Part shown: piece by piece, positions 1 through 43,310 of the stretch
Numbering within the stretch: position 1 is the stretch's first letter
Layout: every line of letters starts with the position of its first letter
Source of the DNA: a virus
DNA length: 43,310 bases
IMG/VR virus record: IMGVR_UViG_3300045120_000521
Coordinates: 1 to 43,310 of that record
Strand: one strand, 5' to 3'
Program-made: the position numbers and the translations under genes
Notes under the pieces: generated by a model
What the model was told of the DNA's origin: nothing
What the model saw: only the letters and a program-made list of their open reading frames with translations
Databases searched by the model: none

Positions 1-865
1 TCGGGTGCTCCGTCGTCAGCGTGTACTTGTCCGGCCAGGCGTGCGGCTTGTACGGCTCGGAGAAGAACAGCTGCTTGCCCATGAACGCCGCCATCATGCC
101 GTTGGGCAGGGCGATCAGGCCGCTCAGTCCGTCCGGCGGCGTGTCGAAGGGGATCGACGGGCATGGTTCGGCGGTGGCGTCGACCGGCACGGTGTCGTGA
201 AAGATGGTGGTCGCCGCGTCGATCTCGGCGATGAAATAGTAGTAGGAGCCGGCGGAGCCCGTCTGCAGGCGGTAGATGCGCTTCTTGGTGATGCCGCGGG
301 CGGGCGACGCCGGCGGTGCCAGCAGCCCCGACAGGTCGACGTATTGACCCGGCTTCCAGTCGACGTTGTCGGACACCGGCGACGGCGCGCTCTCCTCCTT
401 GATGCCGTTGAGGTCGGTGACGTAGGTGTAGATGTAGAGCCTGGACTGGATGTCCGTGCCGGTGGCGGTGCCGCCCAGCGCCACGGCGCACTTGGTTGTC
501 GGCGCCACCACGGCGAGGTCGTACTCGGTGCCGTCGGCGAGCCGCATCTTCGGTTTGCCGCCCGCCGGGTTAAGGTTGAGGTAGCCGTCGGTGTAGTACA
601 GCCGGTCGGTCGCCACGGGGGCGGGAGCCACCCAGATATTGGGGCTGTCCCAGCCGATCCAGTTATTGCTGAAATAGGTGATCGACTTCCACGTCGCCGA
701 CACGCCAACGTTATCCACGATCGGCGCGTCGCGCAGCGGCGTCAGGCCGCCGTCGTCGAGCCGCGTGTCGATCGCGGACTGCGCCGCCGTGTCGGGCAGC
801 AGCCGTGGCAGGATGCGTGGCTGCTCGCCGGAAAAGGCGGTGATGCTGATCGTCGGCGCCGGCAT
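1..865 (-). CDS. Virion protein, tail/nozzle-like (3' end outside window)
   Basis: The frame is open from ATG 865 to the window edge (288 codons seen, no stop), so the C-terminus is missing. The ATG overlaps the stop of the tail-fibre gene (TGATG). The N-terminus (MPAPTISITAFSG) is followed by beta-rich sequence with GxxYDLAVV, RLYIYTYVTDLNG and, near the break, LPNGMMAAFMGKQLFFSEPY then KPHAWP. The LPNGMMAxF...FSEPYxPHAWP pattern is familiar from large tail proteins of short-tailed phages. By position next to fibre genes I infer a tail nozzle or DNA-stabilisation protein of the T7 gp12 / P22 gp10 class. Family membership is not proven; any tail-tip structural protein would fit. Confidence 0.6.
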   Translation of the reverse strand, partial: MPAPTISITAFSGEQPRILPRLLPDTAAQSAIDTRLDDGGLTPLRDAPIVDNVGVSATWKSITYFSNNWIGWDSPNIWVAPAPVATDRLYYTDGYLNLNPAGGKPKMRLADGTEYDLAVVAPTTKCAVALGGTATGTDIQSRLYIYTYVTDLNGIKEESAPSPVSDNVDWKPGQYVDLSGLLAPPASPARGITKKRIYRLQTGSAGSYYYFIAEIDAATTIFHDTVPVDATAEPCPSIPFDTPPDGLSGLIALPNGMMAAFMGKQLFFSEPYKPHAWPDKYTLTTEHP

Positions 866-2475
866 CAGGCCAGCCTCTTCTCGAGCGCTTCGATCCTGAG
901 CTGGGCTTCCTGCAGCGCCTTCGTCAACATGGCGACCACCGGCAGCAGGTCGACGGACTGCAGATGCTCGCCGTCCTTCTCGCCGGCCGCCATGGTCGGC
1001 AGCGTCTCGGCCAGCTCGTGCGCGATGAAGCCGTAGCGTTCCAGGCCGTCCGCCTTGATGATCTCGTAGTCGCGATGCTTGTAGCTGATCGGCTTGAACG
1101 CCTTGATCCGCTCCCACGTCGAGTCGAGCGGCTTGACGTCCTGCTTGATGCGGTAGTCGCAGACGACGACGCCGGTGATCCGAAACAGGGTCTCGTCGAT
1201 GGTGATGCACGGCAAGCCGTCATACGAGAAATTGGCGTGGCTCGTCGTGTAGGAGGTGCTGCTCGCCTTGAGCTTGCAGCGCAGGCCCTGTCCGGCCAGC
1301 ACTTCACCGCTATTGGCGGCGTTGGCCGTAATGGCGCCGGTGGCGGTCAGGGCACCGCCGATGACCATGTTGCCGTTGAGGTCGATGGTGCTCTGGTTGG
1401 CGCTCGAGCCGCTGCCGTTGGGCCGGAAATAGATAGTGCCGTTGGTGGTCGTCCCCAGGATGGTGACGTTGTCGTTGCCCTTGAAGGTGTTGGCGACGCA
1501 GTCGAGGGTGACGTACAGGCTGTGGTAGATATAGGCGTTGCCGGTGTCGCGGATGACCTGGAAGACGGTGTCGCCGGCGGCGCCGGCGTTGTTGTAGCGG
1601 ATCAGGTTGAAGTTGCTGCCGATGTAGCCAGTGCCGCTCTCCGCCACGGTGTCGCCGAGCTGCATGATCCAGCGGTATTCGGAACCGTTCCTGGCGATCA
1701 GCTGGTTGGAGTGAGCGCCGGCGGTCTTGGTGAGGAAAAGCTGGCCGTAGCCGCTGGCGGCATTCGAGATGGTGAGCGTGTCGACGCTGACGTCGGCGAA
1801 ATCGAGCGCGCCGGCGACGGTGAGGCCGCCATTGGCGTAGAGCATGCCGGTCGCGGCCAGCGTCCCGGCGAAGGTGGCACCGGTGCTGTTCAGGGTGAGT
1901 TGGCCGCCAGCGACCCCGACACCGCCCGGCTGCAGGGAGATGGTGCCGGCCGTCGTCGGAGCGAGGCCGACGGTGGTTCCGGTGCCGACAAAGTAGCCGG
2001 CGGCGGAGGCGATGTTGCCGTTGGCCGTCAGCCCGCCGGTATCGTTCAGCGACATGATGTCGGTGCCGCTGAGGTCGTACTTGTCGTTCCAGACGAAGCG
2101 GCTCGGCGTCGTCCTGAAACCGATGCCGATGTCGGCCGGCACCGAATAGATCTTGTCGTGGATGGCGATCTCGTCCAGCGCCGCGCCGGTCAGGCGGACG
2201 TCGACGCGAGCATCGCCGGCAACGAAGCTGAGTATGCTGGTGCCTTCCTGGGCGCGGACGACGGTCAGGTTGACGCCGCTGCGCGCGGTGCAGCGCATGA
2301 CCTCGCGCTCGCCGGTCGACTTGGTGACGGTGACCGGGTGCCAGTCGCCGAGGCCGAGCGTCGGAAACTTGCCCTCGTCGCCGGCGGTGATCGACACGGT
2401 GAGATCGGTCGTCGGGTTGTTGCCGAGCGGCGACGACAGCAGCGACGTCGCGTTGTTGGTCATTTTGAGCGGCAT
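865..2475 (-). CDS. Tail fibre with C-terminal S74-type chaperone domain
   Basis: A 536-aa fibre. Residues 1-105 form an N-terminal domain (TNNATSLLSSPLG... RCTARSGVNLTVVRAQEGT) that is also at the start of the collar-type fibre at 3882-6188, so it is probably the virion anchor. The middle (about 150-430) is glycine/threonine-rich, as expected for a trimeric beta fibre. Residues 439-536 look like an intramolecular chaperone/auto-processing (peptidase S74) domain: CDYRIKQDV, then FKPISYKHRD, GFIAHELAETLP, and a final coiled coil (LTKALQEAQLRIEALEKRLA). In S74 domains the start of this motif is normally Ser-Asp-x-Arg-x-Lys with Ser and Lys catalytic; here Ser is Cys439 while Lys444 is kept. AGAGG lies 9 nt before ATG 2475, and a 16-nt leader element shared with the capsid gene lies further upstream. 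Confidence 0.85.
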   Translation of the reverse strand: MPLKMTNNATSLLSSPLGNNPTTDLTVSITAGDEGKFPTLGLGDWHPVTVTKSTGEREVMRCTARSGVNLTVVRAQEGTSILSFVAGDARVDVRLTGAALDEIAIHDKIYSVPADIGIGFRTTPSRFVWNDKYDLSGTDIMSLNDTGGLTANGNIASAAGYFVGTGTTVGLAPTTAGTISLQPGGVGVAGGQLTLNSTGATFAGTLAATGMLYANGGLTVAGALDFADVSVDTLTISNAASGYGQLFLTKTAGAHSNQLIARNGSEYRWIMQLGDTVAESGTGYIGSNFNLIRYNNAGAAGDTVFQVIRDTGNAYIYHSLYVTLDCVANTFKGNDNVTILGTTTNGTIYFRPNGSGSSANQSTIDLNGNMVIGGALTATGAITANAANSGEVLAGQGLRCKLKASSTSYTTSHANFSYDGLPCITIDETLFRITGVVVCDYRIKQDVKPLDSTWERIKAFKPISYKHRDYEIIKADGLERYGFIAHELAETLPTMAAGEKDGEHLQSVDLLPVVAMLTKALQEAQLRIEALEKRLA

Positions 2476-2495
2476 GACGGCGGACCTCTAAGGGT

Positions 2496-2511
2496 TCAGC
2501 ACGTCCTGCGC
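2496..2511 (-). promoter_or_regulatory. Leader element, S74 fibre gene copy
   Basis: Same 16-nt minus-strand sequence as 13105-13120, ending 20 nt before the fibre ATG and upstream of AGAGG. Flanking bases differ, so the identity is not simply a long duplication. Here the ribosome-binding site lacks a second GGA, so any CsrA-type control would be weaker than at the capsid gene. Confidence 0.45.
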
Positions 2512-2571
2512 CGGAGAGCCTGCACTATAGCCTGTGGGTCGACGTGTCTCCAGATTGCCGGATTGCGCCCA

Positions 2572-2898
2572 TCACACGGCGGGCGGCGGCGCAAAAGCAT
2601 TGGCGCGGGCGTCCCAGATCGAGGTCAGGGTGAACTCGATGTCGCTGTCTGTCGGCGCTTCCGGCCCGCCGCTCTCCAGCGCCGCGGCGATTGCCGCGTT
2701 GGTGGCGACGTGCTGCGCCAGCAGGATGGCGTTGTCGCTGCCCTGGAAGATGCGGTTGGAGTACGCCACGCGGTTGACGTGGTTGGGCTGGGTGTCCGCC
2801 TCGGCGGCGACCTGCTGCGCCACCTTGAGCGCGATGTAGCTGACGCGCGTGTAGAACGCGGGGTCACTGGCTGCGGTTACGACGGCAATGCTACTCAC
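2572..2898 (-). CDS. Small conserved virion-module protein, unknown function
   Basis: A 108-aa protein starting at GTG 2898, chosen because GGAGG sits 8 nt upstream. It is mostly helical and alanine-rich, with YTRVSYIALKVAQQVAAEA near the N-terminus and DSDIEFTLTSIWDA near the C-terminus. Proteins with this DSDIEFT.NS..DA ending recur in the tail modules of GC-rich phages, but I know no function. The start overlaps the previous stop by 8 nt, so it is probably co-translated with the fibre accessory genes. A minor structural or assembly protein is the most that can be inferred. Confidence 0.75.
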   Translation of the reverse strand: MSSIAVVTAASDPAFYTRVSYIALKVAQQVAAEADTQPNHVNRVAYSNRIFQGSDNAILLAQHVATNAAIAAALESGGPEAPTDSDIEFTLTSIWDARANAFAPPPAV

Positions 2899-3190
2899 TT
2901 GAGACGCCTCCCTTCAGAGCTTCCAGGATGGACATGTTGCGGAACAGGCGATCGCCGGGCGCCTCTTTCATGTTCTGGTTGATGGCGGGCGGAACGGGAA
3001 TCGTCTCCACCGTCCATGCACCATTGCTGAACACCGCGTGCTGCTTCTTGGGGTTGGGCACAAACGGAGGTACTAAGTCCGTGGCATTCGCAGGGATCAG
3101 AAAATGACCGGGCTCCAGCGGATCTTCGTCCGCCTCTGACGACGTGTTGAGGTACACGCCGGTGTCAGCGCTGTAGTGATAAACAATCAT
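2891..3190 (-). CDS. Probable tail-fibre assembly/accessory protein
   Basis: A 99-aa protein. The N-terminal half (YHYSADTGVYLNTSSEADEDP, then LEPGHFLIPANATDLVPP) resembles the start of phage tail-fibre assembly chaperones, where a Y-x-S/P-x-TG-E/V-Y stretch and a 'DP...PG.YLIPANATxxxPP' segment are typical. A short acidic and hydrophobic C-terminus (NMSILEALKGGVSSE) follows. It sits between the two fibre genes and overlaps both neighbours. The family call rests on motif recall and position only. Confidence 0.6.
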   Translation of the reverse strand: MIVYHYSADTGVYLNTSSEADEDPLEPGHFLIPANATDLVPPFVPNPKKQHAVFSNGAWTVETIPVPPAINQNMKEAPGDRLFRNMSILEALKGGVSSE

Positions 3191-3897
3191 CTCTTCGCCC
3201 TTGCGTTTTTCCGATACCAGGCACGCTCAGATAGCACACAGCGGTCCTGGAGTTGGACACGGCGTTCCTCGGCTTCGGTTCTCGACCTAACCGCCATGTC
3301 GAACACCTCGCGTTTGAACGGAATGATCTGTACGAGCGGAGTACCCTTCCCGAGTGTGAACACCCCGTCCGGTCGCGTGAAATAGAACGGAATGTTGACC
3401 GGCAGATAGTATTCGTCCGTGTCCACGACGCCGGATATGACGTTGAAGATCGATGGCCGGTTCAATGGCTGTACAAACAGGCACGAATAGCCCGGTGCGG
3501 TCCTGATTGACCACGGCAAAACGAATTTCAAGATCACCTTGTTTTCGAACGGCGCATCCTTCACCTGAAATCCGAGATGCGAGCTGATCACTATCCCCGG
3601 ATACCGGGAATTGGTTCTCGCCGTGCCGCCGTTGCCGCTCAATTCCACGTCGATGTCGATAGGTGTCGGGACGATCCAGCCCTGTGACAGTGCGTCGAGG
3701 AACGGCAAGCAGCGCTTGACGGTGAACCCCGGCTCGTCTGCGGTGACTACCGACTTGTCGACCGGAGGCAGGTCTCTGTACCAGTCTGGCATGACCTTGT
3801 TGGCGGGCACTGGCGCAGCCACCGAACCCAGAAACTCCGGTTGGCATGTGAACTCGATCTTTGGACGACGCCGCAGCCATTTCAGTACTTGATGCAT
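3187..3897 (-). CDS. Conserved phage protein of unknown function (fibre cluster)
   Basis: A 236-aa protein. Visible blocks are MPDWYRDLPPVD near residue 37, FTVKRCLPFLDALSQGWIVP around 58-77 (with 'PIDIDVEL' after it), a beta-rich middle (SRYPGIVISSHLG, KFVLPWSIRTAPGYSCLFVQP, YYLPVNIPFYFTRPDGVFTL) and GTPLVQIIPFKRE near the end, then a basic helical tail. I have seen this 'MPDW..DLP...TVKRC.PFLDA...GY/WI.P' pattern in marine and other phages without an assigned function. The ATG lies 16 nt inside the end of the collar-type fibre gene. The location hints at modifying or helping the fibre, but nothing in the sequence proves it. Confidence 0.7.
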   Translation of the reverse strand: MHQVLKWLRRRPKIEFTCQPEFLGSVAAPVPANKVMPDWYRDLPPVDKSVVTADEPGFTVKRCLPFLDALSQGWIVPTPIDIDVELSGNGGTARTNSRYPGIVISSHLGFQVKDAPFENKVILKFVLPWSIRTAPGYSCLFVQPLNRPSIFNVISGVVDTDEYYLPVNIPFYFTRPDGVFTLGKGTPLVQIIPFKREVFDMAVRSRTEAEERRVQLQDRCVLSERAWYRKNARAKR

Positions 3898-6188
3898 GCG
3901 AGTAGCGCGATGTTGCGTGGACGGGTCTCGGTTCCAGTGCTGTTGTCGGTGTTGCCAGACACCAAATGGGCGTGGCTCGCAGTCATGCCGCTCGTTCCAC
4001 CGCTAACCAAGTGATAGTGATTAGCGCTTATTCCACCGGTCGTGCCGGAAACGGCGACGGTGTGCGTGTGCGCAGCGCCCGATGCACCGGAGGCTGAAGC
4101 TGCTTGCGTCGCTGCCGAACCGGCGGCATTGCTGGCTGGAGTACAATTCGGGCTGCCGGTAGCGTTGTGCGTGTGGTTGGCTGATGCGTTACCGGTGGAC
4201 GATGAGGCATCCGAAAATGTGTGCGTGTGACTGGCGCTCTCAGTACCGGTGTTAATGCTGACATTGTGCGCATGATCGGCGCTCTGAAGACCGCTGGTGA
4301 TGGAAACAGGGTGCAAATGCGGGGCGAGATCAGCAGTCTGTGCCGAACCGAAAGCACGACCGACATCGATGCCGCGACTGTCATCCCAGTAGCGCGGGAA
4401 CTCGCCACGCAGATCGGGCAGCTGGAACGTGGTCGACCCGTCGCCGGGACCGAACACGACACCGATCGCAGCAAACAGCGCCGCGTAGGTCGTGCGCGAG
4501 ATCGTTGCGCCGTTCGCCTTCAGCCAGCCAGTCGGCGCAGTCGACATGGCGAACGCTACGATCGCTCCTGCCGGCGTACCACCACTCGTAGCATCGACGT
4601 ATTGCTTGGTCGCCACCTGCAGCGCGGTCGTCGGATTCGCCGCTACCGAAAGCTGGCCACCCAGGAACAGATTGCCGCTGTCGTCGAGTGTCGAGTTGCT
4701 GTCCTGAATGAGCGCGCCGGTGGTGCCGTCGAAGCGGGCAAGACCATTGTCGTGTGCCGACGCCGGACCGCTGACGTTGCCGCTTGGCTTGGCATCAACA
4801 TATTGCTTGGTGGCCGCCTGCAAAGCGGTGGACGGGTCACCCGGCAGCGTGATCGCAAGGCCGGCGGTGAGGCCGCTCGACGTGACCGACCAGCGCGTAG
4901 CGCCGCCTATCGTGATGTAGACGCCAGCCGCATCGCTCCACAGGCCGTTGACCGAAGCCCCGAACCGGAATGACGGCGCTCCAGCCGCGCCCAGCGGCAT
5001 GGTCAGCACGCCGGTCATGGTGTCACCGGCCTTGGCGACCTTGGCGTCGATCGCCGTCTGCTGCGCCGTGCTGACCGGTTTATTGACGTCTGACGTGTTG
5101 TCGACGTTGGCGAGCCCGACATCGGTCTTCGTCAGCGTGACCGCACCGGTCCGCCCGGCGACGCTCTGCACCGGTGCCGCCGCGCTGGCGCGGACGTTGG
5201 TGTAGTAGAGGTTGGTCGAGCCTTCCGGAACCGCGTCGGTGGAGCCTGGCGACGGCGAAATCTCGGTGTAGGACGAGCCGCCCCAGCGGTAGACCTTGTT
5301 GGTGTCGAGGGCGACATAGATGATGCCGGTCGTGCCGGTCGCCGGAAACGCCGCCAGGTTGGCGAACTCCAGCACGTCATCCACATATGCGGGCAGCTGG
5401 GCAGCGGGCACCTTGGCGCTGCCGTCGAGCGATGCGTAGCCGTTGACCGCGCCCTTGTTCGCCTTGTCTTCCTTCAGAGTACCCTGGGCGTCGACGTACT
5501 GCTTGGTGGCCGCCTCCAGCGGGTTGCTCGGGTCCGCCGGCAGGGACACCGGCACGGTCGTCACCACCGCACTGCCACCGACCAACAACTTCTGCACGCC
5601 GCCGACCGCTACCGAGATCGATGACGAACCTCCGTAAAGGCCGGTGCCGGCGGTGCCGAAATACATGCTGGTGGCAGCCGCGCTGCCGCTGGTCGGCAGC
5701 GACAACGGCACGGCGAACGTCCCCAACGCCGGGGCGAGCACCATCACGTCGGCGCCATTGACGGCAGCCTTCACCAGCATTGGCGTGCCGTAGAACCCGG
5801 TGCCGGCAGCGCCGAAGTTCAGGCTGGTGGCGGCCGCCGAGCCAGCTGGCAGCACCAGCGGCCCGGTCATGGTGTCGCCGGCGTCCTGTACGAAGGCCTG
5901 CAGCGCCACCATCGTCAGCCGGTGATCGACCGTGGCGCCGGCGCCGAAAGCCTGCACGGTGGTGCCCTCCTGGCCGCGCGTTACGGTCAGCGTCGCTCCC
6001 GACCGCGCCGTGCAGCGCACGATCTCCATCTTGCTGCCTTCGACCAACGTCACCGGGAACCAGTCGCCGGCCGCCGGCGTCGGGAACAGCGCCGCCTCGG
6101 ACGCCTGCACGGTCAGCGTCGTGGCGACGTTGGTGATCGCCGACGCGAGCGTCGACGTCGCGTTGTTGGTGAAGACGGCAATGCCCAT
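3882..6188 (-). CDS. Tail fibre with tail-collar domain and His-rich receptor tip
   Basis: A 768-aa fibre starting at ATG 6188 (TGATG overlap with the previous gene); a longer in-frame start at 6299 would begin inside that gene in another frame and is rejected. Residues 1-100 repeat the anchor domain of the S74 fibre (FTNNATSTLASAITNVATTL, RCTARSGATLTVTRGQEGT). The shaft holds paired 'AATSLNFGAAGTGFYG'-like repeats and three copies of an ATKQYVDA motif (about 224, 458 and 525), a common linker in phage fibres. Residues ~535-640 match a phage tail collar domain (GAIVAFAMSTAPTGWLKANG; FGPGDGSTTFQLPDLRGEF). The tip (~640-750) carries many HxH pairs (HTHTF, NHTHNA, HTHTV, NHYH, SHAH), the metal-binding pattern of T4 gp12-like fibre tips, and ends ETRPRNIALLACIKY. 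Likely receptor binding. Confidence 0.9.
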   Translation of the reverse strand: MGIAVFTNNATSTLASAITNVATTLTVQASEAALFPTPAAGDWFPVTLVEGSKMEIVRCTARSGATLTVTRGQEGTTVQAFGAGATVDHRLTMVALQAFVQDAGDTMTGPLVLPAGSAAATSLNFGAAGTGFYGTPMLVKAAVNGADVMVLAPALGTFAVPLSLPTSGSAAATSMYFGTAGTGLYGGSSSISVAVGGVQKLLVGGSAVVTTVPVSLPADPSNPLEAATKQYVDAQGTLKEDKANKGAVNGYASLDGSAKVPAAQLPAYVDDVLEFANLAAFPATGTTGIIYVALDTNKVYRWGGSSYTEISPSPGSTDAVPEGSTNLYYTNVRASAAAPVQSVAGRTGAVTLTKTDVGLANVDNTSDVNKPVSTAQQTAIDAKVAKAGDTMTGVLTMPLGAAGAPSFRFGASVNGLWSDAAGVYITIGGATRWSVTSSGLTAGLAITLPGDPSTALQAATKQYVDAKPSGNVSGPASAHDNGLARFDGTTGALIQDSNSTLDDSGNLFLGGQLSVAANPTTALQVATKQYVDATSGGTPAGAIVAFAMSTAPTGWLKANGATISRTTYAALFAAIGVVFGPGDGSTTFQLPDLRGEFPRYWDDSRGIDVGRAFGSAQTADLAPHLHPVSITSGLQSADHAHNVSINTGTESASHTHTFSDASSSTGNASANHTHNATGSPNCTPASNAAGSAATQAASASGASGAAHTHTVAVSGTTGGISANHYHLVSGGTSGMTASHAHLVSGNTDNSTGTETRPRNIALLACIKY

Positions 6189-6472
6189 CAGCAATCCCTG
6201 ATGCGCATGGTGAAGCAGGTGTGCTTGATACGTCCGTACGAGGTCGTCGCGTCGACGGTGATGTCGGCCTGCTCGCCGAGCACGCCGCCGGTAACCCACA
6301 CCTTGACCACCTCACCCGTGAAGTCGACGGCGTCGACGGTGAACGTGACGTTCGGATCGGGGATGTCTGTGGTGGCGTTGACGATCGTGTCGCCGTCGGT
6401 CAGCCAGCGGCCGAAATCGACGTCGTAGTCGATGCGGTCCTGCGGCGTCTTGTCCATGATGGCGAGGCTCAT
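6188..6472 (-). CDS. Fibre-tail adaptor-like protein
   Basis: A 94-aa protein with the look of the small phage 'fiber-tail adaptor' family: DKTPQDRIDYDVDFGRWL, a beta-sandwich stretch (DPNVTFTVDAVDFTGEVVKVWVTGG) and a closing strand (GRIKHTCFTMRIRDC). In that family the pattern is 'DP.A.LDY..DW..WL....I....W......V..........V.V.LSGGT.G..Y.V...I.T..GR......TIRV'. It lies directly before the collar-type fibre gene and is joined to both neighbours by overlaps, fitting a protein that links fibres to the tail hub. Confidence 0.65.
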   Translation of the reverse strand: MSLAIMDKTPQDRIDYDVDFGRWLTDGDTIVNATTDIPDPNVTFTVDAVDFTGEVVKVWVTGGVLGEQADITVDATTSYGRIKHTCFTMRIRDC

Positions 6473-7065
6473 GCGACAACCTCCAGGTCCTTCTGCGGGA
6501 CAACCTCATACGGATCACGCGGCACGCGGATGCGACGGTTGTCGCGCGGCACCCGCACCGTCTTCTGCACCGCCGTCCGCACCGGGTCCGGCGGCACGCT
6601 GATGAGACGATAATCGTCGTTGACGACGAGGCCGCGATCGTCCTCCGCCAGCACTATGCGCGTGCCGTCGTTCCAGTGACCGAAGCGAGCATAGTCAAGC
6701 GCGCACAGCTGCGCGAAATTGATGCTGTGCTCGATGGTCGTCGCCCACGTGAGCAGGACCTCCAGCTCCTGGTCGAACCGGATGTTACCGTCGACGATGA
6801 TCTCCCGAATAAGGGACAAAAACATCGTCTGATCGACAACGACATCCCCATCGGTGGCCACGAACCGCGCCCTGGTCAGCTCGCTGAGCGTGCTGGTGAA
6901 GGTGGTGATGCCGTAGGGTTCGAGCATCTGCACGCGGGTCAGCTCGCCCGGTGTCTGGTTGACCGCGATCGTCATGTCGACGTCGATGGCTACGACGACG
7001 CTGCCGCTGGCGTTGATCGCCAGCGCATTGATCAGGCGACCGTTGATAACGCTGTTGATCGCCAT
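6469..7065 (-). CDS. Virion-associated protein of unknown function
   Basis: A 198-aa protein starting at ATG 7065 (TGATG with the previous stop); an apparent longer frame to 7185 overlaps a real gene. The N-terminal ~70 residues are hydrophobic and beta-prone (INGRLINALAINASGSVVVA), the middle is helical and acidic (DGNIRFDQELEVLLTWATTI), and the last ~45 residues hold a repeated pattern V-R-V-P-R-D (RVPRDNRRIRVPRDPYEVVP). Such repeats occur in small virion proteins next to fibre-adaptor genes. No enzyme motif is visible. Confidence 0.65.
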   Translation of the reverse strand: MAINSVINGRLINALAINASGSVVVAIDVDMTIAVNQTPGELTRVQMLEPYGITTFTSTLSELTRARFVATDGDVVVDQTMFLSLIREIIVDGNIRFDQELEVLLTWATTIEHSINFAQLCALDYARFGHWNDGTRIVLAEDDRGLVVNDDYRLISVPPDPVRTAVQKTVRVPRDNRRIRVPRDPYEVVPQKDLEVVA

Positions 7066-7481
7066 CAGACCACCGTTTCGGTGAGCTTGCCGATCTTGAT
7101 GGTTGCCTCGTCGCTCGGCGCGAACACCTTGGTGCTCACCAGCGAGCCGTAGACCAGCATGTTGCCGGCGGTCAGCGCGTCCCACACCGCGGCGTGGGTG
7201 ACGGTGACATCGACGGTACCGTCATTGGCGCCGTAATTCATCTGCTTGCTGTTCTTGGTGGTCTTGGCGGCGACCGGATCGAAGCCGGTAGCGATCGCCG
7301 CGCCCTGCGCCGGGTCCTTGCGGGTATAGCTCGGCCAGGCGGCGGTGGTGACCTCGTTGAGGCCAGTCGGTCCGGGATCCGCCGTATGCAGAGATACGTA
7401 GACGCGCGCCGGGACGGTGAAGGCGCCGCCGCGCAAGGCGGCCTCGAGCACCATGTTGCCGAGATAGGTCGAGGCAGGCAT
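7065..7481 (-). CDS. Tail-fibre/virion protein (fibre-base family)
   Basis: A 138-aa protein that follows the pattern of a small phage protein family often annotated as tail fibre or virion structural: YLGNMVLEAALRGGAFTVP, then ARVYVSLHTADPGPTGLNEV and ending in a beta-rich segment (VTVTHAAVWDALTAGNMLVY). The 'LYVSLHTADP..TG..EV....Y.R' core is typical. It sits between the adaptor protein and the 198-aa protein with overlaps on both sides. I infer a small tail-side structural subunit. Confidence 0.7.
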   Translation of the reverse strand: MPASTYLGNMVLEAALRGGAFTVPARVYVSLHTADPGPTGLNEVTTAAWPSYTRKDPAQGAAIATGFDPVAAKTTKNSKQMNYGANDGTVDVTVTHAAVWDALTAGNMLVYGSLVSTKVFAPSDEATIKIGKLTETVV

Positions 7482-8116
7482 CAGAACCAGTCTCCCTTGG
7501 TGCGCAGGCGTGCACCCTGCTGGCCCTTGGTGGCTTCGGTTCGCGCCGTGGCGATCTGCGAGGTGAAACGGTCGTCCATTACGCCGCCGAGCTGCGGGTT
7601 GGCCCAGTCCGACGGCGTCGTCAGCACGATCGCGGCGGCGCCGCGACCGATCGCCGTGCGGTGCTGGTCGTAGAGCCAGTCGGGCAGCGTCACCGCCTCG
7701 AGCGACGGCTTCAGCACCAGCTTCAGCCGCAGCAGGCCGGCCTGCCGGGGGTAGACGCTGACGCTGTTGGGGTTGAGCTGGAAGACATAGCTGGCCTGGC
7801 CGCTCTCAGTGTCGTCGGTCCAGTCCGACCGGTTGTCGTTCATCCACGCCATGGTCTTCGGCTCGAGGTTGAACGGGCCGTAGCCGTCGGCGTCGAGCAT
7901 CTGTGCCTGTTCGATGTCGACGATCGCCGCGTCGGCGATGGTGCAGATGCCGGTGCATTCCGGCGTCACCAGCGTGATCTCGTCGTGCTGCCGCCACAGG
8001 CGGGCGTTCTGGCATAGCCGTCGCGCCGATTCGCGGATCGCCTTGAGCGCCAGCGGCTCGTTGCAATTGGGAGCGAAGGTCAGGACATCTGGGAGGAAGT
8101 CATCGATGTCGCGCAT
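7481..8116 (-). CDS. Head-tail adaptor protein (podovirus type), copy 1
   Basis: A 211-aa protein. ATG 8116 is preferred (TGATG with the upstream stop); GTG 8119 would add one residue. The N-terminus (DIDDFLPDVLTFAPNCNEP then LALKAIRESARRLCQNARLWRQ) matches the helical start of small phage adaptor proteins that bind under the portal ('P.....I..AA..FC..T..W.'). The middle is beta-rich and the C-terminus helical (AIGRGAAAIVLTTPSDWANP). It lies in the usual place, between capsid-region and fibre genes, and beside a second adaptor-like gene. Confidence 0.7.
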   Translation of the reverse strand: MRDIDDFLPDVLTFAPNCNEPLALKAIRESARRLCQNARLWRQHDEITLVTPECTGICTIADAAIVDIEQAQMLDADGYGPFNLEPKTMAWMNDNRSDWTDDTESGQASYVFQLNPNSVSVYPRQAGLLRLKLVLKPSLEAVTLPDWLYDQHRTAIGRGAAAIVLTTPSDWANPQLGGVMDDRFTSQIATARTEATKGQQGARLRTKGDWF

Positions 8117-8820
8117 CACGGCCTCGCATTCGGGGAGTGGGCCTTCTCGACCTGGATCTTGAGACCGATCGCCGTGGCGAACTGCTGATAGTGTACGGCG
8201 GCGCGGCCTGCCTGGCCGTCAAGGTCGTCCTTCAACTGGCAGCGATACAGAACGTAGTCCAGCAGCGGCACCGAGTATGGCTCAGGCAGGCCGACGTCGA
8301 TGGCGTAGCTGTCGATGGCGGCAGGGCTGTCGGTGGGGTCGATGACGATCGGCGGCGGCAGCGTCGCCAGCTCGGCCTCGACCATGCCGGTGCCGTCATT
8401 GCCGGGGTAGACGTAGTATTGCAACGGCACCAGCTCGTCGTAGCAGTAATTGCGCACCTCCTTGCGGAACTGCACGCGGCCGCGGTTGTGCCAGTCGGGC
8501 TCGGTCGCATCGAGGACGGCGCGATCGGTGCGCTTGATCATGCGGCCGCCCTTACGCGGCTCGGCGGCGTCGAGGATGTTGCGGTTGAGGCCGAGCAGCG
8601 ACAGCGGCTTGGCCAGGGCGCCGTTCACCGGCACGTTTTGCAACGTGCCGACCTGCAGGTTGAGCACCCGGGTGGTGGAAGACGCCGAAGGTTTGCCGAG
8701 ACAGGTGGCGCGAACGCCCTCGTTCAGCCAGTCGCACATCTCCGCGAGCGGCCAGCGGACGTGATCCACGTCATTGAGCAGGATCGCAGCGCGGGAAAGG
8801 ATCTCGCTTCCGGTCGGCAT
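8116..8820 (-). CDS. Head-tail adaptor-like protein, copy 2
   Basis: A 234-aa protein with an N-terminal helix pair of the type seen in podovirus adaptor proteins: SEILSRAAILLNDVDHVRWP followed by LAEMCDWLNEGVRATCLGKP. The middle part carries WHNRGRVQFRKEVRNYCYDE and PLQYYVYPG, the last third PEPYSVPLLDYVLYRCQLKD then DLDGQAGRAAVHYQQF, a pattern found in the short 'RAA.LL.D....RW...EL..W.N.....' phage proteins. With its neighbour it probably builds the ring between portal and tail. It overlaps the next gene by TGATG. Confidence 0.65.
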   Translation of the reverse strand: MPTGSEILSRAAILLNDVDHVRWPLAEMCDWLNEGVRATCLGKPSASSTTRVLNLQVGTLQNVPVNGALAKPLSLLGLNRNILDAAEPRKGGRMIKRTDRAVLDATEPDWHNRGRVQFRKEVRNYCYDELVPLQYYVYPGNDGTGMVEAELATLPPPIVIDPTDSPAAIDSYAIDVGLPEPYSVPLLDYVLYRCQLKDDLDGQAGRAAVHYQQFATAIGLKIQVEKAHSPNARP

Positions 8821-8824
8821 CCAC

Positions 8825-9493
8825 TCATCCGATCAGGGCCTTGGCCTGGCCGATCCAGTCGTCGCGCAGGATGCGGCCGCTCAGACCGAGCTTGTCGTCG
8901 ACAGCCTGCGCCTCCGCGTCAGTCCACGCGGCGATCTGGCGGCAGTCGGTGATGCCGACGCTCTCCAGCTTGGCGGCCGTGGTGGCGCCGACGCCGCCGA
9001 TCTCGGTAACCGGGATCGGATCGGGGCGATCAGTGGTCGCCGAGGCCTGCGTAGCGCCCGCCGGATCGGTGAAGGTGAAATCGAGCGAATCGGTCTTGGC
9101 CATATCGCCGTTCATCACCAGCACCGGAAGCGTGACGGCGCCCCAGCCGAGCGACGGCTTGACGACGGTCGTCACCTCCTCGCTGGAGACGTAGACGATC
9201 GGCTCCTGATTTTCGCCGAAGACGATCACCGCGTCGCGGGCGAAGCCGGTGCCGAGGCAACGCAGCGTCAGGTCCGGGTCGCCGAGCACGGCGGTCGTTG
9301 GCTCGATCGAGGTCAGCACCAGCGGCTGCGGATCCTTGTCGACCACCCGGTAGTGGACGACGCTAAGCAACACGTTGAGATGCTTGGGGTCCCACACTTC
9401 GACGACATAGCGACCATGTTCGTCCAGCTCGAACGAATAGGTGTGGTCGAACACCATGACCTCGACCGGTCCGAGTTTGCTTTGAACGAGCAT
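8825..9493 (-). CDS. Virion protein with Ig-like (IPT/TIG) and C-terminal HhH domains
   Basis: A 222-aa protein with two recognisable parts. Residues ~60-150 look like an IPT/TIG immunoglobulin-like fold (PLVLTSIEPTTAVLGDPDLT, CLGTGFARDAVIVFG). Residues ~163-222 form a helix-hairpin-helix module: IGGVGATTAAKLESVGITDC, RQIAAWTDAEAQAVDDKLGL, SGRILRDDWIGQAKALIG. This second module is nearly the one appended to several alphaproteobacterial proteins (for example at the ends of some NuoE and ribosomal L21 proteins). HhH units usually bind DNA backbones without sequence preference. Its place among head-completion genes suggests a virion surface or internal DNA-contact role; this is inference. Confidence 0.7.
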   Translation of the reverse strand: MLVQSKLGPVEVMVFDHTYSFELDEHGRYVVEVWDPKHLNVLLSVVHYRVVDKDPQPLVLTSIEPTTAVLGDPDLTLRCLGTGFARDAVIVFGENQEPIVYVSSEEVTTVVKPSLGWGAVTLPVLVMNGDMAKTDSLDFTFTDPAGATQASATTDRPDPIPVTEIGGVGATTAAKLESVGITDCRQIAAWTDAEAQAVDDKLGLSGRILRDDWIGQAKALIG

Positions 9494-9497
9494 GGGA

Positions 9498-9647
9498 TCA
9501 GCCCTTTCTGCCCTTGCGATTGGTTGGCGCGCTGCGTTTCGGCGGCATCAACGGTGTCGTCGCCTTGGCCATCTTAACAGTGCCGCCGGTGTCGGTGCGA
9601 AAAGTCTTGCCGGCGATCCTGGTCGGAGGTTTGCGCGCCATCGTCAT
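9498..9647 (-). CDS. Small very basic protein, unknown
   Basis: A 49-aa ORF (MTMARKPPTRIAGKTFRTDT...) that ends in NRKGRKG and is about one quarter Lys/Arg. The ATG follows the previous stop directly (TGAATG), with AAGGAT just upstream; ATG 9641 is an alternative start. It fills the gap between the LKFF-tag proteins and the Ig/HhH protein, and its charge suits a DNA-contacting virion component. It lacks the C-terminal LKFF tag of its neighbours. No family recognised. Confidence 0.55.
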   Translation of the reverse strand: MTMARKPPTRIAGKTFRTDTGGTVKMAKATTPLMPPKRSAPTNRKGRKG

Positions 9648-9929
9648 TCAATCCTTGAAGAATTTCAGCCTGCTGGTGTCGTGGATGCTGGTGTCCATCG
9701 CTCGCTTGCGCGTCGCGCCGCCGGGCGGGATCTTCTGGATATACGCGCGACCGCCAAACTGGCGATTCGCCTCTGCAGACATCTGCCGTCGCATCGGGGT
9801 GTTGCCGGGCGGCAGCCAGCCGGGATCGACCAATTCTCGAGGCGGCGCCTGCGGATGCTCTAGCTCCTTGTTGGCGTATGGCCGGGGAGCCCGTGCAGGC
9901 CTGGTGCGGGGGGCGGAATAGACGGCCAT
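9648..9929 (-). CDS. Basic proline-rich protein with C-terminal LKFF tag (1 of 3)
   Basis: A 93-aa protein, rich in Pro, Arg and Ala and predicted disordered by composition (MAVYSAPRTRPARAPRPYAN). It ends HDTSRLKFFKD. The same ending, HD[T/Y][S/K][R/G]LKFF plus a few charged residues, closes the next two upstream proteins, although the rest of the three sequences differs. The start overlaps the stop of the 316-aa gene (TGATG). Location between capsid and adaptor genes points to a virion-internal or assembly role; the shared tail may be a docking signal. Confidence 0.7.
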   Translation of the reverse strand: MAVYSAPRTRPARAPRPYANKELEHPQAPPRELVDPGWLPPGNTPMRRQMSAEANRQFGGRAYIQKIPPGGATRKRAMDTSIHDTSRLKFFKD

Positions 9930-10879
9930 CAGCCTTTACCCGGGTGGAAGAACTTGAGACGGCTGTAGTCGTGCGGTCCGTTCGACGTCGAAAACGTGCT
10001 CGCCTTGGCGTTGACCTTACGGTCACCCTTCTGCGCCGCCACGCGCGTGGTCTTGACGACATCGGGCGCGATCCGCTTGCCGACATAGAATTTGGCCGGC
10101 TGACGCACCGGCGGCGCCGCTGCCATCGGCTCCGGCGAGCCGAGCCGCGGTCCGGTACGCGCCATCTTCGAGCTGGGCGGCGTCACCTCACGCCCGACCA
10201 CCTTGGCATAGCCGGTCACCGGCTGCACCCGCGTCGCGGTCGCTAGCGGTTGTGTGTTCGAGGCGACCTCCACCTGCGTCGGTCGGGTAACGGGCATAGG
10301 TGACTTGACGCTAGCAGTGCGCACCGCCGTACCGCGCGGCGACGGCGAGCCGGTCGCCAGCTCCATGCGCTTACGGGTGTCGGCGATATCGGCGGCGGTA
10401 CGCGCCGGATTGGCGGCGGCGGCGCGCGCCCGTGCCGCGGCGAGCCGTGCCGTGTCGTTGTCGCGGGCGGCGGCGACCGCGGAGCTGACGTTGCCGGCGA
10501 GCTGCGCCTGGTTGGGGGCTGGCGGCAGCGGCTTGCCCTTCTGCTGTTCGGCGATGCGCTGGATCTCGACGGTCTTCGACGGCGCCGGCCGCGGCACGTC
10601 GGGCGTGTAGTCAGGCCGCGGTTTCGGCAGCGGCACGTTGGCTGCTGTGGTGTCGGGCCGTGGCTTTGGACGCGGTACATCAGCGGCGGCGGTCTGGGTC
10701 GATGCGCCCTTCGGCTTGGTCTTCTGCAGGGCAGCCAACCCGGTCGGCGCCAGCGCAGTGCTGTAGGATTTGCCGCCGAAGGTGAAGGTCTTGGCCTTGG
10801 GGTTCTTGCGCGCCGCAGCGAACGCCTTGTCGAAGGCGCGGCCGCCCTTGGAGCGCGGTGGTCCTACCTTCAGGCCCAT
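9929..10879 (-). CDS. Basic disordered protein with C-terminal LKFF tag (2 of 3)
   Basis: A 316-aa protein of strongly biased composition (Ala, Pro, Lys, Arg, Thr), probably unfolded. It has tandem repeats of a VPxPKPRPD motif around residues 70-100 and an Ala/Arg-rich helical stretch near 140-170 (ARDNDTARLAAARARAAAAN). The C-terminus is PHDYSRLKFFHPGKG, matching the tails of its two neighbours. AAGGAT precedes ATG 10879. Long basic disordered proteins in this position in other phages may be internal virion proteins; no specific homologue is recognised. Confidence 0.7.
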   Translation of the reverse strand: MGLKVGPPRSKGGRAFDKAFAAARKNPKAKTFTFGGKSYSTALAPTGLAALQKTKPKGASTQTAAADVPRPKPRPDTTAANVPLPKPRPDYTPDVPRPAPSKTVEIQRIAEQQKGKPLPPAPNQAQLAGNVSSAVAAARDNDTARLAAARARAAAANPARTAADIADTRKRMELATGSPSPRGTAVRTASVKSPMPVTRPTQVEVASNTQPLATATRVQPVTGYAKVVGREVTPPSSKMARTGPRLGSPEPMAAAPPVRQPAKFYVGKRIAPDVVKTTRVAAQKGDRKVNAKASTFSTSNGPHDYSRLKFFHPGKG

Positions 10880-10883
10880 GGCG

Positions 10884-11363
10884 TCAATCCTTGCCGCGGA
10901 AGAACTTCAGCCCCTTGGTGTCGTGCGTGGCGCCGTGCGCGGCGAGGTTGCCCCTGCCGAAGACCGCCGACGACTTGCCGATCTTGGGGTTGCGGCCGTA
11001 GCTGGCCGAGGTGGTGTAGCCGGACGAGCGGTTGCTCTCGGGACCGGCGAAGGACGTTGCCGCCTGCCTGGTGACGACTGCCTGCGGCTGCGACTTGACG
11101 ATCGTCTTGGTGGTCTTGGTGGTCGGATTGCGGACCCGCGGCGGCTGCTTGTTCGGCTTGGTCGGCGCGGCGGCGGCCGGCTTGTCGAGAGCCCGCATCT
11201 GGTCGCGCAGGACGTTCGGATCGGGTTTGACCGGATCGCCGGTCAGGGTGTGGGTCCGCAGCCACTCGTACCCCTGGCCGATGGTCGACGGCTCGTCGCC
11301 GCCCCCGAACAGCCGCTTGAGGGACGAACCCCAGCTCAAGGAGTCGTCGGGTTTCTTGGCCAT
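10884..11363 (-). CDS. Basic protein with C-terminal LKFF tag (3 of 3)
   Basis: A 159-aa protein. The N-terminus (MAKKPDDSLSWGSSLKRLFG) may form a short amphipathic helix; the middle is Lys/Pro/Thr-rich (KPNKQPPRVRNPTTKTTKT); the C-terminus is HDTKGLKFFRGKD, the tail shared with the two genes that follow. GAGGAG sits before ATG 11363. It is the first gene after the long hairpin at 11387-11434, so its expression could be set lower than that of the capsid genes by read-through. Function unknown; virion-internal role inferred. Confidence 0.7.
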   Translation of the reverse strand: MAKKPDDSLSWGSSLKRLFGGGDEPSTIGQGYEWLRTHTLTGDPVKPDPNVLRDQMRALDKPAAAAPTKPNKQPPRVRNPTTKTTKTIVKSQPQAVVTRQAATSFAGPESNRSSGYTTSASYGRNPKIGKSSAVFGRGNLAAHGATHDTKGLKFFRGKD

Positions 11364-11386
11364 GTCGTTCTCCTCTTCAAACGATC

Positions 11387-11434
11387 CCGGCGGCCCGCGC
11401 AGCCTGAAGAGGACGAGGCGACGCGGGCCGCCGG
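11387..11434 (-). terminator. Strong hairpin between capsid genes and LKFF genes (attenuator?)
   Basis: Perfect 13-bp inverted repeat (11387-11399 and 11422-11434) of pure G/C with a 22-nt loop. On the minus strand it is followed by GATCGTTTG, not a real U-tract, so it is a weak intrinsic terminator at best. It lies in the only sizeable gap after the capsid/decoration genes, which suits partial termination or mRNA 3'-end protection of the highly expressed capsid messages. Confidence 0.55.
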
Positions 11435-11474
11435 ATGTACTCGAGTCTCCTTGCCCGGTTAACTGCGCCGAGAC

Positions 11475-11963
11475 TCAAGCAGCAGCTGCAAGCCATACGC
11501 CGAGCGTGATGTTGCCCACCGGTGTGGTGGTCGCGCCGGCGGTAGTGATGCCGATACCGCGTTCGTACGGGGCCGGCGCCACCTTGAAGCCGGTTGCCGC
11601 GCTCATGCGCGTGGCAGCGGCCGCCGAAAGCGCGGTAGCCGCGGCAAAAAACTCGGTACCGGTGGTGCGGGCGGCAAGATCGGCAGCGCTGTACGAACCC
11701 GGCGGTGCGGGGGGCGTACGGCTGTCGCTGATGACGCCGACGCTGGCAGTGACCGAGGCGCCGAGCGCGTCGTTCTCGAGAACCATGTCGACGACCCGGC
11801 AGTTGGGCGGAATGACACCGATCTCGAGGCAGCTGCCGATCGCGGTGTTGAGCGGCACCGACATCGTGAAACGGTTGTAGATGACGTCGCCGGCCGAGCC
11901 GGGGTAGCTGACGGGCTGGTTGCCCTTGACGGCAGGACCCGCGACAGGCGTAGCAATTGCCAT
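11475..11963 (-). CDS. Probable capsid decoration/accessory head protein
   Basis: A 162-aa alanine-rich protein right after the major capsid gene, with AAGGAG 8-9 nt before its ATG. VIYNRFTMSVPLNTAIGSCL then EIGVIPPNCRVVDMVLENDA fits a family of short beta-rich proteins that follow N4-gp56-type capsid genes in GC-rich phages ('...F.V..A.....V.ELGVLPANC.PVD.....D'). The last part is small-residue rich and ends LGVWLAAAA. I infer a head decoration or stabilising protein from position and pattern. Confidence 0.65.
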   Translation of the reverse strand: MAIATPVAGPAVKGNQPVSYPGSAGDVIYNRFTMSVPLNTAIGSCLEIGVIPPNCRVVDMVLENDALGASVTASVGVISDSRTPPAPPGSYSAADLAARTTGTEFFAAATALSAAAATRMSAATGFKVAPAPYERGIGITTAGATTTPVGNITLGVWLAAAA

Positions 11964-11975
11964 AGAAATCTCTCC

Positions 11976-13085
11976 TTACGCGTTCGGGTCCTTGGCCGCG
12001 GTGTCGATCGACAGCACACCGAAGTCCTTGCCGTTGAAGCGCGACTTCTTCACGCCCATGATGACACCGGCGGCGACCTTTGGCTCGTTGCCGTGGTCCG
12101 ACATCTCCTCGGTCCAGGTGAAGCGCAGCCCGCCGGCCGAGCCGTAGGCACAGACGCCGGCCTGACGGCCCATGAACAGCGCGCGTGCCGCCTTGACCGA
12201 GCCGGCCGGGTAACCGACGCCGTAATTGTCGAAGCGGATGACGTTCTCGTGGCTGTGCAGGACGACGTTGTCGATCATGCCCAGCCCGCCCTTGAAGATC
12301 GGGTTGTTACGGCCCTCGGCCTGCGCCGCGGCCTTCTGGATGTCGAGCCAGCCGCCGGAATCCGTCACCCGGAGATCGTACTCCTGAAACGGCGACATGA
12401 TCAGCACGTAATGCTGCTCGCCCTCGATGTTGATGGCGATCATATTGGCCGTTGTCGGGTCGAGCGCCCGCATCATCGTCGCCTTGACGGCGGCACGCTC
12501 GACGACGGCGCGGGTCATCACGTCGCCGACCACCAGCGTGGCAGCGGTGCCGGTGGCGGTGGGGTAGATGATGTGACCGGCATCCGGCGCGTCGATCGGG
12601 TTGCCGGCGAAACCCGCCCAGCTGATGTCCTCGATGTAGTCCTGGTTGATGCCGCGCGAGCCGGAGAGGTAGACGAAATTCATCTGGTCGATGTACTGCG
12701 ACCAGTAGTCGGACAGGCGGTCGCGGGCAATTGACCGGATATTATGGACGGTGCGCTTGCGGCTCATCTTGCCGCCGGCGGAGACGCCGTGCCGCATCTG
12801 GTCGATGTAGACCTGGTCGGTGAAGAACCGCAGGTTCTCTTCCTTACCCTCGAGGCGGTTGTCACCGGTCGTCGGCTTGTTCCTCAGCTGGACCGAGAGG
12901 TCGAAGCTGATCGTGTCGCCGGCGTCGGATTCGAGATCCGTCAGCCTTTGAATGACCGAGTTGTCGCTCTCCGACACGAATTTACGGTCGAAGTAGCCCT
13001 TGGTGAGGATGTCTAGGAAAAGCTGGCCTGACCAGCGCTTGACGGCTTTCGGATCACCGAAAGGAATTGTCGTCGGGCCTGCCAT
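11976..13085 (-). CDS. Major capsid protein, N4-gp56 family
   Basis: A 369-aa protein with hallmarks of the N4 gp56-type major capsid family: DAGDTISFDLSVQLRNKPTT, then GDNRLEGKEENLRFFTDQVY, IDQMRHGVSAGGKMSRKRTV, DRLSDYWSQYIDQMNFVYLS and, near the C-terminus, VAAGVIMGVKKSRFNGKDFG. Length is in the normal range for this HK97-fold family, with no obvious extra N-terminal scaffold domain; a separate scaffold gene lies just upstream. The ATG follows AGGAGG by 7 nt. The 140-nt leader holds a 16-nt element also found before the S74 fibre gene and a 33-bp tandem repeat. Confidence 0.93.
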   Translation of the reverse strand: MAGPTTIPFGDPKAVKRWSGQLFLDILTKGYFDRKFVSESDNSVIQRLTDLESDAGDTISFDLSVQLRNKPTTGDNRLEGKEENLRFFTDQVYIDQMRHGVSAGGKMSRKRTVHNIRSIARDRLSDYWSQYIDQMNFVYLSGSRGINQDYIEDISWAGFAGNPIDAPDAGHIIYPTATGTAATLVVGDVMTRAVVERAAVKATMMRALDPTTANMIAINIEGEQHYVLIMSPFQEYDLRVTDSGGWLDIQKAAAQAEGRNNPIFKGGLGMIDNVVLHSHENVIRFDNYGVGYPAGSVKAARALFMGRQAGVCAYGSAGGLRFTWTEEMSDHGNEPKVAAGVIMGVKKSRFNGKDFGVLSIDTAAKDPNA

Positions 13086-13104
13086 GAACGTGCCTCCTGG
13101 AAGG

Positions 13105-13120
13105 TCAGCACGTCCTGCGC
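13105..13120 (-). promoter_or_regulatory. Leader element, capsid gene copy (AGGA-loop hairpin)
   Basis: Minus-strand sequence GCGCAGGACGTGCTGA, identical to 2496-2511. As RNA, GCGC pairs with GUGC around an AGGAC loop. The element ends 19 nt before the capsid ATG, and its GGA is 18 nt from the GGA of the AGGAGG ribosome-binding site. A hairpin-loop GGA plus a second GGA over the ribosome-binding site is the layout of CsrA-regulated leaders. Confidence 0.5.
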
Positions 13121-13163
13121 TTTGCGCGAGAAATACCGCTAATGCGCCGTCGCGGCAAGCGGC

Positions 13164-13229
13164 GGCGATTTAGTGGCGATTTACGTATGCGGTTTCGGCG
13201 AATTAGCGGCGAATTACGTATGCTGTTTC
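13164..13229. repeat. 33-bp tandem repeat, two copies, upstream of capsid gene
   Basis: Two adjacent 33-bp units (13164-13196 and 13197-13229) match at 29 of 33 positions. Each contains the palindrome TACGTA and, further along, a GTTTC. The second unit runs into the stop codon of the CsrA-like gene. Being directly repeated in a non-coding gap before the most expressed structural gene, it may bind a regulator or form part of a late promoter; no clear -35/-10 pair is visible. Confidence 0.7.
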
Positions 13230-13440
13230 ATTTTGCGTAGACAGCCTCGAGCACGCGCCGCGCCGGTGCCACCAGGCCGTAGGTGTAGCGCGGCGGGATG
13301 ATGCCCTCTGCCAGCATGCGGATCGGCAGGTCGGTGAACAGCGACAGCTTCACCCGGCACCCGGATTTTTCCTCGACCCTGACCGCGGCGACATCGCCGA
13401 TCTCGATTGCCTCGCCAACGTGCAACGTCTTACTGAACAT
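13228..13440 (-). CDS. CsrA-like RNA-binding regulator
   Basis: A 70-aa protein that aligns without gaps to Escherichia coli CsrA over about the first 32 residues. T5, V8-G9-E10, I14-G15-D16, V20, V22, G27 and V30 are shared, covering the HVGEAIEIGD segment and beta strands. The RNA-contact Arg44 of CsrA is not at the same position (Ala44 here; Arg41 is near), and Arg6/Arg7 are Leu/His. A C-terminal extension (PPRYTYGLVAPARRVLEAVY) is longer than usual. CsrA proteins bind GGA motifs in mRNA leaders and control translation. The gene lies between scaffold and capsid genes, starting directly after the scaffold stop, so it is a late gene that could regulate capsid synthesis. Confidence 0.7.
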   Translation of the reverse strand: MFSKTLHVGEAIEIGDVAAVRVEEKSGCRVKLSLFTDLPIRMLAEGIIPPRYTYGLVAPARRVLEAVYAK

Positions 13441-13443
13441 CCT

Positions 13444-14418
13444 CTACGCCCCCTGCAGATAGGCGTCGCGGTCGGCCGGCGTCAGCTTGGCCAACGCCTT
13501 CTCGTAGTCGGCGCCCTTCAGCTTATCGAGCCGGGCGAACTTGTTGGGCTGCGTCACCACCGTCTGGTCGGAGGCGGGGATGTCCTTGAAGTTCGGCGGC
13601 AGCTCGCGCCGCGGTTTTTCCTTGCCGTTCTTCTTGGCCGGCTTGGCGCCGTCGACCTCGCCGAGCTCGGCGATGATCTTGGCGTGGGCATCGGCCAGGA
13701 TCTTCGGATCGGTCGGGTTGGTGGTCGCCAGCTGCGCCTCGCGCACCAGCGTGTCGAGCAGCTTGTGGCGGGCCGAACCGGTCACGTATTCGGTATGCTT
13801 GCTCAGGAACAGCGGAATGGTGACGTCGAACCAGGTCCGCTCGACGTTGTCGCGGCTGACCTTGGCCAGCACGCGCTTTTCCTTGAGCTCGTCCAGCTCG
13901 TCCTGCAGCACCTCCTGCTGATCGCGCATCTCGACCGCGGTCAGCTCGCCCTCGTCGAATTTCTGGGCGATCTCACGCATCTGCTTGGGGATGGCGGCCA
14001 GCCGCTTCTCCTCGGTCGGCGTCAGCTGCAGCGCCGGCCTGACCGCCTGCGGCTGCGCGGCTGCCGGCTCCGGCTCCCGTTCCGGCTCGCCGGCGGTGGC
14101 CGGCTCGTCCTCTGTGTCGTCCTCTGCGGCCTCGACGGGCTCGTCTTCCGCGGCCTCCTCCTCGCCGGACTCTTCCTCCTCCTCCTCCTCGGACTCGGGC
14201 TCGGGCTCAGCTTCGGCGGGCTTCTCTTTCGGCTCGGGCTCGGCCGCGACGACGGGCTCCTTGGCAGCGGCTTCCGGCTCACCTTTCGCCGCGGCGGCGA
14301 TCTCGGCGTCCTCGGCCTCGGTCTCGGCGTCCAGTTCGGCCAGGTGCTCCTTGAGACCGATGCGTTCTTCCTCGGTCAACAGGTCGAAATCGTCATCGCT
14401 GATCTTCATGCGTGGCAT
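13444..14418 (-). CDS. Probable capsid scaffolding protein
   Basis: A 324-aa protein between portal and major capsid genes, the normal place for a scaffold. Residues ~30-120 are extremely acidic (runs of Glu with Ala/Pro). Residues ~130-190 form a helical, coiled-coil-like stretch (LTPTEEKRLAAIPKQMREIA, QEVLQDELDELKEKRVLAKV), and the C-terminus is basic and helical (KFARLDKLKGADYEKALAKL). This acidic-coil-basic tail plan is that of tailed-phage scaffolds whose basic C-terminus binds the coat protein. AGGAGG precedes ATG 14418. Sequence-level homology is not shown; the call is from composition and order. Confidence 0.75.
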   Translation of the reverse strand: MPRMKISDDDFDLLTEEERIGLKEHLAELDAETEAEDAEIAAAAKGEPEAAAKEPVVAAEPEPKEKPAEAEPEPESEEEEEEESGEEEAAEDEPVEAAEDDTEDEPATAGEPEREPEPAAAQPQAVRPALQLTPTEEKRLAAIPKQMREIAQKFDEGELTAVEMRDQQEVLQDELDELKEKRVLAKVSRDNVERTWFDVTIPLFLSKHTEYVTGSARHKLLDTLVREAQLATTNPTDPKILADAHAKIIAELGEVDGAKPAKKNGKEKPRRELPPNFKDIPASDQTVVTQPNKFARLDKLKGADYEKALAKLTPADRDAYLQGA

Positions 14419-14427
14419 GGTGTCCTC

Positions 14428-16776
14428 CTAGGGGCCCGGTGGCGGTGCGCCGATACCGAGCTGTTGATCCGCACCGGGCTGCGGACCGCCGGGCTGCATG
14501 CCGGGCGGTGGTTGCTGTTGGGCAGCGGCCTGCTGCTGTTGCGCGGCGGCGGCTGCCGCCTGCATCTGGGCCAGCGCCGTCGCATCCTTGTCGGTCTGCG
14601 AGACGAAGCCGGACTCCGCCAAGATGTAATCCGCGACCTGCGCGGCGGCCGGCACCGATATCGCCACCTGCGCGGCGTCCAGCGCCTTCTGTTGCGCATC
14701 GACGTTGTGGCCGGGGATCTTGGCCATGGTCTCCTGCGCCAAGGCTGTAGCTTGATCCGCCTTGGCCATCGCTGCCTTGGCGTCGCCGATCGCCTTCTCC
14801 AGCTGCGCCCGCAGCAGCGCCTGCTGCATTGCCTGCTGCTGCGCCATCTGCTGCATGCGCTGCTGCTCCTCCGGCGTCGGCGTCTCGCTGTTCGGGTCGA
14901 ACTGGCCGGTGACCGAGCGGATGCGCTTGACGATCTCCTCGCGGTTGGGGAGGTCCATGTTCTCGACGGCGAGGTCGAGCAGCAGGATGGCGACTTCCGG
15001 CGGCAGCCGGCTCATCGCCTCCATCAGCTCGTCGGCGGCGGCCTGCCTAATGGTGGCGTGCCACGCCGCCTCGCTGATGACGAAGTCGGCCTTGTTGCGG
15101 GTGATGTCGTTGTCGGGCAGGCCGTCGTTGACGGTGACGTAGTCCGACTTGCCGCGCTGGTTGGTGATGCGGAACTGCTTCTCCTGATCCATGAACTGCT
15201 CGACGTTGGCGAGCAGTTTCTCGCCGTGCACCTGGCAGGCGAACAGGAGGTTGTCGAACAGCTTGGCGGTGGCCAGCGAGCCCTGGTCCTGCCGGCGCTG
15301 GATGGCGACGCCACTGGTCGCGTTGGTCTTGCGGCCGAGCAGCTCGTCGGTGACGCCACTGGCCTGCTGGATCATGTTGATGTCGCGGCTCATCAGCTCG
15401 AGGTGCCATTGAGCTAAGTCACGGTCCGCGTTGATGTCGATTTCCTTGCCCGGCATCTTGCGAATGATCGCATCCGGCCGGCTGACCTCCTCCTGGAACT
15501 CCTCGAAGCTCATGTCGTCGGGCAGCGCGTCGTAGTCCATGATGATCTTGGAGGTCGACAGGATGTGCAGCGCCTTCGACGCACGCTTGTTGACGTCGAC
15601 CTGGATGTCCTTGAGCCGGCGGATGACGCCGTAGGGCGCGCCGTCGCGGCCGCGGCGGTAGGCGAAGATCGGGGTCAGCGGAAAGCGGTTGTGCCGGTAG
15701 GGGCTCTCCGACCACCACAGCATGCCCGCCTCGGTGAACAGCCCGATGTGGACGCGCATGATGGTCTTCTCGACCAGCTGGGCGTCGCCGTTCTTGAGGT
15801 CGAGCTTGTGGCCGCCGGAGAAGGCGTCGAACATCTCGCCGTCGAAGGTGCCGCCCTTCATCTTGCCGGCGGTCACCGGCCGCTTGTACCAGCCCTCGAT
15901 GATGCGGACGCGCTGGCGCTGGAAGCCTTCGATGGCGCGCGACCCGGTGGTCGAGCCGTAGGCCTGCTCGAGCGCCATCTCCTGGCTGTCCATCGGCGCG
16001 TCGCCGTAGAGGTCGCGCTGGATGAAGTCGTCGCCGCGCTCGGCCGACGAGCGGAGCACGTCCTGACGCTTGGGGAACATGGCGATGGCGACGTCGAGGT
16101 CGACCCACTTCGAGCGGAAGATGTAGCGCCCGTCATTGACGTCGAGCTCGGTCGCCGCGGTGTCGTGCAGCACGTTGCGCCAGCTCTCGTAGCGGCTGTA
16201 GAGCGGCTCGTCCTCGCTGTCGCCGTCCAAACCATCTTCGATCCAGCCGATGCCGACCTTGACGGCGTCCTCGAAGGCCCGGGAGATGTGGAATGGTTCG
16301 CGGTTGACGTCCGAGAGGTACTTGAGCAGCGCCGTCTTCTTCTCGGCCTGCTTGGCCTGCTCCTTCTTGCGCGGCAGCACCTTGAAGTCGGTGCGGGCGC
16401 GTTTCTCGGAGCCTGAGATCCAGTCGATCGAGGTCGAGATGACGTTATAAACGAGAGGAACTTGCCCGCGATCGCGGAGCTGCTGGGCGTCGTCGGGATT
16501 CCACTGGATGTTGTCGTAGAAATCCTCGTCCTCGGCCATCTCGGCGCGGTTGTCGCCCTGTCTATCAAGTTCATCCGCGTAGCAGGCGAGCATCTGGTGA
16601 TGCAGGTCCTGCATGTCGGGGCTGTCGAGGTTGGTGGTCTTTGACGAGCCGCGGTCCGGCGTCTTCATCGAGGTGGTCGGCGGCAGGTGCGCCGGCATCG
16701 GGTCGCCGTAGGTCGACTTGTCCTTGACGCGGCGGACCGAACCGTCGTCGGCGCCGAGATCGAACATGTCAGCCAT
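14428..16776 (-). CDS. Portal protein (P22-type)
   Basis: A 782-aa portal, the length of P22-type portals (gp1). The N-terminal ~200 residues contain ADELDRQGDNRAEMAEDEDF, YDNIQWNPDD, GQVPLVYNVISTSIDWISGS and EKRARTDFKVLPRKK, all typical of this family, followed by FEDAVKVGIGWIE. Middle landmarks are PLTPIFAYRRGRDGAPYGVI, RRLKDIQVDVNKRASKALHI and the ASGVTDELLGRKTNATSGVA hinge, then AIQRRQDQG. The C-terminus (~620-782) is a long Gln/Ala-rich helical barrel and a Pro/Gly tail. It forms the dodecameric DNA channel at one capsid vertex. The ATG overlaps the preceding stop (TAATG). Confidence 0.9.
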   Translation of the reverse strand: MADMFDLGADDGSVRRVKDKSTYGDPMPAHLPPTTSMKTPDRGSSKTTNLDSPDMQDLHHQMLACYADELDRQGDNRAEMAEDEDFYDNIQWNPDDAQQLRDRGQVPLVYNVISTSIDWISGSEKRARTDFKVLPRKKEQAKQAEKKTALLKYLSDVNREPFHISRAFEDAVKVGIGWIEDGLDGDSEDEPLYSRYESWRNVLHDTAATELDVNDGRYIFRSKWVDLDVAIAMFPKRQDVLRSSAERGDDFIQRDLYGDAPMDSQEMALEQAYGSTTGSRAIEGFQRQRVRIIEGWYKRPVTAGKMKGGTFDGEMFDAFSGGHKLDLKNGDAQLVEKTIMRVHIGLFTEAGMLWWSESPYRHNRFPLTPIFAYRRGRDGAPYGVIRRLKDIQVDVNKRASKALHILSTSKIIMDYDALPDDMSFEEFQEEVSRPDAIIRKMPGKEIDINADRDLAQWHLELMSRDINMIQQASGVTDELLGRKTNATSGVAIQRRQDQGSLATAKLFDNLLFACQVHGEKLLANVEQFMDQEKQFRITNQRGKSDYVTVNDGLPDNDITRNKADFVISEAAWHATIRQAAADELMEAMSRLPPEVAILLLDLAVENMDLPNREEIVKRIRSVTGQFDPNSETPTPEEQQRMQQMAQQQAMQQALLRAQLEKAIGDAKAAMAKADQATALAQETMAKIPGHNVDAQQKALDAAQVAISVPAAAQVADYILAESGFVSQTDKDATALAQMQAAAAAAQQQQAAAQQQPPPGMQPGGPQPGADQQLGIGAPPPGP

Positions 16777-17180
16777 TACAGCTCCACCTCGGTTCGCCCG
16801 TTGAGTTCGTCGTTAAGGGTCAGCTCGGCCACCGGCTCGGCGTGCTCTTCGGCGTCACGCGGCCGCGGCGGTATCGACAGCAGCTCGCGCATGCGGCTGT
16901 TGACCAGCGTGATCAGCTTGCGGATGTTCTCTTCGGTGACCTCGACGCCGAGGAAGCCGAGCATACGGATGGCGTGCGGCTCGGGCGCGCCGATGACGTC
17001 CGACCACTTCCAGGCGTCATCGACCGAGATGATGGCGGGGCGCAAAGGCCCGCGATTGAGCACGATCGCCATGCACGGTCGCCAGCGATCGTCGATGCGT
17101 GCCCATGTACCAATAGCCGTGAGGCCGAAGCGGCTGGTTTCCCACAACCGTTTCGACAGGTCGAGAACGTGGTCTTCCAA
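16776..17180 (-). CDS. Conserved hypothetical protein upstream of portal
   Basis: A 134-aa frame beginning at TTG 17180; no ATG/GTG near that end has a better ribosome-binding site, so the start is uncertain (AGGACCAGG lies upstream). Visible segments are WARIDDRWRPCMAIVLNRGP, RMLGFLGVEVTEENIRKLIT and an acidic tail. It overlaps the portal start by TAATG, so it is translated with it. No family recognised; small genes in this slot in related phages lack a known role. Confidence 0.6.
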   Translation of the reverse strand: MEDHVLDLSKRLWETSRFGLTAIGTWARIDDRWRPCMAIVLNRGPLRPAIISVDDAWKWSDVIGAPEPHAIRMLGFLGVEVTEENIRKLITLVNSRMRELLSIPPRPRDAEEHAEPVAELTLNDELNGRTEVEL

Positions 17181-17235
17181 GCGCCTGGTCCTGTCGTACC
17201 GGGCAAGGGCGGCGCGCCTGTCAAGTCTATTTCGG

Positions 17236-17532
17236 CTATTTGTCCGTGTCTGTAAACTCCTCGGGCGGGCGCGACAGGAACAACGGCGTCATCTCGCCGG
17301 CCCAGGCGCCGAGCGTGTTGAAGTCGAAAAACTCGACCGCCTCCGCGTAGGTCATGCCGTCGCGCTGCATCAGGATTTCGATGCACTTGTCGGTGTCGTA
17401 GACGGCAAGCGATGGTTGGCTACAGCGTTCGGCCATGCCGATGAAGGCGTCCTCGTAGCCGTCCGCCAGCAGCGCCTCCGCGTTGAACTCCGCGGCCCAT
17501 TCGCGCAGCGCCGTGACGGTGTTCTCATCCAT
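17236..17532 (-). CDS. Conserved phage protein, unknown function
   Basis: A 98-aa acidic protein. The core PSLAVYDTDKCIEILMQRDG then MTYAEAVEFFDFNTLGAWAG and ENTP-like ending (EMTPLFLSRPPEE) is a pattern I recognise from many phage hypothetical proteins ('VAVYD..KCI..LM.RDGM.YEEAVEFFE.N..GA.VGE.TP.F'). Function unknown. Its ATG at 17532 has only a weak ribosome-binding site, and translation may be coupled to the gene ending at 17542. Confidence 0.75.
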   Translation of the reverse strand: MDENTVTALREWAAEFNAEALLADGYEDAFIGMAERCSQPSLAVYDTDKCIEILMQRDGMTYAEAVEFFDFNTLGAWAGEMTPLFLSRPPEEFTDTDK

Positions 17533-17541
17533 TGCAGTCGC

Positions 17542-17775
17542 TCATCGCCGGCCGACCACGTGGAACTCAGCGCAGCCGTCGACGATCTTGGGCACGATCT
17601 TGAAAGCGGTGGTGGTCGCAGGATCGAAGTGATCGGCTACACACGAGCAGACGTCATCCGATTCAAGGCCGGCGGCCGCCCGGCGCAGTACGCCGGCAAC
17701 CAGCCTTCGCAGCGCGTCGTCACGATGCTGGCGGAACAGCGTCACCATCTCGAACCTGAGCTCGTCGCCGGTCAC
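17542..17775 (-). CDS. Small hypothetical protein with RBS inside a hairpin
   Basis: A 77-aa ORF from GTG 17775 (helical N-terminus ELRFEMVTLFRQHRDDALRR, two cysteines in DDVCSC). Its GGAGG lies 9 nt upstream but within the right arm of the perfect 14-bp inverted repeat 17778-17812, so translation should depend on unfolding by ribosomes finishing the previous gene, whose stop overlaps the start. No family recognised. Confidence 0.5.
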   Translation of the reverse strand: MTGDELRFEMVTLFRQHRDDALRRLVAGVLRRAAAGLESDDVCSCVADHFDPATTTAFKIVPKIVDGCAEFHVVGRR

Positions 17776-18050
17776 AGCCGAAAACCTCCGCGGCCGCTGC
17801 GGAGGTTTTCGGAGCCGCCACGGCGTAAGTCATTGATTTCTCGAGGCCGAAAATCTCCGCAGCAATTATCGGCCTGATCGGCCTGAAGTGCGGAGGTTTT
17901 CGGGTAGCCGCACTCTTGCAGCGCCTGAACGATGGCGCGGTTGATCACCATCTGGACGTGGGAGAGCCGCTGGTTGACGCTGTTATGGTGCTGGGCGAAC
18001 AGGTCCTCGACCTGCCTGGCCGCGTCGAGCGCGATTTTTGCGGCGTTCAT
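17772..18050 (-). CDS. Small helical protein with repeat-derived C-terminus
   Basis: A 92-aa protein from ATG 18050 (ATGA with the previous stop). The first ~50 residues are helical (IALDAARQVEDLFAQHHNSV, NQRLSHVQMVINRAIVQALQ). The last ~42 residues are encoded by the 126-bp inverted-repeat element at 17778-17903 and give an unusual Arg/Gly/Ser-rich sequence (RGGSENLRSGRGGFRL). The original reading frame was probably extended or interrupted by that element. No family recognised. Confidence 0.55.
   Translation of the reverse strand: MNAAKIALDAARQVEDLFAQHHNSVNQRLSHVQMVINRAIVQALQECGYPKTSALQADQADNCCGDFRPREINDLRRGGSENLRSGRGGFRL
17778..17903. repeat. 126-bp element with four copies of a 14-bp inverted repeat (MITE-like)
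   Basis: CCGAAAACCTCCGC at 17778-17791, its exact reverse complement at 17799-17812, a one-mismatch copy (CCGAAAATCTCCGC) at 17847-17860, and an exact reverse complement at 17890-17903. Copies 1/2 make a perfect 14-bp hairpin with a 7-nt loop; copies 1 and 4 act as terminal inverted repeats of the whole block. It lies inside the 3' half of a small gene. Such nested repeats look like a small mobile or REP-type element. Confidence 0.7.
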
Positions 18051-18307
18051 GGCCGCTCCCCCAGCTTCGGCAGGGTGATGCGCGATTTCAGCTCGGCGCG
18101 GCTGGGCTGGAAGCCGCCTCCGCGATTGTTGGCCGGCAGGCAGGGGAACCGCGCGGTGGGCTTTCTGCCGCAGCCCGGCAGGCCAAGCGCCTGGCGCTCG
18201 ACTAGGCTGGCGGCGGTGTGCTGCTTCGTCTGCCTGTCTTTCTCCTGCATGCGGGCGTTGCGCCAGTACAGCTTGGCAACCCGCTCGGGCCACTGTCTCG
18301 ATGTCAT
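18047..18307 (-). CDS. Small basic protein downstream of large terminase
   Basis: An 86-aa, Lys/Arg-rich protein (WPERVAKLYWRNARMQEKDR). Its ATG overlaps the terminase stop (ATGA) and its stop overlaps the next start (ATGA), which makes a real, translationally coupled gene likely. It has CGRKPTARFPCLPANNRGGG in the second half. No family recognised; a DNA-packaging accessory role is only suggested by position and charge. Confidence 0.6.
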   Translation of the reverse strand: MTSRQWPERVAKLYWRNARMQEKDRQTKQHTAASLVERQALGLPGCGRKPTARFPCLPANNRGGGFQPSRAELKSRITLPKLGERP

Positions 18308-19863
18308 GCGGCTAACCCCGACTTGTTCTTGCGCGGCGTCCAGCGGCTGGCGCCTGTTCCGAACCGAAGATGGCGGATCTGGGCGTGCTGGCGCAGGGCA
18401 TCGGCAGCGTGCTGGTGGCCGTTCTTGGCGATGACCGGCATCCAGGTGCCCATCTTGTCGTTCCAGGTCTTGGAAAACCCTTCGAGATGGCGCAGGCCCT
18501 GCTCGCAGTTCTCGGCGTCGATGTAATAGGTTCCGAAGGCTTCCCTGAGCTGGTCGACGGCATCCGGCACGTGCGGCGTGCGCTGCACCGTTTCGAGGTT
18601 GCGCATGCCGAGGTCGCGCAGCAGGTCGACGTAGGTCTTCAAATGCTCGGCGCCGGGGCGGCGGTGGTTGGCGTCGTGCGGCAGGTAATGCCAGCCGTAG
18701 ACATAGCCGCGCTCGTTGAGCTGGCGGACGTAGTAGGACGGCGGCTCCGAGGTGCCCTCGATGTAATCGATGAAGTGCTGGGCGGGGCCGAAATCCTGGT
18801 GCAGCCAGATGGCGGTATCATCGTTGAGACCCAGGTCCCAGAAGGTGTTGACCGGGCGGCCGGGGTCGTAGGGCACGCGGGTGATGCGGCGCTCGACACG
18901 CGCCTTGGCCAGCTGCTGCGACAGCCAGAGGCCATCGGTCGACACCGTGAACGCCTCTTCCAGCGTCGACGGATACTGGGAAAACATCTTGAGCTGGTCG
19001 TCGCCGAACAGATTGCGGCGGGTCAGCACGTACCAGGCGCGCTTCCTCTCGGAGATGTCGCGGCGGATCTCGCCCTCGAGCCGGTAGAAATAGGCGAGGT
19101 CGTTCTGGCTGATCATCACCGAGGACGGATCGGCCTCATATTCCGGGGCGTCCCACCACGAGGCGAAATGCAGCTTCCACTCGAGCGGGCCCGGCGTATG
19201 GCCGGCTTCCTCGAGCTGACGCGCGTTGCGAACCATGTCGGCGAAGATGCCGTAGGGCGTCTCCATGGTCGATTCGATGCAGGTGACGCCGTACTGGTCG
19301 ACGGAAGGCAGCGAGCCGGTCTGGATTTCCGTCGCCCGGTCCGGGTAGCGCTGGCAGATCTTGCCGTATTCTGAGACGTGCAGATATTGCAGGGTTGAAC
19401 CACGCGTCGAGGTGGCGACAACCAGGGTCGAGCCGGTGTTGAAGGCGAGCTCGGTCTTGGTCAGGTACTTCAGGCCGACCATCTCCTTGACGACGTTGGG
19501 CAAATGGTCCCAGGCGAAGCGCACCTTCTGCTCGAAGATCACCCGTGCCGTGTCCTCGTCCTGGGCGATGATTGCCGCGGAGGTATTTTCCTGGAACAGG
19601 CAGGCGTCGAACATCAAGAGCTGGATGACGGTGGAGAAGCCGCGCTGGCGCGCCTTGGGAATGAGGTTGCGGTAGTGCAAAGCGCGCATGAAGCGGCGCT
19701 GTTCAGGCCACGGCCTGAAGGTGACGATGGCGCCGGATTTGTTGGTGATCTTGTAGAGGTTGGACAGCCGCCACTCGACGTCGGAAATGGCTTTCTGCTG
19801 TTCGCCCGGCGTCAGCTTGTCAAACGGTTTGAGCCAGTAAGACGGACGCGGCTCGGCGTTCAC
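18304..19863 (-). CDS. terL: Terminase large subunit
   Basis: A 519-aa ATPase/nuclease that packages DNA through the portal. GTG 19863 is chosen because it overlaps the previous stop (GTGA); the open frame continues to 20202 but that part is another gene's shadow. ATPase domain: FRPWPEQRRFMRAL, a non-classical Walker A KARQRGFST (70-78, the RQxGxST form common in large terminases), and Walker B YLHVSE (160-165) with catalytic Glu165. Nuclease domain: VNTFWDLGLNDDTAIW near 345, with the first Asp pair, YGWHYLPHDANHR, and a late Asp in HAADALR. AEEAFTVS-like 'TLEEAFTVSTDGLW' marks the linker, as in gp17-like enzymes. Confidence 0.93.
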   Translation of the reverse strand: MNAEPRPSYWLKPFDKLTPGEQQKAISDVEWRLSNLYKITNKSGAIVTFRPWPEQRRFMRALHYRNLIPKARQRGFSTVIQLLMFDACLFQENTSAAIIAQDEDTARVIFEQKVRFAWDHLPNVVKEMVGLKYLTKTELAFNTGSTLVVATSTRGSTLQYLHVSEYGKICQRYPDRATEIQTGSLPSVDQYGVTCIESTMETPYGIFADMVRNARQLEEAGHTPGPLEWKLHFASWWDAPEYEADPSSVMISQNDLAYFYRLEGEIRRDISERKRAWYVLTRRNLFGDDQLKMFSQYPSTLEEAFTVSTDGLWLSQQLAKARVERRITRVPYDPGRPVNTFWDLGLNDDTAIWLHQDFGPAQHFIDYIEGTSEPPSYYVRQLNERGYVYGWHYLPHDANHRRPGAEHLKTYVDLLRDLGMRNLETVQRTPHVPDAVDQLREAFGTYYIDAENCEQGLRHLEGFSKTWNDKMGTWMPVIAKNGHQHAADALRQHAQIRHLRFGTGASRWTPRKNKSGLAA

Positions 19864-20054
19864 AGCTGCCGCTCCGCGTGCTCGATGAACATCGCGACCT
19901 CGCGCTCGTCGACCTCGCCGTGGCGGCAGAACAAGACGCCAATGGGGCCGCGGCCGGGCCAGGTCAGCAGCAGCTCCTCGCCGTTCCAGCTGGTCGAGGT
20001 GGTGACGCCGTAGCCGGCGCGGGTGAGCTGCTCCTTGGCCTGGTTCTCGGTCAC
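19860..20054 (-). CDS. Small protein, paralogue of 20556-20762
   Basis: A 64-aa protein from GTG 20054 (GTGA overlap on both sides). It resembles the 68-aa product of 20556-20762: AxxxLxxAG at the N-terminus, W-x-G-[ED]-EL-x-L-x-W-x-G in the middle, G-x-LF-x-R-x-G and an F-x-E/D helix at the end. Two copies within 700 bp indicate a local duplication. Function unknown; its compact alpha/beta pattern has no catalytic motif. Confidence 0.65.
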   Translation of the reverse strand: MTENQAKEQLTRAGYGVTTSTSWNGEELLLTWPGRGPIGVLFCRHGEVDEREVAMFIEHAERQL

Positions 20055-20278
20055 CCCGGGTCCTCCGGGTGGCGATGCCTGAACAGGCAGACCTCCAGCA
20101 TGCGATTGGCCACCAGCTCGTGGTAGCGCCGCACGATCTCCGTTTCGGCTTCCATCCTGGCGGCGTATTCCGGGACGAACAGGCCGCGGCGAAGGCAGAC
20201 AATCTCGGCGTCGAGTTCCTCGTCGTCGCGATGCAGGTCGTAGGTGTCGTCGTGCAGCCGGGTCCAGTACGCGTTCAT
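20051..20278 (-). CDS. Small hypothetical protein
   Basis: About 75 residues, starting at ATG 20278 (TGATG) or the adjacent ATG 20281. Strongly charged helical sequence (DLHRDDEELDAEIVCLRRGL, RMEAETEIVRRYHELVANRM) with a His/Arg-rich end. Overlaps both neighbours by stop/start sharing. No family recognised. Confidence 0.6.
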   Translation of the reverse strand: MNAYWTRLHDDTYDLHRDDEELDAEIVCLRRGLFVPEYAARMEAETEIVRRYHELVANRMLEVCLFRHRHPEDPG

Positions 20279-20559
20279 CATCGCTTGCCGTCGACCTGGC
20301 TTGTCGTTGCAGCCTGCAGCTTGCCGAGTTCGCTGTGCTCACTGGCCTCCCAGCGTTTGCGCTGCTCGGGACCGCCGCCGTCCGGCCAGTCGTCGATGCC
20401 GCGGTGGTCTTTCAGCAGTTCGTGTGCGTCGAACAGCTTGAGCAGCACCTCGAGGCTGGCGCGGGGCAAGGTAACTTCAACCTTACCGGCGTGGCGGCAG
20501 TTGGCGACGTGGGCGCGGATGACCGCGACGTGCGCGGCGTCGACGTCGAGCGGCGTCAT
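20278..20559 (-). CDS. Small hypothetical protein
   Basis: A 93-aa protein (HVAVIRAHVANCRHAGKVEV, TLPRASLEVLLKLFDAHELL) with a charged C-terminus. ATG 20559 overlaps the preceding stop (ATGA). Mixed beta/helix character; no known motif. It lies between the two paralogous small genes, so it may belong to the same functional group. Confidence 0.6.
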   Translation of the reverse strand: MTPLDVDAAHVAVIRAHVANCRHAGKVEVTLPRASLEVLLKLFDAHELLKDHRGIDDWPDGGGPEQRKRWEASEHSELGKLQAATTSQVDGKR

Positions 20560-20762
20560 CGGATCACCCGGTGGCTCACGTTGTCGAGGAACAGCCCGAG
20601 GTCCTGCGAACGGATCATGCCGGCGCGGATGAACAGCGTGCCGACGACGTTGCCGGCCCAGCTGAGGATCAGCTCGTCGCCGGGCCAGCTGACGCCGTGC
20701 TGCAGCTCGGTGGTGAACCCAGCTTCGTGCAAGAGATCGCGGGCGTGCTGCACCGACGTCAA
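20556..20762 (-). CDS. Small protein, paralogue of 19860-20054
   Basis: A 68-aa frame from TTG 20762, which has GAAGG 7-8 nt upstream; GTG 20753 is an alternative start with poorer spacing. Sequence VSWPGDELILSWAGNVVGTL then FIRAG parallels the product of 19860-20054. Function unknown. Confidence 0.6.
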   Translation of the reverse strand: MTSVQHARDLLHEAGFTTELQHGVSWPGDELILSWAGNVVGTLFIRAGMIRSQDLGLFLDNVSHRVIR

Positions 20763-20780
20763 GCCGCAGCCTTCAGTGAG

Positions 20781-21011
20781 TCAGGCGCCGTCGCGCGGCT
20801 TCTTGGTGGCGGCCTTGACCGCCCACATGGCGGCGTCCTCTGCATGGGTCTGCGCCAGTGCCTTCAGGCGCTTGACCTCGCCGTCGGCCTTGTCCTCGAT
20901 CTCGTCGATCAGATCGATCAATTCCGCGGCGGCGGTCTTGAGTTTGTCGACGACGGGCGATTTGGACGGATTGAAATCAATGCCGACGCGGTATTCGCCG
21001 AGGCTTGTCAT
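20781..21011 (-). CDS. Acb2/Tad1-like hairpin protein (candidate anti-CBASS/anti-Thoeris sponge)
   Basis: A 76-aa protein built as a helical hairpin. The pattern EYRVGIDFNPSKSPVVDKLK, TAAAELIDLIDEIED..., LKALAQTHAEDAAMWAVKAA then TKKP matches what I know of the Acb2/Tad1 hairpin family: a short N-terminal loop with FNPS/HPP, a helix with AxxLIDLI, and a second helix with LAxTxxEDAxMWAVKAxTK. Acb2 oligomers bind cyclic di- and trinucleotides and Tad1 binds cyclic-ADPR-type signals, blocking CBASS and Thoeris defence. Only the fold family can be claimed here; ligand and activity are unknown. It is the first gene after the gap downstream of the small terminase, preceded by operator-like dyads. 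Confidence 0.7.
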   Translation of the reverse strand: MTSLGEYRVGIDFNPSKSPVVDKLKTAAAELIDLIDEIEDKADGEVKRLKALAQTHAEDAAMWAVKAATKKPRDGA

Positions 21012-21356
21012 GCTACCACTCCCGTTGTTGTCAGATCGGTTCCTTTAGCACTGGTTACGGGTGTCTCAAAGATGGGAGTCCCATCGGATAGGGGTCCCAT
21101 TTCAGATAGGACTATTCTCCTATCGGGAAAATCGGCTCAAAAATCAGGAGTTTCTGACTCGATGAACATTGGAATCTTGATCGGGGCCCACCGAACGAAG
21201 TGAGGGGGAGCCCCCAGGGGTCCGACTCTTCGCGAGCGATAGCGAGCTCCGCTTGCGCGCGAGCGAAGCGAGCGCGCGCGCCGGCCGCGGCCTGTGGTCG
21301 CCGCTCCTCTGCCCTCATCGTCGATCTAATTACAACCTATGCGTTCATGCATAGGC
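21012..21356. other. 345-bp gap with operator-like dyads and hairpins
   Basis: No convincing gene. Contents from left to right: an interrupted palindrome GATGGGA-G-TCCCATC (21071-21085), a GTCCCAT half-site (21094-21100), an inverted repeat GATAGGA-6 nt-TCCTATC (21105-21124), a GC-rich REP-like stretch of GAGCGAAGCGAGCG type (about 21225-21285), and a 7-bp stem hairpin CCTATGC-6 nt-GCATAGG (21336-21355) next to the small-terminase stop. The dyads lie 60-115 bp upstream of the Acb2-like start. No good sigma70 promoter is visible, though the layout suits a regulated promoter for the terminase/capsid operon. Confidence 0.55.
21336..21355 (-). terminator. Hairpin after small-terminase gene
   Basis: CCTATGC / GCATAGG stem with a 6-nt loop, starting 1 nt beyond the stop codon of the small terminase on the minus strand and followed by TTGTAATT. 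Stem is short and the U-tract poor, so termination would be partial. Confidence 0.35.
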
Positions 21357-22055
21357 CTAGGACGAGGGCTCTTCACCATCCTCTGGTTGCATGCTGGGGT
21401 CGATGTCGACCGTTTCGCCCGGATCCAAGGGGCGATGGTCGATCGCCCGACGCTCGCTTGCCGGACGAATGACGTTGCCAGCTATCTGCCGGAAGAGCTC
21501 CTGCAACGGCGTGTCGAGCCCGACTGTCACCTTGTCCGAGAAAGCGCCAACCTTGATATGGCGGCCGAGGAGCTCGAGCCGTCGCGCGCGATCTACCAGG
21601 ACGATGTCAGTCTGCACGCCTATCTCTTCGCCACGGTCGGCGCCGCGGCCGTATAGGCGTGTCGTGCGAATGGTGCTGACCAATCCACGGCGCCAAACCA
21701 CGGGCCAATCCCGGACCGGTTTAAGGTTACCAGTTGCGTCGTAAAGGTCGGCCGAATCGGCGTTCACTTCCTCCCATAAGCGCCGCAAAACAAAGTCAGC
21801 ATCGATCTCGACTCGGGCCAATCTTTTGGCCTGCAATTCGGCGATACGGGCCTGAACCCTTGAGTCTCTTAAGGCGATTGAACCCTGAACGTCGGCACGT
21901 TTAGGCGAGTAGCCTGCCCTTATCGCCGCTTGGGTTGTCGATAGGTCTTTGACGTACTCTTCGGCGAACCTGGCACGCCATGGCGGCATGGGGCGCGCCG
22001 CGGAGGGGGCGCCAGCGCGCGAGGAACGCTTGGGGGCTGTAGGATGGCGGCTCAT
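21357..22055 (-). CDS. terS: Terminase small subunit (Terminase_2 type)
   Basis: A 232-aa protein. Residues ~27-75 carry the terminase small-subunit DNA-recognition pattern: RFAEEYVKDLSTTQAAIRAG, YSPKRADVQGSIALRDSRVQ, ARIAELQ, i.e. a helix-turn-helix (TTQAAIRAGYS) followed by a coiled segment. The middle (DLYDATGNLKPVRDWP) is a common extension in this family; the acidic tail may contact the large subunit. It selects phage DNA for packaging. The gene stands apart from terL by ~1.5 kb of small genes and directly follows the terminator at 22105-22143. Only GAGG is seen close before ATG 22055. Confidence 0.9.
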   Translation of the reverse strand: MSRHPTAPKRSSRAGAPSAARPMPPWRARFAEEYVKDLSTTQAAIRAGYSPKRADVQGSIALRDSRVQARIAELQAKRLARVEIDADFVLRRLWEEVNADSADLYDATGNLKPVRDWPVVWRRGLVSTIRTTRLYGRGADRGEEIGVQTDIVLVDRARRLELLGRHIKVGAFSDKVTVGLDTPLQELFRQIAGNVIRPASERRAIDHRPLDPGETVDIDPSMQPEDGEEPSS

Positions 22056-22104
22056 GCCTCGCGCTCGTCCAGGTGGCCTTGCCGGTCGATTGTGGGCATA
22101 TCAC

Positions 22105-22143
22105 AAAAAAGCGATAAGCCCGGAACCGTTTGGTTCCGGGCTT
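22105..22143 (-). terminator. Rho-independent terminator
   Basis: Perfect 12-bp stem (22116-22127 with 22132-22143, AAGCCCGGAACC arm) with a 4-nt loop. On the minus strand it is followed by ATCGC and TTTTTT. It closes the early-type operon that ends with the 222-aa gene and separates it from the small-terminase gene. Confidence 0.9.
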
Positions 22144-22171
22144 ACCAGGATAGTCGGAAGGGCGGGAAAGG

Positions 22172-22840
22172 CTAGTCCGGCAGAGCGGCCACGGCTGCAT
22201 CGATCGTCACACGGTCCCAGCTGGTACGATCGGCGACCAAATCGCGCCGCTGGCCAGCGCTGAGCGTACCAAGGCTGGACTCGGCGTCGCGGACAAGCCG
22301 CGCGGCGAGCTCCACCCGGATGCGCTGCGCCAGGGTGACGCAACCGGGATCGCCGTTCGGTTGTTCGGTGAGCAACTCCAACATGCGTTGCAGCCGCGGC
22401 GTGGGCATGCCCACAAGCCCGTTAACGATCGCCACCGGGTGACGCCGCTCACGTTCGAAGTCGGGCCCGGCGTTGAGCACGTAATCGGCCCACGTCTCAG
22501 GTGATTCGCCTACCTGATAGGCGTCGCGTGTTTCGCCCCATAGGGGTTCTGACAGGCCGCGCGCCGCAAACGCCACGATGGCCGCTTGCCACCATGCATC
22601 AAGCGACGTGTTATCCTTGGTCCTGACCATCTGCAGATCGGCAGTGCGCACCTTTTCGAGCCAGCGCATGCCGCGGGTGTTACGGATCTCGCGCAACGTG
22701 CCGCTATCCTGGCCACCCATGTTCAAGCCGTTGTGGCGGTAGCTGAGCCAGGCTGCCTTGAGATAGGCTTTCCACTGGTGGCCATACTTGCCGGCAAAGG
22801 CTGCGAGGGCAGCGCGTTCGGTTTCCGTCATGTCGATCAT
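22172..22840 (-). CDS. Conserved hypothetical early protein
   Basis: A 222-aa protein. The N-terminal half (AALAAFAGKYGHQWKAYLKA, AWLSYRHNGLNMGG, TLREIRNTRGMRWLEKVR) follows a pattern seen in uncharacterised plasmid and phage proteins ('AL..YA..HGR.WK..L...W........LQ..RN..G..WL'). The C-terminus is helical (RIRVELAARLVRDAESSLGT). AAAGGAG stands 9 nt before ATG 22840. It is the last gene of the early-type set, has its own promoter (22889-22917) and ends before the terminator. Confidence 0.7.
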   Translation of the reverse strand: MIDMTETERAALAAFAGKYGHQWKAYLKAAWLSYRHNGLNMGGQDSGTLREIRNTRGMRWLEKVRTADLQMVRTKDNTSLDAWWQAAIVAFAARGLSEPLWGETRDAYQVGESPETWADYVLNAGPDFERERRHPVAIVNGLVGMPTPRLQRMLELLTEQPNGDPGCVTLAQRIRVELAARLVRDAESSLGTLSAGQRRDLVADRTSWDRVTIDAAVAALPD

Positions 22841-22861
22841 TTGTCAGAGCTCCTTTAAGGG

Positions 22862-22884
22862 TCCGGCGGCAAATCGCCGCCGGA
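22862..22884 (-). promoter_or_regulatory. 5' leader hairpin of promoter 1
   Basis: Perfect 9-bp stem TCCGGCGGC / GCCGCCGGA with a 5-nt loop. It begins 5 nt after the -10 box, so it would form the extreme 5' end of the transcript. Same arrangement at two other promoters. Confidence 0.65.
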
Positions 22885-22888
22885 AACG

Positions 22889-22917
22889 TTCATAGACACA
22901 TTTTCACGCCGTGGCAA
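22889..22917 (-). promoter_or_regulatory. Early promoter 1 (for 222-aa gene)
   Basis: TTGCCA (-35, 22917-22912), 17-nt spacer, TATGAA (-10, 22894-22889). The spacer end and -10 read AAATGTGTCTATGAACG, shared with three other promoters of this region. The -35 lies in the end of the upstream gene. Confidence 0.65.
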
Positions 22918-23074
22918 GCGGCGCCTTCCGCCGCTGCTTTTTCAAGCGCCAGGTGAAACCCTGAGCGACTTGCGTGCTGTTTGTGTTGGCTACCACTCGC
23001 CAGACGTGAGTCCGGGAAAACGAGCTCTCGAATAGCGCCCGCTGCACCGCGCCGTGATGGGTCTTGAAAATCAT
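22904..23074 (-). CDS. Small basic hypothetical protein
   Basis: A 56-aa protein (MIFKTHHGAVQRALFESSFS ... WRLKKQRRKAPLATA). ATG 23074 overlaps the stop of the preceding gene (ATGA). Beta-prone centre (VWRVVANTNS) and a very basic C-terminus. No family recognised; the size, charge and place in an early-type operon are like host-takeover genes. Confidence 0.6.
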   Translation of the reverse strand: MIFKTHHGAVQRALFESSFSRTHVWRVVANTNSTQVAQGFTWRLKKQRRKAPLATA

Positions 23075-23886
23075 GCTGCAAGCCTTTCCTGCTCGAAGTG
23101 AACGGCGGTTGATCCATGGGCAATGATCACCATGGAAACACGGGCCTTTGCCGATAAGCCGCCGCATGCGCTGCACGCCGCGCAGTCGGTTTTGTGGCCA
23201 GCCTCTGCAGAGGCCGGACAAATCGCCTCTCCGGCCTGCTTAGGCTCCTGCCGGGTGCGAACGCGAAACGTCCTCCACCCCATGGCATGCGCCGCTTCCA
23301 TCTCGGACACGCTATCGACGCTCGCCATGCAAAGCCGGGCGAAGTGCCTGAAACGCTTGTTGCGCCATTGATGCGTGTAACCAGTAATCGCCCGGGCCAG
23401 GAGGGTGGCCGCGCGCCAGACCTGGTACGGCGCCGCGGTAGGATCGCCATACGTGCCACTGCGGAAGGCGAGCCCGGCAAACAGCATCGGCACGATGCGA
23501 GGATCGTAATCGACGCCCGGCCTTGCATAGCGGCCGCGCTGGTACGCCGCATAAACCGACCGAACCGACCGGCCTACGTTCACGTAGCAGGTGCGCACGC
23601 GCTTGCTCTTGCCGGCGCGCCGCTCGCGCCGCGGCCGGTGCTGACAGTCGCCGCAAATGCTGGCATCGGCGCCAGTGTTCAGCGCTGTAACCGGATCAAC
23701 GTCCGAACGGATTACAAAGCTCTGCACCATGGCGCCGGTTTTGCCATTGTCGCTTGCGCTCGTGATCCGGTTGGCAATAACGACGATCGGCGCGCCATCA
23801 AGCGCACTAGGGCCCTCGTAAAGGATCACACCGCACCAAACGCCGCGCCGGAGCGCCGCCAGCATGTCTTGCGCGTTCGTGATCAT
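23071..23886 (-). CDS. DUF7227-like phage protein
   Basis: A 271-aa protein with the pattern of a common phage family of unknown function: VWCGVILYEGPSALDGAPIV, then 'NGKTGAMVQSFVIRSDVDPV', TALNTGADASICGDC (CxxC), a basic stretch, RTCYVNVGRSVRSVYAAYQR, GRYARPG, and later GYTHQWR. The C-terminal part adds ICPASAEAGHKTDCAACSAC, so several Cys/His could bind zinc. The family is widely spread in phage early regions; no biochemical role is known to me. Overlaps neighbours by ATGA at both ends. Confidence 0.75.
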   Translation of the reverse strand: MITNAQDMLAALRRGVWCGVILYEGPSALDGAPIVVIANRITSASDNGKTGAMVQSFVIRSDVDPVTALNTGADASICGDCQHRPRRERRAGKSKRVRTCYVNVGRSVRSVYAAYQRGRYARPGVDYDPRIVPMLFAGLAFRSGTYGDPTAAPYQVWRAATLLARAITGYTHQWRNKRFRHFARLCMASVDSVSEMEAAHAMGWRTFRVRTRQEPKQAGEAICPASAEAGHKTDCAACSACGGLSAKARVSMVIIAHGSTAVHFEQERLAA

Positions 23887-24074
23887 GTGCGCACCCGCCG
23901 GGCTGACAGTTCGGCGTCAATGCGCGCGTGTGCTTCGGCCATCAGCGCTGCGTGATCCAGGCCCCACTTTTCGCAGTAGGCCTGGAAAGCGGCGCCGCTA
24001 TTGATGCGGCCGCCGTCGGCTAGTCGCTCGTAGGCTGCCAAAAGCTTGGCAGTGACTTCGGTAAGCTGGGACAT
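23883..24074 (-). CDS. Small hypothetical protein
   Basis: A 63-aa, mostly helical protein (LTEVTAKLLAAYERLADGGR, CEKWGLDHAALMAEAHARID). GGAGG precedes ATG 24074. First gene after early promoter 3 and its leader hairpin. No family recognised. Confidence 0.65.
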   Translation of the reverse strand: MSQLTEVTAKLLAAYERLADGGRINSGAAFQAYCEKWGLDHAALMAEAHARIDAELSARRVRT

Positions 24075-24095
24075 TTTATGTGCCTCCGTTAACGG

Positions 24096-24125
24096 TTTCA
24101 GGCCGGCGGGTTTGCCGGCCTGAAA
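24096..24125 (-). promoter_or_regulatory. 5' leader hairpin of promoter 3
   Basis: Perfect 12-bp inverted repeat, TTTCAGGCCGGC arm with a 6-nt loop. It starts 4 nt after the -10 box, so the transcript would open with this hairpin (its first bases may lie at or just before the start point). Confidence 0.65.
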
Positions 24126-24128
24126 ATG

Positions 24129-24157
24129 TTACTAGGCACATTTAATCGAAGAGTCGA
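24129..24157 (-). promoter_or_regulatory. Early promoter 3
   Basis: TCGACT (-35, 24157-24152), 17-nt spacer, TAGTAA (-10, 24134-24129). The sequence TTAAATGTGCCTAGTAAC matches the promoter family; AGGACTCGAC upstream is shared with promoter 2. It overlaps the 3' end of the gene before it. Confidence 0.55.
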
Positions 24158-24160
24158 GTC

Positions 24161-24367
24161 CTAATTTTTGGACCGTGTCAGGCAGTACGAGAAACACAAT
24201 CGCCCTACCCAAACGAAGCGCAAGCCGCCGACCTTGCGCGTGCGCACGTTCCAGAACGGCGGCTGCAGGAGCTCGCCGCTATACGGGATCAACGGTACAG
24301 AGCGAGCCGGAGCTATCGGCTCGAAATGCCAATCAATGAGCTCTTCGAACTCAACCACGGTAATCAC
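24161..24367 (-). CDS. Small hypothetical protein
   Basis: A 68-aa protein from GTG 24367 (GTGA with the previous stop). Acidic N-terminus (VVEFEELIDWHFEPIAPARS) and a basic, aromatic C-terminus (GGLRFVWVGRLCFSYCLTRS). Its TAG stop lies in the upstream part of promoter 3. No family recognised. Confidence 0.6.
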   Translation of the reverse strand: MITVVEFEELIDWHFEPIAPARSVPLIPYSGELLQPPFWNVRTRKVGGLRFVWVGRLCFSYCLTRSKN

Positions 24368-24690
24368 CTCTTGGCCCGCTTTGCGGCGGTGTAGGCGATC
24401 CCGTCGGCGAACAGGACGAGCTGGGTAACGTTCACGCTGCCGCTCACGACGTACTTGCGGCGCCCGACACGCAGGACACAACCGGCGCAATAGCCGCTGG
24501 CCGTGGTAATCAGTTCGATAGTCACTTCGGCCGCAGGAAAGCGGCCGCGCAGATAGGTGAGAGCGTCGGAGTAGTCACGCACGCTCAACGCCTCCCAGCG
24601 AGCAGGATCGATCGCCGTGTAACCGGACGCGTCTGGCCGGTTGTTGCCGGCCAGCCAGTTGAGCAGGGACTTGCTGGGATTGCGCGTCAC
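24364..24690 (-). CDS. Small hypothetical protein
   Basis: A 108-aa protein from GTG 24690 (GTGA overlap). Segments: NPSKSLLNWLAGNNRP, a helical ARWEALSVRDYSDALTYLRG, then a beta-rich half with SGYCAGCVLRVGRRKYVVSG (CxxC). No recognised family. Confidence 0.6.
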   Translation of the reverse strand: MTRNPSKSLLNWLAGNNRPDASGYTAIDPARWEALSVRDYSDALTYLRGRFPAAEVTIELITTASGYCAGCVLRVGRRKYVVSGSVNVTQLVLFADGIAYTAAKRAKR

Positions 24691-24914
24691 GACAGCACCT
24701 CGCAAGTGCTGTCCTGGATCTCGATGCCGTCAATGTTGCTGCCGGGATCGATGAGGAAGCGCAGGGACTTCTCAATGCCCTCATCGCCGACGAGCTCGGC
24801 CTTGGCATCGGCCTCGGAGAGCAACGCCTCTTCGATCAGGTAGCGCACGCCGGCGGCGCGCACTGCCTCGGGGTCGAGCACTTCCAGGAACACGGTCACG
24901 CTGTAATGGGACAT
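24687..24914 (-). CDS. Small acidic hypothetical protein
   Basis: A 75-aa acidic protein (MSHYSVTVFLEVLDPEAVRA, YLIEEALLSEADAKAELVGD). AGAGG is 8 nt before ATG 24914. First gene after early promoter 2. Alpha/beta character with a ferredoxin-like strand-helix start; no known family. Confidence 0.65.
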   Translation of the reverse strand: MSHYSVTVFLEVLDPEAVRAAGVRYLIEEALLSEADAKAELVGDEGIEKSLRFLIDPGSNIDGIEIQDSTCEVLS

Positions 24915-24929
24915 TTTCGCTACCTCTCT

Positions 24930-24950
24930 GCGGAACCGGGGATCGGCCGC
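24930..24950 (-). promoter_or_regulatory. 5' leader hairpin of promoter 2
   Basis: GCGG/CCGC outer stem plus CCG/CGG inner stem (with a 2-nt bulge) around a 5-nt loop, about 9 nt after the -10 box. Weaker than the hairpins of promoters 1 and 3. Confidence 0.45.
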
Positions 24951-24958
24951 CAAAAACG

Positions 24959-24987
24959 TTCATAGACACATTTAACCGGAACGTCGA
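24959..24987 (-). promoter_or_regulatory. Early promoter 2
   Basis: TCGACG (-35, 24987-24982), 17-nt spacer, TATGAA (-10, 24964-24959). TTAAATGTGTCTATGAACG is the best match to the shared consensus of the four promoters. Located between the genes starting at 24914 and ending at 24991. Confidence 0.65.
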
Positions 24988-24990
24988 GTC

Positions 24991-25245
24991 CTATTTGCCG
25001 GGCTCGATGTCGCCAAAAACGCGCTCCCAGACATCGGCGCCGGTCGCATCGCGCACCAAATAGACATCGGGGTCGTAGGCGTCGGTGCCGCCCACCCAGA
25101 CCGCCGTGTGCGCCTCGCGCAAGGCGATGTCGCGCGCCTGTTCGGGCGTTTCCGCCTCGACCTCCATGCGGGCGAGGTTCTCGACATACTGCTGCAGCAG
25201 CACGGTGTATTTGAACACCGTCCGTCCGGTCGGTTGGTCAGACAT
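24991..25245 (-). CDS. Small hypothetical protein
   Basis: An 84-aa protein. FKYTVLLQQYVENLARMEVE then AETPEQARDIALREAHTAVW suggests a strand-helix domain of the kind that reads 'Y.V.L.....A.VEVEAE....A...A'. AAGGAG precedes ATG 25245. Function unknown. Confidence 0.65.
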   Translation of the reverse strand: MSDQPTGRTVFKYTVLLQQYVENLARMEVEAETPEQARDIALREAHTAVWVGGTDAYDPDVYLVRDATGADVWERVFGDIEPGK

Positions 25246-25408
25246 TCGTTTTCTCCTTGGGTTCGGGCGCTTTGCCCGGGTTGACGATGTTGTGGGCGCT
25301 GACGATGTCCTGAGCGGTCAGCCAATCCAGGTAACCGGTGATCGGCCGCCCCTCGGCGTCGAGGATTCGCGCCTCGCGCCGGTTGGCAAATTCTAGCCGC
25401 CAGCTCAT
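25238..25408 (-). CDS. Small hypothetical protein
   Basis: A 56-aa protein (MSWRLEFANRREARILDAEG ... QDIVSAHNIVNPGKAPEPK). ATG 25408 overlaps the preceding stop (ATGA), and its end overlaps the next start by 8 nt, supplying that gene's AAGGAG. No family recognised. Confidence 0.6.
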   Translation of the reverse strand: MSWRLEFANRREARILDAEGRPITGYLDWLTAQDIVSAHNIVNPGKAPEPKEKTNV

Positions 25409-25599
25409 GGCCGGCCGCTGTCGATGAACGGCGTCTGCGGTTCGAAGATGCAGACGAGGTCGCCGCCGACAAAGTCGGGCAGCCGCTGCACGGCGAGCGT
25501 GCCCATGGCGCAGTCGTCCTCGGCGAGGACCGGCCGCACGTGGCTGACGGCGAACATGGCGAGGCAGGTGACGAGCGCGAGGCTGAGAACTCTGGTCAT
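25405..25599 (-). CDS. Small predicted exported protein
   Basis: A 64-aa protein with a clear signal peptide: MTRV, hydrophobic LSLALVTCLAMFAV, then VRPVLA before EDDC. Cleavage after the alanine would leave ~38 residues with two cysteines (DDC, LVC) able to form a disulphide. It follows its upstream stop by 1 nt (TGACATG). An envelope-acting early phage peptide, such as a superinfection-exclusion factor, is possible but unproven. Confidence 0.6.
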   Translation of the reverse strand: MTRVLSLALVTCLAMFAVSHVRPVLAEDDCAMGTLAVQRLPDFVGGDLVCIFEPQTPFIDSGRP

Positions 25600-25600
25600 G

Positions 25601-25885
25601 TCAGAGTCCCCCGCGCTCGATCGTCAGCGCCATCTCGGTGACCTCGGCCTCGAACCGGCGCAACCAGGCCTGGCGTTCGCGCCACGCCTCTGCCGCCTTT
25701 TCGCGTGCGAGGCCCGCCACCACCGTGGGCAGGGTCTGGAAATTACGGCCGTGCACCAGATCGCTGGCGTTGCGGATCGCGTCGCGCAGCTCACGGGCGG
25801 CGTCGAGGATCTGCCGGCACTGCTGCACCAGGCTGTCGGCGGAATTGCCGTTGAGATTGGGGATAGGGGCGATCAGTGGCTGCAT
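25601..25885 (-). CDS. Small coiled-coil-like hypothetical protein
   Basis: A 94-aa protein starting at ATG 25885 with AAGGAGG 7 nt upstream. Mostly helical (CRQILDAARELRDAIRNASD, LAREKAAEAWRERQAWLRRF, EAEVTEMALTIE). First gene after early promoter 4. No family recognised. Confidence 0.65.
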   Translation of the reverse strand: MQPLIAPIPNLNGNSADSLVQQCRQILDAARELRDAIRNASDLVHGRNFQTLPTVVAGLAREKAAEAWRERQAWLRRFEAEVTEMALTIERGGL

Positions 25886-25920
25886 GGGTGGCCCTCCTTG
25901 GCGCACACGAACGATAAATG

Positions 25921-25951
25921 TTCATATGCACATTTAATTGAGGGCTGTCAA
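25921..25951 (-). promoter_or_regulatory. Early promoter 4
   Basis: TTGACA (-35, 25951-25946), 19-nt spacer, TATGAA (-10, 25926-25921), with TTAAATGTGCATATGAACA as in the family. The spacer is 2 nt longer than in the other copies and no strong leader hairpin follows. The -35 spans the stop codon of the 91-aa gene. Confidence 0.6.
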
Positions 25952-26223
25952 CGCTTCCGCTGCAACCATGGTGGTTTCGCCAGTGGATCAAACCCTGATA
26001 TGTCTCGCGCCTTCATCTGACGGTACATCGCCTCGATATTTTTCGGATCGGCGACCCACTCCTTCATCTCGGCGAGGATCTCCGGCGAAACCTTCTGCGC
26101 CCGCAACCCGACCAACAGCACCTCGTCGGTTGCCAGGCCGATGTCGCCGCCAGTCTCGCCGACGCGGATCAACGTCTCCATGTGCTGCTTCAACCATGCG
26201 AGCTTTCGCTTGCGTTCACCCAT
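25948..26223 (-). CDS. Small basic hypothetical protein
   Basis: A 91-aa protein (ERKRKLAWLKQHMETLIRVG, ILAEMKEWVADPKNIEAMYR, QMKARDISGFDP). AGGAGG precedes ATG 26223. It is the last minus-strand gene before the repeat-rich gap. No family recognised. Confidence 0.65.
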   Translation of the reverse strand: MGERKRKLAWLKQHMETLIRVGETGGDIGLATDEVLLVGLRAQKVSPEILAEMKEWVADPKNIEAMYRQMKARDISGFDPLAKPPWLQRKR

Positions 26224-26489
26224 GGGTTTCCTCCTGGTTTCGGTAGGCGGGGCGTAGGCGTGGATAGGCGGGGTGCGCGAGCGCTAGAAGTGCCATTTGT
26301 CCCCCTGTCCCCCGACTCGCGCGCGCGTACACAAGAGGCTATAGAATGAATCATATATATACCCCCTCACATACATACATATTTGGGGGACAGGGGGACA
26401 ATATATGGATTTATGTAACGACACCAACGACTTACGATTTTGACACCCAATCAAAAGTGGGTGCCATGTGGGTGCCGGGGTGCCAAGTT
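26224..26489. other. Repeat-rich, AT-rich gap: candidate replication origin
   Basis: 266 bp without a gene. It holds three adjacent 10-11 bp iterons TAGGCGGGGCG / TAGGCGTGGA / TAGGCGGGGTG (26244-26275); a 17-bp inverted repeat with arms 26297-26313 and 26385-26401 (TTGTCCCCCTGTCCCCC and its complement) around 71 nt; an AT-rich core with ATATATA and ATACATACAT (26340-26384); and a CACCCA...TGGGTG hairpin (26453-26472 region). AT-rich DNA is otherwise rare here. Iterons beside an AT-rich tract next to a primase-helicase gene is the usual look of an origin. Confidence 0.55.
26297..26401. repeat. 17-bp inverted repeat flanking AT-rich core
   Basis: Arms 26297-26313 and 26385-26401 are exact reverse complements made of a doubled GGGGGACA unit, so each arm also has a direct repeat inside. 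The spacing (71 bp) is too long for a terminator; a protein-binding or origin role is more likely. Confidence 0.7.
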
Positions 26490-29096
26490 TTAGCCGTTGC
26501 CGTCTCCATTTTCGTTTATGACGATATTCAAAAGTTTGTTGAACGCCTTCTCTGGGGCCAAAACCACCTTCTCCGCCTTGTCCAGCTGCTGTTTTATCTG
26601 GTGGGTGACGGCCTTCGTCCAGCGTTTTGCCGCCGCCTCGCTGAACGCGAAAACCGGCTCGCGATTATCCTCGCCGCTGCCGTAGCGGATCAGCCAATTG
26701 CTCTCGGTTGGGCGTTTGACGCCGATACGATGGCCGTTGCTGAACGTATGCTTGCGTACCAGGCCATCGAAGTCGCTGTTATGGTGCGTTCTTGCGAAGT
26801 GCCGCGTCACCATGATGACCTGGCTCATCGTGTACAGCTCGGTCGCCGTCTCCAGCTTGGCGACCGCCATGTCCCATGCGTGGTCGATCACCGTCTTGCC
26901 GGCGTCGATCATCAGGTCGCGCCCACGGAAGTGCGGCGCCATGTACGGGTCGAAGATCCGTCGATCCTGTTCGACCGGCGTGTCACGCAGATAGCGGTAC
27001 AGCGCACCGATGTTGGCCGGGTCCTCCATCCACGCGCGGTACTGCTTGATCTCCTCCGCCGTCATCTGCGGTCCATTTATCATTATGGCGAAGCGCCGAT
27101 CGGCCTCGTCGAGCGGCAGCCCGTTGATGTTGTTGGTGAAGATCAGCGTCGATACGGCCGCCCGGGTGTAATAGGCGTCGATGCCCTTCGGCTCGACCCT
27201 GAACGGCACGCCGTGGTTGGGCTCGATGAAGTCCTTAAGCGAATCGCGCGTCGAGCCGCGGTGATAGAACTTGTGCCCGTCCGGCGTCGCCGCCTCGTTG
27301 ACGTGCAGCAGCAGCCGGCCCTCGATCTCGGCGTTGAACTTTGCCCCGCCCGATATGTTGGCGTAGGGCATCGACACCACGAACCGCTCGCCCAGCACGC
27401 GCTGCAGGGTCTCCGCCAGCAGCCCGCGCCCGCTGCCGTTGTCACGCGCCACCATCACCACCGCGACCATCCGCCAGTGCGGCTGTTGCACTAGCAACCG
27501 CGCCCAGTTGATGAACCATTCGCCCTCCTCGTCGTTCGGCACCATCGCCTTTTGCCGCGCCAGGAACGGCCCTAGATCGCCGCCCTTCGCCGGGTGCACC
27601 GGCGGTGCGTAGCGGTTGACGTACAGAAGCTCATCCTCGCGGAACAACGGCCGCGGCAGCTCCGGCCGCATGCGGATGCCGTAGACGTTGATCTTTTGCG
27701 GATGCGCCATCCACGCCGCCGCCGGGTTGCGGAAATGCCTCCCCTGGCGCGGTCCCTCTTGGGTCCAACCGAAACTGGCCATAGAGCCAGCCAGCGCGGC
27801 GACAGTGATCGGCGCCTGCCATTCGCCGTCGGCATGGATGGAAACCACGCCGCCGCGGCCTTTGAAGGCGTTGGCGTAGTAGGCGACGTTCTCCAGCAGC
27901 CAGTCGCGCGCATTGTCGTGCGTCGCCTGCTCGGTGTCGCCTTGTGGGATGGCCTCGCGCCGCGTCGAGCGCGACTCCGTCGTGTCGGATGTGTCGGATG
28001 TGTCGGATGTGTCGGATGTGTCGGATGCCGTTTCGGCGTCGTCGGGCGACAGCGCCGCCAGTACCGCGCGCACTTCGTCGGTGAGCTGGACAGGCGCCGC
28101 CGGGCGGTCCGCCTCCATGTAGTGCAGCTGCTCGTTCTTGTAGTCCTTGACCGCGATGCGGCCGCTGACCGAGACGTACAAATTGCAGTTGGCGTGGCCG
28201 CGCGAGCCCTCCAGCGTCCACGGCAGGCAGCCGCGGATGCCGTTGATGGCATCGCGGTCGAGGCCGCCGGTGAGCTCCTCCAGCGTGCCGCGCGGGCCGT
28301 TCAGGGGATGGAACAGGGTTTCCGGCTTGAGATCGTAGAGCACGTCGCCACCGATCCGCTCGGGCTCGGGGATTCGCGTCAGCTGCTTGGCGAGGATCGC
28401 GTCGGCGCGGTCGATCAGCGGTCCGGCCTCGATCGGTAGATGCGGCAGCTCGTTGACGCGGGTGTTCCACGGCGCCCGCTCGCCGCAATGGTACTGCCTG
28501 CCCTCGCTATGCGGGCCCTCGTAGACGAACAGGCGGCCCTGCGACAGCGGCCCGAACAGCTCGACCTTCTGCGGCTCCAGCGCGTCGAGGATGATGTTGA
28601 TGCGCTGCCGCTTGGCCAGGATCTCGGCCTCCTCGCTCTCCGGCATGGCGTGCGCCGCGTCGAGCTCGACCAGCAGCTCGGGGTTGGCGGTGTAGCTGTG
28701 CGTCTGGCGTTTCCTGAACGGCGCGTCGCTGCGGAAGAACAGCGCCACGCTGACCCGTTCGGAATCGCGCAGGATGGCGGCGTTGAACGCCTCCGGGTCG
28801 ATTGAGAAGAAGTCGTCGAGCACCAAATCGGCGACCGCAGGAATTGAGATATCGCAGTCGTAGACTGCAAGATTGCCGGTGACCCGCACGCCGGTGCTGG
28901 CATAGTAATCGCTGTTCATCCAGTCGCGGTGTGACCTGATCGCCGCCTCGTCGCAGGCGATGCGTGGCCAGCCGCGGCAGCCCCGCTTGAAGTGGCATGG
29001 GCACTGCATCCAGCCGTTGCGTGACGCAGCGAGACGGTGATCGAGTAACGGATGGGTGTTGATACGGGGGGTTTTTGGCGCTAAGGAATTGGCCAT
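26490..29096 (-). CDS. Primase-helicase: prim-pol-like N-terminus with SF3 ATPase
   Basis: An 868-aa replication protein. The N-terminal ~330 residues resemble a prim-pol (archaeo-eukaryotic primase) domain: STGVRVTGNLAVYDCDISIP near residue 68, a SVALFFRSDAPF strand and later PWTLEGSRGHANC. Residues ~357-371 are a low-complexity (SDT)5 linker coded by a 9-bp repeat. The C-terminal half is an SF3-type ATPase: NWARLLVQQPHWRMVAVVMV, then a Walker A ARDNGSGRG in which the usual Lys is Arg557, Walker B GRLLLHVNEAA, and sensor VSTLIFTNN. AGAGGA stands 8 nt before ATG 29096. Expected to prime and unwind DNA at the fork with the PolA coded on the plus strand. Confidence 0.85.
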   Translation of the reverse strand: MANSLAPKTPRINTHPLLDHRLAASRNGWMQCPCHFKRGCRGWPRIACDEAAIRSHRDWMNSDYYASTGVRVTGNLAVYDCDISIPAVADLVLDDFFSIDPEAFNAAILRDSERVSVALFFRSDAPFRKRQTHSYTANPELLVELDAAHAMPESEEAEILAKRQRINIILDALEPQKVELFGPLSQGRLFVYEGPHSEGRQYHCGERAPWNTRVNELPHLPIEAGPLIDRADAILAKQLTRIPEPERIGGDVLYDLKPETLFHPLNGPRGTLEELTGGLDRDAINGIRGCLPWTLEGSRGHANCNLYVSVSGRIAVKDYKNEQLHYMEADRPAAPVQLTDEVRAVLAALSPDDAETASDTSDTSDTSDTSDTTESRSTRREAIPQGDTEQATHDNARDWLLENVAYYANAFKGRGGVVSIHADGEWQAPITVAALAGSMASFGWTQEGPRQGRHFRNPAAAWMAHPQKINVYGIRMRPELPRPLFREDELLYVNRYAPPVHPAKGGDLGPFLARQKAMVPNDEEGEWFINWARLLVQQPHWRMVAVVMVARDNGSGRGLLAETLQRVLGERFVVSMPYANISGGAKFNAEIEGRLLLHVNEAATPDGHKFYHRGSTRDSLKDFIEPNHGVPFRVEPKGIDAYYTRAAVSTLIFTNNINGLPLDEADRRFAIMINGPQMTAEEIKQYRAWMEDPANIGALYRYLRDTPVEQDRRIFDPYMAPHFRGRDLMIDAGKTVIDHAWDMAVAKLETATELYTMSQVIMVTRHFARTHHNSDFDGLVRKHTFSNGHRIGVKRPTESNWLIRYGSGEDNREPVFAFSEAAAKRWTKAVTHQIKQQLDKAEKVVLAPEKAFNKLLNIVINENGDGNG
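27982..28026. repeat. 9-bp microsatellite (5 copies) in primase-helicase gene
   Basis: Five perfect copies of GTGTCGGAT (plus-strand reading), in frame, coding an (SDT)5 linker between the primase and helicase halves. Copy changes would alter linker length without a frameshift. Confidence 0.9.
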
Positions 29097-29135
29097 CGAG
29101 TGTGTCCTCTGTAGCTAGGTGGGCAAGCTCTTCTC

Positions 29136-29164
29136 GGCCGGACAGCGCACCAACGCGTCCGGCC
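29136..29164. other. Hairpin upstream of primase-helicase gene
   Basis: GGCCGGAC / GTCCGGCC 8-bp stem with an inner GCG/CGC stem. It lies in the 150-bp gap between the primase-helicase start and the 229-aa gene. No U-tract on the minus strand, so more likely a processing or regulatory hairpin than a terminator. Confidence 0.5.
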
Positions 29165-29246
29165 GTCTTGTTTAATAGGTACTTATTCCTCGGGTCTGCC
29201 GCACCCTCATTTAGCCGGCAACCCTACGCCTCGCGTCAGCGACCGG

Positions 29247-29936
29247 TCAACGCTCACCATCGATTTCGGCGCGGAAGATTCGCCGCTCGGTGAGCGACAG
29301 CTTGATCCACGCCCTGCGGATCTGCTCCAGCGGCGTCGGCTTCCGAGTGATGCCCGCCTCGATCGCCGCCGCATGGATCGACAGGTGCTCGGCGTCACGC
29401 TTCGGCAGCATCGTGCGTTTGCTCAGCTCTGGGTGGTCGCGGGCCAGGCGGGCCGCGAGGTAGCCGGCGTTGTTGCCGCGAGCAGAGGTTACATTGTCAC
29501 CTCTGCCGGCGTGACCACCTCCGATCTCGCCGTGTCGGGCTAGCTTGCCCTCACTGAGCAGCTTTGCCTTCTCCTGGTCGGCCAGCTCGTCGAGCTCGAT
29601 ATCGTCGACCTCCTTGAGCTCCTTGCGCACCAGCTGCAGCGCCTTCTCGCCGCGTGGGCCATCCGACACCAGCACCTGGCGCAGGAAGTGCAGCGACGGC
29701 AGGCCCAGCCCTTCACGGGCCGGCAGCATCAGGTAGTCGCGGAAGCTGTCGAGCTGTACGTGCTTGCCTTCCGGCGGGACCTTGCGGTCCCGCCACAACG
29801 CACCGGGGTAGCCCTCGATGCCGTTGATGATGGACATCAGGTGTATGGGCAGTAGCGACAGCTGGTAGCCGCCGGCGCGGACGGCCTCCCTGCCTTCGGC
29901 GTAGAGCTCGCCAGCGACGCTCTCGCGGTCACGCAT
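29247..29936 (-). CDS. Conserved phage protein of unknown function (replication cluster)
   Basis: A 229-aa protein between the SF2 helicase and the primase-helicase. The N-terminal half has FRDYLMLPAREGLGLPSLHF and an acidic helix (KELKEVDDIELDELADQEKA). The C-terminal half carries GDNVTSARGNNAGYLAARLA, RDHPELSKR..., HAAAIEAGITRKPTPLEQIR then RAWIKLSLTER. This 'G.GRGDNVTS..GN.A.YL.ARL.RD.PEL....' block recurs in phage and chromosomal proteins and looks like an HTH-type DNA-contact segment. ATG 29936 overlaps the helicase stop by 8 nt. Exact role unknown. Confidence 0.7.
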   Translation of the reverse strand: MRDRESVAGELYAEGREAVRAGGYQLSLLPIHLMSIINGIEGYPGALWRDRKVPPEGKHVQLDSFRDYLMLPAREGLGLPSLHFLRQVLVSDGPRGEKALQLVRKELKEVDDIELDELADQEKAKLLSEGKLARHGEIGGGHAGRGDNVTSARGNNAGYLAARLARDHPELSKRTMLPKRDAEHLSIHAAAIEAGITRKPTPLEQIRRAWIKLSLTERRIFRAEIDGER

Positions 29937-31737
29937 TGTGGTTGGCCTTGCCGAATATGGCGTTGAAGTCAGGCGCGTTTTGCGGGTCGCCGAAAATGAC
30001 GCGGTGCAGCCACGCCGACAGGAACTGGTGCCGGCGGATCAGCACCGGCACCGGCGTCAGGCCGTCCATCCTGCCGATGTTGACGGCCCGGTTGGCCTTC
30101 TGGTTGATGTCGGCGAAGACCTTCGCGCGATCGCTGTTGCCGTTGTTGGCCAGCTGCTGGGCCAGCCGCCGCGCCACCTCGTTGTTGCGACCGCGCCAGT
30201 CGGCCGTCGGCGGCCGGCTGGGCTCGACCGGCGCCGCGCCCTGCACGTTAAGGCCGCGGGCGATGGCGATGGCCAGCGTCTCGGTGATGACGCCGCGCGC
30301 CTCCGGCACCTTGTCGAACAGCGTCTGCGCCAGGTTGCGCTCGTTGTCCTCCTGCGAGCGGAAGATGACGCCGCTGTCGGTGACTGCCGACTGGGCGCCG
30401 ACGAAGACGTTCTGCGGTTCCACCTTTTCTTCGCCCGGCTCGCCGGTGCCGTCGGGCCGGACGGCGGCGTCGAACACCATCCGCTCGATCGAGCGCGCGT
30501 ATTCGAGCAGCGTTATGTGGCCGGGGATGATCACCCAGCCGAACTGCGGGTGCTCGATGTTGCCGGACAGCCGCGGTTCCCAGCGGCAGAAGCGGCCGAC
30601 GAACTGCATGAAGAACATCTTGGTCAGGTAGTCGGTGGCGAACAGCCCGACGCGCAGCCGCTTGATGTCGACGCCCTCCGAGATCATGCGCACCGAGACG
30701 ATGATATCGGTGTTGTCGTTGCGCAGTGCCTCGACCATCTTATGCGCCGCCGGCGTGTCGTTGTAGATTTCGGTCAGGGTCAGGAAGCGCCATTCCGCCT
30801 TTTCGGTCTGGATCTGTTTGATGCGCTGCATGATGGCGTGGCCGTGCGCCGTGTCGCGGGCCACCACCAGCATGCCGGCCTTGCGGTCGTGCTGCTGCAG
30901 GTCGGCCAGCTTCTCGAGCGCCGTGCGGATCATGCCGCCCATGAAATCGCCGCTGGCTTCGAGCAGGCTGCCCAGCCGGTCGCTCTTGTTCTGCCGGGCG
31001 AGGTCGATCAGCCGGGTGAACTCGTGGTTGTCGAGCAGGCTCTTGTAGGTCGCCTGCCCGACGCCGACCATCTTGATGAACTCGATCGGCCGGCACACCT
31101 GCGGCGTCGCGGCGATGGCGTCGGCGAAGCTGTATTCGTACAGCGCCAGGGTGCGGCGAATATGGTGTCCGTCTGCGTCGATCTGGTCGGCGTGGTCGCA
31201 CATGGCCAGCGCCCCGCCCTTGGTGTTGAACGGCGTGCCGGACAGCGCCAGCCGGTATTTGGCCTCGTCGGCGAGGTCGGCCAGCGCCTTGCCGAACGCC
31301 GCGCTGTCGTCGGCGTGGTGGATCTCGTCGCCGATCAGCATGATCTTGTATTTCGAGGCGATGGCCACGAACAGCGGCGCGTCCTGCGCCAGCTGCTGGT
31401 AGGTGATGACGATGGCCTGAAAATGCTCGGTCGGCTTAACTCCGGCCTTATGCCGCCAGCGCAGATTGGCGTTGCTTGCCTCGTCGGTCGCCAGCACGCC
31501 GACCCGGTTCAGTTCGTCGACCCATTGCGACTGTATGTTGACGGTTGGCGCTACGACGATGGCGAGGTCGATCAGCTTCTGGCGCAGATAGTCGAGCGCC
31601 ACCAGCGACGCGAACAGCGTTTTACCGGCACCCGGGCAGACCGCGATCAGCGCCTTGGCCGAGGCCGATGCTTTCCATAGTTTGTTAAGTATTGCGAGGG
31701 CGTCGGTCTGCCACTTTCTTGGAACTGGATGAGCCAC
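29929..31737 (-). CDS. SF2 DEAD/DEAH-box helicase
   Basis: A 602-aa helicase. GTG 31737 is chosen because AAAGGAG lies 6 nt upstream; the open frame extends to 31836 but that part overlaps the HNH gene. N-terminal RecA domain: Q-like PVPRKWQTDAL, Walker A CPGAGKT (34-40), motif Ia VVAPTVNIQSQW, DEIH box (137-140) with an extra His, and SGTPF (motif III). Second domain: IIVSVRMISEGVDIKRLRVG and QFVGRFCRW (motif VI region). The C-terminal ~150 residues are family-specific. Probably unwinds replication or recombination intermediates, or acts with the adjacent nucleases. The start lies 53 nt inside the HNH gene. Confidence 0.88.
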   Translation of the reverse strand: MAHPVPRKWQTDALAILNKLWKASASAKALIAVCPGAGKTLFASLVALDYLRQKLIDLAIVVAPTVNIQSQWVDELNRVGVLATDEASNANLRWRHKAGVKPTEHFQAIVITYQQLAQDAPLFVAIASKYKIMLIGDEIHHADDSAAFGKALADLADEAKYRLALSGTPFNTKGGALAMCDHADQIDADGHHIRRTLALYEYSFADAIAATPQVCRPIEFIKMVGVGQATYKSLLDNHEFTRLIDLARQNKSDRLGSLLEASGDFMGGMIRTALEKLADLQQHDRKAGMLVVARDTAHGHAIMQRIKQIQTEKAEWRFLTLTEIYNDTPAAHKMVEALRNDNTDIIVSVRMISEGVDIKRLRVGLFATDYLTKMFFMQFVGRFCRWEPRLSGNIEHPQFGWVIIPGHITLLEYARSIERMVFDAAVRPDGTGEPGEEKVEPQNVFVGAQSAVTDSGVIFRSQEDNERNLAQTLFDKVPEARGVITETLAIAIARGLNVQGAAPVEPSRPPTADWRGRNNEVARRLAQQLANNGNSDRAKVFADINQKANRAVNIGRMDGLTPVPVLIRRHQFLSAWLHRVIFGDPQNAPDFNAIFGKANHNA

Positions 31738-32002
31738 AGGTAACTCCTTTGCGGCGATTACAGGTCGGACAAAGCGCCTGGCCGTTACGCAGCAGAGTCT
31801 TGCCGTTCCGCGCGAACGGAACGACGTGGTCACCATGCAGGTCGAAGGAAAGCGGTGTGTCGCAGATCACGCAGCGCCAGCCGGCCAGGATGGCCAGGTA
31901 GAGGCGCTGTCTGCTGTTGAACTTCCGTTGCATGCACAGGTCTGCCGGCGTTCGGGAATGTAACGCGGGCCGCCCGCCCGACCGGAAGAGCGACCTATGC
32001 AC
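31685..32002 (-). CDS. HNH endonuclease
   Basis: A 105-aa protein if started at GTG 32002 (82 aa from ATG 31933); neither has a good ribosome-binding site. The HNH core is clear: CVICDTPLSFDLHGDHVVPF, then ARNGKTLLRNGQALCPTCNR, RKG, with zinc pairs CxxC at both ends and the catalytic DH. The tail (CGSSSSKKVADRRPRNT) is basic. It overlaps the helicase start by 53 nt. As a stand-alone small HNH beside terminase-containing phage modules it could assist packaging, be a homing enzyme, or act on host DNA; the sequence does not decide. Confidence 0.8.
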   Translation of the reverse strand: MHRSLFRSGGRPALHSRTPADLCMQRKFNSRQRLYLAILAGWRCVICDTPLSFDLHGDHVVPFARNGKTLLRNGQALCPTCNRRKGVTCGSSSSKKVADRRPRNT

Positions 32003-32005
32003 AGC

Positions 32006-32332
32006 TTACGGGGCTCGCGGTTTGTTGTCTAGTAGCGCATCGACGTCGGCGTAGGTTTTCACCACCACGACCTCCGCGCCGGCGTCGCGGTACTGCTTGT
32101 GGCGCTGCTGCTGCCAGCGGTCGATCCAGCCGCGCTTCGGTTTCTTGACCTCGACGAACACCACCCGCGCGATTCCATTCGGCTGCGGCAGCACGCAGGT
32201 ACGGTCGAAATAGCCACGCCTGCCGAGCTCCTGCGTCTTGGCGGCGATGCCGCCCGCCTGCTCGACGCTCATCACCAGGTAGTCCTCGATCGTCGTTTCG
32301 GGGATCGGTCGCGATTTCGCGGTATTGGGCAT
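32006..32332 (-). CDS. VRR-NUC domain nuclease
   Basis: A 108-aa protein, ATG 32332. The whole length is a virus-type replication-repair nuclease (VRR-NUC) domain of the PD-(D/E)XK fold: ETTIEDYLVMSVEQAGGIAA (Glu of the first helix), a GYFDRTCVLP strand with the Asp, VVFVEVKKPKRG (the ExK core), then QQQRHKQYRDAGAEVVVVKT with the typical QxxxxxxLxxxGaxV ending. VRR-NUC proteins cut branched DNA, as in Fan1 and phage Holliday-junction resolvase-like enzymes. First minus-strand gene from the divergent region. Confidence 0.85.
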   Translation of the reverse strand: MPNTAKSRPIPETTIEDYLVMSVEQAGGIAAKTQELGRRGYFDRTCVLPQPNGIARVVFVEVKKPKRGWIDRWQQQRHKQYRDAGAEVVVVKTYADVDALLDNKPRAP

Positions 32333-32401
32333 TGACGAGGTGTGTCCAGTTACGTTAAGTTTGCTGCCTAAACAGCTAACACGAGACACGAGACACGGAC
32401 A
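32333..32401. promoter_or_regulatory. Divergent control region between minus and plus operons
   Basis: 69 bp between two outward-facing starts (32332 minus, 32402 plus). It carries a 7-bp direct repeat ACGAGAC in a 22-nt segment (32378-32399) that is repeated with 3 changes at 39251-39272 before the ssDNA-binding-like gene. No clear sigma70 pair or Shine-Dalgarno before ATG 32402 is seen. Confidence 0.5.
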
Positions 32402-32719
32402 ATGCCTAAGTCGAAGACCCCGCCGCATTGCTGCAATTGCGGCACGCCGATCGCCAAGGTGACGCGCATGATCATGTTCGGCGGGTCGAACTATCGCGAC
32501 GAGCGCTTCGACGGCAAGCCAAAGACCCGCGCGGAAGCGCAGAAATACACCAACGGCGTGATCACCTCGCACCGCCGCTCGACGGGCGAGGCCGGCGGCT
32601 ACATCTCCAGCATCAACGTGTGGGACGGCGAGAGCTACGCCGACGAGTTCTTCTGCACCAACCGCTGCGCCATCGATTTCGCGCGGCACTTCGCCCGGAC
32701 ACACGGGAGGCGGCGATGA
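32402..32719 (+). CDS. Small zinc-ribbon-like protein
   Basis: A 105-aa protein with CCNCGTPI near the N-terminus and FFCTNRCAIDFA near the C-terminus, two cysteine pairs separated by ~70 residues that could hold one zinc. The middle is charged (SNYRDERFDGKPKTRAEAQK). First gene of the plus-strand operon, with no visible ribosome-binding site. No named family. Confidence 0.65.
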   Translation: MPKSKTPPHCCNCGTPIAKVTRMIMFGGSNYRDERFDGKPKTRAEAQKYTNGVITSHRRSTGEAGGYISSINVWDGESYADEFFCTNRCAIDFARHFARTHGRRR

Positions 32720-32823
32720 ACAAGCTGGTCGTCTTCAACACGTTGATGTTGCTCAATATCAGCATCGTCGCGTGGGACCCGATCTTCCGCTTCTGGCGTA
32801 ATCTCTGGTGGAGTGTGAACTGA
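32716..32823 (+). CDS. Small hydrophobic peptide
   Basis: A 35-aa ORF (KLVVFNTLMLLNISIVAWDP ... FWRNLWWSVN) linked to its neighbours by ATGA and TGATG overlaps. One short hydrophobic segment and a Trp-rich end suggest a membrane peptide. Too small for homology. Confidence 0.5.
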   Translation: MNKLVVFNTLMLLNISIVAWDPIFRFWRNLWWSVN

Positions 32824-33098
32824 TGATCGACCGGTACGTGACGGAGGTCATGCGGGGGCTGGAGCGCGCCGCCAAGCTGGCGTCGTTTCCCAATCTGACC
32901 GGCCGGGCGTCGATGTGGAACACCAGCTTCACTGAGGTCGAGGTGCGCTACTACCCGCATTGCAAGCGCTACGCCTACTTCACCGTGGCTGGCGTCGGCA
33001 CCAAGAGCGAGGCCATGCAGCAGCTGGAGGTCTACGTGCGCATGCCATTGGAGCGGGCGCAGCGACTTAGCAGGGAGAAAGCGGAGAACGCGCGATGA
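32823..33098 (+). CDS. Small hypothetical protein
   Basis: A 91-aa protein from ATG 32823 (TGATG, GGAG upstream). TEVEVRYYPHCKRYAYFTVA then GVGTKSEAMQQLEVYVRMPL suggests a beta-rich domain followed by a helix. No family recognised. Confidence 0.6.
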   Translation: MIDRYVTEVMRGLERAAKLASFPNLTGRASMWNTSFTEVEVRYYPHCKRYAYFTVAGVGTKSEAMQQLEVYVRMPLERAQRLSREKAENAR

Positions 33099-33253
33099 CC
33101 CCCGCCGAGAACCTGACCCCGCTGGAGCGCGAGCTCCTGGAGCTGCTCAGGAAGATACGCTCCAACGGCACGCGCCTGCGGTGGGACCTCCGCAAGGAGG
33201 TGCGCGACATCCTCGACCGCGAGGACGCCAAGGCGGCGGAGCTGAAGCCATGA
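33095..33253 (+). CDS. Small charged hypothetical protein
   Basis: A 52-aa ORF (MTPAENLTPLERELLELLRK ... WDLRKEVRDILDREDAKAAE), an amphipathic helical pair, joined by ATGA at both ends. Could be a coiled-coil dimer. No family recognised. Confidence 0.55.
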   Translation: MTPAENLTPLERELLELLRKIRSNGTRLRWDLRKEVRDILDREDAKAAELKP

Positions 33254-33516
33254 GCCCCGTCGAGAACCTCGTCCAGCTGCCGCACCCGCGGCCGCTGGTG
33301 GCACTGATCGACAGCCCTTCGACGATCAAGCTGATCCAGGCCGAGATCCTGCGATCGAAGCTGACCTATACGGCGATCGCGACCAAGGCCGCTCTCGCCA
33401 ACAGCACCGTCGGCAATATCGCGAGCGGCACGACCAAGCTGCCGCGTCTGGAAACGACCATTCGTCTGCTCGGCGCGCTCGGCTGGATTATTCAGGCTCG
33501 GAGGGGCGACCTATGA
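33250..33516 (+). CDS. HTH (XRE/Cro-like) DNA-binding protein
   Basis: An 88-aa protein from ATG 33250 (ATGA). Residues ~38-75 read LTYTAIATKAALANSTVGNI then ASGTTKLPRLETTIRLLGAL, the helix-turn-helix pattern of Cro/C1-type regulators (AxxAxLAxSTVxxIxxGxxxxPxxxTxxxLxxALG). Likely an early repressor or operon regulator. Targets could be the dyads at 21071-21124 or the divergent region; neither is shown. Confidence 0.75.
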   Translation: MSPVENLVQLPHPRPLVALIDSPSTIKLIQAEILRSKLTYTAIATKAALANSTVGNIASGTTKLPRLETTIRLLGALGWIIQARRGDL

Positions 33517-33575
33517 GCGTTCCCGCTGATGAGAATCCCGTGCTGCGCCACATGGTCAAGGAGAAGGCGGAATGA
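33513..33575 (+). CDS. Possible 20-aa peptide
   Basis: MSVPADENPVLRHMVKEKAE, with ATGA overlaps at both ends like all its neighbours. It may only serve to pass ribosomes on to the next start, whose AAGGAGAAGG lies inside it. Confidence 0.35.
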   Translation: MSVPADENPVLRHMVKEKAE

Positions 33576-33787
33576 GCTCCTCCATGATCGACGTCGTCGA
33601 GGTCGGTATCTTTACCCCCGACGGTCAGCCGGCACCGTTCGTGCTGACGTTTTTCGGCGTCGACTATTCCGAGTTCATGCAGTCGCCGGGGGGCGGCGGC
33701 AAGATCCGCGAGGCGCTCGAACGCCGCGGTTTGCATGGTTACATGTCGTCACCGTTCCACATCCGCCGCGTGTACCGGAGCTGGTGA
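33572..33787 (+). CDS. Small hypothetical protein
   Basis: A 71-aa protein (IDVVEVGIFTPDGQPAPFVL, TFFGVDYSEFMQSPGGGGKI, REALERRGLHGY). ATG 33572 follows AAGGAG. Beta-rich start and helical end; no family recognised. Confidence 0.6.
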   Translation: MSSSMIDVVEVGIFTPDGQPAPFVLTFFGVDYSEFMQSPGGGGKIREALERRGLHGYMSSPFHIRRVYRSW

Positions 33788-33888
33788 TGACCATGACCGA
33801 TGGTTGCGGTGGCGAACAGATCGCAACTGGCCTCCACCGCCGACAACGCCGGGCGGGACGAAGACGGCCCGGCGCCATATCCCGTTGA
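33787..33888 (+). CDS. Doubtful 33-aa basic ORF
   Basis: TGATG-linked to the previous stop and ending in a run of arginines (RRQRRAGRRRPGAISR). The next gene has its own strong ribosome-binding site after this ORF. It may be spacer sequence. Confidence 0.25.
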   Translation: MTMTDGCGGEQIATGLHRRQRRAGRRRPGAISR

Positions 33889-33904
33889 TTCAAGGAGAAC
33901 TGCA

Positions 33905-34138
33905 ATGACCTTCAAACAGACATTACAACGGCTCGACATGCCGATGGACGACGCCACCTGGTGGCGCGAGGCGCGGCGCGCCGCGCAGTGGTTCTGGGCC
34001 TACGCGGACCTCGTCGATGACGCCCGCGACGACCTCGACCATCTCCGCGCGCAGGGCTCCGATCCCTACGACGCCGTCAAGGGCGTCGGCGAGGAGCTGG
34101 ACCTGCACGAGTTCGGCCCGGCGTTCGGGGGCTGGTGA
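33905..34138 (+). CDS. Small acidic hypothetical protein
   Basis: A 77-aa protein from ATG 33905 with AAGGAGA 6 nt upstream. KQTLQRLDMPMDDATWWREA then ARRAAQWFWAYADLVDDARD, rich in Trp and Asp, helical. No family recognised. Confidence 0.6.
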   Translation: MTFKQTLQRLDMPMDDATWWREARRAAQWFWAYADLVDDARDDLDHLRAQGSDPYDAVKGVGEELDLHEFGPAFGGW

Positions 34139-34320
34139 TGGCCCTCCATTACTACTCGTCCTGCCCGTTCTGCCGCACCGTCTTCGAGCACGACGGCGGC
34201 GGCGCGCAGGTCCGCATCGATGCCAGCGTCCGCTACGTCTGCTTGGCGTGCGTCAAGCGCCTGACGCCGTCGCTGCCGCCGCCGTCTGAGCCGCTACGGC
34301 CCAATGGGGATGCACGATAA
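34138..34320 (+). CDS. Small zinc-ribbon protein
   Basis: A 60-aa protein (TGATG start) with two pairs, CPFC and CLAC, about 31 residues apart, around QVRIDASVRYVCL. A one-zinc ribbon of the kind found in phage host-takeover proteins. Proline-rich tail. Confidence 0.6.
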   Translation: MALHYYSSCPFCRTVFEHDGGGAQVRIDASVRYVCLACVKRLTPSLPPPSEPLRPNGDAR

Positions 34321-34499
34321 TGCAGGACACGGTGTGGACGTGCCGCGACGGCAGGCAGGTGCTGGTCAGCCAGATGGACGACCGGCACCTGCACTTTGCC
34401 ATCGCCATGATCCTGCGCAACCCCGGCTGGCGCGAGGAGTATCTCGACCGGTTGCAGCTCGAGCTGGTGATCCGCTCGATCAAGGGGCGGGGCGGATGA
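34320..34499 (+). CDS. Small hypothetical protein
   Basis: A 59-aa protein from ATG 34320 (TAATG). TVWTCRDGRQVLVSQMDDRH, LHFAIAMILRNPGWREEYLD then a helix. The 'TW.....G....I..MD..HL.NAI..L' pattern is common in small phage proteins of unknown role. Confidence 0.6.
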   Translation: MQDTVWTCRDGRQVLVSQMDDRHLHFAIAMILRNPGWREEYLDRLQLELVIRSIKGRGG

Positions 34500-34885
34500 A
34501 AAGGGGGCGAATCCGGGTCGCGCTGCTTACCGCTGTTGCTCTCTTGACATCGTGCGACTGGGCCAAGCCGGCCTGCACCATCGTCAGCGACGGCAGCCGC
34601 GTGATCTACGAGCACGAGCTGGCGCACTGCGCGGGCTGGGACCACCCGGCGCTCAAATGGGTGTACCCGCCGCGCCGCTACGTCCACCCGTTCGCTGGCC
34701 GCCTTACCGTCATCCAGTGCCACCGCGGCCGCCTGGCGCAGGCCGACGCCGTCTTCGTCAAGGATTGCCGGGCGCCGCTCGACATCTGTAGCGGGCTGTG
34801 GGCGGACGCCGGCGTCGACGTCGCCTACTACGCCACGTTGCCGGGATGGCAGAACGTCCTCGGCTGCTCAATCAGGGGGTTGTGA
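34496..34885 (+). CDS. Predicted lipoprotein with metzincin-type HExxHxxGxxH motif
   Basis: A 129-aa protein from ATG 34496 (ATGA). A lipoprotein signal precedes Cys20: basic MKRGRIR, hydrophobic VALLTAVA, lipobox LLTSC. After it, YEHELAHCAGWDHP holds the full HExxHxxGxxH zinc-protease signature (His48-Glu49 region). The remaining ~75 residues have five cysteines, suggesting disulphides in the periplasm. A zinc peptidase this short is unusual; similar small 'HELAHC.GW..H' proteins exist in phages and plasmids without known role. Envelope modification or superinfection exclusion would fit; lysis help is also possible. Confidence 0.65.
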   Translation: MKRGRIRVALLTAVALLTSCDWAKPACTIVSDGSRVIYEHELAHCAGWDHPALKWVYPPRRYVHPFAGRLTVIQCHRGRLAQADAVFVKDCRAPLDICSGLWADAGVDVAYYATLPGWQNVLGCSIRGL

Positions 34886-34886
34886 C

Positions 34887-35129
34887 ATGTCCTACCGCGT
34901 CGAAGTCATCGCCGACGGATCCAACAAGTGGACGGGCAATGCCCTGCGGTTTGCCAGCCTGGACGAGGCCGGCGACTATGGCAAAGACCTCGCCAGCCGG
35001 TGGACGTCGGTCCGCCGCTGGCGGGCCGTCGAGAGCGACGACCCGGTGACGCATCGGGTCGTCGGCCAACACGTGTGGCCGATCGTAGACACCATTAACC
35101 AGGAGCACGACCATGACCATCAGGCCTGA
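34887..35129 (+). CDS. Conserved small phage protein
   Basis: An 80-aa protein matching a widespread small family in phages of GC-rich hosts: SYRVEVIADGSNKWTGNALR, FASLDEAGDYGKDLASRWTS, VRRWRAVESDDPV. The pattern 'Y.VEVIAD.SGKW.GN.LRF.T...A..Y..DL..RW..VR..RV..SDDPVN' is well conserved but has no known function. ATG is one base after the previous stop. Confidence 0.7.
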   Translation: MSYRVEVIADGSNKWTGNALRFASLDEAGDYGKDLASRWTSVRRWRAVESDDPVTHRVVGQHVWPIVDTINQEHDHDHQA

Positions 35130-35931
35130 GTTTAATTCACCGCGGCCGCTCGACGAGGAGCAGCTGCACCGCATGGCGCCGTCGATCTTTGCCTACGACG
35201 CGCACCCCAGCCGTTCCGGGCGTTTCCGGCCGATCGCGACGATCGAGGTGGTGCGCGCCCTCGCCGGCGAGGGTTTCCTGCCGTTCTCTGCCGGGCAGTC
35301 GCGGACCCGCACGATCGACCGTGCCGGCTATACCAAGCACATGCTGCGCTTCCGCAAGCCGTCAGACGAGCAGCGCTTGCGGGTCGGCGACAGCATCATG
35401 GAGACGGTGCTGGTCAACGCCAACGACGGCACCAGCGGCTACACGCTCGACGCCGGCGTGTTCAAGGTCGCCTGCCTCAACGGTCTGGTCGTCAAGAGCC
35501 GCGACTTCGGATCGGTCCGCGTCCGCCACACCGGTGATGTCGTGCGCAAGGTGCTGGAGGGCACCCAGCGGGTGATGCAGAACGTCGAGCGGGTGATGCG
35601 CGCGCCGGATGAGTGGAGCCGCATCATGCTCGATTCCGAACAGCAGCTGACCTTTGCCCGCGCCGCCCACGCCCTGCGTTTCGGCGCGCACCCGACGCCG
35701 GTGTCGCCGGTGCAGCTGCTGCAGCCGCGCCGCGTCGAGGACGAGGGCCGCGACCTCTGGCGGATCTTCAACGTCGTGCAGGAGAACAGCATCGCCGGCG
35801 GGCTGAGCGGCCGCATGCCGACCGCCAGCCGCATCTCGACGACCCGTGCGGTGCGCTCCATCGGCGCCAACGTCCACCTGAACCAAGGCCTGTGGGAGCT
35901 GGCCGAGACGCTGGCGAAGGAGGCCGCATGA
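35113..35931 (+). CDS. DUF932 family protein
   Basis: A 272-aa protein with the DUF932 pattern: MAPSIFAYDAHPSRSGRFRP, IATIEVVRALAGEGFLPFSA, YTKHMLRFRKP, the VGDSIMETVLVNANDGTSGY strand-turn, then 'LDAGVFKVACLNGLVV' and FGSVRVRHTGDVV. DUF932 proteins are frequent in phage and plasmid early regions and the function is unknown to me; some plasmid-encoded ones are tied to anti-restriction or conjugation genes. Its start overlaps the previous gene by 17 nt. Confidence 0.85.
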   Translation: MTIRPEFNSPRPLDEEQLHRMAPSIFAYDAHPSRSGRFRPIATIEVVRALAGEGFLPFSAGQSRTRTIDRAGYTKHMLRFRKPSDEQRLRVGDSIMETVLVNANDGTSGYTLDAGVFKVACLNGLVVKSRDFGSVRVRHTGDVVRKVLEGTQRVMQNVERVMRAPDEWSRIMLDSEQQLTFARAAHALRFGAHPTPVSPVQLLQPRRVEDEGRDLWRIFNVVQENSIAGGLSGRMPTASRISTTRAVRSIGANVHLNQGLWELAETLAKEAA

Positions 35932-36122
35932 TCCCCGGATGGATCAAGCCGCGCGCCTGCTCGTGCGGCTCCGGCAATGACAGCCACTGGGTCTATGACG
36001 CGCGCGGCATCGAGGTGGCGCGCGTCTGCCCGGCCTGCCGCGAGGAGAAGCTGTCGGGCTACCGGCCCGACATCTTTACCGACCGCCAGTACTGGGCAGA
36101 CGAGCCGATAGAGGGTGACTGA
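35928..36122 (+). CDS. Small zinc-ribbon protein
   Basis: A 64-aa protein (ATGA start) with CSCG and CPAC pairs: PRACSCGSGNDSHWVYDARG, IEVARVCPACREEKLSGYRP, then DIF...YWADEPIE. The whole pattern recurs in a small family in phages of GC-rich hosts. Function unknown. Confidence 0.65.
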   Translation: MIPGWIKPRACSCGSGNDSHWVYDARGIEVARVCPACREEKLSGYRPDIFTDRQYWADEPIEGD

Positions 36123-36433
36123 TGGTTACCGTCAAGCAACTTCTTATCCACTGCGACCGCTGCGGCGTGCCGATCGACGAGGACGCGCACAACCTCACCT
36201 TGAAGGTCGGGGACGCCGAGGACCCGGTGTTGGACGCCTTACACTACGAGGATTTGATCGACCTGTGCCCTCGCTGCGAGCAGGCATTCTTTCGCTTCAT
36301 GGTGGAGCACAAGGTGAGTGAAATCATAGCCCGCGCGGAATGCCGCCGGCGCGGTCTCGATCCCGATGCGCTGTGCGCCGATGGCGGCGTCGAAGCGTGG
36401 ATGGTTGTCGCCAAGGAGATGCAGAGGACATGA
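36122..36433 (+). CDS. Small zinc-ribbon protein
   Basis: A 103-aa protein (TGATG start) with CDRC at residues ~11-14 and CPRC near 50, followed by a helix (EQAFFRFMVEHKVSEIIARA) and a basic stretch (RRRGLDPDA). Similar ribbons head many phage and actinobacterial small proteins. Function unknown. Confidence 0.6.
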   Translation: MVTVKQLLIHCDRCGVPIDEDAHNLTLKVGDAEDPVLDALHYEDLIDLCPRCEQAFFRFMVEHKVSEIIARAECRRRGLDPDALCADGGVEAWMVVAKEMQRT

Positions 36434-36696
36434 CCAAGCCCACCGACGCAGATGTCGACCTCTATGGGGCACCGCCGCCGGCCAAGCGCGGCGACCGAGT
36501 CTGGAAGTCTGGATCCGGCTACAGCGGGCCCGGCACGGTGATGTGCTGTTTCCTGGGCAAGGACCAGTATTGGCGGCTGGTCGTCGAGCACCAGATCGCC
36601 GGCGGCCAGGGGTTTTTCTTTCACATTTATGGACGTGCTCAGTTACGCATGGAGCCGGAGCGCGAACACGGCGAGGTCATGGCCGATGACCACTAG
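36430..36696 (+). CDS. Small hypothetical protein
   Basis: An 88-aa protein from ATG 36430 (ATGA). RGDRVWKSGSGYSGPGTVMC, CFLGKDQYWRLVVEHQIAGG, FFFHIYGRAQLR form a small beta-barrel-like (SH3-type) pattern, often seen in phage proteins that begin 'G..V.K..G....G.VV..F.......R.VV.H'. Function unknown. Confidence 0.65.
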   Translation: MTKPTDADVDLYGAPPPAKRGDRVWKSGSGYSGPGTVMCCFLGKDQYWRLVVEHQIAGGQGFFFHIYGRAQLRMEPEREHGEVMADDH

Positions 36697-36844
36697 GATT
36701 CGCAAGCTGCCGCGCGGGGTCAGTCAGGGCCTGCACTATTACCCCGGCAAGCTTCGCCCGGTCTCCGGCATGGGCAAGCACCGCACCAAGGGTCGCGGCA
36801 CGCCGCGCAAGCAGACGATAACTTTGCCGAAAGTTAGGATGTGA
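36686..36844 (+). CDS. Small basic hypothetical protein
   Basis: A 52-aa protein with strong positive charge (RIRKLPRGVSQGLHYYPGKL, GKHRTKGRGTPRKQT). It begins within the previous gene (11-nt overlap). Possibly nucleic-acid binding. No family recognised. Confidence 0.5.
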   Translation: MTTRIRKLPRGVSQGLHYYPGKLRPVSGMGKHRTKGRGTPRKQTITLPKVRM

Positions 36845-36848
36845 TCGA

Positions 36849-36929
36849 ATGATCTCTCTGCTGGCCTACATCGCAGTCATAGTAACGTTTAACTTTGCTC
36901 TCTCGATGCTTGATAGGCGGCCGCGATGA
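36849..36929 (+). CDS. Possible 26-aa membrane peptide
   Basis: MISLLAYIAVIVTFNFALSM then LDRRPR: one hydrophobic helix followed by a positive tail (N-out or N-in not decided). AGGA is upstream and the stop overlaps the next ATG (ATGA). Confidence 0.45.
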   Translation: MISLLAYIAVIVTFNFALSMLDRRPR

Positions 36930-37141
36930 CTAAGACGCCAACGAGTGACACGCCCGCTCGCGATGCTCCCGGCGTGCTCAAGGCGCATGCCGTCGGTGCC
37001 GTCGCCTGCGCGGCGTGCGGGGGCATCCACGTCGACTTTGCCGACAAGACGCTGGCCGTCGTCGCCACCGGTTTCCTCTCCTTCGACGACTGGATGACAC
37101 TGGTTACCTGGGTCGATCGCCAGATGGATGAGATCCCATGA
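36926..37141 (+). CDS. Small hypothetical protein
   Basis: A 71-aa protein with CAACGG (CxxC) near residue 28 and a helical acidic end (FDDWMTLVTWVDRQMDE). ATGA overlaps on both sides. No family recognised. Confidence 0.55.
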   Translation: MTKTPTSDTPARDAPGVLKAHAVGAVACAACGGIHVDFADKTLAVVATGFLSFDDWMTLVTWVDRQMDEIP

Positions 37142-37365
37142 GCGTCGCCGTGATCCCACGCTACGAGCGCCTGCCGATGATCCTCAACTGGCTCGGCGAA
37201 GGCCGCGCGCTGATGGCGGTGACGCTGGCGTGGCGGCTCGGCGTCTCGGTGCGCACCGTCTACCGCGACCTCAACGTGCTGCGCGCCACCGGCTACCGCA
37301 TCGATTCGAGCGCCGGCATGGGCGGCGGCATCATGCTGCGCAAGCCACGCAGGGAGGCGGCATGA
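37138..37365 (+). CDS. HTH_11-type DNA-binding protein
   Basis: A 75-aa protein consisting of one winged-helix domain like the N-terminus of DeoR/WYL regulators: RYERLPMILNWLGEGRALMA, VTLAWRLGVSVRTVYRDLNV, LRATGYRIDSSAGMGGGIML. The recognition helix VSVRTVYRDL is the classical HTH_11 signature. It has no effector domain, so it is probably a simple regulator of phage or host promoters. Confidence 0.82.
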   Translation: MSVAVIPRYERLPMILNWLGEGRALMAVTLAWRLGVSVRTVYRDLNVLRATGYRIDSSAGMGGGIMLRKPRREAA

Positions 37366-37637
37366 ATATGCCGACGCAGAAGATGCTGGAGTGGCTGCGC
37401 TTACTGGAGATCAAGCCCGGCAGCACCAGGCCGCGCAACCGCATCGGCTACCTCTGCATGCAACGCGGTTGGACCGAGTGGGACTACCGCGATCGGCACG
37501 GCAAGCAGATCAGCGTGATGGAAGCCAAGGAATTGTGGGGCAACCGCTGGTTTGAGCACGTCACCACCAGCGGCGAGCGCCTCACCGACGAAGGCCGGAC
37601 GGTTCTGATGGCCGAGATTGCATCGAGGACCCCATGA
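37362..37637 (+). CDS. Small hypothetical protein
   Basis: A 91-aa protein from ATG 37362 (ATGA). MLEWLRLLEIKPGSTRPRNR, IGYLCMQRGWTEWDYRDRHG, then ...TSGERLTDEGRTVL. The end 'ERLT..GR.VL' is common in small phage proteins next to DUF2800 nucleases. Function unknown. Confidence 0.65.
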   Translation: MNMPTQKMLEWLRLLEIKPGSTRPRNRIGYLCMQRGWTEWDYRDRHGKQISVMEAKELWGNRWFEHVTTSGERLTDEGRTVLMAEIASRTP

Positions 37638-37846
37638 ACGCGGAGCTTAGCGACCGCCGCAACGACGCCATGACGGAGCTGCTGGAGGCGGCCAAGGAGA
37701 TCGCCGACGACTACGGCCTCTGCCCAATCTGTCTGGTGATGGCGGTTAACGGCATCGTACACGCCGCTGTCGCCGCCGGCGACCTAGAACATTTCACGGA
37801 TCGCCACGCAGGCGACGAATCGCGGAAAGGATTTTCGCTGCAATGA
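37634..37846 (+). CDS. Small hypothetical protein
   Basis: A 70-aa protein, helical N-terminus (RNDAMTELLEAAKEIADDYG) then LCPICLVMAVNGIVHAAVAA with one CxxC. ATGA on both sides, directly before the nuclease gene. No family recognised. Confidence 0.6.
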   Translation: MNAELSDRRNDAMTELLEAAKEIADDYGLCPICLVMAVNGIVHAAVAAGDLEHFTDRHAGDESRKGFSLQ

Positions 37847-39072
37847 CCGCACACTCACCGATCCTCGGCGGCTCCAACGCCGCCCGCCTGCTGGCCTGTC
37901 CGGCGAGCTATCTGGACTCGCTGCGCACGACCGTCGCCGACGTCGAATCCATCTACGCCGCCGAGGGCACCATGCTGCACGAGGTGGTCACGTTCTGCAT
38001 CAAGCATAAGCTCAACGCCGAGCAGATCCGCGCCGCCGAGTGGGTCAACTGGACGCTCAGCAAGGAGCAGGTCGAGGCGGTGGCCAAGGCCATCGAGGCG
38101 CTCGACGAGCTGAAGGCCAAGTACGACGACGGCTCGCCGTGGAAGGTGATGGCGCTGGAGGAGACCTTGCCGCTGCCCGGCGTCACCGGCGCCTTCGGCT
38201 CCGTCGACCTGATCATCAGCAACGCCCGCGCCGTCATCGTCGTCGACTGGAAATTCGGCATGGGCGTGCCGGTATCGGCGCTCTACAAGCTGGCCGACGG
38301 CAGCGAGCAGCTCAACGCCCAGGTCGCGTTCTACGGCGCCTGCGCCTACGCCAAGTACCGGCGCCGCTTCAAGGCCAAGCAGATCGTCGTGTCGGTCGTC
38401 CAGCCGCGGCTCGAGCCGACCTACAGCTACGCCGAGACCGACGCCGACGAACTCGAGCAGTTCCGTCTGGCTTTTTACCACGCCGTGGTCGAGGCGATGG
38501 GCCGCGGCGCCCACCGCGAGCGCGGCGAGCATTGTCGATTCGCAATCTGTAAGTCGATCTGCCCGCTGTGGACCGGAGCAGTGTTCGATCTGGCCATACT
38601 GGAGCCGACCAAGGAGGCGCTGGTCGCGTCGAAACAGCAGGAGCCGACAAAGTACGGTGCATTCTTGTCGCGCGCCATGGACCTCGCCGAAATGGCCGAG
38701 ACGTGGGCCGAGGAGATCCGCCGGCAGAGCCACGTGTTTCTCAGTGACGGCGGCGCGATAAAAGGCTGGAAACTGGTGCCCAAGCGCGGCACCCGGCAGT
38801 GGATCGATGCCGATGCGGCATGCGCCACGCTGAAGGGGGCCGGGGCGCTGGACGCCGATCTGTTCACCGAGCCCGAGTTCAAATCGGTCACCCAGGCCGA
38901 GGCCGCGCTGAAGAGGCGGAAGATCACGGTGCCGGGCGAGCTCTACCACATGGTGTCGAGCGGCACGACGATCGCCCGCGCCGACGACGCGCGGCCGGAA
39001 TCGACGCATGCTACCGTGATGACCAATCTCAGACAGGCGCTGACGTCGCTGTTGAAGAGCCACGCCGAGTAG
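37843..39072 (+). CDS. DUF2800 nuclease (RecB/Cas4-like PD-(D/E)XK)
   Basis: A 409-aa protein with the DUF2800 plan: GGSNAARLLACPASYLDSLR at the start, GTMLHE (~42-47), GSVDLII (~122-128) and VVDWKFG (~138-144), i.e. the His, Asp and D-x-K of a RecB-like nuclease. SEQLNAQVAFYGACAYAKYR and VVSVVQPRLEPTYSYAETDA follow, with CRFAICKSICPLW near residue 235 (possible Fe-S or zinc cysteines). Genes of this family typically stand beside ssDNA-binding and PolA genes in phages, as here. Likely exonuclease for recombination or DNA processing. Confidence 0.88.
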   Translation: MTAHSPILGGSNAARLLACPASYLDSLRTTVADVESIYAAEGTMLHEVVTFCIKHKLNAEQIRAAEWVNWTLSKEQVEAVAKAIEALDELKAKYDDGSPWKVMALEETLPLPGVTGAFGSVDLIISNARAVIVVDWKFGMGVPVSALYKLADGSEQLNAQVAFYGACAYAKYRRRFKAKQIVVSVVQPRLEPTYSYAETDADELEQFRLAFYHAVVEAMGRGAHRERGEHCRFAICKSICPLWTGAVFDLAILEPTKEALVASKQQEPTKYGAFLSRAMDLAEMAETWAEEIRRQSHVFLSDGGAIKGWKLVPKRGTRQWIDADAACATLKGAGALDADLFTEPEFKSVTQAEAALKRRKITVPGELYHMVSSGTTIARADDARPESTHATVMTNLRQALTSLLKSHAE

Positions 39073-39287
39073 CAATCGGCTAGCCGGGTGGCACCCGGTG
39101 ATGGAACGGGGGGTTGCTCCCCCGAACAAAGCCCCCCTGGCCGGGGTAGTCGGCAACGTGCATGGGCGCGGCGTGGAGCCGCAAATGGCAGTGAATCGCC
39201 GCGCCCACAAGAACGTGAGTCACCGACGGTTACTCACTTACCTGAAACTGAACACGACACACGACACACGAAACAGGAGACTCGAAA
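39073..39287 (+). ncRNA. Structured leader with three hairpins (possible RNA element)
   Basis: 215 bp between nuclease and ssDNA-binding-like genes. Three hairpins in a row: CCGGGT-GGC-ACCCGG (39084-39098), CGGGGG-GTTGCT-CCCCCG (39107-39124), and an 11-bp stem TGGGCGCGGCG / CGCCGCGCCCA with a 23-nt loop (39163-39207). After them comes the ACACGAC-type repeat (39251-39272) and AGGAG before the next ATG. In a genome where genes overlap, a long structured gap is notable. It may be a terminator/leader, a processing site or a small RNA. Confidence 0.45.
39251..39272 (+). repeat. 22-nt leader repeat, copy 2 (copy 1 at 32378-32399)
   Basis: Both copies consist of AACACGA followed by two 7-nt ACACGA-type units and match at 19 of 22 positions. 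Both lie just 5' of the first gene of a plus-strand transcription block. Short direct repeats like this can bind a regulator. Confidence 0.55.
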
Positions 39288-40106
39288 ATGGCAACTAACG
39301 TAACCCGGCCGATCGGCACCACACTGTCGGACGATTTCCTTGACCAGCTGGTCAGCGGCATCGCCGATTCACGCTCCCGGACGCCCTCTTCGGGCGGCAA
39401 GCCGCTGCTCCGGCTGCTGAAGAGCGGTGTCTGGGTATTCGGCCAGTCCAACGAGCCCGTGCAGGAAGGCAGCGAGTGGGCGATCAACCCCAAGCAGATG
39501 GGCCACGGCTGGGTCTGCTGGACGAGCTACTCCGACTCCAAGACCACCAACGAGAAGCTCGGCGAGGTGATGGTGCCGGTCTTCCAGCCGATGCCGGAGC
39601 GGCCGGAGCCGGTGCGCGGCTTCGAGTATGCGGCGCAACGCTCGTTCGAGCTGAAATGCATGACCGGCGACGACGAAGGCGAAGAGGTGCTCTACAAGAC
39701 CGCCAGCGACGGCGGCTTGTCGGCCGCCAACAATTTCTTCGCCGAGTTCACCGCGCGCGTCAACGTCGTCGCGAACCGCCCGTGGCCCGTCGCCATCGTC
39801 CAGTTGTTGGTCACCGACTACGACCACAAGAAGTGGGGCCAGACCTTCAAGCCGGTGTTCGAGATCACCGGCTGGGCGGACATGAATGGCGAGCGCGACA
39901 CCCGGGCTCGCGGGGCCGCGCCGATCGCCGCCAAGGTTGCCGCGGCAGCCCCGGCGAAGCGCGTCAAGGCGCCGTTGCAGACGGCCGCCCAGACGCCGCA
40001 GCAGGAAGCGGCCGACGAGCCGGCCCCGGAGACGGCATCGCCTGCCGCCGCCACGCTGCGCCCCGGTGCAGCGCCGCGCCGCCAGCGGCCTGCCAACCGT
40101 GCTTAA
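39288..40106 (+). CDS. Probable phage ssDNA-binding protein (DUF2815-like slot)
   Basis: A 272-aa protein between the DUF2800 nuclease and PolA, the slot usually filled by a ssDNA-binding/annealing protein. The first ~200 residues are a beta-rich domain (PLLRLLKSGVWVFGQSNEPV, SEWAINPKQMGHGWVCWTSY, FEYAAQRSFELKCMTGDDEG, WPVAIVQLLVTDYDHKKWGQ); the last ~70 are Ala/Pro/Lys-rich and disordered. Unlike most SSBs the tail ends basic (RRQRPANRA), not acidic. AGGAG precedes ATG 39288. Function by position, moderately sure. Confidence 0.55.
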   Translation: MATNVTRPIGTTLSDDFLDQLVSGIADSRSRTPSSGGKPLLRLLKSGVWVFGQSNEPVQEGSEWAINPKQMGHGWVCWTSYSDSKTTNEKLGEVMVPVFQPMPERPEPVRGFEYAAQRSFELKCMTGDDEGEEVLYKTASDGGLSAANNFFAEFTARVNVVANRPWPVAIVQLLVTDYDHKKWGQTFKPVFEITGWADMNGERDTRARGAAPIAAKVAAAAPAKRVKAPLQTAAQTPQQEAADEPAPETASPAAATLRPGAAPRRQRPANRA

Positions 40107-40110
40107 GCGG

Positions 40111-42315
40111 ATGGAACCGCGCGACGAGCGCGCGCCGGGGGCGACCTTCGCCCTCGGCGACGTCGGCTTCGTCGATTTCGAATCGCGTAGCAGCGTGCCG
40201 ATCGCTGCAGGGTCGGATCGCTACGCGCGTTCAGCTCAGGCTTTGCTGCTGAGCTGGGCCATCGGGGACGGGCCAGTCAGCGTCTGGTCCGTCCCTGACT
40301 GGGGCGAAGGCGAGATAGCGCCGACGCTGCGCTGGCACAATGCGCCGATGGAGCTGCTGCGGTTCCTCGACCGCGTCGACCGCGCCGAGGCGGTGCTGTG
40401 CGCTCACAATGCGACCTTCGACCGGACGATCTGGAATCATTCCACCTACGGTTTCCCGCATCTCGAGCCGTGGATGATCATCGACAGCAAGGCGCAGGCG
40501 ATGGCGTCCGGCCTGCCGGCGGCGCTGGAGGGTGCCGCCCGTTCGGTCGGTTCCTCGGTGCAGAAGGACAAGATCGGCAAGGCTATGATCGAGCTGTTCA
40601 CGCTGCCCGATTCGATAGCGACGCCGTTGACCCATCCCGACGAGTGGCAATGGTTCAAGGACTACGCCGCCGACGATGTCGCCGCCATGCGCGAGGTGTT
40701 CCTGCGCACGCGCCAGCTGCCGCTTGCCGAGTGGCGCGAGTACTGGGCGGCCGAGCGTATCAACGATTTGGGTGTGGCGATCGACATAGACCTCGTCGCG
40801 GCGGCGGCGCGCATGGCGCTCGAAGACCAGCGGCTGATGGGCTGGGAGCTCGGACGGCTGACCGGCGGTGTCGTTACCACCGTCAACCAGACGGCGCGCA
40901 TGATCGCCTGGCTGGGCCAGCTGCTGCCCGCCGACGGCCGCGAAATGCTGGTCAAGCGCGAGGAGGAGGTCGACATCGAAACCGGCGAGGTCGTGCGCCC
41001 CGCCAAGGGCTCGCTGACGCGCGATCGCCTCGTCCGGCTCGTTGCCTACCTCGAATCGCTCGAACCGCTCCCAGCGCCCCTGCAGGCGGCGCTGCGGGTA
41101 TTGCAGATCCGCAGGTATGGCGGCTCCAAAACCCCGGCGAAATTTGCCCGCATGATGGACACCCAGGTCGGCGGCGTGCTGCGCGGACAATACGTGTTCA
41201 ACGGCGCCGCGCAGACCGGGAGATTCTCGTCGAAAGGCGTGCAGGTCCATAACCTGGCCCGCGATCCGCTGGACTATGAGATCGACGCCATAGACGCGCT
41301 GGTGGCGGGCACCAACGCCGCGGATTTTGCCCGCCTCGGCGACGACACGCCGATCTCGCGCAAGCTGTCGTTGCTGATTCGCCCCTGTCTTGTTCCCGAG
41401 CTGCCCCACCACGTCTTCGTGTGGGGCGACTGGTCGAACATCGAGGCCAGGCTGGTGCCGTGGCTCAGCGACGACGAGGAGGCCGAGGAGAGGCTCGATA
41501 TTTTCCGCGCCGTCGACGACGGCACCGAGAAATACGACATCTACACGCGCACCGCCGCACGGCTGAGCGGCCTGCCGCTGGAGCAGGTCGACAAGCCGAT
41601 CCGCCAGCGTGGCAAGGTGGTCGAATTGGCGTGCGGCTTCGGCGGTGGCACCAATGCGCTGCTGTCGATGGCTGCCAGCTACGGCATCCACCTGGAGACC
41701 GATGTCGCCAAGGCGTTCGTCGAGCAGTGGCGCAACGAGAACCAGTGGGCGGTGCGCTTCTGGGGCAAACACGACCCGGTGTCGAGTTTCGGCCTGTGGG
41801 GCGCCCTGAACACGGCGATGGAGAACCCCGGTCATCTCTACGAGGTCGGTCGTGTCGCCTACATCTATCTCACCAACTATCTCGGCGGCTCGCTGCTGTG
41901 CCGGCTGCCGAGCGGCCGCTGCCTGACCTATCGCCGCATCCGCTGGGAGTACGTCGACATCCTCGACGACGACGGCGCCCTCGTCGAGGTCAGGCGCGAG
42001 CTGATGTTCTCCCGCAACGAGGGCCGCGTGAAACTGTGGCCCGGCCTGGCCTGTGAGAACATCGTGCAGGGAACCGCCGCCGACCTCATGCGCGGCACGC
42101 TGCTACAGCTCGACGAGGACGGGCAGTACGACGTCCGGTTGCACACCCATGACGAGATCCTCGTCGAGTTGCCGGAGGCCGCCGCCGCGGTCGCCGGACG
42201 CTACCTGCGCGAGGTGATGGAGGCGGGTTTCACGTGGAGCACCGACCTGCCGATCGCCGCCGATACGGTGGTCGGGCGATGGTACACGAAGAGCAAGGGG
42301 TCGATCGGCCTATGA
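40111..42315 (+). CDS. DNA polymerase, family A with 3'-5' exonuclease domain
   Basis: A 734-aa polymerase. ATG 40111 is preferred; GTG 40099 would overlap the previous stop and is possible, and neither has a good ribosome-binding site. Exonuclease domain: VDFES (D22/E24), CAHNATFDR (~94-102), YAADDVAAM (~186). Polymerase domain: motif A WGDWSNIEARL (~438), motif B RQRGKVVELACGFGG (~497-511), a long insert and motif C HTHDEILVE (~676-684). QTGRFSSKGVQVHNLAR before motif A is typical of phage PolA proteins. It replicates the genome with the primase-helicase coded on the other strand. Confidence 0.93.
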   Translation: MEPRDERAPGATFALGDVGFVDFESRSSVPIAAGSDRYARSAQALLLSWAIGDGPVSVWSVPDWGEGEIAPTLRWHNAPMELLRFLDRVDRAEAVLCAHNATFDRTIWNHSTYGFPHLEPWMIIDSKAQAMASGLPAALEGAARSVGSSVQKDKIGKAMIELFTLPDSIATPLTHPDEWQWFKDYAADDVAAMREVFLRTRQLPLAEWREYWAAERINDLGVAIDIDLVAAAARMALEDQRLMGWELGRLTGGVVTTVNQTARMIAWLGQLLPADGREMLVKREEEVDIETGEVVRPAKGSLTRDRLVRLVAYLESLEPLPAPLQAALRVLQIRRYGGSKTPAKFARMMDTQVGGVLRGQYVFNGAAQTGRFSSKGVQVHNLARDPLDYEIDAIDALVAGTNAADFARLGDDTPISRKLSLLIRPCLVPELPHHVFVWGDWSNIEARLVPWLSDDEEAEERLDIFRAVDDGTEKYDIYTRTAARLSGLPLEQVDKPIRQRGKVVELACGFGGGTNALLSMAASYGIHLETDVAKAFVEQWRNENQWAVRFWGKHDPVSSFGLWGALNTAMENPGHLYEVGRVAYIYLTNYLGGSLLCRLPSGRCLTYRRIRWEYVDILDDDGALVEVRRELMFSRNEGRVKLWPGLACENIVQGTAADLMRGTLLQLDEDGQYDVRLHTHDEILVELPEAAAAVAGRYLREVMEAGFTWSTDLPIAADTVVGRWYTKSKGSIGL

Positions 42316-43259
42316 CCGTGTACGACTACCTTGGCGGCAAAATGGCCGAGAGACTGCTCCTTGAGATACTCGACCATCTCGCCGACCGGCCGCTGAAGAC
42401 TGCCAGCGTCTTCCGCAACGCCGTGGTCGGCGATGCTTCCATCGTCGCCGTCAACCCGATGCTGGTGATCAGCAAGCTTGCCGAGACGGCGCTGCACACC
42501 ATGGTTGCCGATATCCAAGACACGGTGCGCGAGGGCCGCATGATCGATTTCGGGCGCGTCCCCAACGCCGTGATCAAGGCCGAATCGACCCGCTCGCGTG
42601 AGATGTTCGAGGCCGGCGAGCTATTGCACCCCTACCCGGAGGGTTGGCTCGGCGTCACCTGGTGGGAGGGTGGCTGCAACGGTTACTACGTGCGGCCGTC
42701 GTCGCGCGGGCCGGGTGATGTCATGGTCGCCGAGCTGTACGGCGTCGCCACGTCGGTCGGCGATGCCGTCATGCTTTACGACACCGTGCACGTTCAAGTG
42801 CACGGGATCGGCGACACCAAGGTGACCCCGGCGCCGATGCACATGTCGCAGGGGTGGAACGGTGATGAAAAGAAGTTCGTCATAGGGCGCGCGGCCAACT
42901 CCCTCGACCCGCTGGTGACGATGCTCAGGCTGCTGGCCGACGCCTCGGTTCCGGTCGAGCGCGTCGTTGCACCGGAGAAGCTCAACCGGGCGCGGGTCAA
43001 GGCCGGCAAGTCGCCGATCCCCGATCACAGCGTCGTGCATGCGCACGATTACATCAGCCAGCTCACGGCGCACGCCAGCCGCCGCACTGCCGGCGACGGC
43101 ACTGGCCGCCACGCCTCGCCGGTCGCCCACTGGCGGCGCTCGCACCAGCGCCACCTCAGTAGCGGCCGCGTGGTTCAGGTCAGGTCAAGCAAGGTCAACT
43201 GGCGCGATCACGCGGAGATCCACCGGCTGTTCAGCCGGGTTGAAGGGGTGAAGGGGTGA
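42312..43259 (+). CDS. Conserved phage protein of unknown function
   Basis: A 315-aa protein from ATG 42312 (ATGA with polymerase stop). An acidic helical start, PYPEGWLGVTWWEGGCNGYY in the middle, then beta-rich PAPMHMSQG and a C-terminus ASPVAHWRRSHQRHLSSGRV, VQVRSSKVNWRD. The 'H.VRGHWR....G...WV..H.RG' type ending is common in phage proteins near replication genes. No enzyme motif seen. Confidence 0.65.
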   Translation: MTVYDYLGGKMAERLLLEILDHLADRPLKTASVFRNAVVGDASIVAVNPMLVISKLAETALHTMVADIQDTVREGRMIDFGRVPNAVIKAESTRSREMFEAGELLHPYPEGWLGVTWWEGGCNGYYVRPSSRGPGDVMVAELYGVATSVGDAVMLYDTVHVQVHGIGDTKVTPAPMHMSQGWNGDEKKFVIGRAANSLDPLVTMLRLLADASVPVERVVAPEKLNRARVKAGKSPIPDHSVVHAHDYISQLTAHASRRTAGDGTGRHASPVAHWRRSHQRHLSSGRVVQVRSSKVNWRDHAEIHRLFSRVEGVKG

Positions 43260-43310
43260 AGATGCGAAAGAAATCCGAGCTGCGCAGCTATCAGCAGCGC
43301 GTCATCAAGC
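43256..43310 (+). CDS. SF2-type helicase, N-terminus only
   Basis: GTG 43256 (GTGA overlap) or ATG 43262 opens a frame that runs off the window. MRKKSELRSYQQRVIK has the LRxYQxxVI motif that opens phage SNF2/DEAD-type helicases. The call rests on 16 residues and the position after PolA. Confidence 0.5.
   Translation, partial: MKMRKKSELRSYQQRVIK

Follow-up and report, generated by a model that had tools for sequence, protein, structure and literature searches.

A conserved C-terminal tail, probably a docking peptide, on three unlike basic proteins of an uncultured podophage

The DNA analysed here (the window) is a virus record of 43,310 bases, IMG/VR IMGVR_UViG_3300045120_000521, positions 1 to 43,310. 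Judged by its sequence, this uncultured phage is a podovirus (short-tailed phage) of the PBC5/Bcep22/GP4 kind; the capsid, the portal, the adaptor and the protein encoded at 7481-8119 match PBC5, Bcep22-like and Ralstonia GP4 podophages. The genes of the head module follow each other on the minus strand in the order portal, scaffold-like (phrog_8246), CsrA-like, major capsid protein, decoration-like, P1, P2, P3, a gene with a YxF motif, SU10-type adaptor and a phrog_437 protein. The portal (14428..16776, P22_portal) is a homologue of the GP4 portal in 8jov, and the major capsid protein (PF13252, phrog_334) is encoded at 11976..13085. The next gene, at 11475..11963 (phrog_8455), encodes a decoration-like protein, for which gene position suggests a cement role. 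On the other side of P1-P3 lie the YxF head-module gene (8825..9493), the adaptor (8116..8820; SU10_adaptor, phrog_399; homologue of 8jov chain 2) and a homologue of GP4 gp81 (7481..8119; phrog_437; 8jov chain G). The YxF product is an acidic protein (-16) of 222 aa with an N-terminal beta domain, a TIG/IPT domain and a C-terminal helical domain. Homologues of the portal, the adaptor, gp81 and phrog_240 are found in the same module as in GP4, but no GP4 chain (8jov, 8jou) matches P1, P2 or P3.

The interval between the phrog_8455 gene and the YxF and adaptor genes is occupied by a cassette of small genes, all on the minus strand. P1 (10884..11363) encodes 159 aa and ends in HDTKGLKFFRGKD, its tail-coding stretch with the stop being 10884..10925. 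P2 (9929..10879) encodes 316 aa and ends in HDYSRLKFFHPGKG (tail and stop 9929..9973), and P3 (9648..9929) encodes 93 aa and ends in HDTSRLKFFKD (tail and stop 9648..9683). P4 (9498..9647) lies directly after P3 and continues the operon; it had been passed over in the sequence-only reading of this DNA. Its product of 49 aa is very basic (+12), carries no tail and is conserved in the clade described below as GKTFRTDTGGTVK...G(K)RKG, also written KTFRSDTGGTVK...GKRKG. P1 to P4 are coupled, their starts and stops overlapping or lying a few bases apart, and GAGGAG, which resembles a ribosome-binding site, precedes P1. Between the decoration-like gene and P1 there is a GC-rich hairpin (11387..11434, minus strand) that has been kept, with compensatory base changes, in each of the five members of the clade and is probably an attenuator or processing site. 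No T run follows it in the window, while the PBC5 hairpin at about the same place has one. Rfam gave no match between positions 6000 and 17000 of the window.

The C-terminal ends of P1, P2 and P3 are alike. In a three-way ungapped comparison of the last 20 residues, the three proteins agree in six columns; shuffling these tails 20,000 times produced no more than four such columns, and never five. LKFF near a stop is found in no window ORF besides these three, and it is followed by two to five charged or polar residues before the end. As an empirical background we scored the last 20 residues of 7,980 ORF pairs, at most four genes apart, from about 150 loci, which is a rough null since the ORF calls were mechanical. 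The tail pairs of the window scored 42, 40 and 31, and an independent pair in contig L009 scored 39; pairs above the window scores come from locus L035 and from others that, judged by eye, mostly look like paralogues or overlaps. The shared tail is far above chance.

Concerning the rest of the proteins, the sequence-only reading had described three adjacent, basic and largely disordered products, unlike apart from their tails and placed between head and adaptor genes. ORF coordinates, lengths, tails and location are as it claimed, and its account of the bodies is borne out. HMM profiles of P1, P2 and P3 gave no cross-match against each other's ORFs, so the bodies are unrelated. Their net charges are +14, +36 and +9, and in a charge-hydropathy plot they fall on the disordered side, with capsid, adaptor and portal on the folded side. 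AlphaFold2 modelled P1, together with four relatives, at a mean pLDDT of 52.5 and a pTM of 0.12. Scans of P1-P3 with Pfam and PHROG revealed nothing, enzyme domains included, and no sequence relation was found between the three proteins and PDB entries.

We ran profiles of P1-P4 against the approximately 150 fetched loci (IMG/VR and genome loci). Among these, the cassette is restricted to a single small clade of IMG/VR contigs: the P1, P3 and P4 profiles match only the window's virus (with its near-identical contig L007), L008, L009, L012 and L034, and the P4 profile also matches L086, a partial locus. The capsids of clade members are about 90% identical. P1 has orthologues in all four relatives, and its tail is kept in five of five members with the pattern H[DN]xx[GA]LKxF, the endings being HDFSGLKGFFK in L008 and L012, HNTKGLKWFRGGDD in L009 and HDFSALKGFFK in L034. 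Mean pairwise identity of P1 (ten pairs) is 70% over the nine core tail columns versus 34% in the body, as expected when selection maintains a short linear motif on a disordered carrier that otherwise changes fast. The P3 tail is kept in all three members in which P3 was found, namely the window's virus, L009 (LKWF; ending KGLKWFNEKD) and L034 (LNWF; ending HATDRLNWFKD); P3 was not found in L008 and L012. In a 65.5-kb relative, LK(F/W-like)F stands closely before a stop at the two cassette genes only. The P2 tail is found in the window's virus only. The P2 orthologues of the four other members end differently, in RKTLGIWR, SVFKKRW, KKFVGVRR and KKRTLGIRRGGG, so either the window's lineage gained the tail or other lineages lost it. 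At its other end P2 carries a module, RSKGGxAFDKxFA...KTFxFGGKSYsT, that is conserved in all five members. We regard the shared tail as real, and within this clade it looks to be under selection.

The named relatives PBC5, Atu_ph08, PEp14, POI1126 and BcepMigl have no cassette, the decoration gene being followed directly by the YxF gene. The cassette is accessory, since most relatives are without it and only one of the five clade members has the tail on P2. Searches with tblastn for P1-P3 in annotated phages gave insignificant matches only, a profile search of IMG/VR with P1 yielded confirmed matches in the window's virus and L009 only, and none of four bacterial-genome loci from a GTDB genome scan with the capsid has the cassette. 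In the literature, nothing was found on shared packaging motifs. LKFF endings in phages at large had been suggested as a search target by the sequence-only reading; the DNA pattern for H(D/N)-x3-LKFF picked out 40 stretches of IMG/VR, with a convincing tail only in the window's own virus, and the rest look like chance. Among the sequences searched, the tail does not extend beyond one small clade and is no general phage signal. The earlier idea of a docking tail is strengthened by conservation on drifting bodies in P1 and P3, where loss of the tail among relatives would have spoken against it, and by its modular appearance in P2, but it has to be narrowed to this clade.

The tail probably serves as a docking peptide, holding small proteins in place in the virion. 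Our preferred reading of the whole cassette goes further and is tentative, plausible rather than probable: P1 to P4 would be minor virion proteins made from a late operon, all of them small, basic and intrinsically disordered, and HDxxxLKFF would be the short linear peptide by which P1, P2 and P3 dock to one common surface. This surface may lie at the portal vertex, on the portal barrel, the adaptor or the tail channel. The basic bodies would run alongside the DNA and be carried out with it when the phage infects. Virion presence, docking, vertex location and ejection are all suggested by analogy. Docking at the portal vertex is proposed because of the precedent of T7 gp7.3. Six copies of gp7.3 sit in the tail channel, attached to the nozzle; only the C-terminal residues 84-98 of 99 are modelled, as an anchored loop, and the mostly positively charged N-terminus is disordered or unresolved around the DNA (PMC11784390). 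Both gp7.3 and gp6.7 are ejected and leave the virion at infection (PMC11784390). As read from their genes, P1-P3 resemble these small podophage proteins, which in T7 belong to the portal-tail region, in their basic disordered bodies and in gene position within a head-tail module. Sequence homology is absent, however, with no PDB, Pfam or PHROG match for P1-P3, and gp7.3's own tail, GGKKSLSVARSSGGGINI, does not resemble LKFF. Small disordered podophage proteins are a known kind; a shared tail on them is unusual.

The main rival is a capsid-targeting tag, an idea already put forward in the sequence-only reading. The tail would then bind the scaffold or the inner face of the capsid, and P1-P3 would be co-packaged and become internal proteins, much like the T4 proteins that carry the capsid targeting sequence. 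Such a tag would look like what is seen here, a short terminal sequence common to dissimilar basic proteins encoded beside head genes, and in T4 a targeting sequence of about 10 residues on several different internal proteins directs them into the head and packages almost any protein (PMC7697877). In the T4 internal proteins IPI-IPIII, however, this sequence is N-terminal and is cleaved by the maturation protease (PMC7697877). The window tail sits at the opposite terminus, and no prohead protease is among the window ORFs scanned, which are part of all window ORFs. On balance we consider a prohead tag unlikely. Encapsulin cargo-loading peptides are short C-terminal peptides on cargo that dock to an HK97-fold shell. 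The window tail is likewise a short C-terminal peptide, but there is no encapsulin shell with a cargo enzyme here: the capsid is a phage major head protein, and P1-P3 have no enzyme domain.

A second alternative places the docking partner next door. The tail might bind the acidic YxF/TIG protein, which would itself be a structural protein or a chaperone, and the cassette and the TIG domain would together make up a single accessory unit, placed on or inside the virion. The charges of this candidate partner and of P1-P3 are opposite, AlphaFold2 and Foldseek support the TIG fold, and each of the five cassette-bearing phages, like L086, has a TIG domain in its YxF protein, which no other fetched locus does. 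All these phages belong to one clade, however, so the co-occurrence may be common ancestry, and we hold this pairing to be quite unlikely.

The tails could also have arisen by local duplication, 3' ends having been copied between adjacent genes with little function. At the DNA level the tails of P1 and P3 are very similar (CACGACACCA...GCTGAA.TTCTTC...AAGGATTGA), and the restriction of the P2 tail to the window's virus fits such copying. Retention of the P1 and P3 tails across diverged members while the bodies change implies selection, which argues against this origin and leaves it improbable. Classical degrons are hydrophobic-ended. A role of the tail as a turnover signal (C-terminal degron), or as some other non-structural signal carried by small regulators, is very improbable: the C-terminal region is hydrophobic and exposed, and host proteases degrade T7 gp6.7 and gp7.3 (PMC11784390), but the charged or polar residues after the motif are unlike classical degrons and the genes sit in a structural operon.

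To return to the docking peptide, virion proteins that are small and disordered are difficult to detect by homology or cryo-EM, and a shared docking tail, if true, would offer a sequence handle to find such proteins and their docking site. It could possibly be used to load other proteins into podophage particles, and the assembly and ejection of minor proteins by short-tailed phages would become testable. In its most general form, the tail might be a modular address peptide at the C-terminus, one that can move from gene to gene and by which several disordered basic proteins, unrelated to each other, are loaded onto a single site of a podophage virion; together with the cassettes described below, it would stand for a recurrent, undescribed way of loading accessory ejected proteins. 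We judge this generalisation rather unlikely.

Motif-sharing cassettes of small proteins were seen in two other phages. In L018, a capsid relative, five adjacent small proteins (1311-3110, plus strand) upstream of the portal gene have in common the motif IAAG.QPNRTPGPKFLASRGIP (IAAGxQPNRTPGPKFLASRGIP), and four of the five also have related endings, e.g. NLKGFLDSRRRG and GPNKLKRFLDQNRLA; they may simply be paralogues. In L035, an unrelated phage, four adjacent small basic proteins (7692-9343, plus strand) end in variants of SASKRADGCA(V/I)(R/K)GKT(R/K)G(K/R)(I/M)V. With regard to a common function, these two cassettes are leads suggested by their sequences rather than proof. When annotated phages were searched by tblastn with the short N-terminal module of P2 and the L035 tail, nothing was found, and the low-complexity filter may have masked these queries. 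The first of the four L035 proteins (7692-8453) also carries an N-terminal module like that of P2, and the P2 profile weakly matches L035 and L036 through this module. In the form AFxxAxxxGxKTFxFGGKxYtT it is common to P2 (9932-10879, minus strand), to this L035 protein and to a protein at 7992-8510 of L036, the phages being unrelated; in L036 the module protein lies between portal-like and scaffold-like genes.

Follow-up and report, generated by a model that had tools for sequence, protein, structure and literature searches.

We asked what a gene for a small CsrA-like protein does between the scaffold-like and capsid genes of the viral sequence IMGVR_UViG_3300045120_000521 (43,310 nt, analysed as a whole and referred to here as the window), and on which RNA its product might act. 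The initial annotation had proposed translational control of late genes by this protein, with a dimer bridging one GGA in a hairpin of the capsid leader and another in the ribosome-binding site. Membership of the CsrA superfamily and control at the RNA level through the leader element were upheld in our analysis, but bridging of GGA sites by an ordinary dimer was not. The features concerned are listed in Table 1.

Table 1. Features of the window discussed in the text, with the evidence for each.
Feature	Coordinates	Strand	Evidence
CsrA-like protein gene (70 aa, ATG start)	13228..13440	-	ORF; PHROG 8397; profile; fold; synteny
Scaffold-like gene, immediately upstream of the CsrA-like gene	13444..14418	-	PHROG 8246 E 1e-45
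Portal protein gene	14428..16776	-	PF16510 E 3e-180
Major capsid protein gene, downstream of the leader	11976..13085	-	PF13252 E 2.6e-66; PHROG 334
Hairpin A, capsid leader, GCGC-AGGAC-GUGC	13108..13120	-	exact sequence; kept in relatives; outer pair covaries
Shine-Dalgarno AGGAGG of the capsid gene, containing the second GGA	13093..13098	-	sequence
Helix B 5′ strand, GGACGUGCU, overlapping the 3′ half of hairpin A	13107..13115	-	minimum-energy fold -25.4 kcal/mol; covariation in relatives
Helix B 3′ strand, GGCACGUUC, directly before the capsid ATG	13086..13094	-	minimum-energy fold -25.4 kcal/mol; covariation in relatives
Putative sigma70-type promoter, TTGCCG, 16 nt, GTATTT	13131..13158	-	sequence; inference
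S74-type tail fibre gene with second element copy	865..2475	-	PF13884 E 3.4e-6; PHROG 8469
Hairpin A, second copy, S74-fibre leader	2499..2511	-	exact match
Putative -10 box TATAGT, before the second copy	2524..2529	-	sequence; inference

The fixed order of portal, scaffold-like, CsrA-like and capsid genes is common to the window and to Bcep22-like podoviruses, and relatives of the CsrA-like gene occupy the same place in phages of Burkholderia, Erwinia, Serratia, Klebsiella, Pseudomonas and Ochrobactrum, several of them annotated as CsrA-like. By homology and by its position between the scaffold-like and capsid genes, the window gene belongs with the CsrA-like regulators of Bcep22-like phages. 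Its ORF starts 3 nt past the stop codon of the scaffold-like gene, a spacing that points to a single operon for the two; the probable scaffold role of the upstream product is suggested by its position.

Single-sequence searches with the window protein returned no match in Pfam or NCBIfam, and a search of the window genome with PF02599 was likewise empty, so profiles were needed. PHROG 8397 ('CsrA-like regulator') matched the protein with an E-value of 5.7e-5, E-values being modest for a window protein of 70 aa, and matched 27 of 30 family members. A profile of these 30 members reached CsrA chains of the PDB with an E-value of 6e-8, and half of them (15/30) matched PF02599 at E-values up to 1 (best 8e-10), the window member alone giving none. 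The AlphaFold2 model of the window protein (19 sequences) had a pLDDT of about 90 over residues 1-40, and the best alignments of this monomer model were to RsmA/CsrA (VIA-align, Z 5.6, 2.4 Å over 49 residues, a modest Z for a short protein); all eight structural matches listed were CsrA or RsmA, with Z up to 5.6. Foldseek E-values exceeded 0.001 in both libraries, and structural and homology weight was therefore placed on the profile and the VIA-align result. The likeness to CsrA noted initially is thus borne out by PHROG 8397, by the family profile against the PDB and by the predicted fold, and these comparisons support assignment of the 70-aa product to the CsrA superfamily, with the five-strand CsrA fold predicted by the model.

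Residues associated with RNA binding were unevenly kept. Among 161 family members, arginine or lysine is found at position 7 in 125, at position 31 in 130 and at position 44 in just 69. In the window protein position 7 is His, and in its clade the region of position 44 reads PIRM or a similar sequence. The initial annotation had Ala in place of Arg44, which is correct by ungapped residue number; in the gapped alignment the corresponding residue of strand β5 is Met42, with an Arg one residue before. The canonical Arg44 of strand β5 is absent from the window protein in this alignment. Arg44 is essential for RNA binding by E. coli CsrA (PMC7652899), and its absence is the main concern for putative RNA binding by the window protein.

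The capsid leader of the window contains the hairpin that had been described as an AGGA loop on a GCGC/GUGC stem, with a loop that is strictly 5 nt long (AGGAC), and the second GGA lies in the ribosome-binding site 18 nt beyond it, as claimed. The loop includes GGA and lacks ANGGA, and so departs from the canonical CsrA target. Recurrence of the element before the S74 fibre gene was also confirmed, the 16-mer GCGCAGGACGTGCTGA occurring exactly twice, in the capsid and S74-fibre leaders. The 13-mer GCGCAGGACGTGC likewise occurs twice, each time 20-40 nt before a late-gene start, against 0.007 copies expected from simulation with the dinucleotide frequencies of the window, and these two were the only ones of 19 leftward starts checked in the window to have it. 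Counts allowing two mismatches were not above chance (22 found, 28.7 expected), and only the exact copies in leaders therefore matter. The element would start near +5 to +10 of a putative sigma70-type promoter; in relatives, the most frequent position of a TATAAT-like hexamer is 19-21 nt upstream of the element. Rfam, at the gathering score, gave no match in the window or in six relatives. Folding of the window leader gave -25.4 kcal/mol with a second helix (helix B) and -16.8 kcal/mol with hairpin A forced, making A about 8.6 kcal/mol less stable; the stability of the leader by itself was not unusual (z -1.4).

Capsid leaders of relatives are little alike almost everywhere save at the element. 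Of 82 distinct capsid leaders, 73 contain a hairpin whose loop reads ANG(G)A(N) and whose stem has 4 bp or more; among shuffled leaders the share is 6.5%. The outermost of the four stem-A pairs, which the search pattern left free, was G-C, U-A, A-U, C-G or G-U in all 62 leaders in which it was scored; shuffles gave 72%, and none of 2000 reached 62/62. Covariation in stem A amounted to 17 double-changed cells, matched by none of 500 shuffles. In the combined non-redundant set of 110 leaders the first four pairs are paired by construction, and the evidence for stem A is accordingly drawn from the 62-leader tests and from pairs beyond these four (pair 5, 60% against 43% in shuffles; pair 6, 63% against 41%). 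Counted from the loop, the second pair is a G-U wobble in nearly every leader. This pair, the inner C-G pair and the first A of the loop are nearly invariant and not all needed by helix B, which suggests a ligand. The loop corresponds to the CsrA consensus CANGGANGU (PMC6692469, PMC7652899) minus one G: GGA lies inside it in 52 of the 110 leaders, and the full ANGGAN loop is present in two. The variable loop base N was considered as a phage-specific protein code and dropped, as the copies within Itty13, Skulduggery and Parlo differ in N.

The bases that immediately precede the start codon form a complement to the 3′ half of the element. This complement, helix B, changes in step with the element across leaders (GACGUGC/GCACGUC, GAUGUGC/GCACAUC, GAGUGC/GCACUC, GAAGUGC/GCACUUC and GGACGCG/CGCGUCC), and where N is U it can extend into the AUG, as in POI1126 (CAUGACGUG with CACGUCAUG). 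The mean pairing score was 17.3 with a leader's own pre-AUG segment, 13.0 (sd 0.4) when segments were swapped among leaders and 10.8 when they were shuffled; an exact complement of the leader's own 5-mer was present in 32 of 62 leaders, against 8 of 310 for complements of other types. For leaders with a perfect complement, the capsid tree implies no fewer than 12 changes in helix-B type, and the spacing between the halves differs among leaders. Folding of the RNA alone gave helix B in 60 of 62 leaders, with a mostly closed start region (median accessibility 0.21). Helices A and B share one strand and are therefore mutually exclusive. A two-helix RNA switch in capsid leaders, real and conserved, is thus well supported by the leader comparisons; in the second copies covariation of helix B is weak, 53 of 2000 swaps reaching the observed value.

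We next scored how often the gene and the element co-occur, under strict definitions, in viral loci and in the prophages of 80 bacterial contigs. Both were present in 100 loci and neither in 13, with 18 loci having the element only and 14 the gene only (Fisher p 5e-4), an association partly confounded by shared ancestry and synteny. Most element-bearing loci have a CsrA-like ORF before the capsid gene, and most of the exceptions proved less clear-cut when examined. Many of the element-only loci are Rhizobiales phages, and a search of bacterial genomes for the CsrA-like gene gave matches in five. PBC5 and Atu_ph08 keep the element at the capsid gene with the CsrA-like gene far from it, which in Atu_ph08 directly follows the portal and scaffold-like genes. 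The gene-only loci have mostly near variants of the hairpin, with AGAA or UGGA loops for example. Relatives with the gene but without the element, named at the outset as a refuting result, were hence not the rule: the element, or in most of the exceptions a near variant of it, is kept even where the gene lies far from the capsid gene. Loci with neither include L193, L194, L197, L208, L210 and L236 together with four distant phages; six prophages without a CsrA-like ORF before the capsid gene had no such element in the capsid leader. A search for capsid relatives of a Vibrio control phage yielded one locus.

Copies of the element are not confined to capsid leaders. A scan of 29 genomes with the exact pattern gave 48 matches, compared with 12 for the reversed pattern, and many non-Burkholderia relatives carry, besides one copy at the capsid gene, at least one more before other late genes. 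These lie before endolysin or lysis genes in PEp14, Pavtok, Stean, LASTA, SopranoGao, ZX1, Skulduggery, Itty13, PBC5, Atu_ph08 and Parlo (Klebsiella phages included). The window, Mwe-JY07 and POI1126 carry one before an S74 gene, and the five copies of POI1126 are at the genes for the capsid, a virion protein, S74, darB and the endolysin. Exact second matches in Burkholderia phages were left uncounted: the DC1 match falls within the coding sequence of darB, and the matches in JC1, CSP3 and BcepMigl share the same flanking sequence.

The reading we favour, and hold to be probable rather than assured on the strength of these comparisons, is that the CsrA-like protein binds hairpin A, blocks helix B and thereby switches on late translation of capsid and fibre genes. 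The capsid and S74-fibre mRNAs would start with a two-state RNA switch. In state B, the stabler one for the RNA alone, the 3′ half of the element ([N]GA-x-GUGC) would pair just before, and sometimes including, the start codon and exclude ribosomes; in state A the same 3′ strand would form the short hairpin GCGC-ANGA(Y)-GUGC, which presents a CsrA-type recognition loop. The protein, expressed from the operon of portal and scaffold, would bind hairpin A as the RNA emerges and prevent helix B, turning on translation of the capsid and of other late products (fibre, lysis or darB genes, according to the phage), so that capsid production and lysis would be delayed until portal and scaffold are made. 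Sequence comparison supports the two helices, which are conserved and recur before late genes, and the place of the protein in the CsrA superfamily; the protein as ligand, activation by its binding, and the dependence of capsid and lysis on portal and scaffold are inferred. Hairpin A being about 8.6 kcal/mol weaker than helix B in the window, binding would have to be tight or co-transcriptional. Also against this reading, GGA, which is invariant in CsrA SELEX ligands, occurs in just 52 of the 110 loops.

A conserved alternative helix that closes the ribosome site indicates activation rather than repression. The model of the initial annotation, in which a CsrA-like dimer bridges the hairpin loop and the Shine-Dalgarno GGA and delays capsid and fibre translation, draws on repression being the commonest mode of CsrA action and on the spacing of the two GGA motifs in the window, whose 18 nt fall within the 10-63 nt range of CsrA bridging (PMC7652899). 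Against it, 58 of the 110 loops lack GGA, Arg44 is not kept in the window protein, and the coevolution of the helix-B complement with the element is left unexplained; a repressor would also be redundant, as the RNA alone closes the ribosome site through helix B. Paired GGA sites are thus not the conserved feature, and since the GGA on the Shine-Dalgarno side is not what coevolves, we regard bridging repression as distinctly unlikely. A protein-operated ON switch would call for just this combination, a weak but conserved hairpin whose loop hardly varies, competing with a stable helix that hides the ribosome site, and together with the precedents of ymdA and Com discussed below this favours activation.

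The identity of the ligand is a separate matter. The switch may be real and answer to another phage protein, a host RNA-binding protein or an RNase, or to co-transcriptional folding alone, with the CsrA-like protein serving as a virion part or in host manipulation, say. One peptide of the JC1 homologue was detected in virions (PMC9144972), the gene was termed a moron by its authors, and key RNA-binding residues are not uniformly kept. The loop nevertheless fits the CsrA site pattern, with the canonical ANGGAN in two leaders, most loci have either both gene and element or neither, and hosts such as Sinorhizobium meliloti and Burkholderia cepacia are reported to be without a chromosomal csrA (PMC7366521); we consider a different ligand unlikely, though it is an alternative of some weight. 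It is very improbable that the element is a DNA operator or part of a promoter. It does lie just past a -10-like box in many leaders, oriented with the gene, but compensatory changes in two different helices, A-U, U-A and G-U pairs included, variants that differ inside one genome (PBC5 has GAGUGC at the capsid gene and GACGUGC at the endolysin gene) and the varying distance between halves are those of an RNA structure. As for a chance meeting of a short CsrA-like protein with an unrelated GC-rich repeat, the missing Pfam CsrA match for the window member alone and the modest E-values at 70 aa are outweighed by the family profile, by synteny in many genera and by element conservation far above shuffles; the comparative results already refute this reading, which can hardly be credited.

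The favoured switch has partial parallels. In E. coli, CsrA activates ymdA by opening a hairpin that hides the Shine-Dalgarno sequence (PMC7492729); in the phage leaders, too, an mRNA structure conceals the ribosome site and would be opened by binding to the leader. The phage system, where binding is putative, differs in its two explicit alternative helices, which have one strand in common and coevolve across a phage group. Com of phage Mu is also a small phage protein, reported to activate translation of mom by altering the structure of the initiation region (PMC6483171); it is a zinc-finger protein rather than a CsrA, and its reported target is mom mRNA, not capsid or lysis mRNAs. With CsrA, RsmA and RsmE the phage family shares the fold, the core motifs GE, IGD and G27, R7 in most relatives (His7 in the window) and a hairpin-loop target resembling the consensus. 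It differs in that the phage loop is usually one G short (ANGA(N) rather than ANGGAN), Arg44 is not conserved, and the protein appears to serve late leaders of the phage rather than the host Csr network.

The gene family itself is already known. Phage csrA alleles have been catalogued, including those of DC1, Bcep22, Parlo, PEp14, SopranoGao, Pavtok and Skulduggery (PMC7366521), and the JC1 gene has been called a moron whose product is possibly virion-associated (PMC9144972). The Bcep22-like CsrA-like regulators (gp46/gp47/gp49 of Lessievirus and homologues in Pavtokvirus, Lastavirus and Parlovirus; PHROG 8397) share protein family and gene position with the window, and their capsid leaders also have the element. 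They were published as moron or host-affecting genes (PMC9144972, PMC10269572), with no RNA target or leader switch described there; compared with them, proteins of the window clade are longer in their C-terminal part and no longer carry the Arg44-type residue. Knock-down of the csrA homologue of E. coli phage PTXU04 gave smaller plaques (PMC11879866); PTXU04 was absent among the Escherichia phages whose capsid matched that of the window. No account of the RNA switch was found in the papers examined or in the titles and abstracts searched.

Phage csrA genes have so far been listed as mobile or moron genes, with action on the host proposed and no known target (PMC7366521, PMC9144972). A conserved switch on capsid and lysis mRNAs offers them a directly testable target, and its presence before capsid, lysis and fibre genes suggests how these phages time late protein production. 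More broadly, and tentatively, since we rate this at somewhat less than even, a domesticated CsrA with altered RNA specificity may be a dedicated translational activator in a large group of proteobacterial podoviruses and prophages, acting through a purpose-built bistable leader common to capsid, fibre and lysis mRNAs so that synthesis of portal and scaffold licenses capsid synthesis and lysis. If true, this would be a CsrA system devoted to the timing of virus assembly, a case in which the recognition code of CsrA has changed, and a clear checkpoint for late genes at the level of RNA in DNA phages.

Several further observations were made in passing. A Geobacter prophage (L209) has a 155-aa ORF with a CsrA-like N-terminal part and a long C-terminal extension that ends ~60 nt before the capsid gene, with no clear element in the capsid leader. 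The record IMGVR_UViG_3300021067_000009 (L031) encodes a second, full-strength CsrA (39795-39950, plus strand; PF02599, 86.7 bits, E 5e-26) in addition to the diverged CsrA-like gene near its capsid gene. In PBC5 and Atu_ph08 (L032 and L033) an endolysin gene on the opposite strand, with an integrase gene nearby, precedes the capsid gene, and the capsid and endolysin leaders each have the element, on opposite strands. Within the window, the stretch between the stop codon of the CsrA-like gene and the proposed capsid promoter contains a tandem pair of 33-nt repeats (13163-13228, 88% identical), which were not seen in the leaders of the near relatives L006-L010. A gene between the tail-fibre genes (3187-3897, minus strand) encodes a DUF6065 protein (PF19541), and the large protein of the ORF at 26490-29096 (minus strand) contains an in-frame short repeat at about 27950-28080 that encodes SDTSDTSDTSDT. 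An exact 20-nt repeat, AAATGTGTCTATGAACGTTT, occurs on the minus strand at 22884-22903 and 24954-24973, about 2 kb apart, and is possibly a promoter or operator pair.

Follow-up and report, generated by a model that had tools for sequence, protein, structure and literature searches.

A short gene on the minus strand of the window (the 43,310-base virus record analyzed here at its full length) probably encodes an anti-CBASS sponge of the Acb2 type that binds cyclic dinucleotides, cyclic trinucleotides, or both, and that belongs to a subtype marked by an FNPS loop. This function, which is predicted from sequence, is the best reading of the gene (20781-21011, read from 21011 to 20781) because its 76-aa product matches the Acb2 family in Pfam, scores well in profile comparisons with Acb2, and conserves the pocket Tyr, Lys, and basic residue. 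As assessed by a PF24729 match, an AlphaFold model, hhalign comparisons, and a residue map, the hairpin protein is a well-supported addition to the already known Acb2 family, not a new system.

The product translated from the minus strand is MTSLGEYRVGIDFNPSKSPVVDKLKTAAAELIDLIDEIEDKADGEVKRLKALAQTHAEDAAMWAVKAATKKPRDGA (76 aa). It contains both motifs singled out in a preliminary description of this DNA, i.e. FNPS (residues 13-16) and LAQTHAEDAAMWAVKAATK (residues 52-70). Inspection of the sequence reveals a Shine-Dalgarno-like GGGAG (21019-21023, minus strand) 7 nt ahead of the ATG, and the codon composition of the gene agrees with that of the other genes of the phage. A near-identical phage, represented by one contig (L002/L319), has ∼98% identity to the window across the gene for the large terminase subunit (TerL) and beyond. 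Between the two phages, the hairpin gene shows nine synonymous and two nonsynonymous changes, corresponding to a dN/dS of ∼0.06; across all close pairs, dN/dS is 0.03-0.5. Relatives of the hairpin protein are encoded by at least 393 IMG/VR loci (in the seeded search alone), and 20 columns are invariant among 41 aligned relatives, including R8, F13, N14, P15, K25, E45, R48, A53, T55, E58, M62, K66, and T69. The number of loci, the invariant columns, and the dN/dS of ∼0.06 put the ORF far above chance. It is a real gene on which purifying selection acts.

Membership in the Acb2/Tad1 hairpin family, which the preliminary description had proposed, is borne out by a Pfam profile search, in which the protein matches PF24729 at 9.8e-15 (54.9 bits versus a cut-off of 27). 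Two control proteins, T4 Vs.4 and the Acb2 of phage PaP2, score 70.1 and 66.1 bits, respectively, the PaP2 ORF used being 100% identical to crystallized Acb2 (PDB 8h2j). Searches of the hairpin protein against NCBIfam and PADLOC gave no match. As a single-sequence query of the PDB, it returned chance matches only, and when the PDB was searched with the A1 profile, the E values for Vs.4, Tad1, and "Acb2 homolog 43" were no better than 0.16-0.9 (∼0.9 for the Tad1 chains), so that a comparison of family against family was needed. We therefore built family alignments from fetched relatives of Vs.4, PaP2 Acb2, and the hairpin protein of Sinorhizobium phage Aussie, and compared these as profiles using hhalign. 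Overall, the controls score ∼9-10 (reversed profiles) and 15-22 (best of 60 column shuffles). The 41 relatives of the window protein score 48.6 against the Acb2 family, in a match spanning 62 columns, whereas the reversed profile scores 8.7 and the highest-scoring of 60 shuffles 21.5. The score against the Vs.4 family is 34.4 (shuffles reach 16.7), and that against the Aussie family is 78.2, making it the closest of the three families compared. Because these scores are far above those of reversed and shuffled controls, homology to genuine Acb2 rests on more than a Pfam label. In a separate match, positions 20784-21011 of the window align with the C-terminal end (212-286) of phrog_717, a 289-position profile of unknown function, which suggests that larger proteins with a hairpin domain exist. 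One locus, L016:6001-6429, encodes a 143-aa hairpin protein whose C terminus is extended by ∼70 residues, a possible fusion.

The AlphaFold2 model of the protein (pLDDT 95.4) has helices at residues 4-9, 19-36, and 44-69, and no strand. The modeled monomer consists of a short N-terminal helix and two long antiparallel helices, shorter than those of Acb2, a layout that agrees with the one described for Acb2 (PMC10419184). Foldseek of the model against the PDB found nothing significant. VIA-align placed Acb2 at Z 5.1 (61 aligned residues, rmsd 3.7) amid unrelated helical hairpins, the highest of which reached Z 6.7. Fold comparison is non-discriminating for this protein, since a model of Vs.4 used as a positive control reached Acb2 at Z 8.9 next to unrelated coiled coils. 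In a fold search of viral models, the top matches already carry the label "Acb2/Tad1 hairpin domain-containing".

In T4 Vs.4, Y8 and F82 stack on the bases of cGAMP, the ligand is bonded by Y8, H11, K23, and R79, and the hexamer interfaces contain L29, A66, A73, and A77 (Jenson et al., PMC10097602). We found that Y7, K25, and K66 of the hairpin protein align with Y11, K26, and R85 of Acb2 and with Y8, K23, and R79 of Vs.4. The equivalence of Tyr7 requires a three-residue gap, i.e. an insertion at the start of the FNPS loop. This arrangement is seen when the profile is aligned to the PaP2 family or to the Aussie family, and it led us to drop a gapless hand alignment that had put Gly10 at the pocket tyrosine. 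Against the Vs.4 family, the profile alignment is weaker and begins at Phe13 instead. Taking the FNPS, Aussie, PaP2, and Vs.4 families in that order, 95, 99, 100, and 100% of the proteins have the pocket Tyr, 100, 100, 99, and 100% the pocket Lys (K25 here), and 100, 100, 100, and 94% a third basic residue (Lys or Arg, K66 here). K66, Arg48, and Thr55 are each 100% conserved in the FNPS clade; the Acb2-family columns R85, R67, and T74 stand at 100, 91, and 85%. In addition, A53, A60 (mostly Ala/Gly), and A64 (Ala/Gly) align with the T4 interface residues A66, A73, and A77.

Two further positions set the groups apart. All 41 relatives have Thr69 at the site of Vs.4 Phe82; the Aussie proteins also have Thr there and members of the PaP2 family have Ala, so that Phe82 is a feature of the T4 group and not of the whole family. 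Seven residues ahead of the Thr of helix 3, an Arg (R48 in the hairpin protein, R67 in PaP2) is conserved in three families, i.e. FNPS, Aussie, and PaP2, whereas the T4 group does not conserve it. R67 of Acb2, with which R48 aligns, is presumably a cyclic-trinucleotide contact. At the position equivalent to T55, the T68M change in T4 Acb2 lowers binding (PMC12657230). We infer that the ligand pocket involves Y7, K25, and K66, plus R48 and T55. Among relatives of the FNPS type in isolate phages (L082, L083, L089, and L090, from EcP1, Flavobacterium phages including FCV-1, and Providencia PS3), Lys, Gln, or Arg replaces the pocket Tyr; the helix-3 Arg and Thr are kept in all except PS3.

Working as Acb2 and Vs.4 do, the hairpin protein would assemble into a hexamer. 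Each inter-protomer pocket would then hold a cyclic dinucleotide against Tyr7, with its phosphates bound by Lys25 and Lys66, and the conserved Arg48 may act at cyclic-trinucleotide sites at the ends of the hexamer. Sequestration of CBASS signals would keep the cell-killing effectors off, which would allow the phage to complete its replication, and co-expression with the terminase and capsid genes would have the sponge in place as late phage products appear. The least secure part of this proposal is which ligands are bound, given that the dinucleotide pocket has a wall altered by the FNPS loop and Thr69 and that the isolate-phage relatives with an FNPS loop lack the Tyr and mostly have the Arg. 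An alternative, which we consider unlikely, is that fold and descent are the same and the ligand has shifted, e.g. to cyclic trinucleotides only or to a non-CBASS nucleotide, in which case the anti-CBASS 2 label would be wrong in its strict cGAMP sense. The three-residue insertion by the pocket Tyr, the shorter hairpin, and the Thr at the Phe82 site all fit such a shift, as do the isolate-phage relatives, which show that the Tyr site and the Arg seven residues before the Thr can vary separately. However, the clade to which the window protein belongs conserves Tyr, Lys25, and Lys66 at 95-100%, and crystallized Acb2 is without Phe82 as well. In a related and equally tentative proposal, the FNPS subtype would be a functionally distinct branch of Acb2 with another ligand range (e.g. 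mainly cyclic trinucleotides) brought about by the altered loop and Thr69, and its late expression alongside the capsid genes would coincide with the time at which CBASS is triggered by the capsid.

The structural genes of the window are podovirus-like, with a portal of the P22 type, and the nearest annotated DNA, at 72-75% identity over short stretches, comes from phages of Sinorhizobium, Agrobacterium, Ochrobactrum, and Microcystis. On the minus strand, a terminator-like hairpin of 16 pairs and a T tract (22112-22147) divides the preceding genes from that for the small terminase subunit TerS (21357-22055; PF03592 9e-26, phrog_51 3.4e-31). There follow a 345-nt non-coding gap (21012-21356), the hairpin gene, four small ORFs, TerL (18304-19863; phrog_2 1e-24), and, further on, the P22-type portal protein (14428-16776; PF16510 2.9e-180). 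The hairpin gene is therefore associated with the terminase/capsid operon, as the preliminary description had it; it is not at the head of this late operon, where TerS comes first and the hairpin gene second. Three of the small ORFs (20556-20762, 20278-20559, and 20051-20281, minus strand) are accessory ORFs lying between the hairpin gene and TerL, and the fourth (19860-20054, minus strand, 64 aa) is just ahead of TerL. The first and the last of the four, both of them without a family match, are paralogous by blastp (E 1.2e-9, 29.5% identity over 61 aa) and are separated by two unrelated ORFs. In L319, an ORF that looks from its sequence like an HNH homing endonuclease (1174-1560) replaces the one just after the hairpin gene, and the 76-aa ORF at 20051-20281 is absent. 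Small genes of the TerS-TerL interval are gained and lost among close relatives.

The position between TerS and TerL would also suit an accessory protein for packaging or head assembly with no part in counter-defense, and family members occur in structural operons elsewhere, before TerS in Pasteurella phage Pmp11 and between the head-to-tail adaptor and stopper genes in Sinorhizobium phage Aussie. We nevertheless hold this explanation to be very improbable, given the conserved pocket residues and the distribution of the gene. Among the five TerL relatives with at least 80% identity, the interval from TerS to TerL includes the hairpin gene in three (L319, L321, and L323) and lacks it in two (L320 and L322), whereas relatives below 55% identity have TerS and TerL nearly adjacent and no hairpin gene. 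Across 49 hairpin loci the neighbors are diverse, with terminases and portals but also exonucleases, ribonucleotide reductase, and dCTP deaminase, i.e. genes of replication and nucleotide metabolism. Such patchiness among close relatives, together with the mixed neighbors, marks an accessory gene, as a role in counter-defense would predict. Because other hairpin proteins are also found in structural operons, the late position of the present one is not peculiar, although T4 vs.4 differs in adjoining regB. SMODS nucleotidyltransferases scored above the cut-off in only 5 of 16 genomes with relatives, a raw count taken without a matched background, from which we draw no conclusion.

The gap ahead of the hairpin gene had been described as operator-like. 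Two near-perfect palindromes, GATGGGACTCCCATC (21071-21085) and GATAGGAGAATAGTCCTATC (21105-21124), are indeed present 60-115 nt upstream of the gene, and their sequence is identical in the nearest relative, L319, but the pattern scans were not clearly above chance. An imperfect repeat of GATGGGACTCCCATC, spaced 16 nt off, lies in the same gap. A promoter scan found none. It is possible that the palindromes are an operator or another regulatory element. In L321, a similar sequence, GATGGGTCCCATC, is found downstream of the TerS gene.

The predicted sponge shares with Acb2 of the Pseudomonas phages PaP2 and PaMx33 (PDB 8h2j and 8h2x) the PF24729 match, the pocket Tyr, Lys, and basic residue, and the helix-3 Arg and Thr. 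On the other hand, identity is ∼20%, the FNPS loop is three residues longer, the inter-helix loop and helices are shorter, and Lys and Thr are found at the sites of Arg85 and Ala88. T4 Vs.4 (PDB 7uq2) belongs to the same Pfam family, and equivalents of its Y8, K23, R79 (as Lys), T68, A66, A73, A77, and M75-W76 are retained; unlike Vs.4, the hairpin protein has Thr for Phe82, does not keep His11, has the Arg seven residues before the Thr, and is encoded in a late operon. With the Aussie-type proteins (YRVLS...RExSLAKTKIEEAVMWAVK) it has EYRV, the Lys, R-x6-T, and EEA.MWAVK..T in common, whereas these lack the FNPS insertion and have a shorter loop between the helices. The Aussie type (L127-L206; YRVLS...RExSLAKTKIEEAVMWAVK.IT) is a second, very conserved hairpin family of putative function, with at least 399 IMG/VR loci.

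Tad1 (PDB 7uav, 8smd, and 8kbf) has a C-terminal helical hairpin in common with the window protein and is in the same Pfam family, whose name covers it. In Tad1, loops of an N-terminal β-sheet domain and the hairpin together make the pocket for gcADPR and CDN (PMC12043709). The additional suggestion of the preliminary description, that the protein might be a Tad1-like anti-Thoeris factor sequestering gcADPR, is the least probable of all, because an all-helical protein of 76 residues has no room for that β-sheet domain and hence lacks the gcADPR pocket, and its profile similarity is strongly to Acb2, even though Tad1 chains appear in both the weak PDB profile list (E ∼0.9) and the fold list (Z 4.6). 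Acb4, Tad2, and Acb1 are alike in removing the signals used by CBASS or Thoeris, be they cyclic nucleotides or gcADPR, and are not members of the hairpin family. Acb1 is a nuclease and not a sponge. Acb4 is structurally dissimilar to Acb2, Tad1, and Tad2 according to its authors (PMC11722364).

The FNPS proteins add a well-supported branch with a candidate sponge function to a phage counter-defense family. Their natural pocket variation (Tyr kept or lost; Phe, Ala, or Thr at one wall; Arg kept) offers a ready set for finding the residues that govern ligand choice. T4 Acb2 sets off the Panoptes defense (PMC12657218). If the hairpin protein sponges cyclic dinucleotides, it could likewise trigger Panoptes, which would fit the loss of the gene in some relatives. 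Since Acb2 triggers Panoptes, the gain and loss of the hairpin gene within one genomic interval is a place to look for such a trade-off. Relatives of the protein occur mostly in uncultured phages, and also in genomes of Alphaproteobacteria (Paracoccus, Camelimonas, and Bradyrhizobium) and Bacteroidota. One uncultured Rhodobacteraceae MAG contains seven loci with a hairpin relative on seven contigs (L302-L308), which point to either a group of related prophages or a repeated element.

Follow-up and report, generated by a model that had tools for sequence, protein, structure and literature searches.

Four minus-strand sites in the window (the whole stretch of viral DNA analysed, 43,310 nt) are read here as copies of one module, in which a host sigma70-type promoter is overlaid by a symmetric operator on the -10 box and is often followed by a GC hairpin at the predicted transcription start (+1). 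With a probability of roughly two in three, these sites form an early regulon which is repressed by a small phage helix-turn-helix (HTH) protein through dispersed symmetric operators, and the mRNAs of which are probably protected by the 5' hairpins. Host RNA polymerase would use the four promoters soon after infection, giving nested transcripts of small genes, all of which would stop at the terminator at 22147-22112. Thereafter a dimer of the small phage-encoded repressor would occupy the dyads and shut the polymerase out of the -10, by which the gene block would be switched off or held off. With the 5'-terminal hairpin, no more than about two nucleotides would stay unpaired at the end of the RNA, and 5'-end-dependent decay would be slowed, yielding long-lived early mRNAs.

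The 20-nt consensus was matched four times in the record as compared with 0.00 matches expected in shuffled sequences, and the 24-mers were located at 22882-22905, 24122-24145, 24952-24975 and 25914-25937 (all on the minus strand), where the original prediction had placed four promoter copies. That prediction had also proposed a motif search of the rest of the record; scanning of the whole 43,310-nt record yielded no fifth copy. The promoters were labelled A, B, C and D according to their positions on the minus strand (about 22889, 24129, 24959 and 25921, respectively). The -35 boxes are TTGCCA (22912-22917), TCGACT (24152-24157) and TCGACG (24982-24987) for A, B and C, respectively, each with a 17-nt spacer, and TTGACA (25946-25951) with a 19-nt spacer for D, just as the predicted spacing of 17 nt, with one of 19 nt, had it. 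Sigma70-type -35 boxes with 4-6 of the 6 bases at 17 or 19 nt were therefore present at all four sites. The -10 hexamers of the window (TATGAA and TAGTAA) are weak sigma70 matches, and none of the four sites was picked up by a generic promoter scan of the window. A ribosome-binding site (RBS) and a start codon follow 29-48 nt past the predicted +1 at every window site, and within 19-65 nt at every one of the 12 sites in five phages (the window and four related environmental phages) which served as the site set. The promoter call gains support from the relatives, and each site is read from its sequence as a sigma70-type promoter overlaid by a likely operator.

The conserved stretch had been described as the A-rich end of the spacer. 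Its conservation was upheld and its extent was not, the described block being half of a 20-bp inverted repeat, AAATGT-N8-ACRTTT, which is shared as a whole. In the -10 box, T(-12) and A(-11) flank the centre of the dyad, a symmetry that had been missed in the original prediction. On the minus strand it is AAATGTGTCTATGAACGTTT both at A (22884-22903, overlapping the -10 at 22889-22894) and at C (24954-24973, overlapping the -10 at 24959-24964), AAATGTGCCTAGTAACATTT at B (24124-24143, overlapping the -10 at 24129-24134) and AAATGTGCATATGAACATTT at D (25916-25935, overlapping the -10 at 25921-25926). Over the 12 sites, dyad pairing was 0.62 at the -12/-11 centre versus 0.15-0.44 at all other centres. 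Across the relatives the arm bases vary in matched pairs with the centre unchanged: position 7/16 is T-A, G-C or C-G, and position 4/19 is A-T or G-C (12 sites, five phages). A fixed position on the promoter and paired half-site changes are the features of a symmetric operator, and the consistent asymmetry of positions 8 and 15 counts against that reading. A dyad that is symmetric about the -10 suggests a repressor acting by occlusion, and the earlier idea of a regulator bound to the conserved stretch, as a putative operator, gains support from the relatives.

The layout of -35 box, dyad on the -10 and hairpin recurs in the four related environmental phages. L008 and L009 carry three copies each with ATATGT-type arms, and a matrix made from the window sites only scored them at 25.9, 20.4 and 16.2 (L008) and at 28.3, 22.9 and 18.3 (L009), ranking first to third in the locus in both cases; the best score of the same matrix in shuffled L008 was 18.0 and the mean of the maxima was 11.3. 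L010 and L007 carry one copy each with ATGTGG/CCACAT-type arms. Absence of the motif from relatives had been named in advance as a ground for rejecting it; L008 and L009 have kept the motif, and in L007 and L010 its sequence has diverged with the layout retained. Sites L008a and L008b are without a good -35 box at normal spacing, and the -35 box of L009a is only 13 nt away. No close phage was found in the GenBank phage collection, no relatives were found by the primase query and no Rfam family was matched. An exact-pattern IMG/VR scan returned L005 only, a Firmicutes-like coding-sequence match, and a gapped -35/motif scan returned L108 and L110, which are chance matches, plus the known L008 contig.

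For three of the four transcripts, the original prediction had claimed a hairpin at the extreme 5' end. By folding against shuffled sequences, the claim was sustained for A (22863-22883, minus strand, z -1.9) and strongly for B (24098-24123, minus strand, z -4.0, 0/200 shuffles), and failed for C, the weak hairpin of which (24930-24951, minus strand, z +0.9) was no better than shuffles; the claimed lack of a hairpin after promoter D (25914) was correct. A GC hairpin begins at the predicted +1 in nine of the 12 sites (five phages), convincingly in two of the four window sites, so that the idea of a 5'-terminal hairpin gains support from the relatives. The mean fold energy was -13.4 at the predicted +1 versus -1.7 to -7.7 once the offset lay outside the hairpin itself, and the combined P for the +1 hairpin against random windows was about 2e-8 (12 sites, five phages; L009c alone, 0.05), P values in which independence is overstated owing to the use of related phages and random windows. 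If the predicted +1 is assumed, a stable hairpin with few unpaired 5' nucleotides, as in 5'-terminal stabilising stem-loops, is present at these nine sites. The +1 hairpins of the window have no U run and are absent from the output of the terminator scan; at L009a, in one relative, a U run lies four bases after the stem. An N4-type single-stranded DNA hairpin promoter was dismissed, as the genes that were examined showed no N4-type virion polymerase and the sites have normal -35 boxes.

The hairpin stems are mutually unrelated in sequence between sites, which fits a purely structural role, e.g. end protection. A role other than mRNA protection, namely as an RNA that acts in cis in antitermination or pausing (HK022 put-like), as a protein-binding RNA or as insulation of the RBS, has an appreciable but minor share of the probability: the place of the hairpin is fixed whatever its sequence, and one read-through block is common to the four promoters. 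The put RNA, however, is a larger and sequence-specific structure, whereas the stems of the window clade are unrelated. As for mRNA protection, the ompA, papA or bla mRNA is known to be stabilised by 5'-terminal stem-loops that hinder RppH (PMC3997798). These resemble the present hairpins in standing at the extreme 5' end, where few nucleotides or none are left unpaired (PMC3997798), and differ in that the window hairpins and their +1 are predictions only.

The most likely repressor, as far as gene neighbourhoods indicate, is the counterpart of a 98-aa HTH_3 (Cro/CI-type) protein of the L008 phage. The 65.5-kb relative of L008 has a fourth operator copy (L022:13271), placed between the divergent genes for this protein, the sole HTH_3 match in the L022 record, and for a methyltransferase; a candidate cognate-repressor gene with a nearby operator copy is thereby seen in the L008 phage. 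The last gene reached by the window record is a 54% homolog of the one that lies about 4 kb ahead of this locus, and the counterpart would lie beyond the record end. The AlphaFold model of the 98-aa protein alone had a mean pLDDT of 64.5 and was too weak to use. In a more distant phage (L118/G011), a P22_Cro-like 85-aa gene is found at the corresponding place behind the SNF2 gene; next to it, and at two further places, a GGTCA-N3-TGACC dyad recurs.

It is possible, though unlikely, that the regulator is instead a 75-aa HTH_11/DeoR-like protein (37138-37365, plus strand, HTH_11 E = 1e-10), which is encoded within the window itself and would leave the promoter-operator picture otherwise unchanged. 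A 68% homolog is present in the L008 phage, the operator type of which is the same as in the window, and no homolog was found in the L007 and L010 phages, the operator of which differs and the records of which cover the neighbouring genes; from this distribution the protein could be the regulator. The half-site ATGTTC resembles GlpR-type operators of the DeoR family. The correlation with operator type, however, comprises four phages, and there is no operator copy beside the HTH_11 gene, whereas the HTH_3 gene has one. A further rival candidate is an 87-aa weak HTH protein (33253-33516, plus strand; phrog_6223, transcriptional repressor), of which no homolog was found in the relatives. Control by CcrM/GcrA was rejected: GANTC occurs near two -35 boxes but not consistently across copies; it is depleted 2-4 fold genome-wide.

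There is a slight chance that the conserved block serves a phage-specific sigma factor or activator as a promoter and is not the operator of a repressor. A block that is highly conserved, has a fixed direction and is asymmetric at positions 8 and 15 looks like a promoter, but good sigma70 -35 boxes stand 17-19 nt before most copies, the dyad with its paired changes and its centre at -11.5 suits occlusion and not activation, and an operator copy sits in the divergent gap of the HTH gene.

Each copy had been predicted to drive 1-3 small genes, which did not hold as stated, the blocks containing about 4, 3, 3 and 1 genes, including a 271-aa protein. All are on the minus strand. The D block starts with a 94-aa gene (25601-25885, no PHROG match) followed by 25405-25599, 25238-25408 and 24991-25245; the C block starts with a 75-aa gene (24687-24914) followed by genes at about 24364-24690 and about 24161-24361; the B block starts with a 63-aa gene (23883-24074) and includes the 271-aa conserved phage protein (23071-23886; phrog_2554, unknown function); and a 222-aa gene (22172-22840) follows promoter A. 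The block is closed by an intrinsic terminator (22112-22147, minus strand) before the small terminase gene. Since the blocks are co-directional and a strong terminator is present only there, the transcripts from the four promoters are probably nested. The phrog_2554 gene is widespread, and the motif is missing from its more distant carriers.

The copies might also be recombination cassettes of promoter and stem-loop which shuffle small genes, with regulation being secondary, as proposed for the T4-type PeSLs (promoter-early stem-loops); they do lie within a block of small, variable genes, and the genes downstream differ between phages. This is rather improbable, given that some promoter-gene pairs are orthologous (site B with L009:744, and L008c with L010) and that stems without common sequence limit the homology to about 24 bp. 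The PeSLs, which are cited in PMC4503421, share with the window an early promoter plus stem-loop in small-gene regions, and the title of a later paper calls them "promoter-terminator motifs"; the window hairpins differ in lying at +1 without a U run and are not of this terminator type. A chance resemblance, or an artefact of AT-rich sequence in a genome that is GC-rich, can be set aside. AT-rich islands are indeed common upstream of genes and the isolated matches in L005, L108 and L110 are due to chance, but the shuffle count, the window-only matrix scores in L008 and L009, and the multiple copies in relatives, always upstream of genes, refute this reading.

The preferred reading, dispersed operators under one phage repressor, has several partial parallels. 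Lambda/P22-type OL/OR are likewise symmetric operators overlapping early promoters, but the window clade has single dyads dispersed over several promoters and not paired clusters; more distant TerL relatives (L011-L019) have paired palindromes resembling lambda/P22-type operators. In Streptomyces phage phiC31, the c-gene repressor binds many dispersed conserved inverted repeats (CIRs) at early promoters, the likeness being many dispersed symmetric operators at early promoters with one phage repressor, as proposed here; the phages and the sequence are unrelated, however, the dyad of the window clade lies on the -10, many of its predicted transcripts start with a hairpin, and its repressor is a candidate only. 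Anti-CRISPR-associated (Aca) repressors are small HTH proteins which act via inverted repeats to silence the strong early promoters that serve small phage genes, and a small HTH repressor acting on inverted repeats at early small-gene promoters may by analogy operate in the window phage. In mycobacteriophages L5/L1, a single repressor (proposed here for the window phage) has many dispersed sites beyond OL/OR, the stoperators being 13-bp asymmetric sites that also stop elongation (PMC1934351), whereas the window sites are 20-bp, symmetric and located only at promoters, and so are not of the stoperator type. The ESAS of Cluster K mycobacteriophages are imperfect 17-bp inverted repeats with a variable spacer, tied to a 13-bp start-codon sequence (SAS), and are also repeated before a subset of genes (PMC3203893); the window-clade centre is fixed at 8 bp, and no common 13-bp start-codon element was found in the 12 leaders, so that the sites are not SAS/ESAS elements.

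More tentatively, the module may be a portable two-layer cassette across the phage clade, in which a dimeric repressor would set the timing and a structure-only RNA cap the mRNA lifetime, with operator and repressor co-evolving to phage-specific specificities. The block of small genes can probably be switched on or off together via the four sites. This provides a testable regulon, with its operator defined, candidate repressors named and controlled genes listed, for an uncultured clade of phages that is related to podoviruses of rhizobia. Close relatives differ in their half-sites, which shows how the specificity of an operator diverges, and the recurrence of a promoter operator together with a +1 hairpin of no fixed sequence is a natural experiment on the 5'-end protection of phage mRNA.

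The four minus-strand sites of the original prediction, there called early promoters, were located at the positions given, 22882-22905 (A), 24122-24145 (B), 24952-24975 (C) and 25914-25937 (D). On the minus strand the window matched the 20-nt consensus AAATGTGYMTATGAACRTTT four times, and shuffled sequence not at all. A fifth match was site D read on the plus strand, and no further copy of the motif was found elsewhere within the whole 43,310-base virus record. The -35 boxes were TTGCCA (A), TCGACT (B) and TCGACG (C), each with a 17-nt spacer, and TTGACA (D) with a 19-nt spacer. The -10 hexamers (TATGAA, TAGTAA) were taken as weak by consensus because a general search for sigma70 promoters, strict about the -10, detected 0/4 window sites. 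At window 23071-23886 lies a phrog_2554 gene (271 aa, conserved Cys pairs); its matches number at least 594 stretches in IMG/VR and 148 records among GenBank phages.

No near relative of the window was found among GenBank phages, its TerL and portal being ~50% identical to Ochrobactrum, Sinorhizobium and Agrobacterium phage proteins. The promoter region was absent from a near-identical IMG/VR fragment (L006), and four closer IMG/VR relatives (L007-L010) had TerL 78-82% identical. In L008 and L009 the corresponding genome part held three copies per phage, their arms of the ATATGT type; by a window-only matrix these sites ranked first to third within their loci, one L008 site, at 16.2, scoring no higher than shuffled sequence did at best (18.0). 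Neither L007 nor L010 had the ATATGT-type sequence; each had a single promoter in which GTGG/CCAC or ATGTGG/CCACAT arms surround the same centre. In the phages L010 and L007, the leftward nuclease/helicase promoter (L010:955-1000, L025:9450-9510) carried TATAGATGCACTATGACACACAYGTCAA, sharing the centre CACTATGA with the L010/L007 operator, and is possibly a further regulon member. GANTC was depleted 2-4 fold in the window and L007-L010, consistent with hosts that have a CcrM-type methylase.

The spacer had been noted as conserved; spacer and -10 jointly formed the inverted repeat AAATGT-N8-ACRTTT. The dyad was clearest at site D, AAATGTGCATATGAACATTT (9/10 pairs across 20 bases), and was centred between T-12 and A-11, the two bases that open the -10. 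Over the 12 sites of the five phages, pairing was 0.62 at this centre vs 0.15-0.44 at every other centre up to 12 nt away. Dyad position 7/16 was T-A in eight sites, G-C in two and C-G in one, and position 4/19 was A-T in seven and G-C in two; such matched two-arm changes are the pattern expected for a symmetric dimer site. Overlap with the -10 is a usual place for a repressor operator, and a dimeric protein on the dyad would keep polymerase off the -10.

With +1 at position 23 of the 24-mer, given the -10 as drawn, a stable stem began pairing at position 22-24 in 9/12 sites (combined P ~2e-8 against 4000 random 36-nt windows from the same loci, overstated because the sites are related). Mean folding energy of 26-nt windows over all 12 sites was strongest immediately after +1, at -13.4 kcal/mol, and lay at -1.7 to -7.7 at offsets past the hairpin itself. 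Stem sequences differed between sites, and therefore structure, not sequence, was conserved. The claim of three hairpins was too generous for the window, where site B was strong (z -4.0), site A fair (z -1.9), and sites C and D folded no better than shuffles; for the clade it was about right. In E. coli, RppH is impeded by a hairpin at the 5' end, which can make an mRNA more stable (review PMC3997798). The hairpin at +1 would leave few unpaired bases at the RNA 5' end and may thereby stabilise the mRNA.

Dispersed operators under one repressor occur in phiC31. They also occur in L5, with asymmetric 13-bp sites (PMC1934351), while Cluster K phages carry SAS/ESAS repeats (PMC3203893) and promoter/stem-loop cassettes of T4-type phages are cited in PMC4503421; the window system departs from each of L5, Cluster K and the T4 cassettes in a feature that was tested. 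In the searched literature no description was found of a symmetric operator centred on the -10 in combination with a +1 hairpin of no fixed sequence. In more distant TerL relatives (L011, L013, L015, L017, L019), paired palindromes at two places upstream of TerL resembled lambda OL/OR, their sequences varying from phage to phage.

The 65,514-base record of the L008 phage (G001) carried the window gene order and continued beyond the window end, the window's last gene (42234-43259) matching G001 8505-9482 at 54%. The window record, whose last stretch is 42234-43310, is a fragment: it lacks the ParB-like genes, SNF2 helicase, HTH_3 gene and methyltransferase that the L008 relative carries in the >20 kb past the window's last gene. 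A fourth G001 operator was located ~4 kb further on (L022:13271-13294; TTGACA 17 nt before TAGGAA), between a divergent 98-aa HTH_3-domain gene and a DNA methyltransferase gene. Such a divergent pairing of HTH gene and operator copy is the textbook arrangement for an autoregulated repressor. The 98-aa gene was the only HTH_3 match in G001 (E 2e-4, just under the curated cut-off), and the L010 record ends just short of this locus. In a more distant phage (L118/G011), an 85-aa P22_Cro-like gene occupied the slot after the SNF2 gene, beside a GGTCA-N3-TGACC dyad recurring at two other places, a suggestive parallel only. The HTH_3 protein is put forward as the regulator with a probability of about 0.5. 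That the regulator is instead the 75-aa HTH_11 protein (window 37138-37365) seems rather unlikely; in its favour are a 68% homolog in G001 and the failure to find one in L007 or L010, whose records do cover the neighbouring genes.

Host polymerase would start at D, C, B and A, and the transcripts are probably nested because no strong terminator lies ahead of 22147-22112. Upstream of the block, at window 26290-26400 and L008:3110-3220, an AT-rich stretch with ATGTATGTAT was flanked in both phages by C-rich and G-rich arms (TGTCCCCCTGTC... / ...GGGGGACA) as a long inverted repeat, a possible origin or terminator structure. We infer that the block is early and is repressed through the dyads: as the repressor builds up it would close them and so silence the block. 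A search of the window, G001 and two further records (G002, G003) turned up no tyrosine integrase; the window and two of the others are fragments. If the phage is lytic, the repressor would act in a Cro-like manner, in early-gene shut-off.
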